Assembly (NCBI GenBank): GCA_004298155.1
Contig: SCRD01000008.1
Coordinates: forward strand, 248,001-312,000
Reading direction: 5' to 3'
Source: Acidobacteriota bacterium
GTDB taxonomy: Bacteria; Acidobacteriota; Terriglobia; UBA7540
DNA length: 64,000 nt
Shown: piece after piece, positions 1 to 64,000 of the stretch
Layout: every line of letters starts with the position of its first letter
Numbering within the stretch: position 1 is the first letter of the stretch
Program-made: the position numbers and the translations under genes
The notes under the pieces: model-generated
The model's database searches: none
What the model was told of the DNA's origin: nothing
Seen by the model: only the letters and a program-made list of their open reading frames with translations

Positions 1-2
1 TG

Positions 3-578
3 GCTGACGGTCTGGATCCCAAAAAGCTGCGCTATATTTTGCTCACTCACGGTCACCTGGACCACTCAGGTGCTTGCCGCGCAATTTACGAGCGTTTTAG
101 AGGCCAAGTAGTCTGCTCGAATTTGACGGCGAATGCCTTGGAAAGCGGTGATGAGGAAGCGATTCATTTGCGCGCCGCGAAGGAGGTGGGTGCGTATCCT
201 GCACATTATCGTCTCATGCCGTGCCCTGTAAAACAGCGCGTGGCCGATGGTGATTCGTTCCAGGTTGGGGATTGCCATGTGACAGCATTGCTCACTCCGG
301 GTCATAGCAAGGATATGACTTCATTCTTGGTTTGCTATAACAGGCGAACTTTGTTCTTTTGTGGGGACACAATTTTTCACGGCGGGAAGATTTTGCTCAT
401 GAGTGTTGCCGACTGCAGCGTTCAGGATTATGCGGGGACAATCAGGCGTCTTGGCGAATTGAAAATCGAGGCTTTCTTCCCAGGGCATCTTCTCTGGGTT
501 TTAAGAGATGGCGATTCTCACATCAAGGCCGCTCTCAGTTACGTGGATAAATTTCTCTTTCCGCCCAATATTTTATGA
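3..578 (+). CDS. MBL-fold metallo-hydrolase, 5' end outside the window
   Basis: The frame is already open at base 3, so the N-terminus is missing. The visible part carries the metallo-beta-lactamase signature THGHLDHSG, a second metal-site region near TPGHSKDM, and FCGDTIF, which would supply the bridging aspartate. A late PGH (FFPGHLLW) provides the last histidine. This is the general hydrolase fold of glyoxalase II-like enzymes and lactonases; the substrate cannot be told. The stop codon overlaps the start of the next gene (ATGA), so it is probably co-translated with the SDR dehydrogenase and works in the same catabolic route. Family call is firm, function is not. Confidence 0.85.
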
Positions 579-1342
579 TACTCGAAAATAATGTTGCCCT
601 CATCACGGGCGGAGCTTCCGGGATTGGCCGCGCGATCAGTGAACGGTTCGTACGAGAAGGCGCCCGCGTCGGCGTTCTCGACATCAATTTCGAGGCTGGT
701 ACGGAATGTCAGCAATCCCTTCAAAACATTGGAAACTTTCCGCCACTATTTATCCCTTGCGATCTTGAAAATCGACTGGAAATTCAAGAGTCGTTTGAAA
801 CCACATTAGAGCATTTTGGACAAATCGACATTCTCGTCAACAATGCTGCTGCATTTTTGGACGATGAGTTCCTGGAATTAAATTTTGAAAAATGGGAGAA
901 AACGATCGCTGTTAACCTCACGGCCGCCTTCGTTTGCAGCCAGTTGGCAGCGCGGTCGATGGTGGCCCTCAAGATTCCAGGAAATATTGTGAACATCGCC
1001 TCAGTCAATAGCTTTGCAGCCGAGAGGCGTGCAACCCCCTACGCCACCGCTAAAGGCGGTCTATTGGCGCTTACCAGGGCCATGGCCGTCGATCTGGCTC
1101 ACTACTCGATCCGTGTCAACGCGATAGCTCCCGGGCCCATTGAGACGGGAAGGTCAGGCCCCATTTTTGCTGCTGAGGAGTATCACACTGCTATAAAATC
1201 TAGCGTTCCCATGAACAGGGCGGGCCGTCCGGATGAGGTTGCATCTGTGGCCTGCTTTCTGGTTTCTGAGGAAAGTTCATACATGACGGGAAGCACCATC
1301 GTCGTCGACGGAGGTTTATTGTCTTATCTCCGCCTAGGTTGA
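575..1342 (+). CDS. SDR-family NAD(P)-dependent oxidoreductase
   Basis: A 255-residue classical short-chain dehydrogenase. The nucleotide-binding TGGASGIG motif is at residues about 11-18, NNAA near residue 90, and the Ser-Tyr-Lys triad in the stretch NIASVNS...PYATAKGG around residues 140-160. The C-terminal IAPGPIETG and GSTIVVDGG segments are typical of the family. It oxidises or reduces a hydroxyl/carbonyl group on a small substrate that the sequence does not identify. It starts inside the stop codon of the MBL hydrolase, so the two form an operon. Length and all motifs look intact. Confidence 0.9.
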
Positions 1343-1471
1343 ATTTTTGCCATGCCGATAGTGCGACGTGCTTCCTGCCATTCTGCTAAACAAGCTCCTT
1401 GCACATCTGCTGGAATCTCAAAATGTCAAAGTGGTACCTAAGCGCACGTACCGGAGGTTCAGAGGGAAGAT

Positions 1472-2716
1472 TTGAAAAAGCTAAAGTGTACAGAATGCGG
1501 AAGCTCATTTCCATTAGCTCCGGAGTTTAAGGGTTGCAGATCGTGTTTGAAAAGGGGAGTTCGCTCCGCCCTCGAAGTTGTGTATGAGTATCCAATCATC
1601 GGAGACGCTTTCCGAGATCCCAGTTACGGAAACAAGCATGGAAGCGTTTGGGCTTATACCCAGCTACTTCCCCTCGAAAATGTGGAATACATCCGAAGTT
1701 TGGGGGAGGGCAACACCCCTTTACTACGGCTTGAACTTCCATCCGATCATTTTGATCTGCCCTTCATTTATCTCAAGAATGAAGGTGTGAACCCCACCTG
1801 TTGTTACAAAGACCGGGCGAATTCGGTGACAGTTTCGGTTGCCCGGGAATTGGGATTCAAAAAAGTTGTCGCATCAAGCACGGGAAATCACGGTTGTTCG
1901 CTGGCGGCGTACGCGGCCAGTGCGGGTTTAGAATGCATCATTCTTTGTCACGAAGAGGCGTCTCAAACTGTGATGAACATCATGCAGTTTTTCGGAGCCC
2001 AAGTGATTGTTGGCGGACCACGAGCGGCTTTCTTATCGACACTCGTACATGAAAAAGGCTGGTTTCCGGCTAGTACTATCGTCCCTTCCCCCGATGTAAG
2101 TTCGCCCTATGGAGTGGAAGGCTTCAAGACAATCGCTTACGAAATCTTCGAGCAACTCGGAAACGTTACCCCCGATGCTGTATTTGTTCCTGTGGGGAGT
2201 GGAGACGGACTCTTTGGTATATGGAAGGGATTCCGTGAACTTAAGGAAATGGGATTGACACCCAATTTGCCAAGGATGTATGGATGCCAAGAAGCCGGCT
2301 GCGCCCCGCTCGTAAGATCATTCCGAGAGGGACGAGAAGATGTCATAAGGGTCTCTGACAAGGGATCGATCGCCTTGTCGATTCGAGAGCCGATGACCAG
2401 CCCTTTGGCTTTACGAGCTGTCTACGATTCGGGGGGTGCCGCAATCGATTGCTCGCCGTCGGAAATCGAAGATATATGGAAATATTTAGGAACGGAGGGT
2501 CTATTTGTAGAAACCGCCTCGGCGGTTCCTTTGGCCTGCGTACGGAAATTAATTGAGATCGGTCATCTTGACGGTATTCAGAACGCCGTTTGTGTCCTGA
2601 CAGGAGCTGGCATAAAGTGGCCGGAATTCCTTAATGCACATACTAGAGCGGAACCTATCGTTGCCGCGAATAATTTCGATGGGCAGACACTGGTCAGCCG
2701 CATTCTCAAAAAATGA
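1472..2716 (+). CDS. Threonine synthase-like PLP-dependent enzyme
   Basis: A 414-residue fold-type II PLP enzyme resembling the threonine synthases that carry an N-terminal zinc-ribbon-like segment: CTECG and CRSC lie in the first 25 residues. The PLP lysine is in YKDRA, near residue 113, and SSTGNHG supplies the phosphate-side loop. GSGDG further on fits the cofactor-binding glycine loop. It could make threonine from O-phosphohomoserine, or act as a related ammonia-lyase or ligase on another amino acid; the catabolic neighbours favour a specialised role. The start is TTG, chosen because GAGGGAAGA lies just upstream and Met-Lys-Lys leads into the zinc-ribbon segment. Confidence 0.8.
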   Translation: MKKLKCTECGSSFPLAPEFKGCRSCLKRGVRSALEVVYEYPIIGDAFRDPSYGNKHGSVWAYTQLLPLENVEYIRSLGEGNTPLLRLELPSDHFDLPFIYLKNEGVNPTCCYKDRANSVTVSVARELGFKKVVASSTGNHGCSLAAYAASAGLECIILCHEEASQTVMNIMQFFGAQVIVGGPRAAFLSTLVHEKGWFPASTIVPSPDVSSPYGVEGFKTIAYEIFEQLGNVTPDAVFVPVGSGDGLFGIWKGFRELKEMGLTPNLPRMYGCQEAGCAPLVRSFREGREDVIRVSDKGSIALSIREPMTSPLALRAVYDSGGAAIDCSPSEIEDIWKYLGTEGLFVETASAVPLACVRKLIEIGHLDGIQNAVCVLTGAGIKWPEFLNAHTRAEPIVAANNFDGQTLVSRILKK

Positions 2717-3071
2717 CATACGCTCCCAAAGCTACAAATCTGAAAGGTGTCGTGGACTAATTGATGCAAAAGAAGTACATGCAGGCAAGCCAGATATTTC
2801 AAATGTGATAATTTCAGGGCATCACGACACACTCCGGCTGCCGGGATCTTGTGCTATGGTCAGCGTCTTTCGAAGATGTTTCACAAATCATTAAGTGTGA
2901 GTGCGCGGCCCGGTTCATTCTCTACGGGACCTGTCCCTGCCAATAATTCTGTCAGCGGAAAAAGAATCGATCAATAAAAGATACACGGGCCTAATCACAC
3001 GAGAGAGGATGGCCTCGTGGTGTCTGGGAGCGGAACCCACATTATGGCCGGACTAAAGAACGGGCGGCAAG
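2717..3071. other. Intergenic stretch between convergent genes
   Basis: About 355 bases separate the threonine-synthase-like gene from the end of the converging symporter gene. Short reading frames here have no recognisable domain or ribosome-binding site. No clear terminator hairpin with a T-run was identified. Confidence 0.4.
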
Positions 3072-4598
3072 TCACCGCGTTGCGCTGGTTTCGGCTTGTA
3101 AGTGGTCTTGACGCTCATTCCCCCACACGAGGCCCTCAAGTTTTTCCTGAGAAGGGGCAATCCCCAGGAAACTCAATAGGTAGCCAAAAGCAAAGGTCGT
3201 AACCGTCCCGATGAAGGCCTGGTAAAAGAATGACATGTCAGTATTCCAATTTAGCCATGAGACCACGCCTAACGCTATCGCTCCGCCGAAAATCGATGGC
3301 GTTCCCTTCGCTCTTCGAGTCAACATTCCCAAAAGAAAGATCCCTAGAATCGGTCCGCCCAAGAATGCATTGATCTTGTTGAAGGCAATCATGAGAGGCC
3401 CGAGGCGATTTGCGAACAGCGCCCCAAGCGTACATGCTGTTCCCCACGCAATAGTTCCTACTCGACCTACACTAACATAATGAGTTTCTTGGAATTGAGG
3501 TCGAAGCCATCGCCTGTAGAAATCGACTGTTGTGGCAGTCGTGAGCGCATTGATGCCTGCGCTCATTACAGCCATCGAAGAAGCAAAAATCGATGCAATC
3601 ACCAATCCGGAGAATGCGCCGCCTAGTTCTCTTAGGACAAAAAATGGCAGGACAGCATCCGGATTTGTGAGTCCCTTCAGGTGAGACGGGTGTATGCGAT
3701 AAAAAACGTAGAGGACATTTCCTAAAAGGAAAAGCAGTAAAGAAACGGGCAGGATGATTAGCGTGTCCATCAGTATAGATCGCTGGCCCTCCTTAAGGGA
3801 ACGCGTGCTTAAATACCGCTGCAAGTAAGCCTGGTCGGTTCCTAGCGTAGAGAGCGCCATTGCCCCTCCACCTAATATGGCCGGCCAGAAGGCTGCCAAT
3901 TGGCGAGGGTCCAGGGAGAAATTCCAAAAATGCATCTTACCTGCCTCTCCAGCTACTAAGTACACCGTCCGAACCCCACCCGGAATCCTTGTCAGGGCCA
4001 GCCAGAATACTGCCAATATTCCCAGGACCAGGATGGAGAACTGCATAACGTCAGTCCAGATAACTGCTTTCATCCCACCTAACGTAGTGTAAATTGTTGT
4101 AAAAACTCCTATAGTCAGGACGCTGACGTACAACGGCAGGCCTGTCAATAGCGACAGAACGATTGAAGGCACATAGATTGCAATGGCGACGTGGGAGCCC
4201 CGCATGAGCAGAAACAAGCCACTTGCCACCAAGCGGGTTCTGAGGTCAAAGCGGTGCTCAAGATACTCGTATCCCGTGTAGAGCTTGAGCCGCGAGTAAA
4301 AGGGCAGAAATAAATACATGACTACGGGAGCCGCTGCGAGGCAGCTCAACGTAACCCAGAACAACTCAAGATTGAACCGGAAAGACCAGGCTGGGGAGCC
4401 CATGTAAGTAATGGCGCTGATGTCGGCAGCCACAAGCGAGATGGCCACAGGAATCGCCTTCATCGAGCGTCCGCCCAGAAAAAAATCGGACGCTGAAGCA
4501 CCCTTGCGATAAAAAAGGCTTCCAATGGCACTTACCGCAACAACATAGCTACCAAGAATCACCCAGGCGAGAGCAGAAAAATGAGCATGCATCTTCAT
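3072..4598 (-). CDS. Sodium:solute symporter (SSS family)
   Basis: A multi-pass membrane transporter of about 508 residues with the typical pattern of about 13 hydrophobic helices. The N-terminal GxRSMKAIPVAISLVAADISAITYMGSPAWSFRFN region and the AVIWTDVMQF segment are characteristic of solute:sodium symporters that import sugars, amino acids or organic acids. The frame is open further upstream, but residues before MKMHAHFSALAWVILG are charged, non-hydrophobic and overlap another reading frame, so the start at 4598 (or the ATG six bases later) is preferred. It lies head-to-tail with an amidohydrolase remnant, which suggests the imported substrate was once processed by that enzyme. Confidence 0.85.
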   Translation of the reverse strand: MKMHAHFSALAWVILGSYVVAVSAIGSLFYRKGASASDFFLGGRSMKAIPVAISLVAADISAITYMGSPAWSFRFNLELFWVTLSCLAAAPVVMYLFLPFYSRLKLYTGYEYLEHRFDLRTRLVASGLFLLMRGSHVAIAIYVPSIVLSLLTGLPLYVSVLTIGVFTTIYTTLGGMKAVIWTDVMQFSILVLGILAVFWLALTRIPGGVRTVYLVAGEAGKMHFWNFSLDPRQLAAFWPAILGGGAMALSTLGTDQAYLQRYLSTRSLKEGQRSILMDTLIILPVSLLLFLLGNVLYVFYRIHPSHLKGLTNPDAVLPFFVLRELGGAFSGLVIASIFASSMAVMSAGINALTTATTVDFYRRWLRPQFQETHYVSVGRVGTIAWGTACTLGALFANRLGPLMIAFNKINAFLGGPILGIFLLGMLTRRAKGTPSIFGGAIALGVVSWLNWNTDMSFFYQAFIGTVTTFAFGYLLSFLGIAPSQEKLEGLVWGNERQDHLQAETSATR

Positions 4599-4923
4599 CC
4601 CCAGTCGACTTCGGCTCCTCAACTTTGACGGCTTCATACAACACTTGAGGCGGGCGTTTCGCCACAATAAGGTCCCTATCGCGTTGCAGCATCCAAACAC
4701 CAGGAACGATCACCGCGCGGGCATCATCACCAGGAATATCGAGCTGCGCGGCCGCGGTCCTGCCGATGGCGACTGCGGCAAACGAGACCTCGTCAATGCC
4801 ATCGTCGAGGTCGATGATGGCGCCGCCTTTGAAAAGTAAATCGCAGTGATGCGCGGAGACATGCGGAGGAGGTCCTGCAAGCCAATCAGCCGAGAGTAAA
4901 AGAGAGTGCAATACGGGCAGCAT
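4549..4923 (-). pseudogene. Amidohydrolase N-terminal remnant
   Basis: A 124-residue frame that starts with a hydrophobic, signal-peptide-like segment and then reads CDLLFKGGAIIDLDDGIDE...AVAIGR, closely resembling the first beta-sandwich segment of dihydroorotase/deacetylase-type amidohydrolases (DLL-GG-IDP-NGID). The following TPGxxDxHxH metal-binding motif and the whole catalytic barrel are absent; instead the frame runs into unrelated sequence and overlaps the symporter start. It is therefore read as a decayed gene or the scar of an internal deletion. The alternative is a real small protein using this start, but no support for that is visible. Confidence 0.45.
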
Positions 4924-4961
4924 TCAGGTTTGTTTCCGGCAATTGTGAGGACTTTCTATCG

Positions 4962-4975
4962 GGCGACAGTCGACT
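4962..4975. promoter_or_regulatory. GTCGAC tandem-repeat site, candidate operator
   Basis: GGCGAC-A-GTCGAC-T: two hexamers at 7-bp spacing, matching the sites at 10312 and 14089 in all but the first hexamer's second base. It lies between the divergent symporter-side frame and the secreted glycosidase-like gene. No regulator is identified; the call is pattern-based. Confidence 0.35.
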
Positions 4976-5064
4976 CGATATTATCGCGATATAACGTGTA
5001 AAGTGCAAGGCAAATCCTTCACTTGGTGTTGATAGTAATTACGATATTTAATGCATAAAACCGA

Positions 5065-5093
5065 TTGACAAAGGCCGTGCCGGTGTTTAACAT
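5065..5093 (+). promoter_or_regulatory. Sigma-70-type promoter of the glycosidase-like gene
   Basis: TTGACA at 5065-5070 and TAACAT at 5088-5093 with a 17-bp spacer, about 30 bases before the start codon. A CAGTCGACA box at 5102-5110 sits at the expected transcription start, where a bound repressor would block initiation. Confidence 0.6.
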
Positions 5094-5123
5094 ACTGACG
5101 GCAGTCGACAGATCGGATCCCCT

Positions 5124-7265
5124 ATGACTCGACACCAAACCCTGCTTTCGAGAAAGTTAATGCTGAAGTTCTTTGCGATGCTCGTGCTGGTATGTTTCGG
5201 ACCCCTGATTGCCCCGCCCACGCATGTTATCGCTGAAAAAGGTTCCCCTTACAGCGCCAAGGCTCCGGATTTCCGCGCACTCGGCGGCGGGGCCGTAAAC
5301 CTGGTGGATCATGACAATGGAAAGATCATCGTGACGAGCGATTATTGGCGGCTGGAGTTTGACCCTCACCGGGGAGGTGTGCTCGATAGCATTGTTTTCC
5401 TCCAGGGCAGCGGCAAAAATCTGCTGGTGAGGCCTTTCCAGACCTATGTTGACGGCTGGTCCGATGAAAACTGTCCGAATGTGAATGTCCATTCCTCCAG
5501 GCAAGACAACATCGTAAGGCTTTCCATTTCGGGTCAGCTATCAACCTCTGACGGGAAACCCGGTCCAGTCGCGTTTCAAACGACCTGGACACTTTCACCT
5601 TTTGTGATTCGGGCAGACCACAAGCTTCTGTTTAGCCAGGGACTGGCCGTTTCGTCCGTGGGCATAGGTTCGACGGCAATTCGGCCGGAGTTGAGCGACT
5701 TTGGTCTCCGCATCGCCTCACCCATGGACGACCCGGACCCTCGGAAGATGGCTCGAGCTACTTTTGGAAAAGCGAAAAGAAGCGGCTCAACCCTAATCCA
5801 GCAGTATCGTACTCCCAATACCCTGTTTTTCTTCGATAAAGGAGTCGAAGGGTTCGACCTGATGACCGCTTCCGATCTTGCAGCATGGGAAACAGGCCTG
5901 ACGGGGAGAAGTGGTGTCGGGAATTTCACAGCAAAGGTCGCGGACGATGGAGCGAGCATACAAATCGTGCGCGAGCCGCTTCACTTACTGCAACCGGCGA
6001 TGGTTGCTCAGGGAGAGTATTCTTTCGCCTACTATATCGGTCTGCCTCGAATCGTCAAGAATGCAAACCGAGACTTTCGCCACATAGCCATTGGCAGTGA
6101 ACCGTGGGTTTCGGATGCAGAGATTAAGCGGTGGGCAGACAGCGGCGTCAATATCGTCCGGCTGCACGATGATTACAACGAGGACGGTAAATTTTGGCAT
6201 GACGGCGATTGGCCACCCTACGATGAAAAAGGTATGGCGGAGGTCCGCCGGATCATTGCCACCTGCCACCGCTATAAAATTCGCGTTGTTCCATACTTCT
6301 CGATATACGAGTTCCATCCCCAGGCAGCGGGGTTCCATGACCACGAGCAGGAATGGAGACGCACATTTGATGAGATGGGGACACCTATTCACAACCGGGT
6401 TGAGAATGGCGAGTTTGGTGAACAGATGTGCCCCCAATCCGGATGGCTCGAGCGGCGGAAAAGAGATGTGGAAAGGGCCTATCGCGAGTTAGGATTTGAC
6501 GGGGTCTATTACGATTGGGTTGTCTCGCTTTCCTGCAACAATAAGAACCATAGCGCAGGCCTCCACCTCGGAAGTGACGGTGTCATCGACCTGCTTGCCT
6601 GGACCCGGCGCCTGATAGGTCCAAACGGCATTCTAATTGTTCACCAATACGGGCTGATGCAGTCCATCACATTCGAGAATTTCGCGGATCTTGTGGTCAA
6701 CATGGAGGAACACTCTCATTCTACAAGCCTGCTCAAGGTCGATGATATTCCGACGGTGACTTTATTGGCGGAGAGTCTGCCACGATCACCTTGCCCGCCG
6801 TACGAAAAGAACAATCTCGAGGAACGGTACAAAAACAATATCGCTCAACTCGTTTTGTTGGGGATGTTCCCCTGGTCCGTTCCGACTGAGGGCGCCGGCT
6901 ATGATGCGACGCTGGAATTGTTCCGCAAATTCAAGCCATATAACCTGAGCGAGTATCATCTTGATAACGCTTTTTCGGGGGTTGTCCACACAGCCTGGGA
7001 CGGTGTTCGCGGGGCGGTTTACGTAAAGAAGAACCAGGCACTGGTTGTAATTTCGAATACGGACAGCGAACCTCGTAAACACGTGGTTTGGACAATAAAG
7101 CCTGATCGCCTCGATTTCACTTCCCGGACTTCAAAGATTACGGTCAAGGACGTACAGTCTGGAATGGTTCAGACGATTCCATTGACCGGTTTGGCTGATG
7201 GCTCGCTTGCGACCCAGCTGAAAGGGTACGAATATCGGTTATTTGAAATTCGGCCGGGCCCGTAG
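5124..7265 (+). CDS. Secreted glycoside-hydrolase-like protein (TIM-barrel type)
   Basis: A 713-residue protein with an N-terminal signal peptide (residues about 10-38, ending near VIAEKG). Residues about 60-320 look beta-rich, as in the mutarotase-like domain in front of many GH barrels. From about residue 325 there is a probable barrel: NIVRLHDDYNEDG, then RRIIATCHRYKIRVVPYFSIYEFHP, FDGVYYDWV and VVNMEEHSHS. The acidic residues of YYDWV and NMEE are at barrel-strand ends and are candidate catalytic residues. It is probably an extracytoplasmic glycosidase on a complex glycan; the family number cannot be fixed from motifs alone. A clear promoter and a candidate operator precede it. Confidence 0.65.
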   Translation: MTRHQTLLSRKLMLKFFAMLVLVCFGPLIAPPTHVIAEKGSPYSAKAPDFRALGGGAVNLVDHDNGKIIVTSDYWRLEFDPHRGGVLDSIVFLQGSGKNLLVRPFQTYVDGWSDENCPNVNVHSSRQDNIVRLSISGQLSTSDGKPGPVAFQTTWTLSPFVIRADHKLLFSQGLAVSSVGIGSTAIRPELSDFGLRIASPMDDPDPRKMARATFGKAKRSGSTLIQQYRTPNTLFFFDKGVEGFDLMTASDLAAWETGLTGRSGVGNFTAKVADDGASIQIVREPLHLLQPAMVAQGEYSFAYYIGLPRIVKNANRDFRHIAIGSEPWVSDAEIKRWADSGVNIVRLHDDYNEDGKFWHDGDWPPYDEKGMAEVRRIIATCHRYKIRVVPYFSIYEFHPQAAGFHDHEQEWRRTFDEMGTPIHNRVENGEFGEQMCPQSGWLERRKRDVERAYRELGFDGVYYDWVVSLSCNNKNHSAGLHLGSDGVIDLLAWTRRLIGPNGILIVHQYGLMQSITFENFADLVVNMEEHSHSTSLLKVDDIPTVTLLAESLPRSPCPPYEKNNLEERYKNNIAQLVLLGMFPWSVPTEGAGYDATLELFRKFKPYNLSEYHLDNAFSGVVHTAWDGVRGAVYVKKNQALVVISNTDSEPRKHVVWTIKPDRLDFTSRTSKITVKDVQSGMVQTIPLTGLADGSLATQLKGYEYRLFEIRPGP

Positions 7266-7435
7266 GTTCACGAAAGCCGGCATTTGACTGAAGCCGGATG
7301 GTAAGGTTCTGGGGAGCAGTTGTGTGTCGATGCACCTACTGCCTGATTGATGCGTGAAATCCAGAAGGTTTAAGGAACGCAGGAAGCTCGCTGACGTCCA
7401 TTCTCGTATTTTCCGTATTCAATGGTCAGCGGGTC

Positions 7436-8926
7436 CTACTCTTTGTTGTGAAACGGAATGACATTGGGGTCGAGTTGGGGGACAAATCTCTCAAGCAATT
7501 TGGCTTTGTGAAATTCTTCCTCTGCTAAAGGATTGTTTTCGTCCTTGAGTAACATAGCCAACCCATAATGTGAGGCTGCCAGATCAGGACGCAACCCAAC
7601 TGCCTTCCGGAAGGCATCCATGGCGCCCAAGGCCATGCTTCCACCCGCCAATGCCACACCAAGGTTGTGACAGGCTATGGCGAACCCGGGGTCGATGGTC
7701 AGTACTTTCCTGAAAACAGCAACCGCGCCCTCAATATCCCCCTGACTCCAGAGATTGACTCCCCGCGCGTTGAGAACAGTTGCATCGGCGACGGCCAATT
7801 CCTTCTGATGCAGGATCCGCAGGCGTTCGAAATAGACTTGTGCCTCCTGGATCTTTCCTTCAGCCTGGAGTAATTTAGCCAAACCAAAGAGGGCTTCTGT
7901 ACTACTCGAGTTCGTGTTTGAACGCAGAGCCGCACGAAATTCCGCTTCCGCTTCTTTTAATCGTCCCTGCTGCCAGTGAAGCTTTCCAAGTCGAATGTGA
8001 GAATAGTAGTCATCAGCGCCGGCTTTAACGGCGCGTTCGAGATAGCCGGCAGCCGCCGTGAGATTTCCTTCCGCGTCTGCAATTTGGCCGAGCCCACGGA
8101 GGGCGATGCTATCGTTGGAGTTCAGTTCAAGAGCGGTATGGAACTCGCGGGTTGCTTCATCAGCTTGATCTAGTGCAAGAAGCGTCAGACCCATGGAACT
8201 GTGGAGGCCAGATAAATGGGGATCCAGACGAAGCGCTTCTTTATATGATTTCATCGCTTCGTTGTACCTGGCCATCTCGTCGAGCTCCCGTCCCTTCGAC
8301 AAATAAAGGGTGGCGTATTGGGGGGCGATTCGAACCGCCCGTTCCAATAACTCCAAAGCGGCCTCTTTCTCACCCAAATCGTTGAGCACGCCACTCATGT
8401 TCCCCAGGGCTTCCACATTTTCGGGATCCAACTCAAGAGCGCGTAACAGTTGGTCCGTGGCCGCGAGGTATTGATGCTCAATGGCGGACAATGCCCCCAG
8501 GCTGTTATAGGCATCGCCGAAATCAGGGTCGATACTTTCAACCCGCCGGAATTCGTCTTTCGCGAGAGAGGTCTTGCCAAGGCGAAGGTAAAGTGATCCT
8601 AAAGCGTAGTGAGCTTCTTTGAAATCTGGTTTCAGCTTTGTCGCCGCTTCGAATGCTACGGTTGCTGCTGCCGTATTTCCCCGCCCCAGATAGAAAAGTC
8701 CGGCATTGTATTCTCGAACATAATCCTTCCCCTCATCGAAATGCTGTTGCGATGAAGGGCCTGAAACCTGGAATTCAGTGGCTGCTTCCAGCGCAGGTGT
8801 GTGCTTCGCGCAGAATGGCGCGCTCAGGACTATGCAAAGCCAGATGATCTCATTGGTCCCTGATTTTCGTTTGAAGGCCCTCTTGATCAGGCCTGAAGAA
8901 GCCCGCTTATATTGGCTTTCGCGCAT
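7436..8926 (-). CDS. Tetratricopeptide-repeat protein, exported or membrane-anchored
   Basis: A 496-residue protein with a basic N-terminus followed by one hydrophobic segment (residues about 26-46), then about a dozen TPR units from residue 75 to the C-terminus, many with the A-x-G-x-L-xxG and xxAxxxFxxAxxLxP pattern (for example YNAGLFYLGRGN and AHYALGSLYLRLGK). TPR arrays bind proteins; no catalytic domain is present. It is read toward the glycosidase-like gene and lies 94 bases downstream of the orphan gene at 9021-9932 on the same strand, so the two may be co-transcribed. Confidence 0.8.
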   Translation of the reverse strand: MRESQYKRASSGLIKRAFKRKSGTNEIIWLCIVLSAPFCAKHTPALEAATEFQVSGPSSQQHFDEGKDYVREYNAGLFYLGRGNTAAATVAFEAATKLKPDFKEAHYALGSLYLRLGKTSLAKDEFRRVESIDPDFGDAYNSLGALSAIEHQYLAATDQLLRALELDPENVEALGNMSGVLNDLGEKEAALELLERAVRIAPQYATLYLSKGRELDEMARYNEAMKSYKEALRLDPHLSGLHSSMGLTLLALDQADEATREFHTALELNSNDSIALRGLGQIADAEGNLTAAAGYLERAVKAGADDYYSHIRLGKLHWQQGRLKEAEAEFRAALRSNTNSSSTEALFGLAKLLQAEGKIQEAQVYFERLRILHQKELAVADATVLNARGVNLWSQGDIEGAVAVFRKVLTIDPGFAIACHNLGVALAGGSMALGAMDAFRKAVGLRPDLAASHYGLAMLLKDENNPLAEEEFHKAKLLERFVPQLDPNVIPFHNKE

Positions 8927-9020
8927 AAGTCAAACCTGATTACATCGCATGATCAACCTGGCCGCCGAAACCGGGCCGCGGGTTTGCTTAGTAAAACTCG
9001 AGGGCGTCTGGTTGTTCCGC

Positions 9021-9932
9021 TCATCGCACAAACCACCGGATGGAGTGCCGGCTTTGGCTTTTTTGGAATTGCAAGGTGTAGGGATCCACCAACCAACGAA
9101 CCACCAACCCATCCGTCCTGAGCATGAGCCATCCAAAATCCCAACCTTTACTCATATATTGGAGGGGTATCGCGGGCCTGACTCTAACCACTGGATGCGA
9201 ACCAGCGATGAACTGTTTGCGCTCTGAGTAGTAGTAGCAGGACCCGGTTTGGATGAAAACCTCGTGACCGATGCCGGTGTGCGGCGCTTCCATATCGGCG
9301 CACAATCCGCGGACACTTACCTTCACTTCCCGTCCGCGAGCGAACCCCTCGACAAGTGCCTCGAGTGAACCTGATTCCACCGTGCCATCACCCGTGTGGG
9401 CAAACACTTCTTCCCACCCCTCATTTACCAAAAACCGGAATACATCAAATTCATAAAAAAAGCTGCTGGATGGAGCATTGGTTCCTTCATCCCAGTTTTC
9501 CAGTTCATGATATTTGGGCATCTCCTTATGGTCCTTGATGTGTGAAGGTCCCGGCTTTCCAGTCGCCCGGCTCCTATCAAGATGCGGACGTGCAATCCCT
9601 TGCAAGCCATCTTCGTTATACAGGAAGAAAGACATCGAGGGGCGCGGTCCAAAGCCCTCCGGCAGGCTTATAGGCAGCCTGAGAGTCACGATGCCGGCTG
9701 TCCAGCGACTCTCGAGCAAATAGGTGACCCGAAAATCAGCTACCTCGCGGATTAATTCATGTTCAGTGGAAGCCGTGTTAATGTGCTCGTCATGAAAGAA
9801 TTCTGTATAGATCCGCAGGTCCGCGCCATGCCGAATAGCTTCAGCCAGCTCTTTTGAGCTTCCTGAAACAGGACGCCTCCTCTGGTCCAACGCATACACA
9901 CACCTCCAGTCGCCTCCGCTCTTTTTTGCCAT
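9021..9932 (-). CDS. Orphan protein of unknown function, 303 aa
   Basis: Not recognised. The protein is soluble, without signal peptide or membrane segment, and rich in aromatic and charged residues. It looks beta-rich. Visible landmarks are DLRIYTEFFHDEHI near the N-terminus, PSMSFFLYNEDG, an SSSFFYEFDVFRFL segment in the middle, and a C-terminal GWDFGWLMLRTDGLVVRWLVDP. The start at 9932 is preceded by GGAGC at a usable distance. It lies between an alpha-toroid protein gene and a TPR gene inside the accessory region. An accessory carbohydrate-related role is only a guess from context. Confidence 0.55.
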   Translation of the reverse strand: MAKKSGGDWRCVYALDQRRRPVSGSSKELAEAIRHGADLRIYTEFFHDEHINTASTEHELIREVADFRVTYLLESRWTAGIVTLRLPISLPEGFGPRPSMSFFLYNEDGLQGIARPHLDRSRATGKPGPSHIKDHKEMPKYHELENWDEGTNAPSSSFFYEFDVFRFLVNEGWEEVFAHTGDGTVESGSLEALVEGFARGREVKVSVRGLCADMEAPHTGIGHEVFIQTGSCYYYSERKQFIAGSHPVVRVRPAIPLQYMSKGWDFGWLMLRTDGLVVRWLVDPYTLQFQKSQSRHSIRWFVR

Positions 9933-10446
9933 TCAAGAAGCTCCATTCGGCAAATTCCGGAATGCTGATCTGCCTGGCACAATTGTACTGTTCGAAGCGA
10001 TAGTATCTTGATCACGGCCCGGACCCCTGAAAATGGACCGGCTGCAAGCCGGGAACCTGATCCGTTTGCAACGACGGTTCTTTGTCTGGCTGCAATGTCA
10101 CGTCCGATGTTCTACCCCACCCTCCGTTGCCTGATCGCGATCATTACCTCCCTCAGTGCGTGGAGGACTTCGATTCCATTAAAGTGTTCCTACTCAAACG
10201 CCCATTCAGACTCTTGACGTAGTTATTTTCTCAAAGGCCGGCGCCAGCTCGCCACGGTGATTTTGTCAGGTTCTCAAGCCCTCTGGCAGCTTACATCAAA
10301 GAGCCGGACTCAGTCGACTGTCGACATGGTATAATACCCTTTCTTTTGCCCTGTTGGCTAAGGATTATCACTCGCCGGAAGGGGATTGATTGACGGCAGT
10401 TCGTGTCCGTTTCCCGGAATAGGTGAAGATATGAGAATTCGAGTCA
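9933..10446. other. Divergent intergenic control region
   Basis: About 514 bases between the orphan gene (minus strand) and the alpha-toroid gene (plus strand). The only structure seen is the GTCGAC double site with a TATAAT hexamer near 10311-10335. No further gene is supported. Confidence 0.4.
10311..10335 (+). promoter_or_regulatory. -10 hexamer with overlapping GTCGAC double site
   Basis: TATAAT at 10330-10335 is a perfect -10 hexamer. AGTCGAC-T-GTCGACA at 10312-10326 fills the space just upstream, where the -35 to -10 spacer would be, and no good -35 box is visible. That layout fits a repressor site or an activator-dependent promoter for the gene at 10447. Confidence 0.45.
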
Positions 10447-11499
10447 ATGATGCAGACCAATACAAGTCGTGCGAAAGTCACTGTCATGAAGCTTGAATAT
10501 GGAATGAAGGGATCCTTTTGCGACCGATTGCGACAGGCCAGAGATCGAGCATGTGGTTTTCTTTTGACACAGCAGCACGATGACGGAAGTCTGGGGCAAC
10601 ACGAAAGGGGCGTCGCGGATTGTTACAAAGCATTGATGGCATTCGAAGTGTGCGGCGAGACCCGGGCTGCAACCCGCTTGTGTCGCTGGATCCGTCAAAA
10701 CGGGCTGCTTCCTACAGGCGATTTTGGTCCTCGCCCGTCCCAATCTTCAAACTTCAGCTATCCTTATCTTAATGCCTGGATTATTTGGGGCGCGTGCCGC
10801 CTGGGCCAATACGATTTGGCTCATCGGGGGATGCAATTCCTGCTCACTTTCCAGGACCCTGAAACCGGCGGCTTTTACTCGACCCCAGCTGACCATGGCC
10901 CGGAAGGAAAGCAGGACCTGTGGGTTGTTGCGGCGTGCGGGCTGGCGGCACTCGCAACCGGCAAAATAGGGGTCGCGCGCCGTGCCGGGGAATGGCTGCG
11001 CCACATGTTTGATCTACAGCCCGACTTTCCCCGCAGGCTCTACCTGGTTTATACACGTGCACAAGGCCTTCATTTTGCTCCTGATCCGGGTGATCATCAA
11101 ATTCGTTACGTTGTTGAGAGCGATAACGGGTCTGATCAATTCTTCTTTGCACCCGGCATCGCCGCGGCATTCCTGGGCCAACTCTTTCAGGCTACCGGAG
11201 AGAAACGTTGGATCTCCCTCGCGAAGGATTATCTTGTGCTTGCCGAAGTGGCAAGCGAATACCTGTACGCGCTTTTGAGGGCCGGCAAAGTCGGATGGGG
11301 CGCCTCGATCCTTTACCAGGTCACAGGGGAGATCAAATATCTCGAAATGGCCCGGCGTGTCGGTGAAACGTTACTGCAATTACAAGGCCGGGGCGGCGCT
11401 TGGGCTGAATCGACTGACGAAGTTATTGAATTCACCTGCGAAATGGTAGTGTGGGCCGACATAATTCAACAGATCTATGCGAATCAGAAGCAGCGGTAG
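10447..11499 (+). CDS. Alpha/alpha-toroid protein (terpene-cyclase / uronate-lyase-like fold)
   Basis: A 350-residue protein made of helical repeats. The segment FLLTQQHDDGSLGQ near residue 36, WIRQNGLLPTGDFG, and FLLTFQDPETGGFY repeat the Q-x-DGS/GGF pattern seen in alpha/alpha-barrel enzymes such as prenyltransferases, squalene cyclases and some polysaccharide-processing proteins. No DxDD or other diagnostic catalytic motif is present, so the reaction is unknown. ATG codons at 10447, 10450 and 10489 are all possible; the first Gly-containing helix starts after residue 20, so a shorter start is plausible. It stands behind a candidate operator shared with other accessory genes. Confidence 0.55.
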   Translation: MMQTNTSRAKVTVMKLEYGMKGSFCDRLRQARDRACGFLLTQQHDDGSLGQHERGVADCYKALMAFEVCGETRAATRLCRWIRQNGLLPTGDFGPRPSQSSNFSYPYLNAWIIWGACRLGQYDLAHRGMQFLLTFQDPETGGFYSTPADHGPEGKQDLWVVAACGLAALATGKIGVARRAGEWLRHMFDLQPDFPRRLYLVYTRAQGLHFAPDPGDHQIRYVVESDNGSDQFFFAPGIAAAFLGQLFQATGEKRWISLAKDYLVLAEVASEYLYALLRAGKVGWGASILYQVTGEIKYLEMARRVGETLLQLQGRGGAWAESTDEVIEFTCEMVVWADIIQQIYANQKQR

Positions 11500-11601
11500 A
11501 GTAAACCGTTGGCCCGATGCTGCTAAACGTCACCGCGCCGTCCGCATCGCGCTAGTTCAGGAAGCTCTGACCCGTTTTCTTTGTGAGGGATTGTGACGCG
11601 A

Positions 11602-12393
11602 TCAGATCGACGTCCATCCGCCATCTACAACGATATTCTGGCCTGTGATATAGCGGGAAGCATCAGAAGCAAGAAATAGCGCGGGCCCTTTGATGTCTTC
11701 CTCTTCCGCCATGCGTCCCAGAGGGGTTTGATGGCCGTAGTTGGCTGCGAATTGTGGTGGTGTGTCCTCATTCTTAAAGCCGCCGGGCGAAAGGCAGTTC
11801 ACGCGGACCTGATAAGGCGCGAGGAAGCTGGCCAGGTATCGAGTCAGGCTGATTAAACCGCCCTTGGCAAAGCTGTAATTTATCGGGTTCGTTACCTGAG
11901 TTCCTTTGTAGATGGAGAAAGTGGGGCCAACGACGCCGTAGATCGAGGCGACGTTTATGATTGATCCCTGACGTCGTGCACGCATCGGTTCCGAAAATAT
12001 CTGGCACGCTAGGAAGATCCCTGTCGAATTCACTTTCATTGCCGTTTCCCATTGCTGGGACGTCATTTGATCGAGATCTCCTCCCGCTCTTGCTACTGAG
12101 TTGTTGAAAAGAATATCAATCCGGTCATACCGCTCAATGATGTGATCGCGCAATGCGCGAATGCTGGATTCAGATGCCAGGTCCAGGGCCAAACCTTCAG
12201 CAATCAAGCCCTCTTCCGCCAGTTCGGTAGCGAACGCCCGGCATTTCGCCAAGTTTCGCGAAGCAATCACCACCGTTGCCCCTGCCTCAGCCAGAGCTCG
12301 CGAAATCGGCGCCCCGACAACGCCCGTTCCTCCGGTGACTAGCGCCACCTTCCCATCCAGGCGAAAACAATCAAGGATATTGGGCATGCTCAA
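11602..12393 (-). CDS. SDR-family oxidoreductase, sugar-type
   Basis: A 263-residue classical SDR. TGGTGVVG replaces the usual TGxxxGIG at residues about 21-28; NNS is near residue 91; the catalytic serine is in NVASIYG and the Tyr/Lys pair in INYSFAKGG, around residues 147-176. The insertion FSIYKGTQVTNPINYSFAKGG is typical of SDRs encoded in polysaccharide or amino-sugar clusters. It probably acts on a sugar-derived hydroxyl with NAD(P)H. It lies 112 bases downstream of the DegT aminotransferase on the same strand, fitting a pair that oxidises then aminates a sugar-like substrate. Confidence 0.85.
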   Translation of the reverse strand: MSMPNILDCFRLDGKVALVTGGTGVVGAPISRALAEAGATVVIASRNLAKCRAFATELAEEGLIAEGLALDLASESSIRALRDHIIERYDRIDILFNNSVARAGGDLDQMTSQQWETAMKVNSTGIFLACQIFSEPMRARRQGSIINVASIYGVVGPTFSIYKGTQVTNPINYSFAKGGLISLTRYLASFLAPYQVRVNCLSPGGFKNEDTPPQFAANYGHQTPLGRMAEEEDIKGPALFLASDASRYITGQNIVVDGGWTSI

Positions 12394-12505
12394 TAGACAG
12401 GCTTTTCCCTTTGAGTCGGCTCAAGCAATAGTAAAACAGAAAGGCACACCATCTGCATAGCATCACGGACCTTCGCCTGCCTGAAAATTCGAAAGCTGAG
12501 GCACG

Positions 12506-13804
12506 TCACCCATAGTAACGGATGGTTTTTTGCAATGCTTCAACCTGCTGATCAGCTTTTTGACGGGTCTGCATGCTCGTCTTGAACTGACAAAGGCATC
12601 TTTGAAGGGCCTCTATCTGAGGACAATCGCCTTCGTTATAGTTTTTCACTTTTCCCTTATAGCGAGTGTCGAAATTCGGGGCACGCTCACGCGATCCATA
12701 AAAAGACATCGTCTGGAAAATGGGTTCCAGGTGCACGGGCTTCCAGGCCGAATAAAGGCCATCACCGCCATGTTGAATGAAGGTCCTTCGAAAGTCGCGC
12801 CACTCAACTCCAAGCGCTTTCTCATCCAGCCTGCACACATAGGTCCAGTAGGAATGAGTGCAGCCTTCAGGCACGCGGGGCGGGATGAGCCAGGCGCATT
12901 TTTCCTCTCGAATAACTGTTTCGTATTGTGAGGCAGCGTAACATCGGGCTGCAACAAGATATTCCAGCCTCTCGAGCTGTGCCAAGCCCAGGGCAGCCTG
13001 CATCGCGCTCATGCGAAAGTTATACCCCAGCCGATCATGCCGCTCAAAACTCCAATCTTGACGCACATCGCGGGGGATGGTGCTGCGCCCGGGCTGGCCC
13101 GAAATCGTCCGAAATCCCTGGCACGCATGCTTCCGAATATCGCGGGCATAGGCTTCATCTTTGGCGATTACCATTCCTCCGTCGCCGCCGCTGGTCATGT
13201 GCTTGGATGCCTGAAAACTGAAGCTGGCTGCATGGCCAATGGTGCCAACGAGCCGGCCTTTATAGGTTCCCAGGAAGCACTGAGCGTTGTCCTCGACTAC
13301 TACAAGATGGTTCTGAGCAGCAATTGACATAATTGCATCATAGTCAGGTGACAGACCGTATAAACTTACGGGAATAATAGCCCTGGTATGCTCCGTGATC
13401 TTCCGCTTGATATCCTCGGGATCAATACAGTATGTGTCGGGGTCACTATCTCCAAAAACAGGCACTGCTCCGCACTCCACAACCACGAAAGCGGTCGGCG
13501 CCGCTGTAAGCGTTGGTATAATGACCTCATCTCCCGGCCCGATACCCGCAGCAAGCAGGCATGACAACATGGTTCCTGAGCCCGAGTTGTGAGAAATTGC
13601 AAAATCCACCCCAAACCGCTTCGCGAAGGCGAGTTCAAAACGCTCAACCATATTGGCAGGATCTTTGATGTTTCCAAACCCGTCGTTGAGGACTTCATTC
13701 ATGTACTGCCGGTCCTGCTCGCCACACCGATTCGGCGGCAAATGATCGAAAATTTCTTGCGGATCCAGTTTCACGGCACAGCTAGAAATCAAAGAACCAA
13801 CCAT
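12506..13804 (-). CDS. DegT/DnrJ/EryC1/StrS-family aminotransferase
   Basis: A 432-residue PLP aminotransferase. The PLP lysine is in SFQASKHMTSGGDGGM (around residue 188), preceded by the cofactor-contact motif VVVEDNAQ (near residue 160). SGSGTMLSCLLAAGIGPGDEVIIPTLT matches the N-terminal cofactor region. Family members transfer an amino group from glutamate to a keto-sugar nucleotide or to a cyclitol. The C-terminal residues AWKPVHLEPIF are also typical. The neighbouring SDR is the likely partner. A GTCGAC double site lies about 285 bases upstream of its start. Confidence 0.88.
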   Translation of the reverse strand: MVGSLISSCAVKLDPQEIFDHLPPNRCGEQDRQYMNEVLNDGFGNIKDPANMVERFELAFAKRFGVDFAISHNSGSGTMLSCLLAAGIGPGDEVIIPTLTAAPTAFVVVECGAVPVFGDSDPDTYCIDPEDIKRKITEHTRAIIPVSLYGLSPDYDAIMSIAAQNHLVVVEDNAQCFLGTYKGRLVGTIGHAASFSFQASKHMTSGGDGGMVIAKDEAYARDIRKHACQGFRTISGQPGRSTIPRDVRQDWSFERHDRLGYNFRMSAMQAALGLAQLERLEYLVAARCYAASQYETVIREEKCAWLIPPRVPEGCTHSYWTYVCRLDEKALGVEWRDFRRTFIQHGGDGLYSAWKPVHLEPIFQTMSFYGSRERAPNFDTRYKGKVKNYNEGDCPQIEALQRCLCQFKTSMQTRQKADQQVEALQKTIRYYG

Positions 13805-14590
13805 ACGAAACCTCCCGGAAATTCATCCTGCGACGCCTCGCACCGAGTTCCTTCGGATAACGCACACCGCCGGCAATGAGTATCAACCGAATGAAGCTGT
13901 CTTTAATCTTTACGCAGGGCCCTATCACATCCATAATGTATTCACCCAGAGGACAACGTTAGTCCAAGCAGCGCCTTCCTGATTCAATCCACGTGGGTAT
14001 AGGAGTGAAACGAAAGAGATCATTTTTCGCGCGAAGTGATCTCCAATCCCAAAGCCTAAGGACAAATAATGAAAGGGCTTGGCAAAGTAGTCGACGGTCG
14101 ACAATAGCAACTTCTCGCCTGCCTGTCAAGCGCTCTCGCATCTTAATCTGCCGTTGCTCTATATCAGCCAATCGGCACCATGGGTGGATTACCTTCCAGA
14201 ACAGCCAGAATGAATACAGGACGGAAGCTGACCTCTCACTTTTCACACCTCCGCCAGGCGCCGATAGTAATGCCGCAATTCTACGCAGGTGAGGGTAAAT
14301 CTAACGGTTCTTACGCTACTCGCTTTCGTTTGCAGTTCTGGAAAAATATGTTGCGATGGTGATTGAGAGGCGGCATGGCGGTTGTTTCGAAAACGGGCCT
14401 GTGCACGCAGAGCTTGCTGGCGGTCGGGTATCGGGTCCCGGGCATGTTCATAACCCGGTCTGCATGCTCGGCAAAAGCTCTTCTCAACAGTTTTCTCCTG
14501 CCTACTACAGGGAATCTGTCTAAAGGAGAAGATACAGGAACTACAGGAGGAGGGTGCATGCAGTTCGTGCGGACGGGGTTAGCTCCTTCG
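13805..14590. other. Gene-poor stretch before the plasmid iterons
   Basis: No convincing gene. It contains a GTCGAC double site at 14089-14103 and, near 14498-14527, a short inverted repeat (TTCTCCT / AGGAGAA). Sequence here may be the border between the sugar genes and the plasmid-derived segment. Confidence 0.4.
14089..14103. promoter_or_regulatory. GTCGAC double site, candidate operator
   Basis: AGTCGAC-G-GTCGACA is identical at 14 of 15 positions to the site at 10312-10326. The nearest gene start is the DegT aminotransferase on the minus strand. Assignment is by motif similarity only. Confidence 0.35.
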
Positions 14591-14656
14591 AGCGTACACT
14601 AACCAACGGGAAAGCGTACACAAAGCAACGTGAGAGCGTACACAAAACGACGTCTC
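14591..14656 (+). repeat. Three tandem 22-bp iterons (plasmid origin)
   Basis: AGCGTACAC recurs at 14591, 14613 and 14635, an exact 22-bp period. The first nine bases are identical in all three copies, the next bases are A/T then AA, and ACG recurs near position 16-18. Directly repeated units of about 22 bp next to a repA gene are the usual Rep-binding array of iteron plasmids. The array lies 119 bases beyond the repA stop codon. Confidence 0.75.
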
Positions 14657-14774
14657 AATAACTGGAGTTTGTTCAGGACATTGGATGTGAGATGCACACA
14701 TAACACCGTGAATTATTCCGAATTGGAAATAACGTGTAAAGGAAGATCCGAATCTGCGGGCTTCCCGAATGAGA

Positions 14775-15719
14775 TTAGATGTGACCGCGCGGATCGCGTA
14801 CTGCAGGTGATTTCCTAGTGGAATGTACGATAAGCGTGCGTCTATCGCTTGTGACGGCGGCGGGGCACTCCGGCCAGTATGTTCTCACTTTTGCAAGCCA
14901 CTCGACAATTAGGTGCCGAAAACGGCGGGAAGAAGAATATTGTGTAGCTCCAAGCTGGTCGCAGAGGCCTCCCCGACCTACGATTGGGATTCGACTGATG
15001 GCCCTGGTCAGCGTCCAACTTTTCCAAGCCAGCCAGAGGTAGAAATCGAGGATGCCCGGTGCGTGGGCAAGTGACGAGACGACTTCGCGTTCGACCGGTA
15101 TACGGTGCTCGTCGATCTCTTTGTAAAAGTTTTCGCTAAGCGTAATCACGTTTCTGCCGGCCTCGGCTGTGCCGGCAAGACATGGGCTGCTTCTGCTATA
15201 CCAAAGCTTCATGTGATCGAAGAAATGAAAACGCGCCCAGTCGATCATTGGGTGGGCATCCGACTGTTCTTCAGTTCCGAAGAAGATCGTGGCGCCGAAA
15301 ACGCGCTTGAACGCTTCGGTCATACGCCGATAGTGAAATCCGTCTTTGGGCAAGCGGAAGAAGTCGAGCATCTGGGCGGCGGAATCAAAATGAATCTCGC
15401 GGGATTTTTGCCGGATGGCGAGCGTGGCCACCCAGATAGGGATCAGGCGGTCCTGGCCGAAAGGAAGACCGAATTGGGGATGTCCGATGATTTGAAGGAA
15501 GAAATTACCATTCCGCCGGGTATGCGAGCTTTGGTTTTGAGGCGGACGACGCAACGGTATACCGCAGAGAACAAACGGCCGAGTGTGGAAGGCAAGTTCC
15601 TGTTTACCATTGTCACGTTGCTCGCGGATGACCTGGATCAATTCTAGTTGCTTCAGCCTCCGCTTGGTGATGCGGAGAGCCGGCGCGTGGACACGAATTA
15701 GGGCAGAAATAGGGGTCAA
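14775..15719 (-). CDS. repA: Plasmid replication initiator, RepA family
   Basis: A 314-residue protein resembling the RepA initiators of broad-host-range plasmids. Landmarks in order are RITKRRLKQLELIQVI (residues about 17-32), HTRPFVLCGIPLRRPP (about 45-60), RRNGNFFLQI (about 68-77), IPIWVATLAIRQKSREIHFD (about 92-112), and LSENFYKEIDEHRIPV...LDFYLWLAW (about 195-235). The last two are characteristic of the C-terminal region of this family. It would bind the adjacent iterons to start replication. The only possible start is TTG at 15719, because a TGA lies four codons upstream; there is no good ribosome-binding site. The frame is otherwise intact. In the chromosome it marks a captured or integrated plasmid. 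Confidence 0.8.
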   Translation of the reverse strand: MTPISALIRVHAPALRITKRRLKQLELIQVIREQRDNGKQELAFHTRPFVLCGIPLRRPPQNQSSHTRRNGNFFLQIIGHPQFGLPFGQDRLIPIWVATLAIRQKSREIHFDSAAQMLDFFRLPKDGFHYRRMTEAFKRVFGATIFFGTEEQSDAHPMIDWARFHFFDHMKLWYSRSSPCLAGTAEAGRNVITLSENFYKEIDEHRIPVEREVVSSLAHAPGILDFYLWLAWKSWTLTRAISRIPIVGRGGLCDQLGATQYSSSRRFRHLIVEWLAKVRTYWPECPAAVTSDRRTLIVHSTRKSPAVRDPRGHI

Positions 15720-15723
15720 AGTA

Positions 15724-15794
15724 GTGTGTCAGTACGTGTGTCAGTAGACGGCAGAAAACAGGACATTCTATGTCATGCCGTGTCATCTGCCGTC
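15724..15794. repeat. Direct and inverted repeats upstream of repA
   Basis: GTGTGTCAGTA is repeated at 15724-15734 and 15736-15746. GACGGCAGA at 15747-15755 and TCTGCCGTC at 15786-15794 form a 9-bp inverted repeat. They sit just in front of the repA start, where autorepression or copy-number control would act. A minus-strand frame starting at 15816 runs through them into repA in another frame and might be a leader peptide or the displaced repA N-terminus. Confidence 0.45.
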
Positions 15795-15816
15795 GGTAGT
15801 AAGTTGTTAGAAACAT

Positions 15817-16452
15817 AAGGAAGTGCTTGAAAAGAATAGGTGTGAAACTTCATTTGACACTTTCGGGGGCGTCCGACAAGCTAGCTTCCTATTTCTCCAC
15901 GAGACGCGACCATCCAGATTATAAACATTGGGGCTGACGCGTGGTGTTTTTTCCATTTACGTCTTCGGCAGGGGGTCCAGAGGTGTTGTGTCCGAAGTCA
16001 TCAAACCTCCGCCACACTGAAAGGGCGACTGGTGGCAGGACGACCTTGAACGTGCGAGTATCTTGTGCTGGGAGTATGGTGCAGGGTCGAATGCAAATGA
16101 AACCTGTCTCCCAGGTGTCAACAACACTTACTGCTTGCTGACAACCTCGCGGATGTTACCAGACTCGAAGGCGTTGCGGTCGGAGGCGCAATTCATTGAA
16201 TACAGGATATCGTGCGGCGGGATGTTTTTCCCGCTCTGCTTCCTAATCGTGCCAGTAATCAGTCATGGGGCACGCCGCAGATGGGGGGCGATTCCTCCTT
16301 GCGCAATCTCAACTGCAAGCTGTGAGACTCGCGCCTCGAGCGGGCAGGATGCCGGTTTCGTTTCGCATTCTCATGAGCCATGATGAGCGCTTCCTTGAAG
16401 GGCGTAACGTGCCTTCCGACATCCGCAGGAAGAAATCCTTCTGTCTGGCCTT
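15817..16452. other. Gene-free stretch upstream of repA
   Basis: About 636 bases between repA and the SANT/zinc-finger gene. The short frames on both strands show no domain or ribosome-binding site. No repeat array was noticed. Confidence 0.35.
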
Positions 16453-17307
16453 TCACACTGGCCGCGCCACCGCGCGAGCTCCTGCGGCAAACGAGATTCG
16501 GGTCTCCAGGCCCTTGCGTACTGCAAGAACCTTCTTTTTGCACGCTCTAGTGTGAATGTGGATGGCGTTACCATTCACTTTACGACCGCACCGGCCGCAA
16601 GTGTGTTCCTTCAAGCTTTGCAGCACCGTTTTCGACAATCGTCGTCTGCAAGGTTCACTCTCCTGTAATCCGAGACTGCGCAGCCAGAGACGGAAATCCC
16701 TGTCAAGCCGGGCGATATCGATCTCGTCGCTGTGCTCTTCGAGGAATCGCACAAGCGCCCGGTCCTTGATGCGTCTTTCATATAGCGTGAGCCAGCCGAG
16801 GCGAATCCACCGCCGGAGCTTCCGCCGCGATATGTGAAGGGCTTGGACAAGCTCGCCCTGCGTGTACCCATCCTGAAACCTTGCGCTTATATGGATTTTC
16901 CACAGCTTCACGTAAACACCCTTGGGAGTTCGGCCAAGCTCTCTTGCCATGTCGGCCACCGCAAACTCTCTCGCACGCTCAAGAACGAAATCTACCTCCT
17001 CCTGGGTCCAGGGCGCACTCCAGCGTGTCAGGTGTAATTCAGCAGTCCGCTTGCGAATTTGTTCTTCGCCCAACCGGGGATCGAGTCTTTTGATGCGCTC
17101 GATGGCTCTTCGAAGCTTCGATGGTCCGGCGGCTGCTCCCGCCTTCAGGATTTCATCGAAATGAGGGTCCCAAGCTCGCCGTGGACGGCCGTTTGGAACG
17201 TCGGGATAAGCCAGGTTTGATTGTGAGGTCGGTTCGAATATCTGCAGCGCGCTGCCCAATGGAAGCCCTCTTTCGAGACACACCTCCGCGAGTGCGTCGA
17301 AGGACAC
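16453..17307 (-). CDS. SANT/Myb-like and zinc-finger DNA-binding protein
   Basis: A 284-residue basic protein. Residues about 95-135 (WSAPWTQEEVDFVLERAREF...LGRTPKGVYVKLWK) look like a SANT/Myb helix-turn-helix with the spaced tryptophans. A second HTH follows at about 146-172 (YTQGELVQALHISRRKLRRWIRLGWL, with the LHISRRKLRRW turn). A C-terminal CGRCG...HIHTRAC motif (about 240-258) can hold zinc. Such proteins would bind DNA, possibly as regulators of an element. It lies between repA and the ECF sigma gene in the plasmid-derived region. No known regulon or family name is assigned. Confidence 0.6.
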   Translation of the reverse strand: MSFDALAEVCLERGLPLGSALQIFEPTSQSNLAYPDVPNGRPRRAWDPHFDEILKAGAAAGPSKLRRAIERIKRLDPRLGEEQIRKRTAELHLTRWSAPWTQEEVDFVLERAREFAVADMARELGRTPKGVYVKLWKIHISARFQDGYTQGELVQALHISRRKLRRWIRLGWLTLYERRIKDRALVRFLEEHSDEIDIARLDRDFRLWLRSLGLQESEPCRRRLSKTVLQSLKEHTCGRCGRKVNGNAIHIHTRACKKKVLAVRKGLETRISFAAGARAVARPV

Positions 17308-17617
17308 ACTCAGCAGGGAATCTCATTGACCAGATTTGTGACCGAGGCAGCGCAGGAGAGATTGTGAGGACAGTACGAAGTTATAAAACCGATGAATGAA
17401 TGCCCTCGTTGCCCTGCGGCTGCCCTGAGTACCAGCTCGTTCGTCGAACCCCTATTGGGGGCTCTACTGTATTAGTACCTTTGACCCCATTAAACGTTAA
17501 ATTGACGCGGCAGAATTTTTGTGTTGAAAGGTTGGGATCAGGTGGAGTTTACTGTAATGTAATAGTATCTAAGTGATAATCTGCAGGGTCGCCTTTGCGA
17601 CGGGTAATTCGGCGGTC
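17308..17617. other. Intergenic stretch before the ECF sigma gene
   Basis: About 310 bases between two divergently read genes. It should contain the sigma-factor promoter, but no clear standard hexamer pair is seen; autoregulated ECF promoters often lack one. Confidence 0.35.
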
Positions 17618-18280
17618 ATGACGGATCCACGGGATATGCGGGACGACGACACGCTGCTCGAGGCAATACGCGCCGGGGACGAGTCTGCTTTTTCGGAATT
17701 GGTGGCTCGTTATGAACTTGGGATGCTCAAAATGGCGCAGGCATTCTTGGGCGACCGCGTATCGGCCGAAGAAGTTGTACAAGAAACCTGGCTGGCCTTC
17801 GTCAAGGCAGTCAGGAGATTCAAGCGTCGCTCTTCCGTCAAAACCTGGCTCTTCGGCATCCTGCTCAACCAAGCCAGGAAGCAGGCGGCGCGACGGCCTA
17901 AAGAATTGCCTGTTCGAAGTCAGACTCAGAGAGACGACGATGACGGGTCTTCGGATTGGTTTGATGACGCAGGGGAGTGGCGGTCGAAACCAGAGGTTTG
18001 GAGTTCGAATCCAGAATCGGAACTTCTCTCTCAGGAAGCCACAGAGTATATTTACGACGCCATCGCTTCACTTCCAGAAAAACAGCGAGCTGTGTTCGTC
18101 TTTAGCACCATCGAAGGCTGGACGCCAGAAGAGGTTTGTGACCTAATGAAGATCAGCAGCACCAATCGGCGCGTGCTGCTGCACCTCGCGAAATCCAGAT
18201 TGCAGCAAATGCTCGACGAGTATTTCGGCAAACGCCGAAAGTCGCCGGCGGATTCGGGAAGCGAGGAACCAAAATCATGA
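17618..18280 (+). CDS. ECF-family RNA polymerase sigma factor
   Basis: A 220-residue sigma-70 relative with only regions 2 and 4. Region 2 covers FSELVARYELGMLKMAQAFLGD...EEVVQETWLAFVKAVRRFK...SVKTWLFGILLNQARK (residues about 25-95). Region 4 covers LPEKQRAVFVFSTIEGWTPEEVCDLMKISSTNRRVLLHLAKSRL (about 145-195), including the HTH. An acidic, Trp/Asp-rich linker separates them. ATG at 17618 is preferred over an upstream in-frame start because family similarity begins just after it. Its stop overlaps the start of an anti-sigma gene, so it is kept inactive until a signal releases it. Confidence 0.9.
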   Translation: MTDPRDMRDDDTLLEAIRAGDESAFSELVARYELGMLKMAQAFLGDRVSAEEVVQETWLAFVKAVRRFKRRSSVKTWLFGILLNQARKQAARRPKELPVRSQTQRDDDDGSSDWFDDAGEWRSKPEVWSSNPESELLSQEATEYIYDAIASLPEKQRAVFVFSTIEGWTPEEVCDLMKISSTNRRVLLHLAKSRLQQMLDEYFGKRRKSPADSGSEEPKS

Positions 18281-18957
18281 CGTGCAAAGAGGCTGTCGGA
18301 CGAATAACGGATTACCACGAAGGCGTTCTTTCACCATCGGAAGCCCGAGAGATTCAGTTCCATCTCGCAACCTGCGACAACTGCCACGCCTACTTTGAGA
18401 ATTCGCGTCAACTGACTGACGCCCTGGGCAAACTGCCCGACCCAGCTCCACTTTCCGCGAAGGCGAAACAGGAATTACTGGCCGCATTTCGAGAGCAACA
18501 GGTCCGGAAATCAAGATTTACGCTAACTCGTCCGCGGGTGATTGCGGTTGCCGCTGCGACCGTAGCGATTCTCGTAGTGATAATTTGGATCGTGAGGATT
18601 CACACGAGAGTAACGCTTCCGCCCCAAGGTTACCAGGCGTACGCAGTTGATTTCAGCAAGCAGCTCTTGCTCCGTGGGGAAGCGAACGCTCCGCCGGTCC
18701 CGCCGGCCGTCATTCCGCGCGGGCGATGGAATCTCGCCATTCAACTTGAGTTGGGATATCAGCCCGGTCCCTATGAGGTATCGGTACAACGAAACGGGAA
18801 GGTGTTCGCCTCCGCTTCGGGAACCGTTCGAATTGAAAACCACGAACCAATACTTCATGTGAAGATGGACTTGAGCGGCCTGCCAGCCGGCGAATATAGG
18901 TTCTACGTGCGGCGTGCTGGAGAGGAATGGCGGTATTTCAGGGTCATCTTAAAGTGA
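18277..18957 (+). CDS. Membrane anti-sigma factor with zinc-finger domain
   Basis: A 226-residue protein. The N-terminal zf-HC2 motif HLATCDNC (H-x3-C-x2-C, residues about 28-37) is the ZAS-type domain that binds ECF sigma factors. One transmembrane helix lies at about 85-106 (VIAVAAATVAILVVIIWIV). The outer part ends in a beta-rich domain (YQPGPYEVSVQRNG...LPAGEYRFYVRRAG) that may sense an envelope signal. It begins in the ATGA overlap with the sigma gene, the usual arrangement for a cognate pair. Confidence 0.88.
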   Translation: MTCKEAVGRITDYHEGVLSPSEAREIQFHLATCDNCHAYFENSRQLTDALGKLPDPAPLSAKAKQELLAAFREQQVRKSRFTLTRPRVIAVAAATVAILVVIIWIVRIHTRVTLPPQGYQAYAVDFSKQLLLRGEANAPPVPPAVIPRGRWNLAIQLELGYQPGPYEVSVQRNGKVFASASGTVRIENHEPILHVKMDLSGLPAGEYRFYVRRAGEEWRYFRVILK

Positions 18958-19007
18958 TGTCGCGGCGACGGGCGCTCGCGGGCAGCTTTGCAAAGACCTG
19001 CCGACGA

Positions 19008-20399
19008 CTATGGCCTCAAAAGTTGCTTTAGCTGCCGTAATCCTTCGGGATAGTTTATGAGAAGGCGGCCAAAAGGATGCGACATAACGGTGCCCGCTTT
19101 GCTCCAGCCTCTTATATTCCAGCCCGCTTCGACCAGGTCGGAAGCCGCGAATAGGAATTCCAAGGTATCAATGAAAAACGTGACGGCGTCGAAATTTCTG
19201 TTGTAGTCGAATTTGGGCTCGCTGCCATGAACATCATAATTCCTACAATCCACCGCCTCGTCTGTGACATCCAAAAGTTGCGGGAACCGCTCGCCCACTT
19301 CTGAAATGATCATCGCAGCCCGGTGACGGATTTTTTGTTTGAGACTGGCCTTCCCGATGCGGCCTAGGATGCCCAAGACATTGTCGCGCTCCGGGCTTGC
19401 TGGCAAAGAGCGAAACGCGTTACGACTGGTTTCTCTGGCGGCTTGAAGCCCTTTCGGCACTGGTACGTCCGGCGGCACGGCCGAACATGGAAGAATGTCA
19501 AACATATTCGCGGCATCAACAAGCCGTTCGATCGGATAAAAGTTCTGTTTTCCGAAAGAATTCGAAAAGCGGAATCGGGCATCGCGCCATGTCTTGTCAC
19601 GATCCAGCTAGTTCGAGAGGACGCGGGTAAACTCGTTTGGTTGTCTAACGGCGTCAATGAGAACGTCAGAGGGATGTGGTTTCTCCTCTCCACCGGCCGG
19701 GTCGTCCTTTGGACCCATGCTCCAATAAACATGGAGAATAGTCGAGCTTTGCTGACGGGATTGTGTTTCGAGATCCAGTCCGAGGATGGTCTGCCGGCGG
19801 CCCGCTACCATTTCCAGAAATCGGAGTACCGTGAACATGCGAGCCACGGACTCTTGAAATGCCAGTAGATTGCCAAAGTCAATAGTCACGAAGATTGTGT
19901 TCTTAAGTCCCACACCGCTAGGGCCGCCAAGACTGCTGTGGCGGGGGTTATGGGAGGCAAACACTCTTCCCAGCACGGTGTCCGCGGCGAAGATCTCCCG
20001 CTTGCCCGCGAAGTATAGTATTTCCGGGTTCGGTCCAGTTACGATTGTTCGCCCGTGAACATGGGCGTTGGCGTTTGCAATTTCCTCGATGAAGGGCCGC
20101 GCATCAAGCAAGAATCCAAACGCGTCGAAGTCGTAGAACAGGGTGGTGCCATCGTCCGTTGCAAAATGGATTTTGGCAATCTTCTTTTCGTCCGGCCCAA
20201 TGTGGTTCGTGCCGTAGACGACGAAGTGAGGGAATACCGTAGCAAAGCAGTATTCTTGGCCATCTTGGGCAGCGTGGCCCGGTCCCGACTTGGTGATGCA
20301 CTGAATCAGCGAGACCTTCGTTAGATCGTGCAGTACGCCCCTGATGGACTGTTTTGGTAGGGTAAGCGTGCTGAATTCATCTTTGTCGTGGAGGTACAA
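19008..20399 (-). pseudogene. apeA: ApeA-like HEPN defence protein, interrupted by an in-frame amber codon
   Basis: Two open segments in the same frame, 20399-19611 and 19607-19008, are split only by TAG at 19608-19610 (codon 264). The upstream half carries an ApeA-type N-terminal domain (TTLFYDFDAFGFLLD). Immediately after the TAG the frame continues into FYPIERLVDAANMFDILP, and then into a HEPN domain whose RNYDVH (R-x4-H) motif is the RNase active site. ApeA proteins are abortive-infection HEPN nucleases. The N-terminus also lacks a normal start: the only available initiator is TTG at 20399, and the frame closes at a TAA 73 bases upstream. A decayed gene is most likely; amber read-through or a sequencing error is possible. 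Confidence 0.7.
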
Positions 20400-20726
20400 A
20401 GATGTCTTTGGACCAAGAAGCGTAAGCTCGCCAAGAACTTTTCGCCCACGCGAAAGCGTGAAACTTCCGGTTTACTTTGACCCTTCCAGCCTATCCAATA
20501 TGAGACTTCACCCGGTTCCCTGGTCCTTCAACTTTATCTTCTATTTCTTGGCCCCATCGTCAAGAGCCCTTAGCCGAGCACGCGATGGATCCAGCGAGTT
20601 GTTATCTTGGGGCCGAGCAAATGCGCGTGGCAGAAAAACTGTGGCCCGGCTACCTGCTCCGTTCGGCGCAAAAGCCGGGGACCAAAAGCACGGTTGTAAT
20701 ACCACTTGCAGGTCTTGACTCCTGGC
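20400..20726. other. Stretch upstream of the ApeA-like remnant
   Basis: About 327 bases. The ApeA frame stays open to 20471 and encodes a plausible extension (GRKVLGELTLLG), so the true N-terminus may have been lost here through a frameshift. No other gene is supported. Confidence 0.35.
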
Positions 20727-21902
20727 CTATTTCCACCACTCTTTCTCTTTGACTTCTTTATTTGTCTTCCACTCCGTTTCGAGTTCAGCCTTCAAGCCTT
20801 GCCAGCCGTTCTTGATGTACTTGTCATTTGGCCAGAACTCTCCGGCCCCCACATCCAAGTCCCCGGAGTGTGGAATCCGATCATCACCCCAGTTACATTT
20901 TTCGACGATTTTGCTGCGATAGCTTTTCCAGATTCCTACGAACTGGTTATTGTTATACGAATCCGAGCAGGCCCAGAGGTCGTCATAGTGGAGGATTCTG
21001 CCTTTGTCTGTGTAGAACCCGGTCGTCAGCTTTCCCTCGAAGATGCCTGTAGATGTTTGTTTTGGATTTTCCTTGAATAGGTACCGACCTGTGATCACTC
21101 CTTCGGTGAGTCCCTTGACGCTTCTTTCGCAACCATCATCTTGCGCCGGAAATTCGACAACGGTCTCGATCACAATTTTCCCCTTGAACTCACGAACTCT
21201 GTTTCTCACGAGTGTTTTGCCCACGACTAAATACACGGCAGGGTCGTTGGGGTCCTTCTTCATAGAAAGGAAATGGACCTGCAACCTCTGGTAGCCGGCT
21301 CCGATGAACCCGAGTGCCCCAGCGGTGGTCCAAAGTTGGCTCACATCATATTTCGCGACGAATGCCTTGACAGCAACAATCTGGCCGCGGACTACTAAAC
21401 TTGGGTCTAGCGTTTTAGTTATAGTAGTGGATTGGTTCGTTTGAGCTGATGCTCCCGTTCCAAACAGCCAATGGATATCAACCACAATATTTGTAGAAAC
21501 CGCACCACAGCCAGGCCGTGGTGCATATTTCCACTCCGTGGGTGAGGCCATGATAATGGAGTCCAGTCGTTGAAGCCCCGAGGCCGATAGGAGCTGCATA
21601 TCAGTAACCTCCCCGTTCTCCTGGATAATCGCTCGGATAACTGGCGGGGAGTATGATTCGCCCAGCTTCGTGAGCAGCTCCCCTGGCTTTATATCGGGGT
21701 GGCGAAGAAGCTTTGGCGCATATGCGCCATTTTCGTTGCTCAAAGGGGCTGTTTCAAAGGAAACGCCTGCGACTCGACGTGCGCCTGCTCGGACACTAAT
21801 CGGCGTGGAACTCTGGTGTTTCTGCTGAGCCCATGCGAAGGACGTGCTAGCTACAATCGTGAGAAGGATGAACGCGGTCCGCACATGTGGAGGGTAACAC
21901 AA
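20727..21902 (-). CDS. Secreted protein with TonB C-terminal-like domain
   Basis: A 391-residue protein with a signal peptide (residues about 8-25, ending AWAQQ). Residues about 80-130 (SPPVIRAIIQENGEVTDMQLLSASG...WKYAPRP) match the TonB C-terminal domain found in many stand-alone acidobacterial-type proteins. The remaining 240 residues are not recognised. TTG at 21902 and GTG at 21884 are the possible starts. It is the last gene of the operon with the S41 peptidase (65 bases upstream) and the TPR-CHAT protein, so it may be their envelope-side partner. There is no TM anchor or Pro-rich linker as in true TonB. Confidence 0.6.
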   Translation of the reverse strand: MCYPPHVRTAFILLTIVASTSFAWAQQKHQSSTPISVRAGARRVAGVSFETAPLSNENGAYAPKLLRHPDIKPGELLTKLGESYSPPVIRAIIQENGEVTDMQLLSASGLQRLDSIIMASPTEWKYAPRPGCGAVSTNIVVDIHWLFGTGASAQTNQSTTITKTLDPSLVVRGQIVAVKAFVAKYDVSQLWTTAGALGFIGAGYQRLQVHFLSMKKDPNDPAVYLVVGKTLVRNRVREFKGKIVIETVVEFPAQDDGCERSVKGLTEGVITGRYLFKENPKQTSTGIFEGKLTTGFYTDKGRILHYDDLWACSDSYNNNQFVGIWKSYRSKIVEKCNWGDDRIPHSGDLDVGAGEFWPNDKYIKNGWQGLKAELETEWKTNKEVKEKEWWK

Positions 21903-21966
21903 AACGCGACGATGCGTTGTAAGGCCTTTCTGGCGCCTTTAGCCCCGGACAATCGAGTTTAATGTC

Positions 21967-23196
21967 TCAGAGCGCCCGAGCGAGTTCAATGGCCTTTTCC
22001 ATTTGCGGGTCTAAACCTGCTTTGAGGGATTCGTAAGTCTGTTTCACTTCGAAGTCAGGCTGAATTCCTTTGCCTTCGAGCAGTGTGCCCTGCCAGGTAT
22101 AGAAAGCGCCGGCGGGGAGGCCTAGCACATATCCATGGCCGACCTTGTAAGCGCCGCCGCTCATCAAGCGCCCTGCCGTCTTCGTGCCCACTATAGTTGC
22201 GAGTTTATTTTCTGCGGCAAATCCTGCCACGATTTCCGCCGCGCTTGCCGAGTGGTGATTTACGAGCATCACGACACGCCCATGAAAGGCCTGTGGCCCG
22301 AGACCCTCAGTCATGACTGTGACTGAACCGGCGACGCGCGCATAGCGCAAAGCGAGCCATATAAGGGCAAGCTTGGAGTGCGGTATTTTCCCAAACCGGG
22401 GCATTGATTCCTTCTTGAATCCTTTTTCAGCCCGCGCACGGGACAGGCTGTACCCGATGGGTTTCTTGTCGGGGGTGAGGTAACTCATCAGCCGCAGACC
22501 CCCAATGCCTCCACCGGTGTTCCCTCGCATGTCCACGATTACCCGGTCGCAGTGCAACTCTCGAATCGCGCGATCAATGTCACGGGCGAAGTCTATCCCT
22601 ACAATTCCCGGAAACATGGTCACGCGCAGCAGGCCAATTCCATAGTCAAGTTTTCGGAACACGACGGCCTGCGGAAGATTGACGGGGTGCTTCTTCATTT
22701 TCGGAGAAGGGACATCCAAAGTGACCGATGCTTCTTTGCCGTCACGTTTGAGGAGAGTGATCCGCGTTGCCTGCCCCATCCTGAAGATCGGTTGTTTCGG
22801 CGGTCGTATATCCTCTTCCGCCACTGCAAGCAGCACGTCGCCGGGCTCAAAGCCTGCGCTGTACGCCGGCCCCCCTTCATGGACGTCCAAAAACATCCAC
22901 CGCTCAACGCCCAAAACGTCGCATTCGTCGAAGGTCGCGTTAATCGAGAGGCGAGCCGGAATGGTCCGGGCACTTTGATGGAAGAAACCGGTGTGGCTCG
23001 TCTTGAGTTGAGTGACCATCTCATGCATCTCGCGTTCAAATCGCTCCGGTGTCTCGCTGTCGAGCACGCGCGCGCGTCGCTCTTCAACGACGGCGTGCCA
23101 ATCCACGCCGTTGAGGTCCGGCTTGAAATGCTTCTTGTCCACCAGACTGACTACCTTCTGAAGTATTTTTTCACGTTCGGGCTGAGTGAGGTTCAT
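21967..23196 (-). CDS. PDZ-containing S41-family peptidase
   Basis: A protease of about 409 residues. A PDZ domain lies in the middle (HEGGPAYSAGFEPGDVLLAVAEEDI, about residues 105-150). The S41 core follows: IVDMRGNTGGG, then VNHHSASAAEIVAGF with the catalytic serine, and GTKTAGR with the lysine (Ser/Lys dyad). C-terminal-processing peptidases of this family cut unstructured C-termini. There is no signal peptide, so it may act in the cytoplasm. ATG at 23196 overlaps the stop of the CHAT gene (ATGA), which argues for this start and for tight co-translation. Confidence 0.82.
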   Translation of the reverse strand: MNLTQPEREKILQKVVSLVDKKHFKPDLNGVDWHAVVEERRARVLDSETPERFEREMHEMVTQLKTSHTGFFHQSARTIPARLSINATFDECDVLGVERWMFLDVHEGGPAYSAGFEPGDVLLAVAEEDIRPPKQPIFRMGQATRITLLKRDGKEASVTLDVPSPKMKKHPVNLPQAVVFRKLDYGIGLLRVTMFPGIVGIDFARDIDRAIRELHCDRVIVDMRGNTGGGIGGLRLMSYLTPDKKPIGYSLSRARAEKGFKKESMPRFGKIPHSKLALIWLALRYARVAGSVTVMTEGLGPQAFHGRVVMLVNHHSASAAEIVAGFAAENKLATIVGTKTAGRLMSGGAYKVGHGYVLGLPAGAFYTWQGTLLEGKGIQPDFEVKQTYESLKAGLDPQMEKAIELARAL

Positions 23197-25877
23197 GGGA
23201 TAGTTACCGGCGATGATCCTTCTCCTTCCAAGATGAATCCTGCCCAATAAAACGGTAGCGCGTCACCGCCGTACTCTTGAATGAGGTCGAGCTTCGCCTG
23301 CTGCAGGGCGATATCTTTGTCTTCGTGCTGTGCCAGATGCCGATAGAACTGTTGCATCAAGGCAGCGGTGTACTCGTCATCGCTCTCCCAAAGGCTTGCA
23401 ACTACGGATTTCGCTCCGGCGAACAGAAAAGCATCCGCGAGGTCGGTGACCCCTTCTTCTCCTTCGAGCTTGCCCACTCCAGTATCGCACGCCGAAAGCG
23501 TCACCAGATCAGCATTCAGAGACAAATCAATTATCTGCCACTCCTGAAGAAGTCCGGCCTGATTCGATCCCGGACTTCGGTCGAGCACAAGGGCGGCTCG
23601 GGTGGGGAATTCCGTACTGGGAATCGAGTGAACCGCGAGATGCAAAACACTAAAATCTCCAAGAGGCTCGGTTTCCAACTTCAAGATCGTAGCCTTCGGC
23701 CCAAGGAGCACTACGCTGCCCGTCCCGCCCAACGCTCGGTCTGCGTTAATTACCTCCTTCTTGCTCGCAGGAAGGTTCCTAAGTTGGTGCACGCCAGCGA
23801 GGTCATAGAGTCCACGCAGGATACGTCCGGAGATGGAATTTGAATTCGGCGGGCTGTAAACAACATCACCAACGCCCAGAAATGCGCGTGTAAGCGGATG
23901 GTTATTCTCCTGCTCCTTGAGGACTTCAAGCACGGAAGCGGAAGGCACATAGGTCACATCCACGGATTTCACGACGTATTGGCCGCTTGAATCTTTTAAG
24001 GCGCCGAATGGGAGGAAATATAGTTTCCCGTCCGGGACAACAACGTAATGTTTTTTCCCTGCCAGCGACGGGACCGGCGAAAGGAGAACCGAATAGAGCT
24101 TTCTGGCAAGATCGGACGCGGGCTTTAGGGCCCTCACCTGTTCCAGATATCTTTCCGTGAGATCTTCAATTTCCCGCCTGCCTGCATCCAGCTTCGTGAT
24201 TTGCACATCGTCGTGAGAAATAGAAAGACAAAATGACCGAGGTTCATCGAGTACGTACTCCAAAATGACTTCGTCTGGCACGAGTGTGTCTCGAACTTCT
24301 CGAAGTTTCGGTGGTTGCCACAGGCGCAGAGTCTCTCGTGGAAGGTTGACGTCATTCAAATAGGCAAGTCGTTGTTCTTGTTCCTCCAGATTCTCAAGTA
24401 ATTGCTGGCGCTCATGAGGATCTTCGGATCGCATGAGTTGTAGCTGGACGCGCGAGATGGCACCTTCGATGCGTGCATAAGCTGGAGAATCAGTATGTTC
24501 ATGGGGGGCTCTGTGCTCCAGCGCATCCTCAATGATTCGTCCACGCGCTCGTTCCAATGCGCGAAACGCGCGATTGACGTTGTTCGTCTGGGCTGTGAGT
24601 TCGAAATCCCCGAGATACGTGTCGCTGGCCTCTCCGACGAATGATCCGCCAGAATATGGACCTGGGGCATTCAGTACCACGCTATCAACAACATCTTCAG
24701 CTTCGTCGTAAAGGCGCTCCGCCTCCTGGCTTTTTCCCAATCGTACTTCGAGCCGTGCCAGCGCCGTAAGGTCGCGGGGCAGGCTGTAGCGATCGCCTAA
24801 GCGCATGCTTACGTCACGGGCCGCCGTGAGCCGCTTCTCTGCCTCGGCAAGGTCCCCATGCTCTTCGTAAATCTTTGCCAAATCAAAGAGGTCATCCGCG
24901 TCCATTCGGTAGTAGTTATACTTGCCAGCTATAGCGGCTGCCTCCTCCATTTCTTCGATCGCTTCTGTTGTGTTGCCAGTTTGGAGAGAGAGTTTTCCTA
25001 GCAGAATTAGGGTCTGCGCTTCATGTCCCGTACGTTGCTCTCGCCTCGCCGTACCCAAACACTCAGTGAGTGCTGTCCGCGCCTCATTGGTTTTGCCGAA
25101 CGCCGTCAACGCCTCACCCTTTCCTTCATAGGCCATGTAGGGGAAACCGCAGTCTTTGCAGGATTTTGCCACATTGATCGCACGACTAAAGAAGTACTGT
25201 GCGTCCTCTGACCTCCCCTGAACTTCGAGTCCGTTCCCAATCAACTCAAGATATCGAACCTCAGCACCGATGTCGCCACTCTTGATGGCTGACAACAGAG
25301 CGCCGCCCACCAATTGGCCGGCCTTGAGACTCTTGCCCTGAAGGAAAGCAATCAGCCCTAGTTCACCCTGGGCACGAGCTTCCCATTGCCTTTCCTTGAG
25401 CGTACTGGCTAGCAGCTCTGCTTCCTGCCAGTCCTTTTTAGCTGCGGGGACATTAACCTCGATGTCCGTCATGCCCTTCGCGCTCAGACACCAAAGCTTA
25501 AGCTTCGGATCCTTCTGAACCAGCGGTGTCGCGAGTTGTGATTCGAGAAAGTCGGAGAGCTTGACGAACGACATCGTTTCAGCTTCAGCTCGAAGTCGGC
25601 CGATTTTGGCGTAAAGCTCGTCCCGCTTGTCGCCGCGCTCGCGGAACATCTTTTCGGCCTTGGCATAAAGAGGATCCGCCCGATAGGAGTTAGAAAGGAA
25701 AGCATAGTGATTTGCTTCGGCAAGAATCGCCTTTGGATCGTTCGCGGGAACGTGCTGACTTGATGTTCCTCTTCTTTGCGACCCTTTCAGAAATATCCAA
25801 ATTCCCGCAACGCATGCCCCAATACATAGGGCCGCCAAGATAGAGATATAAACTCGTATGTGCCTCGTCCCGAGCAT
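23193..25877 (-). CDS. Membrane-anchored TPR-CHAT protease
   Basis: An 894-residue protein. One N-terminal TM helix (residues about 8-30) anchors it. TPR-type helical repeats fill about residues 45-430. The C-terminal CHAT domain (about 600-885) has the caspase-like dyad: His about 750 in LHLAVHS and Cys about 797 in LSACDTG, followed by AFLFAGAKSVVASLW. CHAT peptidases are HetF/separase-type cysteine proteases, sometimes used in phage defence or regulated proteolysis. The stop overlaps the start of the S41 peptidase, so the two proteases are made together. Both catalytic residues are present, so it is likely active. Confidence 0.85.
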   Translation of the reverse strand: MLGTRHIRVYISILAALCIGACVAGIWIFLKGSQRRGTSSQHVPANDPKAILAEANHYAFLSNSYRADPLYAKAEKMFRERGDKRDELYAKIGRLRAEAETMSFVKLSDFLESQLATPLVQKDPKLKLWCLSAKGMTDIEVNVPAAKKDWQEAELLASTLKERQWEARAQGELGLIAFLQGKSLKAGQLVGGALLSAIKSGDIGAEVRYLELIGNGLEVQGRSEDAQYFFSRAINVAKSCKDCGFPYMAYEGKGEALTAFGKTNEARTALTECLGTARREQRTGHEAQTLILLGKLSLQTGNTTEAIEEMEEAAAIAGKYNYYRMDADDLFDLAKIYEEHGDLAEAEKRLTAARDVSMRLGDRYSLPRDLTALARLEVRLGKSQEAERLYDEAEDVVDSVVLNAPGPYSGGSFVGEASDTYLGDFELTAQTNNVNRAFRALERARGRIIEDALEHRAPHEHTDSPAYARIEGAISRVQLQLMRSEDPHERQQLLENLEEQEQRLAYLNDVNLPRETLRLWQPPKLREVRDTLVPDEVILEYVLDEPRSFCLSISHDDVQITKLDAGRREIEDLTERYLEQVRALKPASDLARKLYSVLLSPVPSLAGKKHYVVVPDGKLYFLPFGALKDSSGQYVVKSVDVTYVPSASVLEVLKEQENNHPLTRAFLGVGDVVYSPPNSNSISGRILRGLYDLAGVHQLRNLPASKKEVINADRALGGTGSVVLLGPKATILKLETEPLGDFSVLHLAVHSIPSTEFPTRAALVLDRSPGSNQAGLLQEWQIIDLSLNADLVTLSACDTGVGKLEGEEGVTDLADAFLFAGAKSVVASLWESDDEYTAALMQQFYRHLAQHEDKDIALQQAKLDLIQEYGGDALPFYWAGFILEGEGSSPVTIP

Positions 25878-26258
25878 GGTCCGCCGCCCTGGATCGCTTA
25901 CTTATACCTAAGCTCACTTTCCGCCTTGTTACACTAATTGGACAACCAATCCATCAGAGGCGGATTCGGGCTTGGCGCAGCGCGGATATGGTGGCCGCCA
26001 GACTTTTTCACTGTTCAGCATTTTCTCAATCTTCGATCATCAGTTTGCTCCGTCGAGACCCAAGAGGCGGCCACGGATTGACCTCCTTAACATTCGGCGC
26101 GGCACCCCTGCCCTATCTTCGTTACTGTACAAGACGAGCCCTTTATTGGCCATATGGACCCGTCTCTCATGGCTTGATGACATACCATCCCTTGTTAAGC
26201 ACTACGTACTGCGTATAACTAACCCTCTCTGGAAGCGGCTGCCCAGTTCCTATTAACC
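25878..26258. other. Intergenic stretch
   Basis: About 381 bases between the CHAT operon and the end of the TonB receptor gene, both on the minus strand. It must contain the promoter of the CHAT operon. No clear hexamers or terminator were identified. Confidence 0.35.
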
Positions 26259-29200
26259 TTAAAAAATGAGCTTGAGCGCGAACTGCATCACGCGCGGGTC
26301 ACCTGCAAGACTCGTTATGCGCCCCACCGTGCCCGGACTCGACACGTCTGAATTCGGAATGCTGAATTGCGGCGTGTTGAACAGGTTGAAAACTTCCCAG
26401 CGAAACTCTAGCTGCCGGCCTTCACCGCCCAGCCTGAACGGGAACGATCGGTCGAGGCTGAAGTCCAGGTTAGTGAAGGGCGGCCCGATCAGGATGTCGC
26501 GACCGGAATTCCCAAACGCAGCGGGATTCGGTACCGCAAAGCAACCGGGATTGAACCATTCGTTAACGCTTTGCTGTCCGCTGGAAAGGCCTCCGTTGCA
26601 GACGCGGTTGGGACGTGTGTCAGCCAGAGGCCCGACAAAACTGCTGAGCGACGAGGCCGTCACGGTAAAGGGGAAACCGGAATTCCGCGTGAATATTCCA
26701 TTCATCCGCCAGTTGCCGAGAATCGCGGCAGGAACACCAGTCGTAGCCCATTGGTGTCCATGCCCAAGCGGGAAATCATAAACATAGGCAAAGACGAAGC
26801 GGTTCCGGAAATCAAAGTTGCTCAACCCGCGATCATAGGCAAAGACGTTATAGGAATCTTCCGGAAAGGAAGATCCAAACCCCGAGAGGTTGTCTCTGGC
26901 ATCATCAATTGACTTCGAGTAAGTGTACGCGATGTGGAATGTGAGTCCATGGCTGAACCGTTTTTCGACCGTGGCTTCGAGCCCGTTGTAAGTGGAATTG
27001 CCGCCATTTTCCCGGTACTCGATGATGCCGAGGTTCTGATAGGGCAGATTGATCGTTCCTGCTGGAATCGGCTGGTTCAGGTTGCGCAAGTAGGAGAGGT
27101 GGGTACCTTTCGTGCCCACGTAATCCACCGTGGCAACGATATCGAAAGGCAATCGCCGCTGGAAACCGGCGCTCCACTGGTCAATGATGGGCATCTGGGA
27201 CTTCGGATCGACTGCCCGTAGCCGAACCTTAGTCAGGTCGATATTGGCGACGTCACGGTAGGTCGAGGGGAAACCCTGGCCAAGATAGAAAACCGGCGTC
27301 GTATGATCCGTAACTGGCACCGTTGGCAGAACGTTCAGGAGCCACGGTGGGTTCAGCGACATCTGGTCCTCGCTGCCGATGCGCTCGAATTGCTGGTAGA
27401 AGCGCCCATAGCCGGCACGCAGTACTGTGTTAGGGGTCACCTGATAAGCCACGCCAATGCGGGGAGCAAAGTTATCCTTATCCGGATGGACGAGCTGTTG
27501 CGAAAGTCCTGACCCGGACTTCGCATATACAAGCTGGCCCGTCGCGGGATCAAGGTTCGTCATCTGGTCGGCAGCCTCATGCGGCCAGGTTGCATAATCG
27601 TAGCGAAAACCGAGGTCAAGCGTCAGATGCGGCATCACTTTCCAGATATCCTCAGCAAAGTAGGACTGCATCCACATCCTCATGTCCACGTGGTGAAAGA
27701 CCGACTCCTGGGCTCTGTAGGGATATCCAAGCAGAAAGTCGGCCAGCGCATTGCCGGTAAACTGGCCATCAAAGTACATATGGCCACGCAGGGCGGGTTC
27801 ATCAAGGTAGATGTTCCGCATCGGCAGATGGTAATCGACCCCGAACTTGAATTCATGGGCTCCATGGGTATAGTTCAGCGTGTCTGCCTCTTCGAACTGA
27901 TTCGTAAATTGCCACTTCGGCAGGTAGTCCGCCGATCCCAAATAAGGCATGTTGACTCCACCCACGTTCGCGAAGTCCATCCCAGAAATGCCGCCGTCAT
28001 AAAGCGGGTTATCAGGAATGCCAAGGATGCCCAGTGATGAGAGGGTGTTTTGTCGAAAAGGGGTCTGGACACCGCGCGACCAATTGCGGCCCCAGCCTAG
28101 GCGGAAAGAATTGACCAGCGTCGGAGAGATCATCGCCGTCCATCCCAATGCCGCGGCCTGGGAATTCATTGTCAGCCGGCCCCAGGCTGAAGTGCCGGTG
28201 CCGTCAATAATGCTATTTCCGAAGGGACCGGGAACAAAGCGCGTCCAGGGAATATCCGAATAGCGGACGAAAACGCTGTTGCGCGGAGTAATTTGCCAAT
28301 CCACCCGGCCGATGTAATTGTTCGCATTGCTGGTAAGTTTGGGGTTGATGAGGTAATTCTCGCGATTCAGCGGGCCAGGCGGAGGCGTCACATTAGGGAG
28401 GGGTATCATGCCCATGATCTTTGCTGCCACCGGGGAAATGCGGTCAGAAGGAATGATATTGTCGGAGAATGGCAGGCCTGTCGTCGGATCGATGATCGGA
28501 CTGTAAGTGACGCCATTGGCGGCGCCTGCCGCAGGCGAAAAATTCCCTGCTCGCTCGTTCGGTAGCGGTACGTTGGAAAGCCGCGTCACTCCTTGAGAAA
28601 TTCGAGTTCCTTCGTAATTGAAAAAGAAGAAAGCGCGGTTCTTGATAATCGGTCCGCCGAAGTTACCGCCGAACTGGTTCTGCGCTAAGCCCGGTTTCTT
28701 TGCACCTGCTCGATTCGTGAAGAAATCCGTCGCGTCGGTTGCCGATTTGCGGTTGAATTCCCAGGCCTCGCCATGGAACTGGTTGGTTCCACTCTTGGTG
28801 GTCACAATGATGGCAGCACCGGGACTGCGGCCATACTCTGCGGAATAAGGGTCCGTAATGATCTTGAATTCTCGAACCGCATCCACGGAGGGGCGGATTA
28901 CCTCCGTGCTCAACTCCTGGACGTTTTCCGAGATCGTATTGTTATCCACACCGTCGAGAATAAAGTTGTTCTGCAGGGACCTCACGCCATTCACATTGAT
29001 ACCGCCAAATCGCCCTGACGCAGTGCTGCCCGATTGATTAGTGTACCGGTACCCCTGCACCCCGGCGACCAGGCCCATCAGATCATCCCAATTTCGTGTG
29101 CTGAGCGGTAGATTCGCCACAAGTCGGTTCCGGATGGCAGTCTGTGGCATGGCGGATTGGGTTTGTAATAGAGGCGTGGCGGAGGTAACTTGCACGGTCT

Positions 29201-29573
29201 GTACGGGAGAACCGAGTTGCAACTTGAAATCGACCCTCGCGCTTTGGCCCGCTTCCAGTGTGATATTGCTCCTGACAATTTTCTTGAATCCACTCGCGGA
29301 CACCGTAACCGTGTAAGTCCCGATGGGAATGGTTGGGAATGTGTAATAACCCGAACTGTTTGAGGTCATCGAATACTTCATCCCGGTGCCTTGGTTCTGA
29401 GCTGTTAAGTGTGCGTCGGGCACGACGGCACCGCTCGGGTCGGTGATTCGCCCACCGACGCTGGCATTCTGGATTTGCGACCATCCAAGACCTGCCGGTA
29501 ATAACGTGAGGCAGGCCATTAGAATGAACCGAAACAATACGCGAAATACTCCAACAATCGGATCAGTCCGCAT
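26259..29573 (-). CDS. Oar-like TonB-dependent receptor with carboxypeptidase-regulatory domain
   Basis: A 1104-residue outer-membrane protein. The order is signal peptide (residues about 12-33), carboxypeptidase-regulatory-like domain (about 35-115, GRITDPSGAVVPDAHLTAQN...GYYTFPTIPIGTYTVTVSASGF), plug (VNGVRSLQNNFILDGVDNN), then a long beta-barrel with repeated aromatic/glycine strands. The C-terminus MQFALKLIF ends in Phe, as outer-membrane barrels do. Such receptors import large substrates, often glycans or peptides, across the outer membrane. The type is very frequent in Acidobacteriota. A directly repeated motif near 29652-29672 precedes it. Confidence 0.93.
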   Translation of the reverse strand: MRTDPIVGVFRVLFRFILMACLTLLPAGLGWSQIQNASVGGRITDPSGAVVPDAHLTAQNQGTGMKYSMTSNSSGYYTFPTIPIGTYTVTVSASGFKKIVRSNITLEAGQSARVDFKLQLGSPVQTVQVTSATPLLQTQSAMPQTAIRNRLVANLPLSTRNWDDLMGLVAGVQGYRYTNQSGSTASGRFGGINVNGVRSLQNNFILDGVDNNTISENVQELSTEVIRPSVDAVREFKIITDPYSAEYGRSPGAAIIVTTKSGTNQFHGEAWEFNRKSATDATDFFTNRAGAKKPGLAQNQFGGNFGGPIIKNRAFFFFNYEGTRISQGVTRLSNVPLPNERAGNFSPAAGAANGVTYSPIIDPTTGLPFSDNIIPSDRISPVAAKIMGMIPLPNVTPPPGPLNRENYLINPKLTSNANNYIGRVDWQITPRNSVFVRYSDIPWTRFVPGPFGNSIIDGTGTSAWGRLTMNSQAAALGWTAMISPTLVNSFRLGWGRNWSRGVQTPFRQNTLSSLGILGIPDNPLYDGGISGMDFANVGGVNMPYLGSADYLPKWQFTNQFEEADTLNYTHGAHEFKFGVDYHLPMRNIYLDEPALRGHMYFDGQFTGNALADFLLGYPYRAQESVFHHVDMRMWMQSYFAEDIWKVMPHLTLDLGFRYDYATWPHEAADQMTNLDPATGQLVYAKSGSGLSQQLVHPDKDNFAPRIGVAYQVTPNTVLRAGYGRFYQQFERIGSEDQMSLNPPWLLNVLPTVPVTDHTTPVFYLGQGFPSTYRDVANIDLTKVRLRAVDPKSQMPIIDQWSAGFQRRLPFDIVATVDYVGTKGTHLSYLRNLNQPIPAGTINLPYQNLGIIEYRENGGNSTYNGLEATVEKRFSHGLTFHIAYTYSKSIDDARDNLSGFGSSFPEDSYNVFAYDRGLSNFDFRNRFVFAYVYDFPLGHGHQWATTGVPAAILGNWRMNGIFTRNSGFPFTVTASSLSSFVGPLADTRPNRVCNGGLSSGQQSVNEWFNPGCFAVPNPAAFGNSGRDILIGPPFTNLDFSLDRSFPFRLGGEGRQLEFRWEVFNLFNTPQFSIPNSDVSSPGTVGRITSLAGDPRVMQFALKLIF

Positions 29574-30370
29574 GTCGATCCTAACCTCCCATAAATTGTT
29601 CGGAAGAGCCCCGCGCTCTCTGTCCTTAAGATCGTAGCATAAAAGTGTACTGTTACGATATTGTTAAGATAGTACTAATCTCCGGTTAAAAGTACCGTTT
29701 ATGTAGAGGCCAACCCTAGGGCGAGGCAGTCGGTTCGCTCTACACGGAGAAATGCTTCGAAAGGCCCAAGGTCAATCTATGGGTTGTTATACTAATTGCG
29801 CGACGATCGCCTCCCAGGTGAATCCGTCCTCGAACCAATTAGAGCAACACCATCGCCAAACTTTCTTTGCTGGTCAGATATTTTCTCCGTGCTCCGTCAT
29901 CGGCTGGCTCCCCTAAGCGGTAGCCTCCAAAGGCCCTTATTAGAAAGGGTTTCTCATCTCATTATGCATTGCTCGCGAGCACGCTATGGGCCCCTTCCGC
30001 GAGTCCTTTCTCGAAGCTTACAATGATCGAGTTCGTTGCCTAGGGGGAGCCTAATTAGCTGAATATGTGAGGGTTGTTACAACCGCCGACTTGACTTGAG
30101 TCTCAAAAGAGATCATGTATGCACGCACGCGTTCGGGCAACCAGGCAGCCGTTTGACAGGAAAGAGGGTTAGGCTTAGTAAAGGTCGTGGGGGGAGGGTA
30201 GAGTGATTTCAGGCGTCGCTGGCCAATTGGAGGCCAAGAGAAGTAATGCGACCCACTTTGTATGAGTCGAAACAGGTCATAGCTTGTATTACCCTCGCTT
30301 GGAAAGCTGGTTGGAGAAGCATGATATCGCATCCCTTGCCTTGGGTGAATGATGCGGCGAAACGATAACA
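29574..30370. other. Divergent control region between receptor and recombinase genes
   Basis: About 797 bases. The part near 29650-29675 holds GTTACGATAT and GTTAAGATAG as 11-bp-spaced direct repeats flanked by GTACT / AGTAC, likely part of the receptor promoter. The rest contains no supported gene. Confidence 0.4.
29652..29672. promoter_or_regulatory. Direct-repeat motif upstream of the TonB receptor
   Basis: GTTACGATAT and GTTAAGATAG lie 11 bp apart. The 10-mer TTACGATATT within it is also present at 5039-5048 in front of the glycosidase-like gene, so one regulator may read both. Confidence 0.35.
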
Positions 30371-30598
30371 ATGAAATCAGGGAAGCAACGGCTTAGCGGC
30401 GAGAACGGAGAGGCCAGCCCATCATTGCTGGGCGGACTGGTCGAAGCGGCACTTGAAATCGCGCGTCGAAGGCGCGAAACTTTAGGACGTCTTCGCAAGG
30501 CCCTTGATGCCGGCAACGATAGAGAAGCTCTGGACCTGGCAAGAGAGCTCTGTGGCCTAAATGAAAAAAGTGATCGAACTGATTCGCGTGTCAACTGA
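30371..30598 (+). CDS. Small helical protein upstream of the recombinase
   Basis: A 75-residue, basic, probably coiled protein (SLLGGLVEAALEIARRRRETLGRLRKALDAGN). It overlaps the recombinase start by 38 bases, which suggests translational coupling. A small accessory or regulatory partner of the recombinase is possible. The ribosome-binding site is weak and no family is recognised, so it could also be non-coding. Confidence 0.45.
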   Translation: MKSGKQRLSGENGEASPSLLGGLVEAALEIARRRRETLGRLRKALDAGNDREALDLARELCGLNEKSDRTDSRVN

Positions 30599-32147
30599 GG
30601 GGCAGGCCGCCGAGGATCGGGCGGGAATACCGGCCCAACGTGCGGCAAACCGGCGCACCGCTGCCCAATATGACCTTGTAATCGTCAAGACAATAGAGAT
30701 CACTGACGTTTCGGGCACGGCCGTACTCCACTCGCGTGGAATGCACGAGTTACTTCGACTCATTGAGTCGCCGGACGTGCATGGAGTGGTCGCGAAGGAA
30801 TTCAGCCGCCTCATGCGTCCTGAAAACTTTGCCGACTACGCCCTTCTTCAGCAATTTATCGATACCAGAACAGTACTTTACTTGCCCGACGGACCTCTCG
30901 ATTTTGAATCCGAAAGCGGGAAACTGCTGGCGGGTATTCGCGCCTTAATTGCGGGGCAGGAGCGGCGAGAAATGCTGCGACGGGTGCACGACGCGAAGGA
31001 GACCATGCGAAGGGCTGGCAAGAATGCAGGAGGCGACTCAGTTCTGCCTTATGGCATCGGCTATTCGAAAGAGCACGGTTGGTACTATACGCCGGAGATC
31101 GAAAAAGTAAAACGCGCATTTCAACTCTTCCTGAATGGCGAAACTTGCTACGAAACGATTTCACGCGAGCTCAACATCCCAAGAACATCGGTACGCTTCA
31201 TATTGGGAAACCCAATTTACACGGGATGGAGAGTGTACGACGAATGCAGAGATCCATCACCGGAAGCTTACGTTTCCAGGCCCGATGGTCGGCAAGGTTA
31301 TCGGAGGAAAATGATGCGCGCTACCGATGAAGTCGTTCGCGTTCGGGTTTTAGAGCCGATCATAAGCGATAGGAAATTTGCTCACGTGCAGGAACTTATC
31401 GAAGTAAAACGCGTAAGGCACTGGCGAGCACGAGCAGAAGCACCCAACCGTTACACGTATAACGGCTTCCTTACATGCGGTGACTGTGGTGAACTGATTT
31501 ACACCCACACGGGGAAATATGAATTCTATGTGTGCAAATCGCGCCATCCCCGTGAGCGGCGCAGGCGCGCCATTCGTGGTTTGATGCCCTGCAATAACAG
31601 ATACATGCTGCGGAAGAAACTTGAGCCGAAAATCGACCACGTCTTTATGCGCATAGTTGGCGGTAGAGAATTTCTTGAACGAGTCGCGCGCACTTATGAT
31701 GAAAGTCGACCGAGTAGGGGTACTTTTGTTGACCGGACCACGGCAGTCAACCAAATTCGGGCACTCCGACAAAAGCGGGAGCGCATTCTGGATAGCTTTT
31801 TCGACGGGACTATCAACAAACGGGAGCGAGATTTGCGTGTCGGGCTTGTCGACAAGGAAATCGCGGCCTATGAGCATCTTCTTTCGGACTCACCAGGCGA
31901 ACAGGAACGTCCGAAAGTGCTGGACGTTGAGTCGGTGCTCGCTGTCTTGGAGCCGTTTGCCCAGTGGACATTCTTGGATCGCACCGCCAAGCGAAAACTA
32001 CTCGGGTTGTTATGTCCGAACATCAGTGTAGATAAATACGAAATCAAGAACTTAGAGCTCAACATGGTGTCAAAGGAGAAAGATCGTTACAAGGGCAGCC
32101 ATCCGAGGACGGTTCGGTCACCATTTCACGCGCGGCTATGTCGCTGA
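30561..32147 (+). CDS. Large serine recombinase (site-specific integrase)
   Basis: A 528-residue large serine recombinase. The resolvase catalytic domain is at residues about 1-150: IRVSTEGQA with the catalytic serine, and EFSRLMRP. The recombinase domain follows (about 160-260, [26 protein letters not shown]...NPIYTGW), then a zinc-ribbon (CGDCG...CKSRHP...CNN) and a C-terminal coiled segment. Such enzymes integrate and excise genomic islands at attP/attB sites. The last 18 or so codons lie inside sequence that in another frame encodes comM, so the coding sequence ends within the attachment site. It is the best candidate for having inserted the island. Confidence 0.92.
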
Positions 32148-32668
32148 CGTTTCCGTCGCGCTTTATGTTGGCCGCGGCCATGAATCCCTGCCCGTGCGGA
32201 TTTTTCAATGACCCCTCGCGCGATTGCTCCTGCACACCGCCCATGATCCAACGCTATGTCTCAAAGATTTCAGGCCCGCTGCTCGACCGCATCGACATCC
32301 ACATTGACATGCCGGCGGTGAAGTACAGCGAACTGCGGCAGAGTTCGGGCGGCGAAAACTCGCAGGAGATTCGCGAACGCGTCGTCCGCGCCCGCGAGCG
32401 GCAGTTGCAGCGGTTCGAAGGCGAGAAGATTTACTGCAACGCGCAAATGAGCCCAAGACAGATCAGGAAATACTGCAACGTCTCGGCGGATTGTGACCGC
32501 TTACTCGAAAGCGCAATGACTCGCCTGGGGCTTTCCGCTCGCGCGCACGACCGTATCCTGAAAGTCTCTCGCACCATCGCGGACCTCGACAGCGCTGAAG
32601 CCATCGGTTCCACGCATATATCGGAGGCCATCCAATACCGCTCGCTCGACCGCAATTACTGGGCGTGA
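32093..32668 (+). pseudogene. comM: comM (yifB), C-terminal fragment left by island insertion
   Basis: The frame encodes [14 protein letters not shown], then [18 protein letters not shown] and [16 protein letters not shown], all typical of the C-terminal third of the Mg-chelatase-like AAA+ ATPase ComM/YifB, which is about 500 residues long. Residues before the QPLEDG-type motif are absent: the sequence upstream belongs to the serine recombinase. ComM is a helicase promoting branch migration during natural transformation. The host copy is probably inactivated unless the island excises. Confidence 0.85.
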
Positions 32669-32683
32669 GGGGATGTTAGTGCC

Positions 32684-32711
32684 TTTGCACGGCACGCATT
32701 TCCTGTATAAT
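32684..32711 (+). promoter_or_regulatory. Probable promoter of yggX
   Basis: TTTGCA at 32684-32689 and a perfect TATAAT at 32706-32711 with a 16-bp spacer, 82 bases before the yggX start codon. Confidence 0.5.
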
Positions 32712-32793
32712 GAATCATTGAAACTCAAATTGGTGCCCGGTTCTCGAACAGCCCGGGAGATCCTTTTAAATTCATTTTAAGCGGAGGCTTTCG

Positions 32794-33075
32794 ATGGCGG
32801 AACACATGGTCAAATGCGTGAAATTCCAGAAAACATTGCCTGGCCTGGATGAGCCGCCGTGGCCGGGAGAGCTGGGCCAGCGCATTTATGACAACGTGTC
32901 ACTGGAAGCCTGGAAGCTCTGGCTTGAACACTTGAAAATGCTGATCAATGAATACCGCCTGGCCCCCGCCAACCCGGAATCGCAGGAGGTCATCGCGAAG
33001 CAGATGGAACAGTTTTTCTTTGGCGAAGGCGCTGCGCTGCCTCCTGGGTACGTTCCGCCGCAGAAAAAGGGCTGA
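32794..33075 (+). CDS. yggX: Fe(2+)-trafficking protein, YggX family
   Basis: A 93-residue protein of the usual family length. It carries the family core [41 protein letters not shown] and MLINEYRL. The cysteine near the N-terminus (KCVKF) is the conserved one. YggX protects iron-sulfur clusters from oxidative damage and handles labile iron in the cytoplasm. GGAGG precedes the start at a good distance and a TATAAT promoter lies upstream. It appears to be the first intact host gene right of the island. Confidence 0.9.
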
Positions 33076-33137
33076 CCAGGAAATCGCGTTGGTTCACCTC
33101 GCACGGGGCGCTCTGCTCCTGCCGGTCAGGTGTTCCT

Positions 33138-34502
33138 TCATATCACCGGGAACACCGGACCCAGCACGAAGTGCAACCTCTGATGGGCCTGTCGAAGAGC
33201 GTGCTCGACGAATTCAGGTGACGGGCCGCGCGCGAAGATAAATCCAGGATAGCTGGTTCCCTCAGGAATGGGAACCAGCCTCTGGTTTGGCCGGGCCGTA
33301 ATGATGATGTCTTCCACGCCGGGCGTCTGGCGGGCATTTTCGACCCCCTCAACTTCCTGAAAAATACCCGCTCGGGGAATGGGAATCATCATTACCCCGG
33401 CGGCGGCTTCCTCCCGCCGGTATGTTTCAACGTTTTCCCCGATTGCCAGCCGGATAATCAATTCTTCCAGGGAAATATTTTCATCCTGCCCGGGAGTGCG
33501 GAACCGGAGCGCGCGAGAGCATAGCCCACCGATGGAGCGCGCAGCCACTTCAAGAATCCACGTCCCACGGCCGTTGATTCGCAGTTCAGCGTGCAAAGGG
33601 CCGTGTACGAGGCCCAGCGCCTGCGCCGCGCGCCGCAGCGTTTCCGTGGTCTCTGCCTGGGTTTCGAGCGCAAGCCGCGAAGGTGTCACATAGATGCTCT
33701 CCTCAAAATAGGGGCCAACCAATGGATCAGGCTTGTCGAACATGGCCAGAACTTTCAGCCGGCCGCGATCAACCACACCCTCGATGGCGATTTCTTCTCC
33801 TTCGATATATTCTTCTACCTGCAGATAGTTGCTGGTTTCCGCGTGCTTCACCTGAACTTCCGGACATCGCAGCAGTGATTGGATCTGTTTGAAAGCGTTT
33901 ATGAACTCCCGCGCGTTGTTGGCGCGAATCACTCCGCGGCTGGCGGAGAAAGCCAAAGGCTTGAGGACGCAGGGGAACCCAATCGGTGCAATTCCAGATT
34001 TCACAATGTCTTCGGGGTCGGCGTCGATGGGGAAACGGTTAAAACGCGGAACACTGAGCCCGCATTCCGCGAGCCGCTGGCGCGAACGGTATTTGTCGCG
34101 GCAAATGTCCGACGTTTCAGGAGGGTGGAACAGCAACCCGAGCGCATCCGCAGCTCTGGCGGCAGCGGGAGGCGTGGAGTCGCCCAGGGCAACGACGGCA
34201 TCAACCGGCTGGCGAGCTGCGTATTCGATAATCTTCGCGGCGGACTCCCCGGCATCTCCGAACTTCAACGCCAGAGCGCCGTCCTGCCAGGGATCGTCCA
34301 GCACGTGGCAGCGGTCGCTTCCGAAGGCGACGGCGAGGCCCAGCTTTTCGGCTGCCTGGACGAATGCACGGGTCTGGTAGCCCGTGGTCGTTGTCAACAG
34401 GAGCAACCGCCGCTTTTCGCCTTCCGGGGTTGATCGCCCGGCCTCGGGCGCGCGATTCTCCCTTACGCTATGCTGGTGTAAAGTTGCCCTTGTGCCCGTC
34501 AT
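33138..34502 (-). CDS. ATP-grasp ligase of the selenoprotein operon
   Basis: A 454-residue ATP-grasp protein. Residues about 30-140 form the pre-ATP-grasp domain (LLLLTTTTGYQTRAFVQAAEKLG). The nucleotide-binding part includes CRDKYRSRQRLAECGLSVPRF and FPCVLKPLAFSASRGV, and the metal site is LHAELRINGRGTWILEVAARSIGG near residues 310-335. Members ligate a carboxylate to an amine or thiol, as in amino-acid ligases. The start overlaps the end of the DUF169 gene by 35 bases, so it belongs to the radical-SAM/DUF169 operon. The substrate is unknown. Confidence 0.8.
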   Translation of the reverse strand: MTGTRATLHQHSVRENRAPEAGRSTPEGEKRRLLLLTTTTGYQTRAFVQAAEKLGLAVAFGSDRCHVLDDPWQDGALALKFGDAGESAAKIIEYAARQPVDAVVALGDSTPPAAARAADALGLLFHPPETSDICRDKYRSRQRLAECGLSVPRFNRFPIDADPEDIVKSGIAPIGFPCVLKPLAFSASRGVIRANNAREFINAFKQIQSLLRCPEVQVKHAETSNYLQVEEYIEGEEIAIEGVVDRGRLKVLAMFDKPDPLVGPYFEESIYVTPSRLALETQAETTETLRRAAQALGLVHGPLHAELRINGRGTWILEVAARSIGGLCSRALRFRTPGQDENISLEELIIRLAIGENVETYRREEAAAGVMMIPIPRAGIFQEVEGVENARQTPGVEDIIITARPNQRLVPIPEGTSYPGFIFARGPSPEFVEHALRQAHQRLHFVLGPVFPVI

Positions 34503-35184
34503 AGTACTCCTTCATTCCCACGTTCGCGTCCAGGATAACGGGCAGCCGCTCCTGGAGTTTGACGATCGCTCGCGCCGGAATTGAAATCAGCACTTCATCA
34601 TTCCCGATGCCTGCAAACGTCCGGGCGCCCATGCACGCCATGCTGACGGTCGTGTTGTTGTTTTTCATCGACATGGGGATCACCGCGCAGGCAGGCCGCC
34701 CGAGCACGCGGCTTTCATGTCCCGCTCCCCACGATGCAACGCCGCTGGCTTCTGAAATCATCATCGCCTGAAAAGGCGTGGCAATCAGCAGCACGACGTC
34801 GGGATGGATTTTGTCAAAATCCCTGAGTGGCCCGTAAACGACCACGCTGTGTTTCTTTTCCACTGTCGGAACGTTACTGGCCTCGGCAGCTTCAAGATAT
34901 GAAATCTTTCCCATCATGCCGATGAGTTCCATGGCCTCATCAGATACGGCCTGCGGGATAGGGAAGCCCTGGGTGATGGCGCCGATCGGGCAGTTGTAAT
35001 GGTCGGAAGCCGTGGCGTAGAACAGTTCGCGCTCGGCGGCCGTCCAGAAAGTGCACGCCGAAGGAACGGCCTTATCGTAATGCTTCACTCCGGCGGGCGC
35101 TTCGTCAAGAAAAGCAATTCCAACGGGTATGTGGCTCAATTTCAACTTCTCTGTGAGATTGTTTGAAAATTCAGCGTATGACAA
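34468..35184 (-). CDS. DUF169-family protein
   Basis: A 238-residue protein of the DUF169 family. Conserved cysteines are in VPSACTFW (near residue 43) and HYNCPIGAITQGF (near residue 64), the latter being the family landmark. ASWGAGHESRVLGRPACAVIPM and KLQERLP-type C-terminal segments also match. The family's function is not established; two or more conserved cysteines suggest metal, heme or thiol chemistry. It lies 81 bases downstream of the radical-SAM selenoprotein stop and overlaps the ATP-grasp gene. Confidence 0.82.
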   Translation of the reverse strand: MSYAEFSNNLTEKLKLSHIPVGIAFLDEAPAGVKHYDKAVPSACTFWTAAERELFYATASDHYNCPIGAITQGFPIPQAVSDEAMELIGMMGKISYLEAAEASNVPTVEKKHSVVVYGPLRDFDKIHPDVVLLIATPFQAMMISEASGVASWGAGHESRVLGRPACAVIPMSMKNNNTTVSMACMGARTFAGIGNDEVLISIPARAIVKLQERLPVILDANVGMKEYYDGHKGNFTPA

Positions 35185-35265
35185 CAGTCCTCTCTTTCAT
35201 GATCTCTGCACTCGATTGGGCAGAATCGTCAGTTTGTTCGAACTCCACTCTTGTTCCAGACTTCA

Positions 35266-36693
35266 TCAGACAAGTGCTTCATCGTGATTCATGGAGACCA
35301 ACTGGTCCCCGGTCGGCTCAGCTCAGCAATACCAGGGCTCGGTCAGATAAGGTATGGCAGCACGGTCCAGAAGATTCTCCGCCGTCAGAGCCGACGGCTT
35401 GATTCCGGCGGCCTCATAAGCCATCGCCGCAACACGTTCGAATATCTGCCTCCGCGTTGCCTTCTGCTTTCCGCCTTCGTGAACAACACTCTGCACCCTT
35501 GCGCACAAATCATCGACCTGCGGGTCAACATTGGACCAGGGATAAACCAGCGTCTCTTCGTCGAAGCGCCCCACCGCCTGCGCAATCTCCGGGAGTTCCA
35601 GCAGGTGCGAGCCCGAAGGGACCAGCAGGCGGATTCCCATCTGGATGGGCGCGACACAATCAACGAGCCCGGTTTGACGCAGGCCGGCAATAAAGCCGTA
35701 ATAGCTTTCTAGCGTTGTCCACGGAGTGAAGGCGACAAAAGTTGGTGATAGGGCCAGGCCGGCCTGCCGGCACAATTCCAGCACGCGGACAAAATCTTCG
35801 AAGGTATGCCCCTTGTCGAGCATGTGGAGAATCTGGTTGTCGAAAGATTCAACCGCGCTGGTCACAAAAGCGCATCCCGTTTCGCGCAAGGTTGGCAGGT
35901 GCTCGGAGTGCTTCAGCAGATGCTCTACTTTGATGGTAGCGTCGTACGTAATTTCAGGATGCTGGGCGTGCAACGCGGTAACGATCCGCATGGCGTGGCC
36001 GATGCCGTTGAAAAAATCAGGGTCGCCAAAGGTGATGTGCCGGGCTCCCATCTCCGCCTGCCGGCGGATGTCTTCGAGGACAACCTCCGGCTGGACGATG
36101 CGAAATACCCCGTTGTAAACCGGGACAATTGGGCAATGGCGGCAATGATGCTTGCATCCCCGGCTGGCTTCCGTATAACCTGCGATGCGGGTTTCGCCGT
36201 CGTCCCACATAAGTTTCGCATAACGGCTGAGCGGTGGCAGGGTTTGGCGTTCCGGGGTCAGAAAATCCTGCCGGGCCACAGAGACCGTGGGCGGTGGTTT
36301 CATGCCTGGCAGAATCTTCCCGCCTCGCAGTCGTTCGAGCGTTGCAACCAGGCCTTCTTCAAATTCGCCGCCCAGAATGGTTTGCGTGCCCAGCTTGCGC
36401 AGGAAAGCTTCATTCATGGGCGCATAGAGGCCGTAGCAGCAGAGGTGAGCATCGGGGTTCAATTCGCGAATCCTCGGAAGAATGCGTGCCGCCAGCCGGG
36501 TTGCCGTATGCATCGGCACATAAAGCGCGACCAAATCCGCTGACCTGATTGCTTCTTCGTTGAGAGGCTGGCATGAAAGGTCAATACACGTGACGTCCGA
36601 GCCAGCGCGCCGCAGCCACGCGGCGGGAGACGCCAGGCCAAAAGGCTGATGGCCGAGTTCGTAAGTGGAGATTAGAAGGCTCTTCAACAGCAT
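35266..36693 (-). CDS. Radical-SAM selenoprotein with CUAEP tail (UGA read as selenocysteine)
   Basis: A 475-residue protein when UGA at 35323-35325 is read as selenocysteine (residue 457). The N-terminal 120 residues look like a B12-binding-type Rossmann domain. The radical-SAM [4Fe-4S] motif is C180-x3-C184-x2-C187 in GCKHHCRHC, followed by FGDPDFFNG and AVESFD. A standard gene call would stop at WYC. Beyond the UGA the frame reads A-E-P, giving C-U-A-E-P, the tail known for a radical-SAM (seleno)protein family, and closes 18 codons later. A hairpin right after the UGA fits a bacterial SECIS. It is first in an operon with DUF169 and ATP-grasp genes. Confidence 0.85.
35293..35310 (-). promoter_or_regulatory. 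SECIS-like hairpin for selenocysteine insertion
   Basis: On the minus strand GGGGACC (35310-35304), loop AGUU, then GGUCUCC (35299-35293) form a 7-bp stem with one G-U pair. The apical GU lies 20 nt after the UGA codon, inside the window known for bacterial SECIS elements, whose loop normally shows GU. Confidence 0.7.
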
Positions 36694-37220
36694 TCACCAA
36701 TTTGATGAAGCGATCCAGATAGTTTGGCCAAAGACTCATTTTATCAGGCGTTGCAGCGATCCTCAAATTGCTCCTGATAGCTGGAAGCATTCGTTCGCGG
36801 CAAGCGACAGCCTCGTTGCGGCCTCAGTGCATTCGTATCCGGCATGACAGTCCTTGCTGATCGTGCTTGATTTTTTTTCTTTCTGTTCATAGCATAAAGC
36901 TTAGTGCTTCTTCGCGCCCGCAACGGGTTCAGGGCAGAGGGCGTCGATTGTGGCTTTTGCTTCAGGGGCAGTAAACTTAGAGTTGGCTGGCAGTCAGCCT
37001 GAAAGGGCCATCTGAGTTTCGTTGTTGTGGCCACACCGTTTTTTTCGAAGTTCGGCCTGCCCGGGTACGAAAATCCACAAGTTTAGGGCGGTGCTTTTAA
37101 GCTGGCTCGATGTAGAGCGTTAGGAACGTGGCGGCTTGCGACGCGCGGAAAATTCTAGGCCTGCTTCCGCACATGACGCCGGTTTCGCCGAAATTCACTT
37201 GGGAGGTTGGAGAAAAACTC
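36694..37220. other. Divergent intergenic region
   Basis: About 527 bases between the radical-SAM gene and the cytochrome c gene, read in opposite directions. It must hold both promoters, but no convincing hexamer pair was found. The short frames look non-coding. Confidence 0.35.
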
Positions 37221-37562
37221 ATGAAGCCTTTTCGAACCCTGGCTGCCACACTGCTGGTAGCGGGATCAGTTGCGTTTGCCGTTTCACCGTCGTTTGCTGC
37301 CGATACTCCGAAAGGCGCTGACATCTTCAGGGAAAAATGCTCGATGTGCCACGGGATGGATGGCAAAGGTTACGCTGCCATCAAGACTCCCGATTTTACG
37401 GACGCCAAGTGGCAGGCAGCGCATCCTGATAAGGAACTGATGGACGCGATCGAGAATGGCGTCAAGGGTACGGCGATGGTTTCCTTTAAAGACAAACTCA
37501 GCCAGCAGGAAATGACGGCGGTACTGAAGTACATCCGTTCGCTGGGCGCCAAGAAGAAGTAG
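37221..37562 (+). CDS. Small periplasmic c-type cytochrome
   Basis: A 113-residue protein with a signal peptide (residues about 1-26, ending SFAAD) and one CSMCH heme-attachment motif near residue 40, with GMDGKGYAA following. The C-terminal MVSFKDKLSQQEMTAVLKYIRSL holds the methionine ligand and the closing helix typical of class I cytochromes c. It would carry electrons in the periplasm. The start at 37221 is favoured over the longer frame because GGGAGG precedes it and a clean signal peptide begins there. Confidence 0.88.
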   Translation: MKPFRTLAATLLVAGSVAFAVSPSFAADTPKGADIFREKCSMCHGMDGKGYAAIKTPDFTDAKWQAAHPDKELMDAIENGVKGTAMVSFKDKLSQQEMTAVLKYIRSLGAKKK

Positions 37563-37893
37563 GCTTAAAAGGGGCCTCTGTTGCACCGCAGGGGGTGGGA
37601 TTTTCTCTGGTATCATTCCATAAATAGTTTCCCGGGAGCTCAATCACATTGCCTTTTACAGACAAGGAGTATCCAGGGTTTCGCCGTACGGTCCCGAGGA
37701 TCCGGGCCGGCGGTCTTCGCGCATGAAACCTGTCTTGTCAATTCCAGGCAGGCTGTTATGATTCGGTTCGGTCCGGGAACGACGTCCTCCAGGGTTTGCA
37801 ATAATGCTGCTGGCGCAGAGTGCGCAGTGGCCTTATGATAGAAAGAGCCGGCATCTTCAAATCACTTTCCAATCCCAGCAAAGAGGTTTTGTA
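37563..37893. other. Intergenic stretch
   Basis: About 331 bases between the cytochrome and zinc-ribbon genes. No gene, repeat or terminator was recognised. Confidence 0.3.
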
Positions 37894-38301
37894 ATGGGCA
37901 GGAAGTATAAGCAGCAGGGCTACATGGACTCCGGCAGCGAGGAGCGCGGCGGGCGCCCGCAGCAGAAGAAGCCTGAAACATTCGGGCCCCGGACTCCCAC
38001 CATGCCGGGCCAGCGCTCCGTCTGGCGGTGTGCTTCCTGCGCGGCACTGCTGCCGGCCGGGATTGACCAGCAGGAGAAGTGCCCCAATTGCGGCGCCGAA
38101 CTCCACAGTTGCAGGCAGTGCACTTTTTTTGACACGGCCAGCCGGTTCGAATGCACCAAGCCTATAACGGCGCGGATCCCGAAGAAAGAGGTCCGCAACG
38201 AATGCTCTTTTTTTGCCCCTCGAACAACGATTGAACGTGAAACCTCTTCTTCAAAGCCACTTGACGCACGAGCAGCCTTCGAGAACCTCTTCAAGAAATA
38301 G
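37894..38301 (+). CDS. Zinc-ribbon protein of unknown function
   Basis: A 135-residue protein. The N-terminal 50 residues are polar and probably disordered. A zinc-ribbon follows, with WRCASC...CPNCGAEL (C-x2-C pairs near residues 50 and 66) and then CRQCTFFD...FECTKPI...NECSFF, which adds further cysteines and could hold a second metal. No enzyme domain is seen. AAGAGG lies upstream of the ATG at 37894, so the shorter start is preferred over the longer frame. Function is unknown; nucleic-acid or protein binding is plausible. Confidence 0.65.
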   Translation: MGRKYKQQGYMDSGSEERGGRPQQKKPETFGPRTPTMPGQRSVWRCASCAALLPAGIDQQEKCPNCGAELHSCRQCTFFDTASRFECTKPITARIPKKEVRNECSFFAPRTTIERETSSSKPLDARAAFENLFKK

Positions 38302-38768
38302 AAGCCGGGAATGACGCTTTGCCTGAAGCCGAAGCCAGGAGGGCCAGGCTCCTGCCAGATACGAAGCCATCCTGCCCGGAGACCTTCCGTCATGGTGCCT
38401 CGGCAATCGCAACTGCAACGGGATCATTGGTTCCTCTTTCTACCGAAGTCGCATCAAGGCGCCAGCGGATATCACTGGCGGCCCCAATCATTCTGAAGCC
38501 GTACTGTCATATTCCTCATCCGTAATGGTGAGTGCAGCGAAGGCGCCTTGTCCTGCCTCTGCAAATGCAAAGAGCAATGAAAAATCATCAAACCCGCAGC
38601 AAGGCGGGCGGTGATGATGGACCCATTCCATCGGTATATTCCGCATAGGAAATATCTATCAATTACATCGAAACTTTCTACTTTTCTAACCACGGAGGGT
38701 TTGTTACAAGTGGTTATGTGCGGCGCACTGTAACCCATGGGGCAAACTTTAACCAGGAGGATAGACTG
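38302..38768. other. Intergenic stretch
   Basis: About 467 bases. It ends with CAGGAGG, the ribosome-binding site of the next gene. No gene or RNA structure was recognised. Confidence 0.3.
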
Positions 38769-39353
38769 ATGAGTAAGATACTTGGCAAGATCGGTTGGGG
38801 AGTGCTTGGAACCCTGTTCCTGGTGGCTCCGCTTTCCGCTTCCAATTCGAACCAGGAGGCAATGGTCCGCACCACGCCTGCCTACAACTGGGCGTATGCC
38901 GAGGAAGCATCCGGGCTGCTCAAGCAGATCCGGTCCCTTTCGTTCCAGGCGGCTGAAAAGGCCGACCTTTTAAATATTGCTTCGCGACGAAATTCGCTCG
39001 ACTGGAGAAGCCATGCTGTGCAGCTCGATGAGATCAAGACACACATCAACGCGATGGGTGAGAAGCTTGATCGCCTGCAGGAGATCGGCGGCATGATTGC
39101 GCCGTGGCAACAGAAGGCCGTAGAACGGATTGTCCCTGCCGCGGCGGCCCTTGCCGGGCACACCGAAGGGGCCATTGTCTTCCTGAATGAACACCGCATC
39201 AGGCTGTGGACCCCGACATACACTGACCGCGTCAAGGCCATGTCGGAACACGTTGATGAAATCAACAACACGGTAAGCACATTTCTGGACTATGGAAAAA
39301 CCTCAGAACAGCTGAATGGTCTTGAAATCCAAATCGAATACGCCGGGGCGTGA
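38769..39353 (+). CDS. Exported helical protein of unknown function
   Basis: A 194-residue protein with a signal peptide (residues about 1-25, VLGTLFLVAPLSASN). The mature part is almost wholly alpha-helical with heptad-like patterns (EEASGLLKQIRSLSFQAAEKADLL, HVDEINNTVSTFLDYGKTSEQL). No catalytic motif is visible. ATG at 38769 follows a strong CAGGAGG site, so the longer frame from 38718 is rejected. A periplasmic structural or stress role is conceivable, but nothing proves it. Confidence 0.65.
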   Translation: MSKILGKIGWGVLGTLFLVAPLSASNSNQEAMVRTTPAYNWAYAEEASGLLKQIRSLSFQAAEKADLLNIASRRNSLDWRSHAVQLDEIKTHINAMGEKLDRLQEIGGMIAPWQQKAVERIVPAAAALAGHTEGAIVFLNEHRIRLWTPTYTDRVKAMSEHVDEINNTVSTFLDYGKTSEQLNGLEIQIEYAGA

Positions 39354-39590
39354 ACGGGACTCCGTCGGGAGCCACATTGCAACAATCTGGGCCTCAGGCT
39401 GGGCCGCCTGAGCTCAATAAGGTTGGAGTTGATCTGCCTGAATGTTCGCGGTGTGGTTCCCGTAATTTTTGCCTGATCAAGGCATGTTTGACTTCCTGAA
39501 GACGGAAGAATTCCTCTGGCTACTCAGTCTGACGAGGAACGGAATGCCACAAGAGCGAGGGTAACAAGAATGATGGCAGGAGGAAAGATC

Positions 39591-40061
39591 ATGAAGAGCG
39601 GAGTGGTAGGCGAGATGGGAACCGTAAATCCTGCGCATAATGGCCCCAAAGTCCTGATGGTGATTGACGAGCGCGAGAGTCTGGACTATTACAGCAAGCT
39701 CCTTCGCGCCATGGGATATGAGGTGCTGGCCTGCGAGTCCAATGACGAAGCCCTGGGGGTGTTGCGGAATGGATCGTTCGATCTTGTAACGGTGGGACAA
39801 GGCAGCGCCTCTTTTGAAGGCAAAGAAGTCCTGGTACGGGCGCTGGAAATCGACCGGCGTGTCCCGGTCCTGGTGCTGGCCAGGAATTTAGATATGGAGA
39901 ATTACCTGGATGCCATGCAACTGGGTGCAGTCGACTACCTTGAAATGCCGGTTCCCCAGGAAGAACTCACGCGGGTTCTCCGTACACACATTCCAAGTCC
40001 GATCGGCGGACAGACTGATGCACTGCGGGCGACACTCGGCGCCCCTGCCGGCACACCGTAG
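39591..40061 (+). CDS. Receiver-like domain lacking the phosphoacceptor (pseudo-receiver)
   Basis: A 156-residue single-domain protein of the CheY fold. The core segments are VLMVIDERESLDYYSKLLRAMGYEVLACESNDEAL, then SFDLVTVGQGS where the phosphorylated Asp is expected, and VPVLVLARN...GAVDYLEMPVPQEEL. The acceptor aspartate is replaced (VTVGQ) and the conserved Lys of the KP motif is Met (EMPV). It is therefore unlikely to be phosphorylated and may act as a constitutive or ligand-gated partner. The start at 39591 follows AGGAGGAAAG at ideal distance, better than ATG 39570. Confidence 0.7.
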   Translation: MKSGVVGEMGTVNPAHNGPKVLMVIDERESLDYYSKLLRAMGYEVLACESNDEALGVLRNGSFDLVTVGQGSASFEGKEVLVRALEIDRRVPVLVLARNLDMENYLDAMQLGAVDYLEMPVPQEELTRVLRTHIPSPIGGQTDALRATLGAPAGTP

Positions 40062-40363
40062 CAGTCTGGGCCATGAGAAGCCTGACACGGAACGTACTCT
40101 ATTCTGCGGGGAGGGGCAGAAGGATGGGCACAAAGCCTCAGTCTGCGCCCCAGCCACCTCACATTCCGAAAACGCACATATCGCGGTGCCGGTTGCATTT
40201 ACGAACGCCGGATGTGTTGCCGCAGCGCACATCCCTAGCCCCTCCCGGAGCGGTGAACCCGGAACGAAATGAGTGCCCCGACCCTTTCATGCAGGGAAGA
40301 AGTGTGTTAGCCTGAGGGTTGTGCCGGATGTGGTTGTCTGCGCCTACCGTTGCACGATGATTT
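40062..40363. other. Intergenic stretch
   Basis: About 302 bases between the pseudo-receiver and the epimerase-like gene. Nothing recognisable. Confidence 0.3.
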
Positions 40364-41047
40364 ATGGCCTCAATTGTGCCTTCACTGCTTGCAGGAGACC
40401 TTGCCCGGCTGGGTGAATCACTGGGTGTGATCGAGGCCCTGGGGGTTTCGTCCGTCCATATTGACGTAATGGATGGGCATTTTCGGCCCCAGATTTCAGT
40501 CGGCCAGCCGGTGGTCAGAAGCATCTGCAAGGCGACCCGGTTGAAGGTGGATGTCCATCTGATGATTGAGCGCCCTGAGCGCTTTATCGAAGATTTTGTT
40601 GAAGCTGGCGCGAGTTCTCTTGCAATCCACCTTGAGGCGACTCAGAATTTAGCCTTGGCCTTAGACCCGGCGCAAAGACTGGGGGCGAAAGTGGGTCTGG
40701 CCCTGAATGCGGCCACGCCGGTGGGATGCTGCTTCGAAGTTCTGGAAGATGTAGACTTCGTACTCCTGGAGACGGGGACGGAAGGGTTTTTGCCGCGGTC
40801 CCTCAAGAGAGTGATGCCCCTCGCAAGGGAACGCGAGACGCGTGGATTGCATTTCGCCATTGCGGTGGAAGGTGACATCGATGCCAGCGAAGCGGATAAA
40901 TTGTTTTCTGCGGGCGCGGACATCCTTGTGGTGAGTTCGGCCATCTTTGATGAAGGGGAGCGGGGTGAAGCCATGCGCGCGTTGGCGCGGGCACTGAACA
41001 ACTGTTCAGCTCCTTTCGGCCAGGGAACGGAGTCCCGTGTTCAATAA
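40364..41047 (+). CDS. rpe: Ribulose-phosphate 3-epimerase-like protein, catalytic site altered
   Basis: A 227-residue TIM-barrel protein. The fold match to ribulose-5-phosphate 3-epimerase is clear: PSLLAGD, VHIDVMDGHF and VDVHLM keep the first metal and acid/base residues. But the second catalytic aspartate, normally in VDGG, is glutamate in VEGD, and the phosphate loop PGFGGQ is replaced by an unrelated segment (ETGTEGFLP). The usual role is the pentose phosphate pathway interconversion of ribulose- and xylulose-5-phosphate; here activity is doubtful. The gene comes just before bamD. Confidence 0.7.
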   Translation: MASIVPSLLAGDLARLGESLGVIEALGVSSVHIDVMDGHFRPQISVGQPVVRSICKATRLKVDVHLMIERPERFIEDFVEAGASSLAIHLEATQNLALALDPAQRLGAKVGLALNAATPVGCCFEVLEDVDFVLLETGTEGFLPRSLKRVMPLARERETRGLHFAIAVEGDIDASEADKLFSAGADILVVSSAIFDEGERGEAMRALARALNNCSAPFGQGTESRVQ

Positions 41048-41129
41048 TCTTGCTGCAGGGGGACTTCATGCGCATGCTGCGGAATGCTGAATCTCCCGGG
41101 GGATGTTGGCGGGTTTTCGCAAGGAAATC

Positions 41130-42434
41130 ATGACAGATGGCTTGAGGCGTAGAGCACAGGACATGATCCAGGCGCTGGCGGGGTGTGCCCACAGGGCTGA
41201 GATGGCTCACCGGAGGTTTCGCTGGCCCGGGATGCTGTGCTTACTGGTTGGTGGCATTATGGTTTTGCCCGGCTGTGTTTTGTTTGTGCACAGGGGGGCG
41301 ACGGACAATCTGCTCCCAACCGGCCAACAGCCCGACAAGATTCTCTACGAAAAGTCCATTGACGCCATCAGCCATGGACATTATGACGTTGGGCGTTTGA
41401 CGCTTCAGGCACTGCTGAATACATATCCGGACAGCGAATATCTGGCGAAGGCCAAGCTGGCGATTGCAGATTCCTATTTCGAGCAAGGCGGGACCGCAGG
41501 CCTTACCGAGGCTGAGGCCGAGTATAAGGATTTCCAAACCTTCTTCCCGACAGCTCCTGAAGCGCCAATGGCCCAATATCGAGTGGCCATGTCACACTTC
41601 CGCCTTATGGGGAAACCCGACCGCGACCTGACCCAGATTCGGCTGGCCCAGGCGGAGTTTAAGGAATTTCTGCTGAAATATCCCGACAGCGACCTGATGC
41701 CCCGCGCCAAGGCCAGGTTGCGCGAAGTCCAGGAAATCCTTGCCCAGGGTGAGTTTGAGATTGCACGCTTTTACTTTGAGAAGCACGCCGACCCGGCGGC
41801 CGAATCTCGTCTTTCGGAGATTGTGAATCACTATCCCTCATTCAGCGAAGCGGATAAGGCATGCTGGTATCTGGCGCAGACTTACGAGCGCATGAAAAAG
41901 CCGAATGATGCTGCTCCTTATTACGCCCGGATACTGACCGACTATCCATTAAGTTCCATGGTCTCTGACGCCAAAGAACAGCTTGTTGCATTGCATCAAT
42001 CGATTCCGCAGCCAACCAGGGCGACGCTGGCACGCGCGCACGCTGATTCTCTGCATGATGCTCGCCTGGGCCTGATGCAGAAGGTCATGGGGACATTCTC
42101 CAGCGCGCCGAACCTCAGTGCAACTCGCCATGGACCTGTGGTCCTCACAAATCCCTCCAACAATCCGGTTATGATGGCGAAGAATCCCCAACCCGGCGAA
42201 GGTTCAGGAAACACAATCGCAGTGCAGCCTATGGACGAGGAAGCCCTCAAGACTGGCAAATCGGTTGATCCTGCCGAACCGGCAGATAATTCCGCCGGTG
42301 ATAAGAATTCGGCCGATCCGAAGGGAAAGGAAAAAACCACAGGAAAGTCGGGCAATGAAACAAAGGCCGCGACGGCCCCAAAGAAGAAGTCAGGCCCTCT
42401 TGATATGTTTAAGAAGGTTCTTAAGCCATTCTGA
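41130..42434 (+). CDS. bamD: BamD-type outer-membrane assembly lipoprotein
   Basis: A protein of about 434 residues. A lipoprotein signal ends at VLPGC (lipobox, residue about 50). TPR-type repeats follow (LYEKSIDAISHGHYDVGRLTLQALLNTYPDSEYLAKAKLAIADSYF), as in BamD/YfiO, the lipoprotein that helps BamA insert beta-barrels. The C-terminal 100 residues are low-complexity Pro/Lys/Ala-rich and go beyond the usual family length. ATG at 41130 follows AAGGAA at good spacing; an in-frame ATG at 41103 is possible. The unusually long N-terminal cytoplasmic part before the signal core leaves the exact start open. Confidence 0.85.
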   Translation: MTDGLRRRAQDMIQALAGCAHRAEMAHRRFRWPGMLCLLVGGIMVLPGCVLFVHRGATDNLLPTGQQPDKILYEKSIDAISHGHYDVGRLTLQALLNTYPDSEYLAKAKLAIADSYFEQGGTAGLTEAEAEYKDFQTFFPTAPEAPMAQYRVAMSHFRLMGKPDRDLTQIRLAQAEFKEFLLKYPDSDLMPRAKARLREVQEILAQGEFEIARFYFEKHADPAAESRLSEIVNHYPSFSEADKACWYLAQTYERMKKPNDAAPYYARILTDYPLSSMVSDAKEQLVALHQSIPQPTRATLARAHADSLHDARLGLMQKVMGTFSSAPNLSATRHGPVVLTNPSNNPVMMAKNPQPGEGSGNTIAVQPMDEEALKTGKSVDPAEPADNSAGDKNSADPKGKEKTTGKSGNETKAATAPKKKSGPLDMFKKVLKPF

Positions 42435-42756
42435 TCCTTTAACTTAACCACTTTCCATCGTTTTCTCCCCAAGCTCTTAACAAGCCCCCTTCGAGATCTC
42501 GACAATCGTGTCGGTAACACGTCGAGCACGAGGTATGGGCTCTTTCTGCGGCGGAGTGTGATAACTGTTCAAATTTGAAACAGCTTGCCGCACCTTGCAG
42601 GTGGTACGGACGTAATGACCGCACGTTGACCGGTTTAAGTCCCAACGATATAGTAAACTAACCTTAAGTTTTGTCAGATGACTTGTTGGTGACGCGCCGC
42701 TCGCGCCTTGGCTTATCCATGTCCGTATTGCAGATTACGATGGAATTACGAATGGA
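42435..42756. other. Promoter region of the valS operon
   Basis: About 322 bases. It contains the strong promoter at 42626-42654. No T-box-like specifier structure or other riboswitch was recognised in the leader. Confidence 0.4.
42626..42654 (+). promoter_or_regulatory. Strong sigma-70 promoter of valS
   Basis: TTGACC at 42626-42631 and TATAGT at 42649-42654, spacer 17 bp, about 100 bases before the valS start. It probably drives the whole plus-strand run of housekeeping genes. Confidence 0.65.
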
Positions 42757-45510
<2,754 letters not shown>

Positions 45511-45514
45511 CGGC

Positions 45515-46405
45515 GTGGCGGAGGTGAATAAAGGCGGTCCCGTTTCCCTCGACGAAATGGTATCAGGCCTTCCCGTCCAGCAGGTCCGTAGGATTATTTC
45601 CCGCGCCTTGATTGAAGACCTTGGCAACGGCGACTTCACCACCAGCCTGACCGTTCCTGAAACTGCGAAGGCGCGGGGGACTTTCTATTCCAAGCAGCCT
45701 CTCGTCGTGGCGGGGCTTCCTGTTGTGGCGGAAGTGTTTCGAATGCTGGAACCCGATTGCGTGTGGGATGCCGCAATATCGGATGGCACAGATGTTCCCG
45801 CGGATGGGCCGCTGGCCAGGGTGGAAGGGAAAGCCGCCGCGTTGCTTTCTGGCGAACGTGTGGCCTTAAACTTTCTCCAACGGTTAAGTGGCGTCGCGAC
45901 GGCCACACGGAATTTCAAAGACCAGCTCCGGGGATTGAAGACGGAATTGCTGGACACCCGCAAAACGACTCCCGGCCTGAGGATTCTTGAGAAGTATGCT
46001 GTCCGTATGGGTGGCGGGACGAACCACCGCATGGGACTTGACGATGCGATCCTGATCAAGAACAACCATATTGCGATCGCCGGCAGCATCGCTGCCGCAG
46101 TCGAGAGAGCGCGAGCCGGACGGCAGGCCGGGATGCCAGTTGAGGTTGAGGTCCGGACGCGGAGGGACCTTGAAGAGGCGATCACAGCCGGCGCGGATAT
46201 TGCCCTATTGGACAACATGACGGCGAACGAAGTTGCAGAGTGTGTCACCCTGGCCCGCGGACGGGTGCTGCTGGAAGTATCGGGCGGCGTGAGCCTTGAA
46301 AATATCCGCGCTTATGCGGAGACGGGAATTGACAGGATTTCCGTTGGCGCGCTGACGCACTCGGCGCCTGCCGTAGATATCAATTTCCTGATCGAGCGTT
46401 TATAA
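45515..46405 (+). CDS. nadC: Nicotinate-nucleotide pyrophosphorylase (carboxylating)
   Basis: A 296-residue quinolinate phosphoribosyltransferase, full length. Motifs include ALIEDLGNGDFTT, FLQRLSGVATATRNF, DTRKTTPGLR (substrate-binding), GGGTNHRMGLDDAILIKNNH, and LLEVSGGVSLENI for the phosphate site. It turns quinolinate and PRPP into nicotinate mononucleotide in de novo NAD synthesis. It starts with GTG five bases after the valS stop and belongs to the same operon. Confidence 0.95.
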   Translation: MAEVNKGGPVSLDEMVSGLPVQQVRRIISRALIEDLGNGDFTTSLTVPETAKARGTFYSKQPLVVAGLPVVAEVFRMLEPDCVWDAAISDGTDVPADGPLARVEGKAAALLSGERVALNFLQRLSGVATATRNFKDQLRGLKTELLDTRKTTPGLRILEKYAVRMGGGTNHRMGLDDAILIKNNHIAIAGSIAAAVERARAGRQAGMPVEVEVRTRRDLEEAITAGADIALLDNMTANEVAECVTLARGRVLLEVSGGVSLENIRAYAETGIDRISVGALTHSAPAVDINFLIERL

Positions 46406-46479
46406 GTGGAATGGGCGCGCAACAGCACCTGAGCTGCCTTGCGTGAAAGTATCTGGCTCGTGCGCTTTAGGGAAACCGC

Positions 46480-47472
46480 ATGACCACCGGAACCACAGAT
46501 CACAAGATTGACCGTCTGGTCCACCTGCTGGTCAAGAACGCGATGGTGGTGGTACCCGGGCCCAAAATCGCCTCTGAGATTGGAGTTTCAAGGTCCACGG
46601 TGTGGGAGTGGATCGAAAAACTGCGCGAATTGGGCGTTGCCATCAAAGGACATCCAAGCCACGGCTATCAGCTTGAGAAGCTGCCGGACATCCTGGTACC
46701 AAGCCTGGTACGGGCTGAACTTCCACACGCAGAAATCGGACACAAGGTCATCCATTACTTTCGCACGGATTCCACCAACAGCGCGGCCCTGCAACTCGAC
46801 CCGCAGACCGGCCCTCACGGTACGGTCGTCATCGCGGAGGAGCAGACAGCCGGGCGCGGGCGCCTGGGACGAAAATGGTTTTCTGAAAAGTCGAGCGGTA
46901 TCTATGCATCGATTGTTCTGCGGCCGCCGTTGTCACCGGCGGCTGCGCCCATCCTGACGCTGCTGGCAGGTGTTGCCGCCCGCAACGCTGTCTGTTTGGC
47001 CACCGACCTCAGCGCAGATATCCGCTGGCCTAACGACCTGCTGGTTAGCGGCAAAAAAGTTTGCGGAATTCTCACTGAGATGAAAGCCGAAGTTGACCGC
47101 CTTCACCTGGTGGTCCTGGGCATAGGGATCAACGTGAATCACAACTCGATGCCGGACGATATTCGAGAGATTGCAACATCGCTGGCGCTGGAAGGCGGCC
47201 GCCACTATTCACGCCTGCACATTCTTGCAGAATTGCTTCGCGATGTGGAACGTTACTATCATATGCTTTTGAAGGAAGGCAATGCGCCCATTGTCAGGGA
47301 GTGGTCGCTGGTATCGAGCTATGCTGAGGGAAAGCGCGTCCGCGTGAAGGCCGGCGGGTGTGAATATTCCGGCGTCACTAAAGGCCTGGATTCGAGCGGT
47401 GCACTGAAAATCCTGCGTGACGGCGGACGGCAGGAACTGCTCGTGGCCGGAGAAATCACTGAACTGAGATAG
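46480..47472 (+). CDS. birA: Biotin--protein ligase with N-terminal HTH (BirA, group II)
   Basis: A 330-residue protein. The first 65 residues form a winged HTH (KIASEIGVSRSTVWEWIEKLRELG). The ligase core includes GTVVIAEEQTAGRGRLGRKWFSEK with the GRGRxGR biotinyl-AMP loop, RWPNDLLV with the KW/NDL motif, and GIGINVN. The C-terminal SH3-like domain is present. It attaches biotin to carboxylase subunits, and the HTH would let it repress biotin genes. No biotin operon is nearby. The ATG is at 46480. Confidence 0.94.
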   Translation: MTTGTTDHKIDRLVHLLVKNAMVVVPGPKIASEIGVSRSTVWEWIEKLRELGVAIKGHPSHGYQLEKLPDILVPSLVRAELPHAEIGHKVIHYFRTDSTNSAALQLDPQTGPHGTVVIAEEQTAGRGRLGRKWFSEKSSGIYASIVLRPPLSPAAAPILTLLAGVAARNAVCLATDLSADIRWPNDLLVSGKKVCGILTEMKAEVDRLHLVVLGIGINVNHNSMPDDIREIATSLALEGGRHYSRLHILAELLRDVERYYHMLLKEGNAPIVREWSLVSSYAEGKRVRVKAGGCEYSGVTKGLDSSGALKILRDGGRQELLVAGEITELR

Positions 47473-47524
47473 GCGCGGCTTCGCGGCCTTATATCCAGGG
47501 CATTGCGTAAGGGGCAGGAACACG

Positions 47525-48307
47525 ATGCTTCTCGTCATTGATGCTGGCAACACAAACACATGTCTCGGAGTTTTTAATGATCGCGAACTGGTCGCCCAGT
47601 GGCGTCTTTCAACCAATCGTGACCAGACCGCCGACGAATACGGCATCCTCAGTCGAAACCTTTTCACGCTGGGCGGAATCCAGCCCGGCGAAATCAAGGC
47701 CATGATGGTGTCGTGCGTGGTTCCCACCCTCAATCCGGTGATTCAGGAGATGGCTGAACGCTACTTTCATCTTCAGGCGTATTTTCTGGGCCCCGGGGTA
47801 CGGACTGGAATGGCCATCCACTACGACAACCCGCTGGAAGTGGGGGCCGACCGCATTGCCGATAGCGTAGCGGCATTTGAAAAATACGGCGGTCCGTGCA
47901 TCGTGGTGGATTTCGGCACCGCCATCACCTTCGACGCTATCTCTGAAAAAGGTGAATACCTGGGAGGGGTGATTGCCCCGGGAATTGGAATTTCAGCGGA
48001 AGCGTTGTTTGCACGCGCGGCCCGCCTGCCGCGCGTCGAGATTCGCGAGCCCGAACGGGTGATCGGCGCCAATACGGTTTCAAGCATGCAGGCAGGATTG
48101 TTCTACGGTTCTGTCGGGCTTGTGGACGGGGTCCTTGACCGCATGTGCGCCGTGATGGGCGCCAAAACGCGCGTGATTGCCACAGGTGGCCAGGCGGAAT
48201 TGCTGGCCTCCGCATTGAAGCACAAGCCTCCGGTGGATCCGTTCCTGACCCTTGAAGGGCTCCGGATCATATACGAACGAAATGTTTCAACCGCTCATCG
48301 CAAATAG
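47525..48307 (+). CDS. coaX: Type III pantothenate kinase
   Basis: A 260-residue CoaX. The P-loop-type motif DAGNTNTCLGVF is at residues 5-16, and GADRIADSVAAF and VVDFGTAITFDAI supply the pantothenate and catalytic Asp regions. GGVIAPGI and ATGGQAELL complete the ASKHA fold. It catalyses the first step of CoA synthesis from pantothenate with ATP, requiring a monovalent cation. In these operons it usually follows birA. Length is as expected. Confidence 0.95.
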   Translation: MLLVIDAGNTNTCLGVFNDRELVAQWRLSTNRDQTADEYGILSRNLFTLGGIQPGEIKAMMVSCVVPTLNPVIQEMAERYFHLQAYFLGPGVRTGMAIHYDNPLEVGADRIADSVAAFEKYGGPCIVVDFGTAITFDAISEKGEYLGGVIAPGIGISAEALFARAARLPRVEIREPERVIGANTVSSMQAGLFYGSVGLVDGVLDRMCAVMGAKTRVIATGGQAELLASALKHKPPVDPFLTLEGLRIIYERNVSTAHRK

Positions 48308-48309
48308 CA

Positions 48310-49017
48310 TTGGAAAATTACTTTAATTACTTCACCGAAATTGAAGTGTGCTTCCAGCGGGCGCGGGGCTCCATGACTCTGCTCTCCACACTGGACTGGG
48401 CTCTCATCGAATCATGGAAGGAAGCCGGCATTCCCCTGGAAGCTGTGCTGGCCGGGGTTGAACGTGCTTTCGAAAAGTACCAGAAGCGGCCGCAGCGGTT
48501 TCGGAAGGTCAACAGCCTGGCCTATTGTTCGCAGGAAGTTCTGCGCGCCGCCGAAGAAGCGAGCAGGACTGGCGCCAGTCCGGCACGGGAAAAAGTGACT
48601 CAAAACGAGCCGGTTTTTGCAAGAAATGATATGGTTAACTTTCTCAACCGCAACCGGGCTGTCCTTGAACTTGCAGCGAAGTCACAGGATGCAGACGGTC
48701 AGGGCGTTCTTGCCCTGGACTTCCGCGAGGCTGCAAAGGCATTAGAGGAGATTGCGGCCCATGACGCGGATTTGGAGGCCGATCCCGAGGGCCTTGAGCG
48801 GCGGTTGACGGCGCTGGAAGACAAACTTTCCGCTTCTCTCACGCGCGCCGCACCCGTCGAACTGCTCACGACCTTCCGGACGGAAATGGACCGCGCCCTG
48901 GCGCCTTACCGGAGAAATCTGGGAAGGGGCGAGGTGGAATCTCTAGAACGACAATTTATCAAGAAGGGCCTTTTTGAACATTACAACCTTCCCCGGCTGA
49001 GCTTGTTTTATATGTGA
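48310..49017 (+). CDS. Conserved-looking protein of unknown function
   Basis: A 235-residue, mostly helical, cytoplasmic protein with no recognised domain. The N-terminal half has FTEIEVCFQRARGSMTLLSTLDWALIESWKEAGIPLEAVLAGVERAFEKY, and the C-terminal half is rich in helical Glu/Ala/Arg segments. The start is TTG at 48310, two bases after the coaX stop, so it is translationally coupled. The strict placement in a housekeeping operon suggests a real gene; the function is open. Confidence 0.7.
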   Translation: MENYFNYFTEIEVCFQRARGSMTLLSTLDWALIESWKEAGIPLEAVLAGVERAFEKYQKRPQRFRKVNSLAYCSQEVLRAAEEASRTGASPAREKVTQNEPVFARNDMVNFLNRNRAVLELAAKSQDADGQGVLALDFREAAKALEEIAAHDADLEADPEGLERRLTALEDKLSASLTRAAPVELLTTFRTEMDRALAPYRRNLGRGEVESLERQFIKKGLFEHYNLPRLSLFYM

Positions 49018-49081
49018 AGCTCCTTAGCCGACTTCTTGTACAATACGGTCGGCCTTCGCGTATTCTGCTAAAGGATGATTC

Positions 49082-50359
49082 GTGCCGTTTGAATTCTCCC
49101 CACAAAAACTTGTGTATGGCGGCGATGCACTTGGCCATGCGGAAGGGCACGCGGTCCTTGTGCCGTTCGCACTGCCGGGCGAGCGACTGGAAGTTGAAAC
49201 TGTGCGTGTTGCCAAAGGTGTGGTCCACGCCAGGCCTTTACGCACGCTGCAGGCGGCTGCCGAGCGCGTCAGCCCTCCGTGCCGGTATTTCGGCCGATGC
49301 GGCGGTTGCCATTACCAGCATCTCGCAATCGAACATCAGGTGCGCTGGAAGGCGGAGATTGTCCGCGAGACGCTGAAGCGGATTGGAAAAATAAGCTGGG
49401 ACCACGACATCATTGCCCATCAGGCGGATCCCTGGAATTATCGAAACCAGGCCCAGCTGAAATTGGCCGCAAACCAATCCGGGGAAATTGATCTGGGGTT
49501 TTTCGAGAGCGAATCCCACCAGCTTGTTCCGATTGACGAATGCCTGATCCTTTCACCCCGACTGAACCGCGTGCTTGGGCAGCTTCGCCGGCCGGAGATA
49601 CTCGCCAGGCTGCGTGGATGCCGGGAAATTGAGTTGATGACGGATGATCAGGACCACAACGTCCGGATCACTTTCCAGGGAGATCCTGAAGCAGGCGACC
49701 ACGAATTGCTGGCGAATGAGCTTTTGAGAGAAGTAGATGGCGTTGTGGCAGTGGCTTTTCCTGGTGGGAATGGTGCGCAGGTGTTCGGGCAATCAGGCTT
49801 TAAATACCAGGTGGGTGAGTTCAGATATCAAGTGAGCGCCGGCGCTTTTTTTCAATCTTCCAGAAACTTGCTTCCGGAACTCGTAAAGGCGGTAACAGAC
49901 CTGCACGCCGGAGAGCTGGCGATTGATCTTTATGCGGGCGTAGGATTGTTCACGCTTCCGCTTGCCCGGCGTTTCCGGCAGGTGATTGGGGTGGAGTCGC
50001 ATGCGGCGGCGGCGCGCGATCTGAAAGTAAACGCGACAAGCCACCGCCTGGAAAATGTCCGGACGGTGGCGCAGCCGACGGCAGATTTCCTTCGCCGCTT
50101 TGCTCAGGCCCAGCCGGACCTTGTAGTGCTTGACCCGCCTCGCTGTGGCGCGGGAAAATCCACGCTGAAATACCTGGTTGATTTGCAACCACAGCGTGTT
50201 CATTATGTTGCGTGTCATCCGCCCACCTGGGCGCGTGACCTGTCTTACCTGCTCAGCAGCGATTATCGGCTGGAAGGGATTGAGATGTTCGACTGTTTCC
50301 CCCACACCTATCACATCGAGTGCCTGGCGCGCCTTGTTCGTCAGGACCAGGCTGCCTGA
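49082..50359 (+). CDS. rlmD: 23S rRNA (uracil-5-)-methyltransferase, RlmD/RumA family
   Basis: A 425-residue methyltransferase. An N-terminal TRAM-like region (to about residue 60) is followed by a [4Fe-4S] site in CRYFGRCGGCHYQH. The SAM site is AIDLYAGVGLFTLPLA, then LDPPRCGAG, and the catalytic-loop region HYVACHPPTWARDL, which differs slightly from the common SCDPATLARD form. It methylates a uridine in 23S rRNA (or a related tRNA/rRNA site). The start is GTG after AAAGGATG. Its stop overlaps the start of comEC. Confidence 0.88.
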   Translation: MPFEFSPQKLVYGGDALGHAEGHAVLVPFALPGERLEVETVRVAKGVVHARPLRTLQAAAERVSPPCRYFGRCGGCHYQHLAIEHQVRWKAEIVRETLKRIGKISWDHDIIAHQADPWNYRNQAQLKLAANQSGEIDLGFFESESHQLVPIDECLILSPRLNRVLGQLRRPEILARLRGCREIELMTDDQDHNVRITFQGDPEAGDHELLANELLREVDGVVAVAFPGGNGAQVFGQSGFKYQVGEFRYQVSAGAFFQSSRNLLPELVKAVTDLHAGELAIDLYAGVGLFTLPLARRFRQVIGVESHAAAARDLKVNATSHRLENVRTVAQPTADFLRRFAQAQPDLVVLDPPRCGAGKSTLKYLVDLQPQRVHYVACHPPTWARDLSYLLSSDYRLEGIEMFDCFPHTYHIECLARLVRQDQAA

Positions 50360-53031
50360 TGAAAAGCCCCTTACTGGTTCTGGCGATATGCTTTGCGCTT
50401 GGGATTCTGGTGACGCGGGCGCTTGCCCCCGGCTTTGATGACATTTCTTTGCAGCTTGCCGCGGCATCCGCCTGCCTTCTGCTTGGCCTTGTTTTTCTGC
50501 GCCGAGGGAAGCTCCCATTCTCGGCCTGTATGGCGCTTGCGGGCTTTGTTTTTGCTGGCATGGCGGCTGGCGCTAGTTTTCAATACCGGTTCTTGCCCAA
50601 CGATATTCACAACCTCGCCGGCTGGGGCGTGGACCTGAAGAAGGATGTGCAAACCGAAGGAGTCATTTCCAGCAACCCAATTCGCGGACATAACAGCTTC
50701 AGATTTGAGCTCAAGTGCCGGAGGATTGAACAAGGCGGCGAGTGGCGAAGGGTGCGGGGAAAAATTCAGGTCCGATTGTTCACACCTGCCAATTCTCAAA
50801 GCTGGGCTGCTACCGAGGCGCTGGGCCTCCAGTATGGTGACCTGGTCCGGGCTCCGGTCCGATTTGAAAAACCCTACGTTTATCGGAACCCCGGCAGCTT
50901 CGATTTTCGTTGGTGGCTGGAAGCAGTCAACGACATTTCCTGGGAAGGCGGCATCAGGAACCCGCGCTGGGTACAGAAGCTTTCGAAGTCTCAGGCGTCT
51001 CGTTTTTCGATGCTCGTGGCGAATGTCCGGTCCCGCTTGTTGCGAGGGATAGACCGCCTCTACCCGTCGTGGTCGCCTGCAGGTCGCGTTGGCGCGGTGC
51101 TGAAAGCTGTCCTTCTGGGCGACCGTTCATCGCTCGATTCGGACACGGTGGAGAATTTCAGGCAGTCGGGGTTGTATCACTTGCTGGTGATCGCCGGACT
51201 TCACGTGGGCCTGCTGGCTTCAATTATTCTCTCCTTTCTCTACCTCCTTCGAGTTGGGGAATCCTGGAGGGCGGCGTTGCTCCTTATTTTCCTGGGAGGT
51301 TATTCGCTGCTGGTTGAGCAGCGGGCGCCGACGCTGCGTGCAACGCTGATGATCGCTGCTTACCTGCTGGCCCGTTATCTCTACCGTGACCGGTCAGCAT
51401 TGAATGCCGTCGGGCTCGCGGCGCTGGTGTTACTGTTTTACAGGCCTGCCTGGCTTTTTGAGGCTGGTTTCGAGCTCTCCTTCTCGGCAGCCCTTCTGAT
51501 TGCCGGACTCGCGCTTCCAATACTCCAGCGTACGACGATTCCTTACAGGAATGCCTTATTTAGCCTCAAAAATCAGGACCGTGACATCAACCTGGCCTCT
51601 CGGCATGCGCAATTCCGGGTGGAGCTTCGCATGATCATTGGCTGGCTCGGGGCGAAATTCTCTTTCCTCGAAAGACGCCCGGCACTCTGCGAGCACACCG
51701 TCACTTTGCCGTTCCGAATTGTCCTGTGGACAGCCGACCTGGTGTTGTTTTCGGCGGTCCTTCAGGTGGGGCTCCTGATGCCAATGGCGCTGACTTTCCA
51801 TCGAATTACCATCGTCGGAATTGGCCTGAACACGCTTGCTTTTCCGCTGATGACCGTGTTGCTTGCGCTGGCGTTGCCCACGGTGTTTCTTGCTGTGACT
51901 TTGCCGCCGCTTGCCGTGCTCCCGGGTAAATTGCTTTTTTGGGCCACAAGCGGCCTGCTGGCGTTGACCGAATTCCGTGGAGAGCCTCTGTGGATGTCTT
52001 ACCGGACCCCTGGCCCGCCCGTTTGGGTTGCTGTTGGCTTCGCTGTTGCAGTGATCGCTGCTGCATTTGCTTTGGGCCGAAACCGGCGGGCTTTCTTCGC
52101 CTCCGTCTGCTTGTTCATTACGTTTGCCGGACTGGTGGTTTCGTATCCGTTCGCCCCGAATATCCCGAAAGGGCTGCTTGAGGTGACGGCGCTTGATTGC
52201 GGACGCGGTGAAGCGCTTTTCAGCGTGCTGCCTGACGGAACCACCCTGCTGGTGGATGCCGGGGGCCGGGAGCAGTTTGGCTCTGAAGTCGGGCGATGGA
52301 ATCCGGGCGAGGAGATTGTTTCTCCTTACCTGTGGTCACGCGGCATCAAGAAAATCGACATTTTGGTGCTTGGCAATGGAAGTGATGAAAACGCCGATGC
52401 AATGGCGGCGATCCTCCGTAACTTCAGGGTCCGCGAACTGTGGTGCAGCCCGCAGATATCGGATCCAGACGCTCTCTCCTTCATTGCGTCGGCGCGTGAA
52501 CGCGGTGTTTCGGTTCGCGACCTGGCTGCGGGTAGCGGCGAGGATCCTGGCAGCACAGGGATTCAGATTCTATGGCCCCGCATCATAGCTCCTGGCAGCC
52601 TAAAATTGCCTTTCCGCGACAGATCGCCCGTGCTGCGGGTTGCGGGTCCGATTGGAAGCCTCCTCTTGCGGGGCAATACGGACGATCGGGTGGAGCGCAT
52701 CCTGGCGGAATCGGGAAGTGAGCTTTCCAGCGAGGTGCTGGAATCTTCGCGACCGCTGTCAGATATCATTTCTCAAAAGGAGTTTGTGGATCGGGTCAGG
52801 CCGGCGGTAGTGTTGCAGGCTGGCGGCAGTGACCGATCTCAACAGGTGAGAACTGATTTCCGCGTTGAGATTCCGGGCTCAACCGGCGTTCCTTTTTTCA
52901 CTACGGTGGATGACGGGGCTGTCACCATTGACATGAAAAAGGATATTCTCACTGTTCGATGCTTCGGAACCCCCAGAGAATTCAGGTTGGCGCGCCCGGA
53001 GGGCCGTGCCGCGAGATCATCCGGCCTATAA
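50359..53031 (+). CDS. comEC: ComEC/Rec2-family DNA-uptake channel
   Basis: An 890-residue polytopic membrane protein. An N-terminal DUF4131-type domain with two TM helices precedes the competence domain (about residues 230-520) with GLYHLLVIAGLHVGLL and about ten helices. The C-terminal beta-lactamase-like domain begins at LEVTALDCGRGEALFSVLPDGTTLLVDAGG. In that domain the metal-binding HxHxDH signature is missing (LVLGNGSDENADAM), so no nuclease activity is expected. It would move single-stranded DNA across the inner membrane in transformation. ATG at 50359 overlaps the rlmD stop. Confidence 0.88.
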   Translation: MKSPLLVLAICFALGILVTRALAPGFDDISLQLAAASACLLLGLVFLRRGKLPFSACMALAGFVFAGMAAGASFQYRFLPNDIHNLAGWGVDLKKDVQTEGVISSNPIRGHNSFRFELKCRRIEQGGEWRRVRGKIQVRLFTPANSQSWAATEALGLQYGDLVRAPVRFEKPYVYRNPGSFDFRWWLEAVNDISWEGGIRNPRWVQKLSKSQASRFSMLVANVRSRLLRGIDRLYPSWSPAGRVGAVLKAVLLGDRSSLDSDTVENFRQSGLYHLLVIAGLHVGLLASIILSFLYLLRVGESWRAALLLIFLGGYSLLVEQRAPTLRATLMIAAYLLARYLYRDRSALNAVGLAALVLLFYRPAWLFEAGFELSFSAALLIAGLALPILQRTTIPYRNALFSLKNQDRDINLASRHAQFRVELRMIIGWLGAKFSFLERRPALCEHTVTLPFRIVLWTADLVLFSAVLQVGLLMPMALTFHRITIVGIGLNTLAFPLMTVLLALALPTVFLAVTLPPLAVLPGKLLFWATSGLLALTEFRGEPLWMSYRTPGPPVWVAVGFAVAVIAAAFALGRNRRAFFASVCLFITFAGLVVSYPFAPNIPKGLLEVTALDCGRGEALFSVLPDGTTLLVDAGGREQFGSEVGRWNPGEEIVSPYLWSRGIKKIDILVLGNGSDENADAMAAILRNFRVRELWCSPQISDPDALSFIASARERGVSVRDLAAGSGEDPGSTGIQILWPRIIAPGSLKLPFRDRSPVLRVAGPIGSLLLRGNTDDRVERILAESGSELSSEVLESSRPLSDIISQKEFVDRVRPAVVLQAGGSDRSQQVRTDFRVEIPGSTGVPFFTTVDDGAVTIDMKKDILTVRCFGTPREFRLARPEGRAARSSGL

Positions 53032-53067
53032 TAAGTGTCTGGGGTATAGTTCTCAGGCGGGGCGGTC

Positions 53068-53307
53068 GTGGCGACAGAGGCTGAAATTCTGGAAGAAGCT
53101 CGGAAGGTACGGCGCCTTCAGCTGGTAATGGACCTGGTGACGAGCACGCTCCAGCAGGAGGACATGCCCGTTGAGCAGGCCTCTGAACTGATTGCGGCGA
53201 CCCGCCAATTTGCCCTCAACCTTTTCCCCGACAAGGGGCACACCTTCGACCTCATTTACCGGCCCCGGCTGCAGCGCATCCTGGCTGAAAAGTACAAAAT
53301 TATTTGA
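53068..53307 (+). CDS. Small helical protein of unknown function
   Basis: A 79-residue protein starting with GTG, 36 bases after comEC. It is helical and hydrophilic (EEARKVRRLQLVMDLVTSTLQQ, VEQASELIAATRQFALNLFP), without known motif. The even codon use and the clean frame suggest a real gene, perhaps regulatory. No function is assigned. Confidence 0.6.
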   Translation: MATEAEILEEARKVRRLQLVMDLVTSTLQQEDMPVEQASELIAATRQFALNLFPDKGHTFDLIYRPRLQRILAEKYKII

Positions 53308-54142
53308 ATGCTTCTGCGCCCTGACTCTTTTCCGATTTTGGGGAAGGGGAGTAGCCGGATGGGGCGGGAGATATGGAAGTCAGCGTACCCGTAATGGCAC
53401 CCAGCTTGAGTGAGGCCCTGATTCGTAAAGGAAAGTGATACTCATCATCGCTAAACCAAATCACAATCTTTCCCTTTTTCTCCTCGTAGAGGTTTCCGAA
53501 AACGGAAGGTTCCACCCGCAACGCTTCGCGGTCTCCCAGCGGCGTCTGGATTTTCCTCCTTTCCGTAACAGCCGCCACCACGACTTTTGTTTTTGAACCG
53601 TCGTTGATTGCAAGTTTGAGTTTCTGGCCTACGTGCAGAGGCTGGCTGCGAAGATAGTAAAAAGCTGTGATGATGTCCTGGGCGCACGATGGGATCTCAT
53701 GTTCGTCGAGTTTTGGTGGGTCGTGGCCGCCTTCCGCATCGCGCTCATCGAGAATCGCCACCCGGCGGTCGTGGTCGAACGTGATCTTCGTGATCTTATG
53801 GCGGCGGCCTTCGTTGATCTGTTTGAAGATCTGGATAGAACAGAGTGTTTCAGAATTGAAAACGGACTGAAATTTGTCATCGACTTTGTAAAGGAGCGAG
53901 GCGAATCCCTGTGAATTGGCGGTGGTCGTGACCAGGTAGAAATTGCCGTGGCCTCGCTGATTCCTGCTTAGCGTGGCCGTAACCTTCCCGGCAGGGAAGA
54001 CGGACCAGTTCACGTCGTAGGTCAATGTCTCGCCTGGGCTGAAGGGCGGCGGTCTATTTTCGAGGGACCGCACGGCGCCATCTGAAGCAACCATGGGAAT
54101 AAGGAAGATGGCGAGCGCAATCCAGGACTGGCAATTTCTCAT
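53300..54142 (-). CDS. DUF3108-domain exported protein
   Basis: A 280-residue protein with a signal peptide (residues about 1-23). The DUF3108 beta-barrel domain covers most of the rest: FSPGETLTYDVNWSVFPAGKVTATL, then YKVDDKFQSVFN, PSCAQDIITAFYYLRS and IVIWFSDDEYHFPLRIRASLKLG. Family members are periplasmic and poorly understood, possibly involved in envelope assembly. It converges with the 79-residue gene (8-base overlap). Confidence 0.82.
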   Translation of the reverse strand: MRNCQSWIALAIFLIPMVASDGAVRSLENRPPPFSPGETLTYDVNWSVFPAGKVTATLSRNQRGHGNFYLVTTTANSQGFASLLYKVDDKFQSVFNSETLCSIQIFKQINEGRRHKITKITFDHDRRVAILDERDAEGGHDPPKLDEHEIPSCAQDIITAFYYLRSQPLHVGQKLKLAINDGSKTKVVVAAVTERRKIQTPLGDREALRVEPSVFGNLYEEKKGKIVIWFSDDEYHFPLRIRASLKLGAITGTLTSISPAPSGYSPSPKSEKSQGAEAFK

Positions 54143-54190
54143 ACCTGGTTTAGACGCATCTCATCACCAAAAAGCAACCTGCGCCTGTTT

Positions 54191-54736
54191 CTACCGTAGC
54201 AGAATCTTAGCGGCCAGGAAAATGACTCCAGCCAGGTAGCCCAAAGCCGCTTCATACTCATGGTTCCTGCGATAGCGCTTCCATTCAAACCTGGTACGTG
54301 AAGGCCTCAAAGGTTTCCGAAAGGGGAAAAACAGCGGAACCGCATGGGCGTAGTCGTCAAATTCCTGCCCGAACCGCTCACGCAGGTTTCTCGCCTCCCG
54401 TCGCATCACGGGGCCGTAAACCACCAGGAAAAAGATAACGAATACGACGCCCAGCACCCATGCCGCGCCGGCGATGACCAATCCGACGCCGATCAGCAAG
54501 CTGCCAAAATACAGAGGATTGCGCGTATAAGCGTAAGGCCCGCCGGTGGCAAGGCTCTGGTCTTTTTCCAGGTGCCCGGCTGCGTAGGCGCGGATGCCCA
54601 GACCTGCGAGGGCCACTAATGAACCGGCGATCAGCAGCGGCAACACCGGCTGCGCCAGAACCAGATAGGCAATGCCCAGCGCGAATCCGAGCGGCACGCG
54701 CCAACGTACGACGAAGGCCGAAAAATCCTTACTCAT
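54191..54736 (-). CDS. Isoprenylcysteine carboxyl-methyltransferase-like membrane protein
   Basis: A 181-residue membrane protein with about four helices. The C-terminal PYAYTRNPLYFGSLLIGVGL and LRERFGQEFDDYAHAVPLFFP match the phospholipid/isoprenylcysteine methyltransferase family. The start at 54736 overlaps the waaC stop by eight bases; the longer frame in front of it runs antisense to waaC-type sequence and is rejected. Possible role: methylation of a lipid or small hydrophobic substrate. Its place at the end of the LPS block suggests a lipid function. Confidence 0.75.
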   Translation of the reverse strand: MSKDFSAFVVRWRVPLGFALGIAYLVLAQPVLPLLIAGSLVALAGLGIRAYAAGHLEKDQSLATGGPYAYTRNPLYFGSLLIGVGLVIAGAAWVLGVVFVIFFLVVYGPVMRREARNLRERFGQEFDDYAHAVPLFFPFRKPLRPSRTRFEWKRYRRNHEYEAALGYLAGVIFLAAKILLR

Positions 54737-55781
54737 GTTCCGTTCCCAGCCGTTGCAGCGCCGCATTGACAACGGACGCAACGCTGACTCCTTCGAGATA
54801 ATTCGAATCTTTGGCCTGCGCCCTGTGTCGGGCCGGCCTTGGCCCGCGCAGGATGATGTCCGCCGGGTTGAACGGACCATTCCGCTCAGGAGTGTTGCGG
54901 GGATCGGCGGCATTGAAGATGGCAACGATGGGCGTGCCAACCGCAGCCGCAAGATGCAGCGGCCCGGTATCTCCGCCAATCAGGAGCCTGGCTTCGCGCG
55001 CCAACGCAATATACTGCAGGAGCGTTGAAGGAAACCATTTTGCCCGGGATGTCCCGGCGCGGGCAATGATTTCGCGTGCCACATCCTCTTCCTGCGGTGA
55101 ACCCGTCACCAGAAAGTCTAGCGCGACTTTGCCCGCCAGCGTGCCAATCATTTCGGCGTAATGTTCTGGAGGCCATCGCTTGGATTTCCATCCCCCGCCG
55201 GGATTAACGATGATGAAGTCTTCTGTTCTCAGCCGCTGGAGTTCCGCCCGAACAGCATCCCTGTCCTCAGGGTAATCGGGCAGGGGAAATTCCCATCTGG
55301 ATGAATGAGCTCCAAGAGGCTCCACCAGCGACAGGTTGATTTCGATAATATGCGCGCCCCGCTTTGGGGACACGCGCTGGGTGTAAAACAAAGCCGCCAG
55401 CGGTTCTCGCAACGACCCCCAGGCCAGGCCAATCCGTTCCTTTGAATGGCTCAGCCGGGCGAAGATGGCGGACTTCATCAGGCCCTGAAAATCAATGGCG
55501 GCATCATACTCGTATTCACGCAGCGCTTCGAAGCCGTGCATGATTTCCATCATCACTTTGCCGGAGGTTGGGTCTTTTCTCCAGCCGAGAGTGTCCAGTT
55601 TGATCAGGCGGCTGATAAATGGATTTGCCCCCAGAAGCCCGGAGAAGCGGCTTTCCACCACCCAGTGGATCTCCGCCCGCGGATGCGCGCGGCCCAGGGC
55701 CGCCACGGCCGGCAGAGTGTGGACGATGTCTCCGATGGAGCTGAGACGAATGATAAGGAAACGCTGACGGGATTCCGGCAT
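54729..55781 (-). CDS. waaC: Lipopolysaccharide heptosyltransferase I
   Basis: A 350-residue GT9-family glycosyltransferase. FLIIRLSSIGDIVHTLPAVAALG opens the N-terminal Rossmann domain; KRIGLAWGS-type and NPGGGWKSKRWPPEHYAEMIGTL follow, and GGDTGPLHLAAAVGTPIVAIFNAADP is the sugar-nucleotide site. It transfers the first L,D-heptose from ADP-heptose to the Kdo of the inner core, at the cytoplasmic face. It lies downstream of the rfaE2 gene on the same strand. Confidence 0.9.
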   Translation of the reverse strand: MPESRQRFLIIRLSSIGDIVHTLPAVAALGRAHPRAEIHWVVESRFSGLLGANPFISRLIKLDTLGWRKDPTSGKVMMEIMHGFEALREYEYDAAIDFQGLMKSAIFARLSHSKERIGLAWGSLREPLAALFYTQRVSPKRGAHIIEINLSLVEPLGAHSSRWEFPLPDYPEDRDAVRAELQRLRTEDFIIVNPGGGWKSKRWPPEHYAEMIGTLAGKVALDFLVTGSPQEEDVAREIIARAGTSRAKWFPSTLLQYIALAREARLLIGGDTGPLHLAAAVGTPIVAIFNAADPRNTPERNGPFNPADIILRGPRPARHRAQAKDSNYLEGVSVASVVNAALQRLGTEHE

Positions 55782-55836
55782 CTTCTTTCAGATCGAAGCG
55801 TACGAAGCGCAGCCGCCGATTATTCTTTCCGGCGCG

Positions 55837-56313
55837 CTATTTCTCCACCTTGTTTTGCCGGGCGATCCGCGCAAGCACATCGCGGGTTGAATGGTCTTTG
55901 GGATCGCCCGCAATCACGACACGGCCGCCCCAGCTCTGCACGACTTCACGTTCTGGAACGGTGGCCTCCGTGTAGTCAGTTCCTTTGCAATGAACATCAG
56001 GCTGCAGGTCGCGCAGGATATTCGCTGCGGTCGCATCATCAAAGATGACGACGTAGTCAACGCATTCCATTGCCGCCAGCAGTTCGGCACGCGCTTCTTC
56101 AGGCAGCAGCGGGCGGCCTTCGCCTTTCAATAGCCGCACGGTGCGGTCGCTGTTGACGCCGACCACCAGCACGTCGCCCTGCTGCCGGGCACCTTCGAGA
56201 TACCGGACGTGTCCCACATGGAAAAGATCAAAGCAGCCGTTGGCAAACACAATCTTCCGGCCGGCTTTGCGGAGGCGCTCACCGAGCGCCGCAACTTCCG
56301 CTCGGGCAACCAC
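55837..56313 (-). CDS. rfaE2: Heptose 1-phosphate adenylyltransferase (RfaE domain II)
   Basis: A nucleotidyltransferase of about 158 residues. KIVFANGCFDLFHVGHVRYLEGARQQGD includes the GCFDxFHxGH signature, and VVGVNSDRTVRLLKG and PEREVVQSWGG complete the fold. It forms ADP-heptose from D-glycero-beta-D-manno-heptose 1-phosphate. The open frame extends upstream to an ATG at 56406, but that part overlaps rfaE1 and shows no similarity, so a GTG near 56313 is taken as the likely start; it is not certain. AAGGAGG lies 25 bases upstream. Confidence 0.85.
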   Translation of the reverse strand: MVARAEVAALGERLRKAGRKIVFANGCFDLFHVGHVRYLEGARQQGDVLVVGVNSDRTVRLLKGEGRPLLPEEARAELLAAMECVDYVVIFDDATAANILRDLQPDVHCKGTDYTEATVPEREVVQSWGGRVVIAGDPKDHSTRDVLARIARQNKVEK

Positions 56314-56321
56314 CTTGTCCG

Positions 56322-57335
56322 TTATGCGTTCCGTATCGCCTCCTTCAGTTCTCGGGCCGTGACCGTGGCGGTTCCGCGCTTCATGACCACCAGGCCGCCC
56401 GCGCAATTCGCAAGCAGGGCAGCGATGGTAAAATCTGCGCCGGCCGCAACCGCCAGAGTGAAGGCCGCTCCCACGGTATCGCCCGCGCCGGTGACGTCGA
56501 CAGCCTGGTCAGACCCAAAAACCGGAATCAGTTGCGGCTTTCGGCCCTGCTGAAACAGCGCCATTCCATCGCGGCCGCGAGTTATCAGGAGGGCCTTCAG
56601 CGACTGTCGTTCGAGCATGGCATGCCCGAGATCAAAAAGCAGGCTGAGGTTGTTTCCGATACTCCTGCCAAACACCGCTTCCACTTCGGGTTCGTTGGGA
56701 GTCGCGGCAGTCACCTGCGCATAGCTTTCGAGCGCATACCGCGAATCCACTACCACCGGCACATGGGAGTTCCCGATTCTGCGTTGGAGTACGGCAACCT
56801 CGGATGCGTCTGTTGCTCCGTAACCGTAATCGGCAACCAGGACGCCCGTCTTGCCTTTCATCAGGCGCGCGCCCTGCCGGCTGACGCGCCTTCGCAGCTT
56901 GTCCCGGTTGTCTTCCCGCGGCTCGCGGTCAATGCGAACAATCTGCTGCTGCTGCCAGTGGCTCAACCCGCCGAGAACGCGCGACTTGGTTGGCGTCGTG
57001 TAACCCTGAACACGCAGAAGCCCGCGCGTCGGCACGCCCTTTTCACTGAAATATTGAAAGAGCGCGTCACCGGCGTGATCATCGCCGATCAGGCCCACCG
57101 GCGTGACCCGTGCGCCCATGTCTGCCAGGTTGTTCGCGGCATTGGCTCCGCCGCCGGGCAAAATCCGGCTGCCGCGCTGTTTCAGGATCAGGACCGGCGC
57201 CTCCCGCGACACGCGCGCGATTTCACCGTAGACGAATTCGTCGGCGACCATATCGCCCAGCACAATAACGTCCTGCCGGGAAAAGCGCCCGATGGTTGCC
57301 AGCAACGACGACCGGAATTTGCGAGTGAGATTCAT
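56322..57335 (-). CDS. rfaE1: Heptose 7-phosphate kinase (RfaE domain I)
   Basis: A 337-residue PfkB-type carbohydrate kinase. LPGGGANAANNLADMGARV is the sugar-binding part, VLVADYGYGA is close to the family pattern, and AVDVTGAGDTVGAAFTLAVAAG holds the catalytic Asp in the DTxGAGD motif. It makes D-glycero-beta-D-manno-heptose 1,7-bisphosphate, the substrate of GmhB. The first bases overlap the gmhB stop (57332-57335), so translation is coupled. In many bacteria this domain is fused to domain II (HldE); here they are separate. Confidence 0.9.
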   Translation of the reverse strand: MNLTRKFRSSLLATIGRFSRQDVIVLGDMVADEFVYGEIARVSREAPVLILKQRGSRILPGGGANAANNLADMGARVTPVGLIGDDHAGDALFQYFSEKGVPTRGLLRVQGYTTPTKSRVLGGLSHWQQQQIVRIDREPREDNRDKLRRRVSRQGARLMKGKTGVLVADYGYGATDASEVAVLQRRIGNSHVPVVVDSRYALESYAQVTAATPNEPEVEAVFGRSIGNNLSLLFDLGHAMLERQSLKALLITRGRDGMALFQQGRKPQLIPVFGSDQAVDVTGAGDTVGAAFTLAVAAGADFTIAALLANCAGGLVVMKRGTATVTARELKEAIRNA

Positions 57336-58015
57336 GAGCGGACCGATTGCGCGGCAACTCCTGCGCCTGAGGAAGCATTCAATTCCTTCAGGATGAGTTT
57401 CGCCGCTCCCAAAAGGTCTTCGGCAATCAGGTCCGGCATGCGGGGCCAGCCCTTGCTGCGGTGTTCATATTCCCCGCGACCGTAGCCCGTCATCAGCAGA
57501 ACGGTCCGCGCGCCGATATTGAACCCCATCTGCATGTCGCGATAGGTATCGCCCACCACGTAGGAGGCGCCGAGGTCGATGCCAAACCGGTCTGCAGCCT
57601 GCTCAGCCATCCCGGTCCCGGGCTTGCGGCAGCGGCATTCCAGCCGGTAACTTTCAATGGCCGCACTCGGATGGTGCGGGCAGAAGTAGAACTCGTCAAT
57701 GCTGGTGCCTGCAGCCTGAAGCGTGTCCTGGACCATCCGGTGGACCTGGCTGACGGTCTCCTCGGTAAAGTATCCCCGCCCGACGCCCGACTGGTTGGTT
57801 ACGATGATTACTGGTAGCCCGGTGGACTTCAGCATGCGGACCGCCTCTGGCGCGTACGGGTAAATCTTAGCCCGGCTGATGTGGTTGATGTAGCCAACTT
57901 CATCGGTAACAGTGCCGTCGCGGTCAAGGAAAATTGCCGGCCGGAGTTTTGTTCCGCCGTTTCGTGGCCTGTTGTTCTGCTTAGCCACTTTATGATTGCG
58001 TTGCCGGTCGTTCAT
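57332..58015 (-). CDS. gmhB: Heptose 1,7-bisphosphate 7-phosphatase
   Basis: A 227-residue HAD-family phosphatase. FLDRDGTVTDEVGYI is the DxD nucleophile motif, VIIVTNQSGVGRGYF is motif II, CPHHPSAAIESYRLECRCRKPGTGM contains the zinc-binding loop typical of GmhB, and YVVGDTYRDMQMG supplies the terminal Asp. It removes the 7-phosphate during ADP-heptose synthesis. The ATG at 58015 overlaps the waaF gene end (57990). The first 22 residues are basic and possibly not needed. Confidence 0.9.
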   Translation of the reverse strand: MNDRQRNHKVAKQNNRPRNGGTKLRPAIFLDRDGTVTDEVGYINHISRAKIYPYAPEAVRMLKSTGLPVIIVTNQSGVGRGYFTEETVSQVHRMVQDTLQAAGTSIDEFYFCPHHPSAAIESYRLECRCRKPGTGMAEQAADRFGIDLGASYVVGDTYRDMQMGFNIGARTVLLMTGYGRGEYEHRSKGWPRMPDLIAEDLLGAAKLILKELNASSGAGVAAQSVRS

Positions 58016-59078
58016 GAGTTACTCCGTATTCCTTGATCAATCCCAGGGCGATCCGGTGAACGTGGTCCACGGTAACGCCCTTCATGCACCGGAAGTCGAT
58101 GGGGCACACGCGCAGCCCGCAAGGACTGCAGGCAACCGGATGCCTGACGACTCTGGCCAGCGGGCTGACCGGCCCTGTAGCGGTTTCGTCCGTAGACCCG
58201 AAAATGGCGACCAAGGGCAATCCCATCGCTGCCGCCAGGTGCATGGGGCCGGAATCGTTAGTGATCACCAGCCGGCACTGCACCAGCAGCGCCATCAACT
58301 GGCGCAGGGTGGTTTCTCCCGTCATGATCACAGGCGTGTGGCTCATGCCATGAGCGATTTCTTCCGCCAGAGGTTTTTCAGCCGGGGAACCGAAAATCAG
58401 CACATCCGCGTTAAGCGCCCCGATCAGGCGGTCCGCCAGGTCGGCATACCGGTCCAGAAGCCAGCGCTTGGCCGGGCCAAACGCGGCGCCGGGCGCGAGG
58501 CCCACGAGAAATCGGGGCCCACCCAATCCCAGACTCTTCAGTTGCCTTGCCGCCCACGTTTTTTCGCTGTTCTCGACGTTCAAGTGAATGCTTTCCACCG
58601 GCGTAATTCGCTCCACGAGGCCCGCGCGGAACAGGAGTTGCAAGTAATAGTTGCTCTGATGGCCGTAGAGGGCGGGCGGGGGAACGGGTACGGAATTGGT
58701 GAGCAGGACACCGCGGCCTTCAAGGCCATAGCCGATGCGAACGGGAATGCGCGAGCGCCAGGCCATCCATGCCGCGTGGAAAGCATTCTGGAAAAGAACC
58801 GCCATATCAAAGCGCTCCGAGCGAACCTGCTCCACCAGCTTTGCGAAGCCGCTGGGACCCTGATGTTCATTGGCCGCATCATACACGATCAAACGGTTGA
58901 CTGCAGGATGATGGAGATAAAGGTCCGCCACCCAGGGCTTGACGACCAGCACGATTTCAGCAGTTGGAAATCGACCGCGCAAGGCCTCGAGCGCAGGCAA
59001 GGACATGACTCCGTCACCAACCCAGTTGGTTGCCCGGACAACAATCTTTTCAGGATTCAAAACCAGGCTCTTCTGCAT
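57990..59078 (-). CDS. waaF: Lipopolysaccharide heptosyltransferase II
   Basis: A 362-residue GT9 glycosyltransferase. VVRATNWVGDGVMSLPALEALRGRFP starts the N-terminal domain, GLAPGAAFGPAKRWLLDRYADL is the central motif of WaaF, and ITNDSGPMHLAAAMGLPLVAIFGSTDE is the ADP-heptose site. The CSPCGLRVCPIDFRCMKG segment near the C-terminus is cysteine-rich, as in many heptosyltransferases. It adds the second heptose of the inner core. Confidence 0.92.
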   Translation of the reverse strand: MQKSLVLNPEKIVVRATNWVGDGVMSLPALEALRGRFPTAEIVLVVKPWVADLYLHHPAVNRLIVYDAANEHQGPSGFAKLVEQVRSERFDMAVLFQNAFHAAWMAWRSRIPVRIGYGLEGRGVLLTNSVPVPPPALYGHQSNYYLQLLFRAGLVERITPVESIHLNVENSEKTWAARQLKSLGLGGPRFLVGLAPGAAFGPAKRWLLDRYADLADRLIGALNADVLIFGSPAEKPLAEEIAHGMSHTPVIMTGETTLRQLMALLVQCRLVITNDSGPMHLAAAMGLPLVAIFGSTDETATGPVSPLARVVRHPVACSPCGLRVCPIDFRCMKGVTVDHVHRIALGLIKEYGVTHERPATQS

Positions 59079-59118
59079 AAATCAACATTCCCGAAACCAG
59101 GGTGGTGTCCTGATTTGA

Positions 59119-59170
59119 GCGTAGAGGCGGCTTTACGCCGCCAAATGGCGAGGTAAACTCGCCTCTACAA
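59119..59170. repeat. REP-like palindromic element (GTAGAGGCG type)
   Basis: GTAGAGGCG at 59121-59129 and CGCCTCTAC at 59160-59168 form perfect 9-bp arms. Between them two smaller hairpins are possible: GGCGGC-TTTAC-GCCGCC (59126-59142) and GGCGAG-GTAAA-CTCGCC (59147-59163). It lies between waaF and lpxK. Similar GTAG-GGCG palindromes are dispersed in several bacterial phyla; no other copy was seen in this window. Confidence 0.55.
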
Positions 59171-59202
59171 TTCGAAAGAAGGACAGTACCGAAACCAGAT
59201 GC

Positions 59203-60264
59203 TCAGGCCCCGGGCACAACCTTTGATCGTACATGTTTTCGCTCGGTGCCCGCCAGAAGTACTTGCTCGAATTGTTTAGTTTCCAAAATTTCCGCCTGGA
59301 TTACGCAGGCCAGTATGGGAAGGTCGAATGCCAGCGGAGGCTGAAGGTTCATCAGGTCTTTTTCGGTTGTAAAAAAAGCAACAGCCCCTTTTTCGCTTGC
59401 GGCCTTCTGGATTCGCCGGAGGTCATCCCGCGTATAGACGTGATGGTCCCGGAACGCGATTTCCGCAACGGGATTGAATCTCCACCGGCGCAGATCAGAA
59501 AAAAAAGCCGAGGGATTACCAATGGCGCAAAATGCACAAACCGGCGCATCGTAATATTTTTCGGCTCTGACGGCCTGCCCGCCGCGGGCGTCAATCAGGC
59601 TGCGGAGGCCCGTCGTGCAGCGGAAGATGGGGGCCTGCGGATTAATCTCCTTCACTTGTTTTTCTGCTGGAGCGGGGTCGAGGATTTCCGTCCGGGTCAG
59701 AACAAGGACGTCCGCTTGCGAAAGGGCCGACGCCGGTTCGCGCAGGCGCCCGGCGGGAAGCACAGCGCCGCGCAGAACGTCCTGGGTCACGTCGATGGCA
59801 ACCAGATCAATGTCTCGCGCCAGCGAGACGTGCTGGAACCCGTCATCCAGGATATGGATGTCCACTTCGAATCGCTGTTCGGCAAGTTGTCCGGCGCGAA
59901 AACGGTCAGCGCCAATGACAATGGGCACCTGCGGCAATGCGCGGGCCAGGAGTGCTGGTTCGTCGCCGATCTTGCGCGCATCAGGGTCCCTCTGCGCCGC
60001 TGGTTCCAGAGCGATAAGCTCGGACCCTCGTTCGCGGCTGTAGCCTCGCGTGAGGATTACGGGTTTGTAAGCGTTCTGAAGCAGGACCTCGGCAACCAGC
60101 GCAACCAGCGGCGTCTTGCCGCTGCCTCCCACGGTGAGGTTTCCCACGCTGATAACAGGCCGGGAGAGTTGCCTGGCCGTCAGCCAGCCGCGCTGGAAGG
60201 CCCTCCGGCGCAGGTGGGCGCCGGCGCTGTAAAGACCCGCAAGCGGCAAGAGGGAACGGTACAT
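59203..60264 (-). CDS. lpxK: Tetraacyldisaccharide 4'-kinase
   Basis: A protein of about 353 residues. ISVGNLTVGGSGKTPLVALVAEVL carries the P-loop, VILTRGYSRE and HILDDGFQHVSLARDIDLVAID the Asp-rich motif, and VVLTRTEI-type and AFCAIGNPSAFFSDL follow. It phosphorylates lipid A at the 4' position at the inner membrane. ATG at 60264 (MYRSLLPLAGLY) is preferred because the longer frame overlaps the waaA stop and starts with unrelated basic residues; nine bases separate it from waaA. Confidence 0.88.
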   Translation of the reverse strand: MYRSLLPLAGLYSAGAHLRRRAFQRGWLTARQLSRPVISVGNLTVGGSGKTPLVALVAEVLLQNAYKPVILTRGYSRERGSELIALEPAAQRDPDARKIGDEPALLARALPQVPIVIGADRFRAGQLAEQRFEVDIHILDDGFQHVSLARDIDLVAIDVTQDVLRGAVLPAGRLREPASALSQADVLVLTRTEILDPAPAEKQVKEINPQAPIFRCTTGLRSLIDARGGQAVRAEKYYDAPVCAFCAIGNPSAFFSDLRRWRFNPVAEIAFRDHHVYTRDDLRRIQKAASEKGAVAFFTTEKDLMNLQPPLAFDLPILACVIQAEILETKQFEQVLLAGTERKHVRSKVVPGA

Positions 60265-60272
60265 GGGGTGGC

Positions 60273-61595
60273 TCAGAGCAAGCGCGCAGCGGTGGTTTGC
60301 GGCGCGCCGAGCCAATCCTCCATCTGGTCCAGGATGCGCGCGGCGGCGCCTGCCTGCTGATTGGCGGCTTCTTTCGCCTTTTCGCCTATCTTGCGGGCGT
60401 CAGCCGGGTGGCCAAGCAGGCGGAGGACAGCTTCAGCCAGTCCTTCGGCGTCGGCCACCTGGACCGCGCCGCCTGCCTTCAGAAACAGGCTTGCCACATC
60501 GCGAAAGTTGTACATGTAAGGTCCAAAAAGAATCGGCTTCCCCCAGAAAGCGGGCTCGATGACATTGTGGCCGCCAGACGGGACCAGGCTGCCTCCGACA
60601 AACACTACGTCAGCCAATCCAACGATTTCTGCAAGTTCGCCGATGGTGTCGAGCAACAGAATTTCTGCCTGGGATATGCGCTGGCGCATATTTTCATCTT
60701 TTTCCGAAAGCTTTGTCCGGCGAACGGTGTTCACTTGCCGCGCCTGCAACATCTCCGCGACTTCGTCAAACCGGGCGGGGTGCCGGGGCGCTAGAATCAT
60801 GAGCGCGCGGGGATGCTCGTGGCGGACTCTCTGCCAGGCTTGCAGCACGAGAGCTTCTTCTCCCCGCATGGTGCTGGCGGCCACGAAAACCGGGGTTCGA
60901 TTCTCTCCAGCCAGAATATCCCGCAATCTTATCCCAAGAGTTCCGAATTCGGGAGGGCGGCCGTCAAATTTAAGATTGCCGGTTACCACGATGCGGTCAG
61001 GATCGGCGCCCAATGCCTTAAAACGTTCGGCATCGTTTGCGGTCTGGGCGCAGATTCGGGTGATGTTTTCGAGCACGCGACGCATGAACGGGCGGCCCAG
61101 CCGGTAACCGGGGAACGACCGGTCAGATACCCGAGCGTTCACCAGAATGGTCTCGCACCCGGATTCCCTGGCGGTCTTCAGCAGGTTGGGCCACAGTTCC
61201 GTTTCAACGATGACAAGTACGGAGGGGCGAATCTGTTGCAGCACGCGGCGCACGGCCCACTTCCAGTCAAAGGGCAGGTAAAATTGGCCTGCAACGCGCG
61301 GCAGCTTCTTTTCGCTGGCTTCCCGCCCCGCCGCCGTCACGCTGCTCAGGAAGATTTTCCGGTCCGGATACCGTTCGAGAAGCTGCTTCACCAGCCCAGC
61401 GACGGCCAGCGTTTCCCCAACTGACACGGCGTGGACCCAGATCGCGCCCGGGGCCTCCTGCTCGAGGCTTGCAGGCAGCTTGCCCAGCCTCTCGCGCCAG
61501 CCTGCAAGCTCTTTTCGTCCTCTGTGGCGCCAAAGATAGTAGGGCGCCATTAGGACAATGCCGAGGCTGAATAAGATGCTATACAGTCGATACAT
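60273..61595 (-). CDS. waaA: 3-deoxy-D-manno-octulosonic acid (Kdo) transferase
   Basis: A 440-residue GT30 transferase with an N-terminal membrane segment (LYSILFSLGIVLMAPYYLW). WVHAVSVGETLAVAGLVKQLLERYPDRKIFLSSVTAAGRE opens the domain; VIVETELWPNLL contains the catalytic acid; NLKFD, VAASTMRGEE and FVGGSLVPSGGHNVIEPAFWGKPILFGPYM form the CMP-Kdo site. It transfers Kdo to lipid A precursor, the step before heptosylation. The rightmost gene of the LPS block on this strand. Confidence 0.93.
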   Translation of the reverse strand: MYRLYSILFSLGIVLMAPYYLWRHRGRKELAGWRERLGKLPASLEQEAPGAIWVHAVSVGETLAVAGLVKQLLERYPDRKIFLSSVTAAGREASEKKLPRVAGQFYLPFDWKWAVRRVLQQIRPSVLVIVETELWPNLLKTARESGCETILVNARVSDRSFPGYRLGRPFMRRVLENITRICAQTANDAERFKALGADPDRIVVTGNLKFDGRPPEFGTLGIRLRDILAGENRTPVFVAASTMRGEEALVLQAWQRVRHEHPRALMILAPRHPARFDEVAEMLQARQVNTVRRTKLSEKDENMRQRISQAEILLLDTIGELAEIVGLADVVFVGGSLVPSGGHNVIEPAFWGKPILFGPYMYNFRDVASLFLKAGGAVQVADAEGLAEAVLRLLGHPADARKIGEKAKEAANQQAGAAARILDQMEDWLGAPQTTAARLL

Positions 61596-61801
61596 GCCGG
61601 GATAATGGCAGCGCGGGGGCCTGGGGCCTTCACTCCAACCAGAGGCAATTATAAGTTGAAACAGGAAGAATCGCTATCGAAACCCGCGCCTTGCGGGTGC
61701 GCCGGACGCCGGAAAGGAAGTGTCTATGTTGCGATGTCAGGATGGTGGAGAGACGCCACAGACAGTGGCGTCCTCCTTGTTGCCGGCTGGATTGCTGTTT
61801 G

Positions 61802-62062
61802 CTACCTCTTGTAATATTCAGCGTTCTTCACAATAAAGCTCTGCCATTTTTCCGGCAGGTCATCCTGAGGGAAGATTGCTGATACCGGGCAGACTGGAAC
61901 ACAGGCCCCGCAATCGATACACTCGACAGGGTCGATATAGAGCATTTCCGATTCTTCAAAGTTTGCCTCGTCTTTGCGAGGGTGGATGCAATCCACCGGG
62001 CAAACGTCCACGCAGGCGGTGTCCTTTGTACCAATGCAAGGCTCAGCGATGATATAGGCCAT
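61802..62062 (-). CDS. 7Fe-type ferredoxin
   Basis: An 86-residue ferredoxin. The N-terminal cluster site is CIGTKDTACVDVCPVDCI, the pattern of a [3Fe-4S] site with long first spacing, and the second is CIDCGACVPVCPVSAI for a [4Fe-4S] cluster. The C-terminal tail ends with KWQSFIVKNAEYYKR, typical of the FdxA group. It is a small electron carrier of the cytoplasm. It is divergent from the Crp/Fnr regulator gene, which may control it. Confidence 0.9.
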   Translation of the reverse strand: MAYIIAEPCIGTKDTACVDVCPVDCIHPRKDEANFEESEMLYIDPVECIDCGACVPVCPVSAIFPQDDLPEKWQSFIVKNAEYYKR

Positions 62063-62268
62063 TCTAGCTTCCTCCGCAATTATTTCCGAGGCGCTGGATT
62101 ATGCCCCGTCTAAATTGAGATTAGTTGACGCGCGTGAAGATTGCGACGACTTAAGTCGGCGTCCGGGCAGGAGCGAAACCACCCTCCCAAACTAATTGGC
62201 CATTATACCCCGGATTGGGCCAATATCTTGCCGCTTTTGCAAAGTAAGATTACGATGTGGTAGTCCTT

Positions 62269-62979
62269 ATGACCTCGCTTGATGCCATCGCGACGCTGCG
62301 TCGGGTCCCTTTTTTTGCCGTTCTCGGTGAAGAGGATCTCCGGCGCTTGGCCGGCCATTGTGTCGTCCGATTTCTCGGAAAAGAAGAACTGCTGTTTTCC
62401 GAAGGCGACCGATGTGAAGGCATGTACGTCGTCCAATCTGGCGCCATCAAGGTGTTTAAAATGGCAGACACCGGCCGCGAGCAGGTCCTGGTGATCGAGC
62501 GAGCGGGCTCGACGGTGGGCGAACTGCCGGTTTTCGACGGCGGCAACCTGCCCGCTTCCGCTGCAGCCCTCGAGGATTCCAGCCTGCTCTTTCTTCCCAA
62601 GCGGGAGTTTCTCGACCTGTGCCGGCAGAACTCCGAAGTTGCCTTTGCTGTCATTCGGTCGCTCGCGTGGCGCTTCCGTTACCTGACTGCACTGGTGGAA
62701 GAGCTTTCGCTCAAAGAAGTCAGCCACAGGCTGGCGAGGTTTTTGCGCGACCGGGCGCTATCGGCGGGGGTCCGGACGCGGCGTGGGGTCGAATTCCCGC
62801 TCGAGGAATCCAACCAGCAGATCGCTGCTGAAATTGGCACTGTCCGGGACCTGGTTTCCCGAAATTTGCGCCGACTGGTCGATCACAAGATCATCAAAAT
62901 GGAGCGGCGGAAAGTGATCGTGCTGAATATGGCTGACCTGGAAGAGCAGATTGCGGGGACGAAGCGCGCGGCCGGCTAA
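62269..62979 (+). CDS. Crp/Fnr-family transcriptional regulator
   Basis: A protein of about 236 residues. The cyclic-nucleotide-binding-type domain is at about residues 10-125 (FFAVLGEEDLRRLAGHCVVRFLGKEELLFSEGDRCEGMYVVQSGAIKVFK). The C-terminal HTH includes SNQQIAAEIGTVRDLVSRNLRRLVDHKIIKMERRKV. The N-terminal cysteine cluster of Fnr is absent, so it is not a classic oxygen sensor; the ligand is unknown. GTG 62257 is an alternative start, but ATG 62269 leads directly into the domain. A divergent ferredoxin gene is the obvious candidate target. Confidence 0.85.
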   Translation: MTSLDAIATLRRVPFFAVLGEEDLRRLAGHCVVRFLGKEELLFSEGDRCEGMYVVQSGAIKVFKMADTGREQVLVIERAGSTVGELPVFDGGNLPASAAALEDSSLLFLPKREFLDLCRQNSEVAFAVIRSLAWRFRYLTALVEELSLKEVSHRLARFLRDRALSAGVRTRRGVEFPLEESNQQIAAEIGTVRDLVSRNLRRLVDHKIIKMERRKVIVLNMADLEEQIAGTKRAAG

Positions 62980-63128
62980 CGCGGCAGACACTCGCAGGGC
63001 CCCCGGGTTTTGTTGCCTTGACGTCGACTTCCTCACTCTGTTGCGCCGCTTCTTATCAGACAATTTCCATCTTGCTTTCATCTGCTTCCTGCCCGTACTC
63101 TAGATGATTGCTTTTCATCAAGCGAGGA

Positions 63129-64000
63129 ATGTGTGTGAGCGTGCAAGCATTGCGTCTGGTTGTATTCACGGAGAGGGAAGAGGGCCCTGTCTGCGGGCTT
63201 GATCAGAAGGTGATCCGAGAGGCTGGCGGCACCATTAAATACGGCAGAGCGGGCAGCCTGGCTGATCGCGTCGCCCTGGCGAAATCAGCGGAAGTCCTGA
63301 TCGCAAGCACGGCCCCGATGCGGCGGGAATTTCTTCAGCAACTCCCGCAACTGAAGGGAATCGTGCGGCTGGGTATTGGAGTGGACTCCGTTGATCTCGA
63401 CGCCGCCACCGATCTGGGAATCGTGGTGGCGAATGTGCCGGAGTTCTGCCAGGACGAGGTGGCCGAGCATGCCCTCGGCCTGCTGCTGGCGGTGACGCGC
63501 AAGATCGTTTTGGCCGACCGGCTGACCCGCCAGGGGAAGTGGGTTGTCGGGATTCAGGAACGCATGCTGCCGATGCGGCGGCTAAGGGGCCAGACGTTGG
63601 GCCTGGTCGGATTTGGCCGCATTGCGCAAAGACTCACGGGCATGGCCAAAGCGCTCGGCCTTCGCGTCATTGCTGCAGACCCTTACGTGACGCCAGAGAT
63701 TGCCGAGGCGGCGGGTGTGAGTCTGCTGCCGCTGGAGGAACTGCTTCCGCAAGCCGACATCATTTCTCTTCATGTTCCGCTCACTTCTGAGACCCGCTAC
63801 CTGATCAACTCTGACGCCTTTGCGCTGATGAAACGCGGGGCCATCCTGATCAACACTGCGCGTGGCCCGGTGGTGGATGAGGTCGCGCTGGAAAAGGCCC
63901 TCGCGGATGGCATTCTGGGCGGCGCGGGCCTGGACGTTCTTGAAACTGAGCCACCCAGGATTCCCCATCCGCTCCTCGAGTTTGATAACGTAGTGGTAAC
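63129..64000 (+). CDS. D-isomer-specific 2-hydroxyacid dehydrogenase, 3' end outside the window
   Basis: The frame continues past base 64000 (290 codons visible). An N-terminal substrate domain (LRLVVFTEREEGPVCGLDQKVI) precedes LKGIVRLGIGVDSVDLDAATDLGIVVANVPEFCQDEVAEHALGL, then the NAD-binding GQTLGLVGFGRIAQRLTGMAKALGLRVIAADPY, and INTARGPVVDEVAL with the catalytic Arg. It resembles phosphoglycerate/hydroxypyruvate-type dehydrogenases. ATG 63129 and GTG 63135 are both usable; GAGGAA at 63124-63129 gives the better spacing to 63135. The physiological substrate is not evident. Confidence 0.85.
   Translation, partial: MCVSVQALRLVVFTEREEGPVCGLDQKVIREAGGTIKYGRAGSLADRVALAKSAEVLIASTAPMRREFLQQLPQLKGIVRLGIGVDSVDLDAATDLGIVVANVPEFCQDEVAEHALGLLLAVTRKIVLADRLTRQGKWVVGIQERMLPMRRLRGQTLGLVGFGRIAQRLTGMAKALGLRVIAADPYVTPEIAEAAGVSLLPLEELLPQADIISLHVPLTSETRYLINSDAFALMKRGAILINTARGPVVDEVALEKALADGILGGAGLDVLETEPPRIPHPLLEFDNVVV

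Follow-up and report, generated by a model that had tools for sequence, protein, structure and literature searches.

A probable selenoprotein of the CUAEP/CCAEP-tail radical SAM family from an Acidobacteriota bacterium and its kinship to ArsL

Organization of the locus

The window, which is the whole stretch of 64,000 nucleotides analyzed here, contains on its minus strand a gene for a predicted radical SAM selenoprotein (35266–36693). The reading frame starts with an ATG at 36693 and extends over 456 codons, the last of which encode TEPWYC, before it reaches a TGA at positions 35325–35323. The assignment of this UGA codon (35323–35325) to selenocysteine Sec457, immediately after Cys456, is based on the reading frame and on the tails of homologues. 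Beyond the UGA, the frame stays open for 18 codons, which encode the C-terminal extension AEPTGDQLVSMNHDEALV (35269–35322, minus strand), and closes with a second TGA at 35268–35266. With the UGA read as selenocysteine, the protein has 475 residues. The extension is absent if the UGA is taken as a stop.

The next gene downstream, also on the minus strand, encodes a DUF169 protein (34468–35184; PF02596, 107 bits). It is followed by a gene for an ATP-grasp ligase of the L-amino acid ligase type (33138–34502, minus strand), the product of which scores over the cut-offs of PF13535 and PF18603 (LAL_C2). A gene for a YggX-type Fe(2+)-trafficking protein (32794–33075, plus strand; PF04362, 123 bits) is convergent with the ATP-grasp gene. 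Scans for terminators gave results at the level of shuffled sequences, and those for promoters barely exceeded it. Farther along the window, a serine recombinase gene directly adjoins a YifB/ComM-type Mg-chelatase gene, of which the 3' part is present (30561–32147 and 32138–32668; profile positions 333–499 of 499). The recombinase possibly belongs to an integrated element that split the YifB/ComM-type gene.

Family membership and conservation of the tail

The window protein matches the family of CUAEP/CCAEP-tail radical SAM (seleno)proteins, NF040546, with 645.8 bits over residues 6–465, whereas the cut-off is 500 bits; the score from the genome search is 639.1 bits. The initial annotation had assigned the C-U-A-E-P tail to a known group of radical SAM (seleno)proteins, and the NCBIfam entry NF040546 is that group. 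The tail pattern of the family is C-[CU]-A-E-P, and the window protein has C456-U457-A-E-P. The window gene shares with the family its full length, the tail, and the position of selenocysteine as the second residue of the pair, and there is no defining difference between them. It is a fresh member of an already named family. A literature search outside subscription journals found no paper naming "CUAEP" or "NF040546". The main text of a review of prokaryotic selenoproteins contains neither "NF040546" nor "AEP" (PMC13188914). Among passages of another source, a single radical SAM entry occurs, and it belongs to a different family, TIGR04167 (PMC9312934).

The 3' ends of homologous genes were compared in 140 loci (L057–L196, of which L196 is the window's own locus). 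Conservation of cysteine or selenocysteine followed by A-E-P had been proposed as a check of the selenocysteine reading, and the tail [CU][CU]-A-E-P occurs in 136 of the 140 loci. These 136 tails comprise 79 of the CC type, 55 CU, one UC, and one UU. The four other loci are L159 and L161, which have C-U-S-E-P, and L188 and L194, in which the tail is unreadable. The loci behind the counts are related and not independent. Likeness to the window was the criterion by which the named loci, the best 80 of 331, were picked; a few of them overlap the set from the phylum of the window (L117 is identical to L169 and L130 to L144). Among 396 genomes sampled from this phylum, 61 contain a protein that scores over the cut-off of NF040546.

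Decoding of the UGA codon

Translation table 11 shortens the gene, giving a protein with WYC as its last residues. The frame WYC-UGA-AEP, described in the initial annotation as open for 18 codons to 35266–35268, matches the sequence base for base. By simple arithmetic, the chance of an open stretch of 18 codons is about 0.4; such a stretch is cheap by chance, and therefore the weight of the selenocysteine case rests on other facts. It had also been anticipated that ordinary gene calling truncates the protein. The public record of Thermomicrobium roseum (NC_011961.1) provides an example, because the coding sequence (L216:6932–8368) is named as CUAEP/CCAEP-tail, yet its selenocysteine codon, a UGA after ...WFC, is annotated as its stop. 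Truncation of such genes therefore does occur.

A bacterial SECIS-like hairpin of 7 base pairs (35293–35310, minus strand) was identified from its fold, register, and covariation. It has the sequence GGGGACC-AGUU-GGUCUCC with one G-U pair, and the 36 nucleotides starting with the UGA fold into this hairpin with an energy of −12.2 kcal/mol. The hairpin is the one that had been noticed from the sequence, starting 12 nucleotides past the UGA, and the GU-containing loop is the apical AGUU. This loop is one base shorter than that of most members of NF040546 (pairing sum of 43 versus 44).

After the removal of duplicates, short tails, and tails containing N, the hairpin was counted in 56 selenocysteine-encoding and 76 cysteine-encoding genes. 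A stem of at least 5 base pairs with a G in the first two bases of the loop is present in 54 of the 56 selenocysteine tails, as opposed to 17 of the 76 cysteine tails. In strict register, the hairpin occurs in 50 of 56 and 5 of 76 genes, respectively, whereas 0.8 and 0.5 are expected from shuffling. Among shuffled tails of selenocysteine genes, 1.5% have a hairpin of at least 5 base pairs in register with a loop G. Covariation was evaluated in a set of 57 selenocysteine tails. With the pairing sum fixed, 313 of 342 cells are paired, compared to 242 ± 5 when the letters of the 3' side are reshuffled, and both sides of the stem have changed 86 times across the eight pairs. The residues encoded by the stem tend to track the pairing: E-Q-x-A occurs in 26 tails, G-Q-x-D in 11, and D-Q-x-G, G-Q-x-A, and G-Q-x-G in four each, in addition to eight other patterns. 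The covariation of the stem is specific to selenocysteine genes.

The genome from which the window originates (G000) is represented by 29 contigs and is 97.6% complete. A search for selA, selB, selC, and selD had been suggested as a check, and all four are present. Profile searches detected selA with 585 bits, selB with 368 bits, and selD with 377 bits, and selC corresponds to a tRNA-Sec with the anticodon tca (68.4 bits). The SelD of this genome has its own in-frame UGA at AGUAAK, and the genome therefore contains a second selenocysteine gene. Among the genomes of the phylum sample, those with a selenocysteine-coded CUAEP gene have selA in 46 of 46 cases and those with a cysteine-coded one in 5 of 10 (Fisher p 7e-5). 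The 30 genomes behind the named loci contain selA in six of six selenocysteine-coded and 19 of 24 cysteine-coded cases.

It is very improbable that the UGA is a true stop; in that case WYC would be the end of the protein, and both the A-E-P codons and the hairpin beyond it would be products of chance or relics. Such termination is how table 11 reads the codon, and some cysteine genes retain relic-like hairpins without selenocysteine. Moreover, selA is also present in 13 of 20 genomes that lack a CUAEP gene over the cut-off, and selA on its own is therefore weak evidence. Nevertheless, A-E-P follows this position in nearly all of the homologous loci, the stem covaries specifically in selenocysteine genes, and none of the 46 selenocysteine-coded genomes of the phylum sample lacks selA. 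The selenocysteine machinery of the genome, together with the register of the hairpin in selenocysteine genes and the covariation of its stem, indicates that the window gene is very probably a genuine selenoprotein gene. Judged from these sequence data, the UGA at 35323–35325 is almost certainly decoded as selenocysteine by SelB and tRNA-Sec, guided by the downstream hairpin.

Exchange of selenocysteine and cysteine

A quick maximum-likelihood tree of 133 of the 136 loci, calculated with the tail excluded, requires 14 changes between selenocysteine and cysteine, at least seven of which are forced by well supported branches. A hairpin in the SECIS register persists in five cysteine genes (L058, L059, L075, L083, and L091), each of which comes from a genome with selA. 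These hairpins are likely relics of a selenocysteine-encoding ancestor.

Two genes from Chloroflexi have selenocysteine at the first position of the pair. The tail of L110 (6004–7410) is the Sec-Sec sequence WYUUAEP, and that of L088 (6001–7416) is the Sec-Cys sequence WYUCAEP; both are single metagenome assemblies, and base errors are therefore possible. The two genes group as sisters in the tree, where the branch is moderately supported (SH-aLRT 84); each has a SECIS-like hairpin, and selA is present in both genomes. The sequences look as if selenocysteine had shifted from position two of the pair to position one via a double-selenocysteine stage. Two other assemblies, L090 and L111, are titled Betaproteobacteria and Bifidobacterium breve, and their genes fall inside clades of Acidobacteria. 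Perhaps these assemblies are mis-binned or mislabelled, or the genes were transferred.

Protein architecture

The predicted AlphaFold2 structure of the window protein has a pLDDT of 93.6. Its N-terminal part, approximately residues 1–125 (36319–36693, minus strand), is a predicted cobalamin-domain-like Rossmann fold. The match to PF02310 has 25.4 bits, which is under the cut-off of 32.1; in structure comparison, residues 1–126 match the cobalamin domains of methionine synthase with a Z-score of 12.7. The CX3CX2C motif formed by C180, C184, and C187 (36133–36156, minus strand; PF04055, 56.8 bits) is the predicted site of the [4Fe-4S] cluster.

The closest fold to the model is that of the radical SAM diol dehydratase AprD4 (Z-score of 27.3, rmsd of 3.7, 407 aligned residues). 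The window protein has the overall fold common to AprD4 and the cobalamin-domain radical SAM enzymes OxsB, TsrM, and MgmA; however, its identity to AprD4 is 19% and the tails differ. AprD4-type folds are not known to need cobalamin.

An alignment of 73 sequences was composed of the window protein and 72 sequences selected from 110 representatives. Its invariant residues include the three cysteines of the CX3CX2C motif as well as E452, W454, C456, C457, A458, E459, and P460, of which the invariance of the five tail residues is partly built in, because loci were retained by their [CU][CU]AEP tail.

Relationship to ArsL

The next-best family of the window protein is ArsL (NF040542), the radical SAM protein in the biosynthesis of the arsenic antibiotic arsinothricin, with 286.2 bits over residues 6–410, which does not reach the cut-off of 450. 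ArsL is the nearest characterized family: it has the same N-terminal and radical SAM cores and a vicinal pair of cysteines at the C-terminus. ArsL is reported to move the 3-amino-3-carboxypropyl group from SAM onto As(III) (PMC8552651). The window protein differs from it in about 50 additional residues before the tail and in selenocysteine in place of cysteine. The RCCLKC tail of ArsL is absent from the window protein, in which the tail is WYCUAEP. A gap of about 48 residues precedes both tails, so that only the termini of the proteins force the ArsL tail to align with the CUAEP tail. A search of a plasmid collection with the same query retrieved one CUAEP gene, that of Thermomicrobium roseum, and 16 ArsL genes with the RCCLKC tail.

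Four ArsL-type plasmid clusters were opened, and three of them, from Priestia, Alicyclobacillus, and Pantoea, contain an ATP-grasp gene; the Pseudomonas cluster has no annotated ATP-grasp gene within its 4-kb flanks. The best solved relative of the Alicyclobacillus enzyme is the L-amino acid ligase BL00235 (101 bits), which is also the best solved relative of the window ATP-grasp protein (155 bits, residues 48–446). The aligned parts of the window ATP-grasp protein and the three enzymes from ArsL clusters are 24–26% identical, which corresponds to kinship at the family level.

The arsenic genes that accompany ArsL are almost absent from the vicinity of CUAEP genes. Searches of the 136 CUAEP loci with queries from ArsL clusters gave two weak matches to ArsM (three queries), one locus with a weak match to ArsR, and no matches to ArsN, ArsQ, the arsenic transporter, or ArsI. 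The window's own locus has no arsenic-gene match. Four of the 136 loci, counting L114 itself, match an ArsR/SmtB-type metalloregulator taken from L114. Arsenic as the element handled by the CUAEP enzymes was rejected on the basis of this near absence. The window protein is not an ArsL, because its score is below the cut-off, its tail is different, and the arsenic context is missing; the best reading is that the enzyme is ArsL-like in its action.

Neighbouring genes across the family

A homologue of the ATP-grasp ligase was found near the radical SAM gene in 91 of the 136 loci, and in 70 of these the match begins within 300 bases after the radical SAM gene, in the same orientation. It was not found in the other 45 loci; 124 of the 136 loci extend more than 1.5 kb downstream. 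A YggX homologue accompanies the radical SAM gene in 57 loci, with three different arrangements; for NifU the number is 30. DUF169 occurs near the radical SAM gene in 9 of the 136 loci. Four cysteines of the DUF169 protein (C44, C65, C166, and C184) are invariant in eight sequences, that of the window included. None of the 996 chains compared with the model of this protein (pLDDT of 87.6) reached a Z-score of 5, and therefore no function was read from the fold.

Possible function of the Cys-Sec pair

The kinship to ArsL, the Cys-Cys(Sec) tails, and the ATP-grasp neighbors in both families suggest chemistry like that of ArsL and a dipeptide product. SAM would be cleaved at the [4Fe-4S] cluster, as in ArsL, and a carbon fragment derived from it, probably 3-amino-3-carboxypropyl, would be joined to a soft element. 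That element, or an equivalent thiol or selenol substrate, would be held or delivered by the pair at the C-terminus, Cys-Sec or Cys-Cys, which would serve as a clamp. The resulting amino acid, which would resemble methionine or glutamate, might then be coupled to a second amino acid by the ATP-grasp ligase, yielding a dipeptide. The DUF169 protein with its four invariant cysteines could be an accessory metal protein. We regard this explanation as a whole, a CUAEP/CCAEP-tail selenoprotein with ArsL-like transfer of a SAM fragment to a soft element followed by coupling by a ligase, as having about an even chance of being correct. The ArsL-like mode of action of the window enzyme, which is proposed by analogy, is tentative and falls somewhat short of even probability. 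The invariance of E452 and W454 beside the Cys-Sec pair in the 73 sequences was counted in its favor. By contrast, the YggX and NifU neighbors were counted against it, because they fit the upkeep of iron-sulfur clusters equally well.

Redox chemistry of the pair, which the initial annotation had considered probable, is the chief rival. A redox-active selenenylsulfide or dithiol would reduce an intermediate or donate hydrogen, while the enzyme performs ordinary 5'-deoxyadenosyl radical chemistry in making a small molecule derived from an amino acid. The repeated interchange of cysteine and selenocysteine in the tree resembles that in many redox selenoproteins, and the tails of L088 and L110 suggest that selenocysteine is possible at either or both positions. 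The dehydratase activity of AprD4 and the iron and iron-sulfur proteins among the neighbors also agree with it. However, the nearest sequence family forms a carbon-arsenic bond and is not one with a redox tail, and no thioredoxin was found in the subset of neighboring proteins that was scanned. We consider the redox role somewhat unlikely.

The tail of mammalian thioredoxin reductase is Gly-Cys-Sec-Gly, and the C-terminal tail of MerA is Cys-Cys. Both resemble the window protein in their C-terminal Cys-Cys or Cys-Sec pair; however, the proteins are unrelated and the likeness is one of resemblance. The handling of a soft metal or metalloid by the Cys-Sec pair appears at least as likely as redox chemistry.

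Possible links to mercury and organometals

Another alternative is that the enzyme acts on organomercury-type or other organometal compounds, in which it would make, move, or break a carbon-metal bond while its Cys-Sec tail acts as ligand of the metal. MerB-family genes are present in 7 of the 80 named loci (the best 80 of 331), and all nine MerB matches of those seven genomes lie inside CUAEP loci; a binomial was calculated on genomes selected once their MerB genes were already known, and it gives no fair probability. However, among six adjacent MerB-family proteins that were scanned, that of L101, which is part of a merBA operon, is the only one over the NCBIfam cut-offs for MerB. A fused HgcAB-like protein (L073:9098–10279) scores 332 bits, over the cut-off of 285. 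MerB or HgcAB-like genes occur in five of the eight DUF169-bearing loci, which have the layout of the window, versus 3 of 73 others; nevertheless, four of these five loci belong to Actinobacteria.

Canonical MerB and MerA are encoded on the CUAEP contig of the window genome. They are part of a mer island (L211 7031–14914; contig 8 of G000, approximately 51–59 kb) located about 225–230 kb from the CUAEP gene, which contains MerTP-like, MerA, MerB, MerC-like, and second MerA genes, with the MerTP- and MerC-like proteins scoring under their cut-offs. However, the window genome is the only one in the phylum sample in which MerB over the cut-off shares a contig with CUAEP, at the distance of about 230 kb, and the genomes with the sisters of the window gene (L057 and L065) have no MerB match. 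The link at the level of genomes is modest for MerB, found in 11 of 61 CUAEP genomes versus 16 of 335 others, and is not seen in the phylum for HgcAB-like proteins (2 of 61 versus 7 of 335; p 0.63). Taken with this evidence, action on organometals is distinctly unlikely.

The association with HgcAB-like proteins was rejected, since it is limited to the one locus L073 and unsupported in the phylum sample. The association with MerB is real in the 7 of 80 named loci, and in the phylum MerB was found nowhere beside CUAEP, where fragmented assemblies could hide cases; this candidate was also set aside.

Two observations concern these genes themselves. The HgcAB-like gene of L073 is located near a selenocysteine-type CUAEP gene, a DUF169 gene, a methyltransferase gene, and a gene for a second radical SAM protein. 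In the phylum sample, 14 of the 34 listed MerB-family matches carry exactly one in-frame TGA, and these may be selenoproteins (compare L202 and L204).

Implications

Since the table 11 reading shortens the gene, annotation would miss the conserved C-terminus of the enzyme. Broader and more doubtful is the idea that CUAEP proteins serve as selenoenzymes in a natural-product pathway, organometal(loid) or organoselenium, that is widespread. An ArsL-like radical step would form a carbon-element bond on an amino acid derived from SAM and gripped by a C-terminal Cys-Sec clamp, the L-amino acid ligase would convert it to a dipeptide, and selenocysteine would shift in evolution between the two positions of the clamp, giving the CU, UU, UC, and CC forms. 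The link to ArsL and the ligase, together with the Cys-Sec pair and the recurrent exchange of selenocysteine and cysteine, makes the chemistry of the CUAEP enzymes directly testable, and such tests would help to explain why selenium is retained in a radical SAM enzyme.
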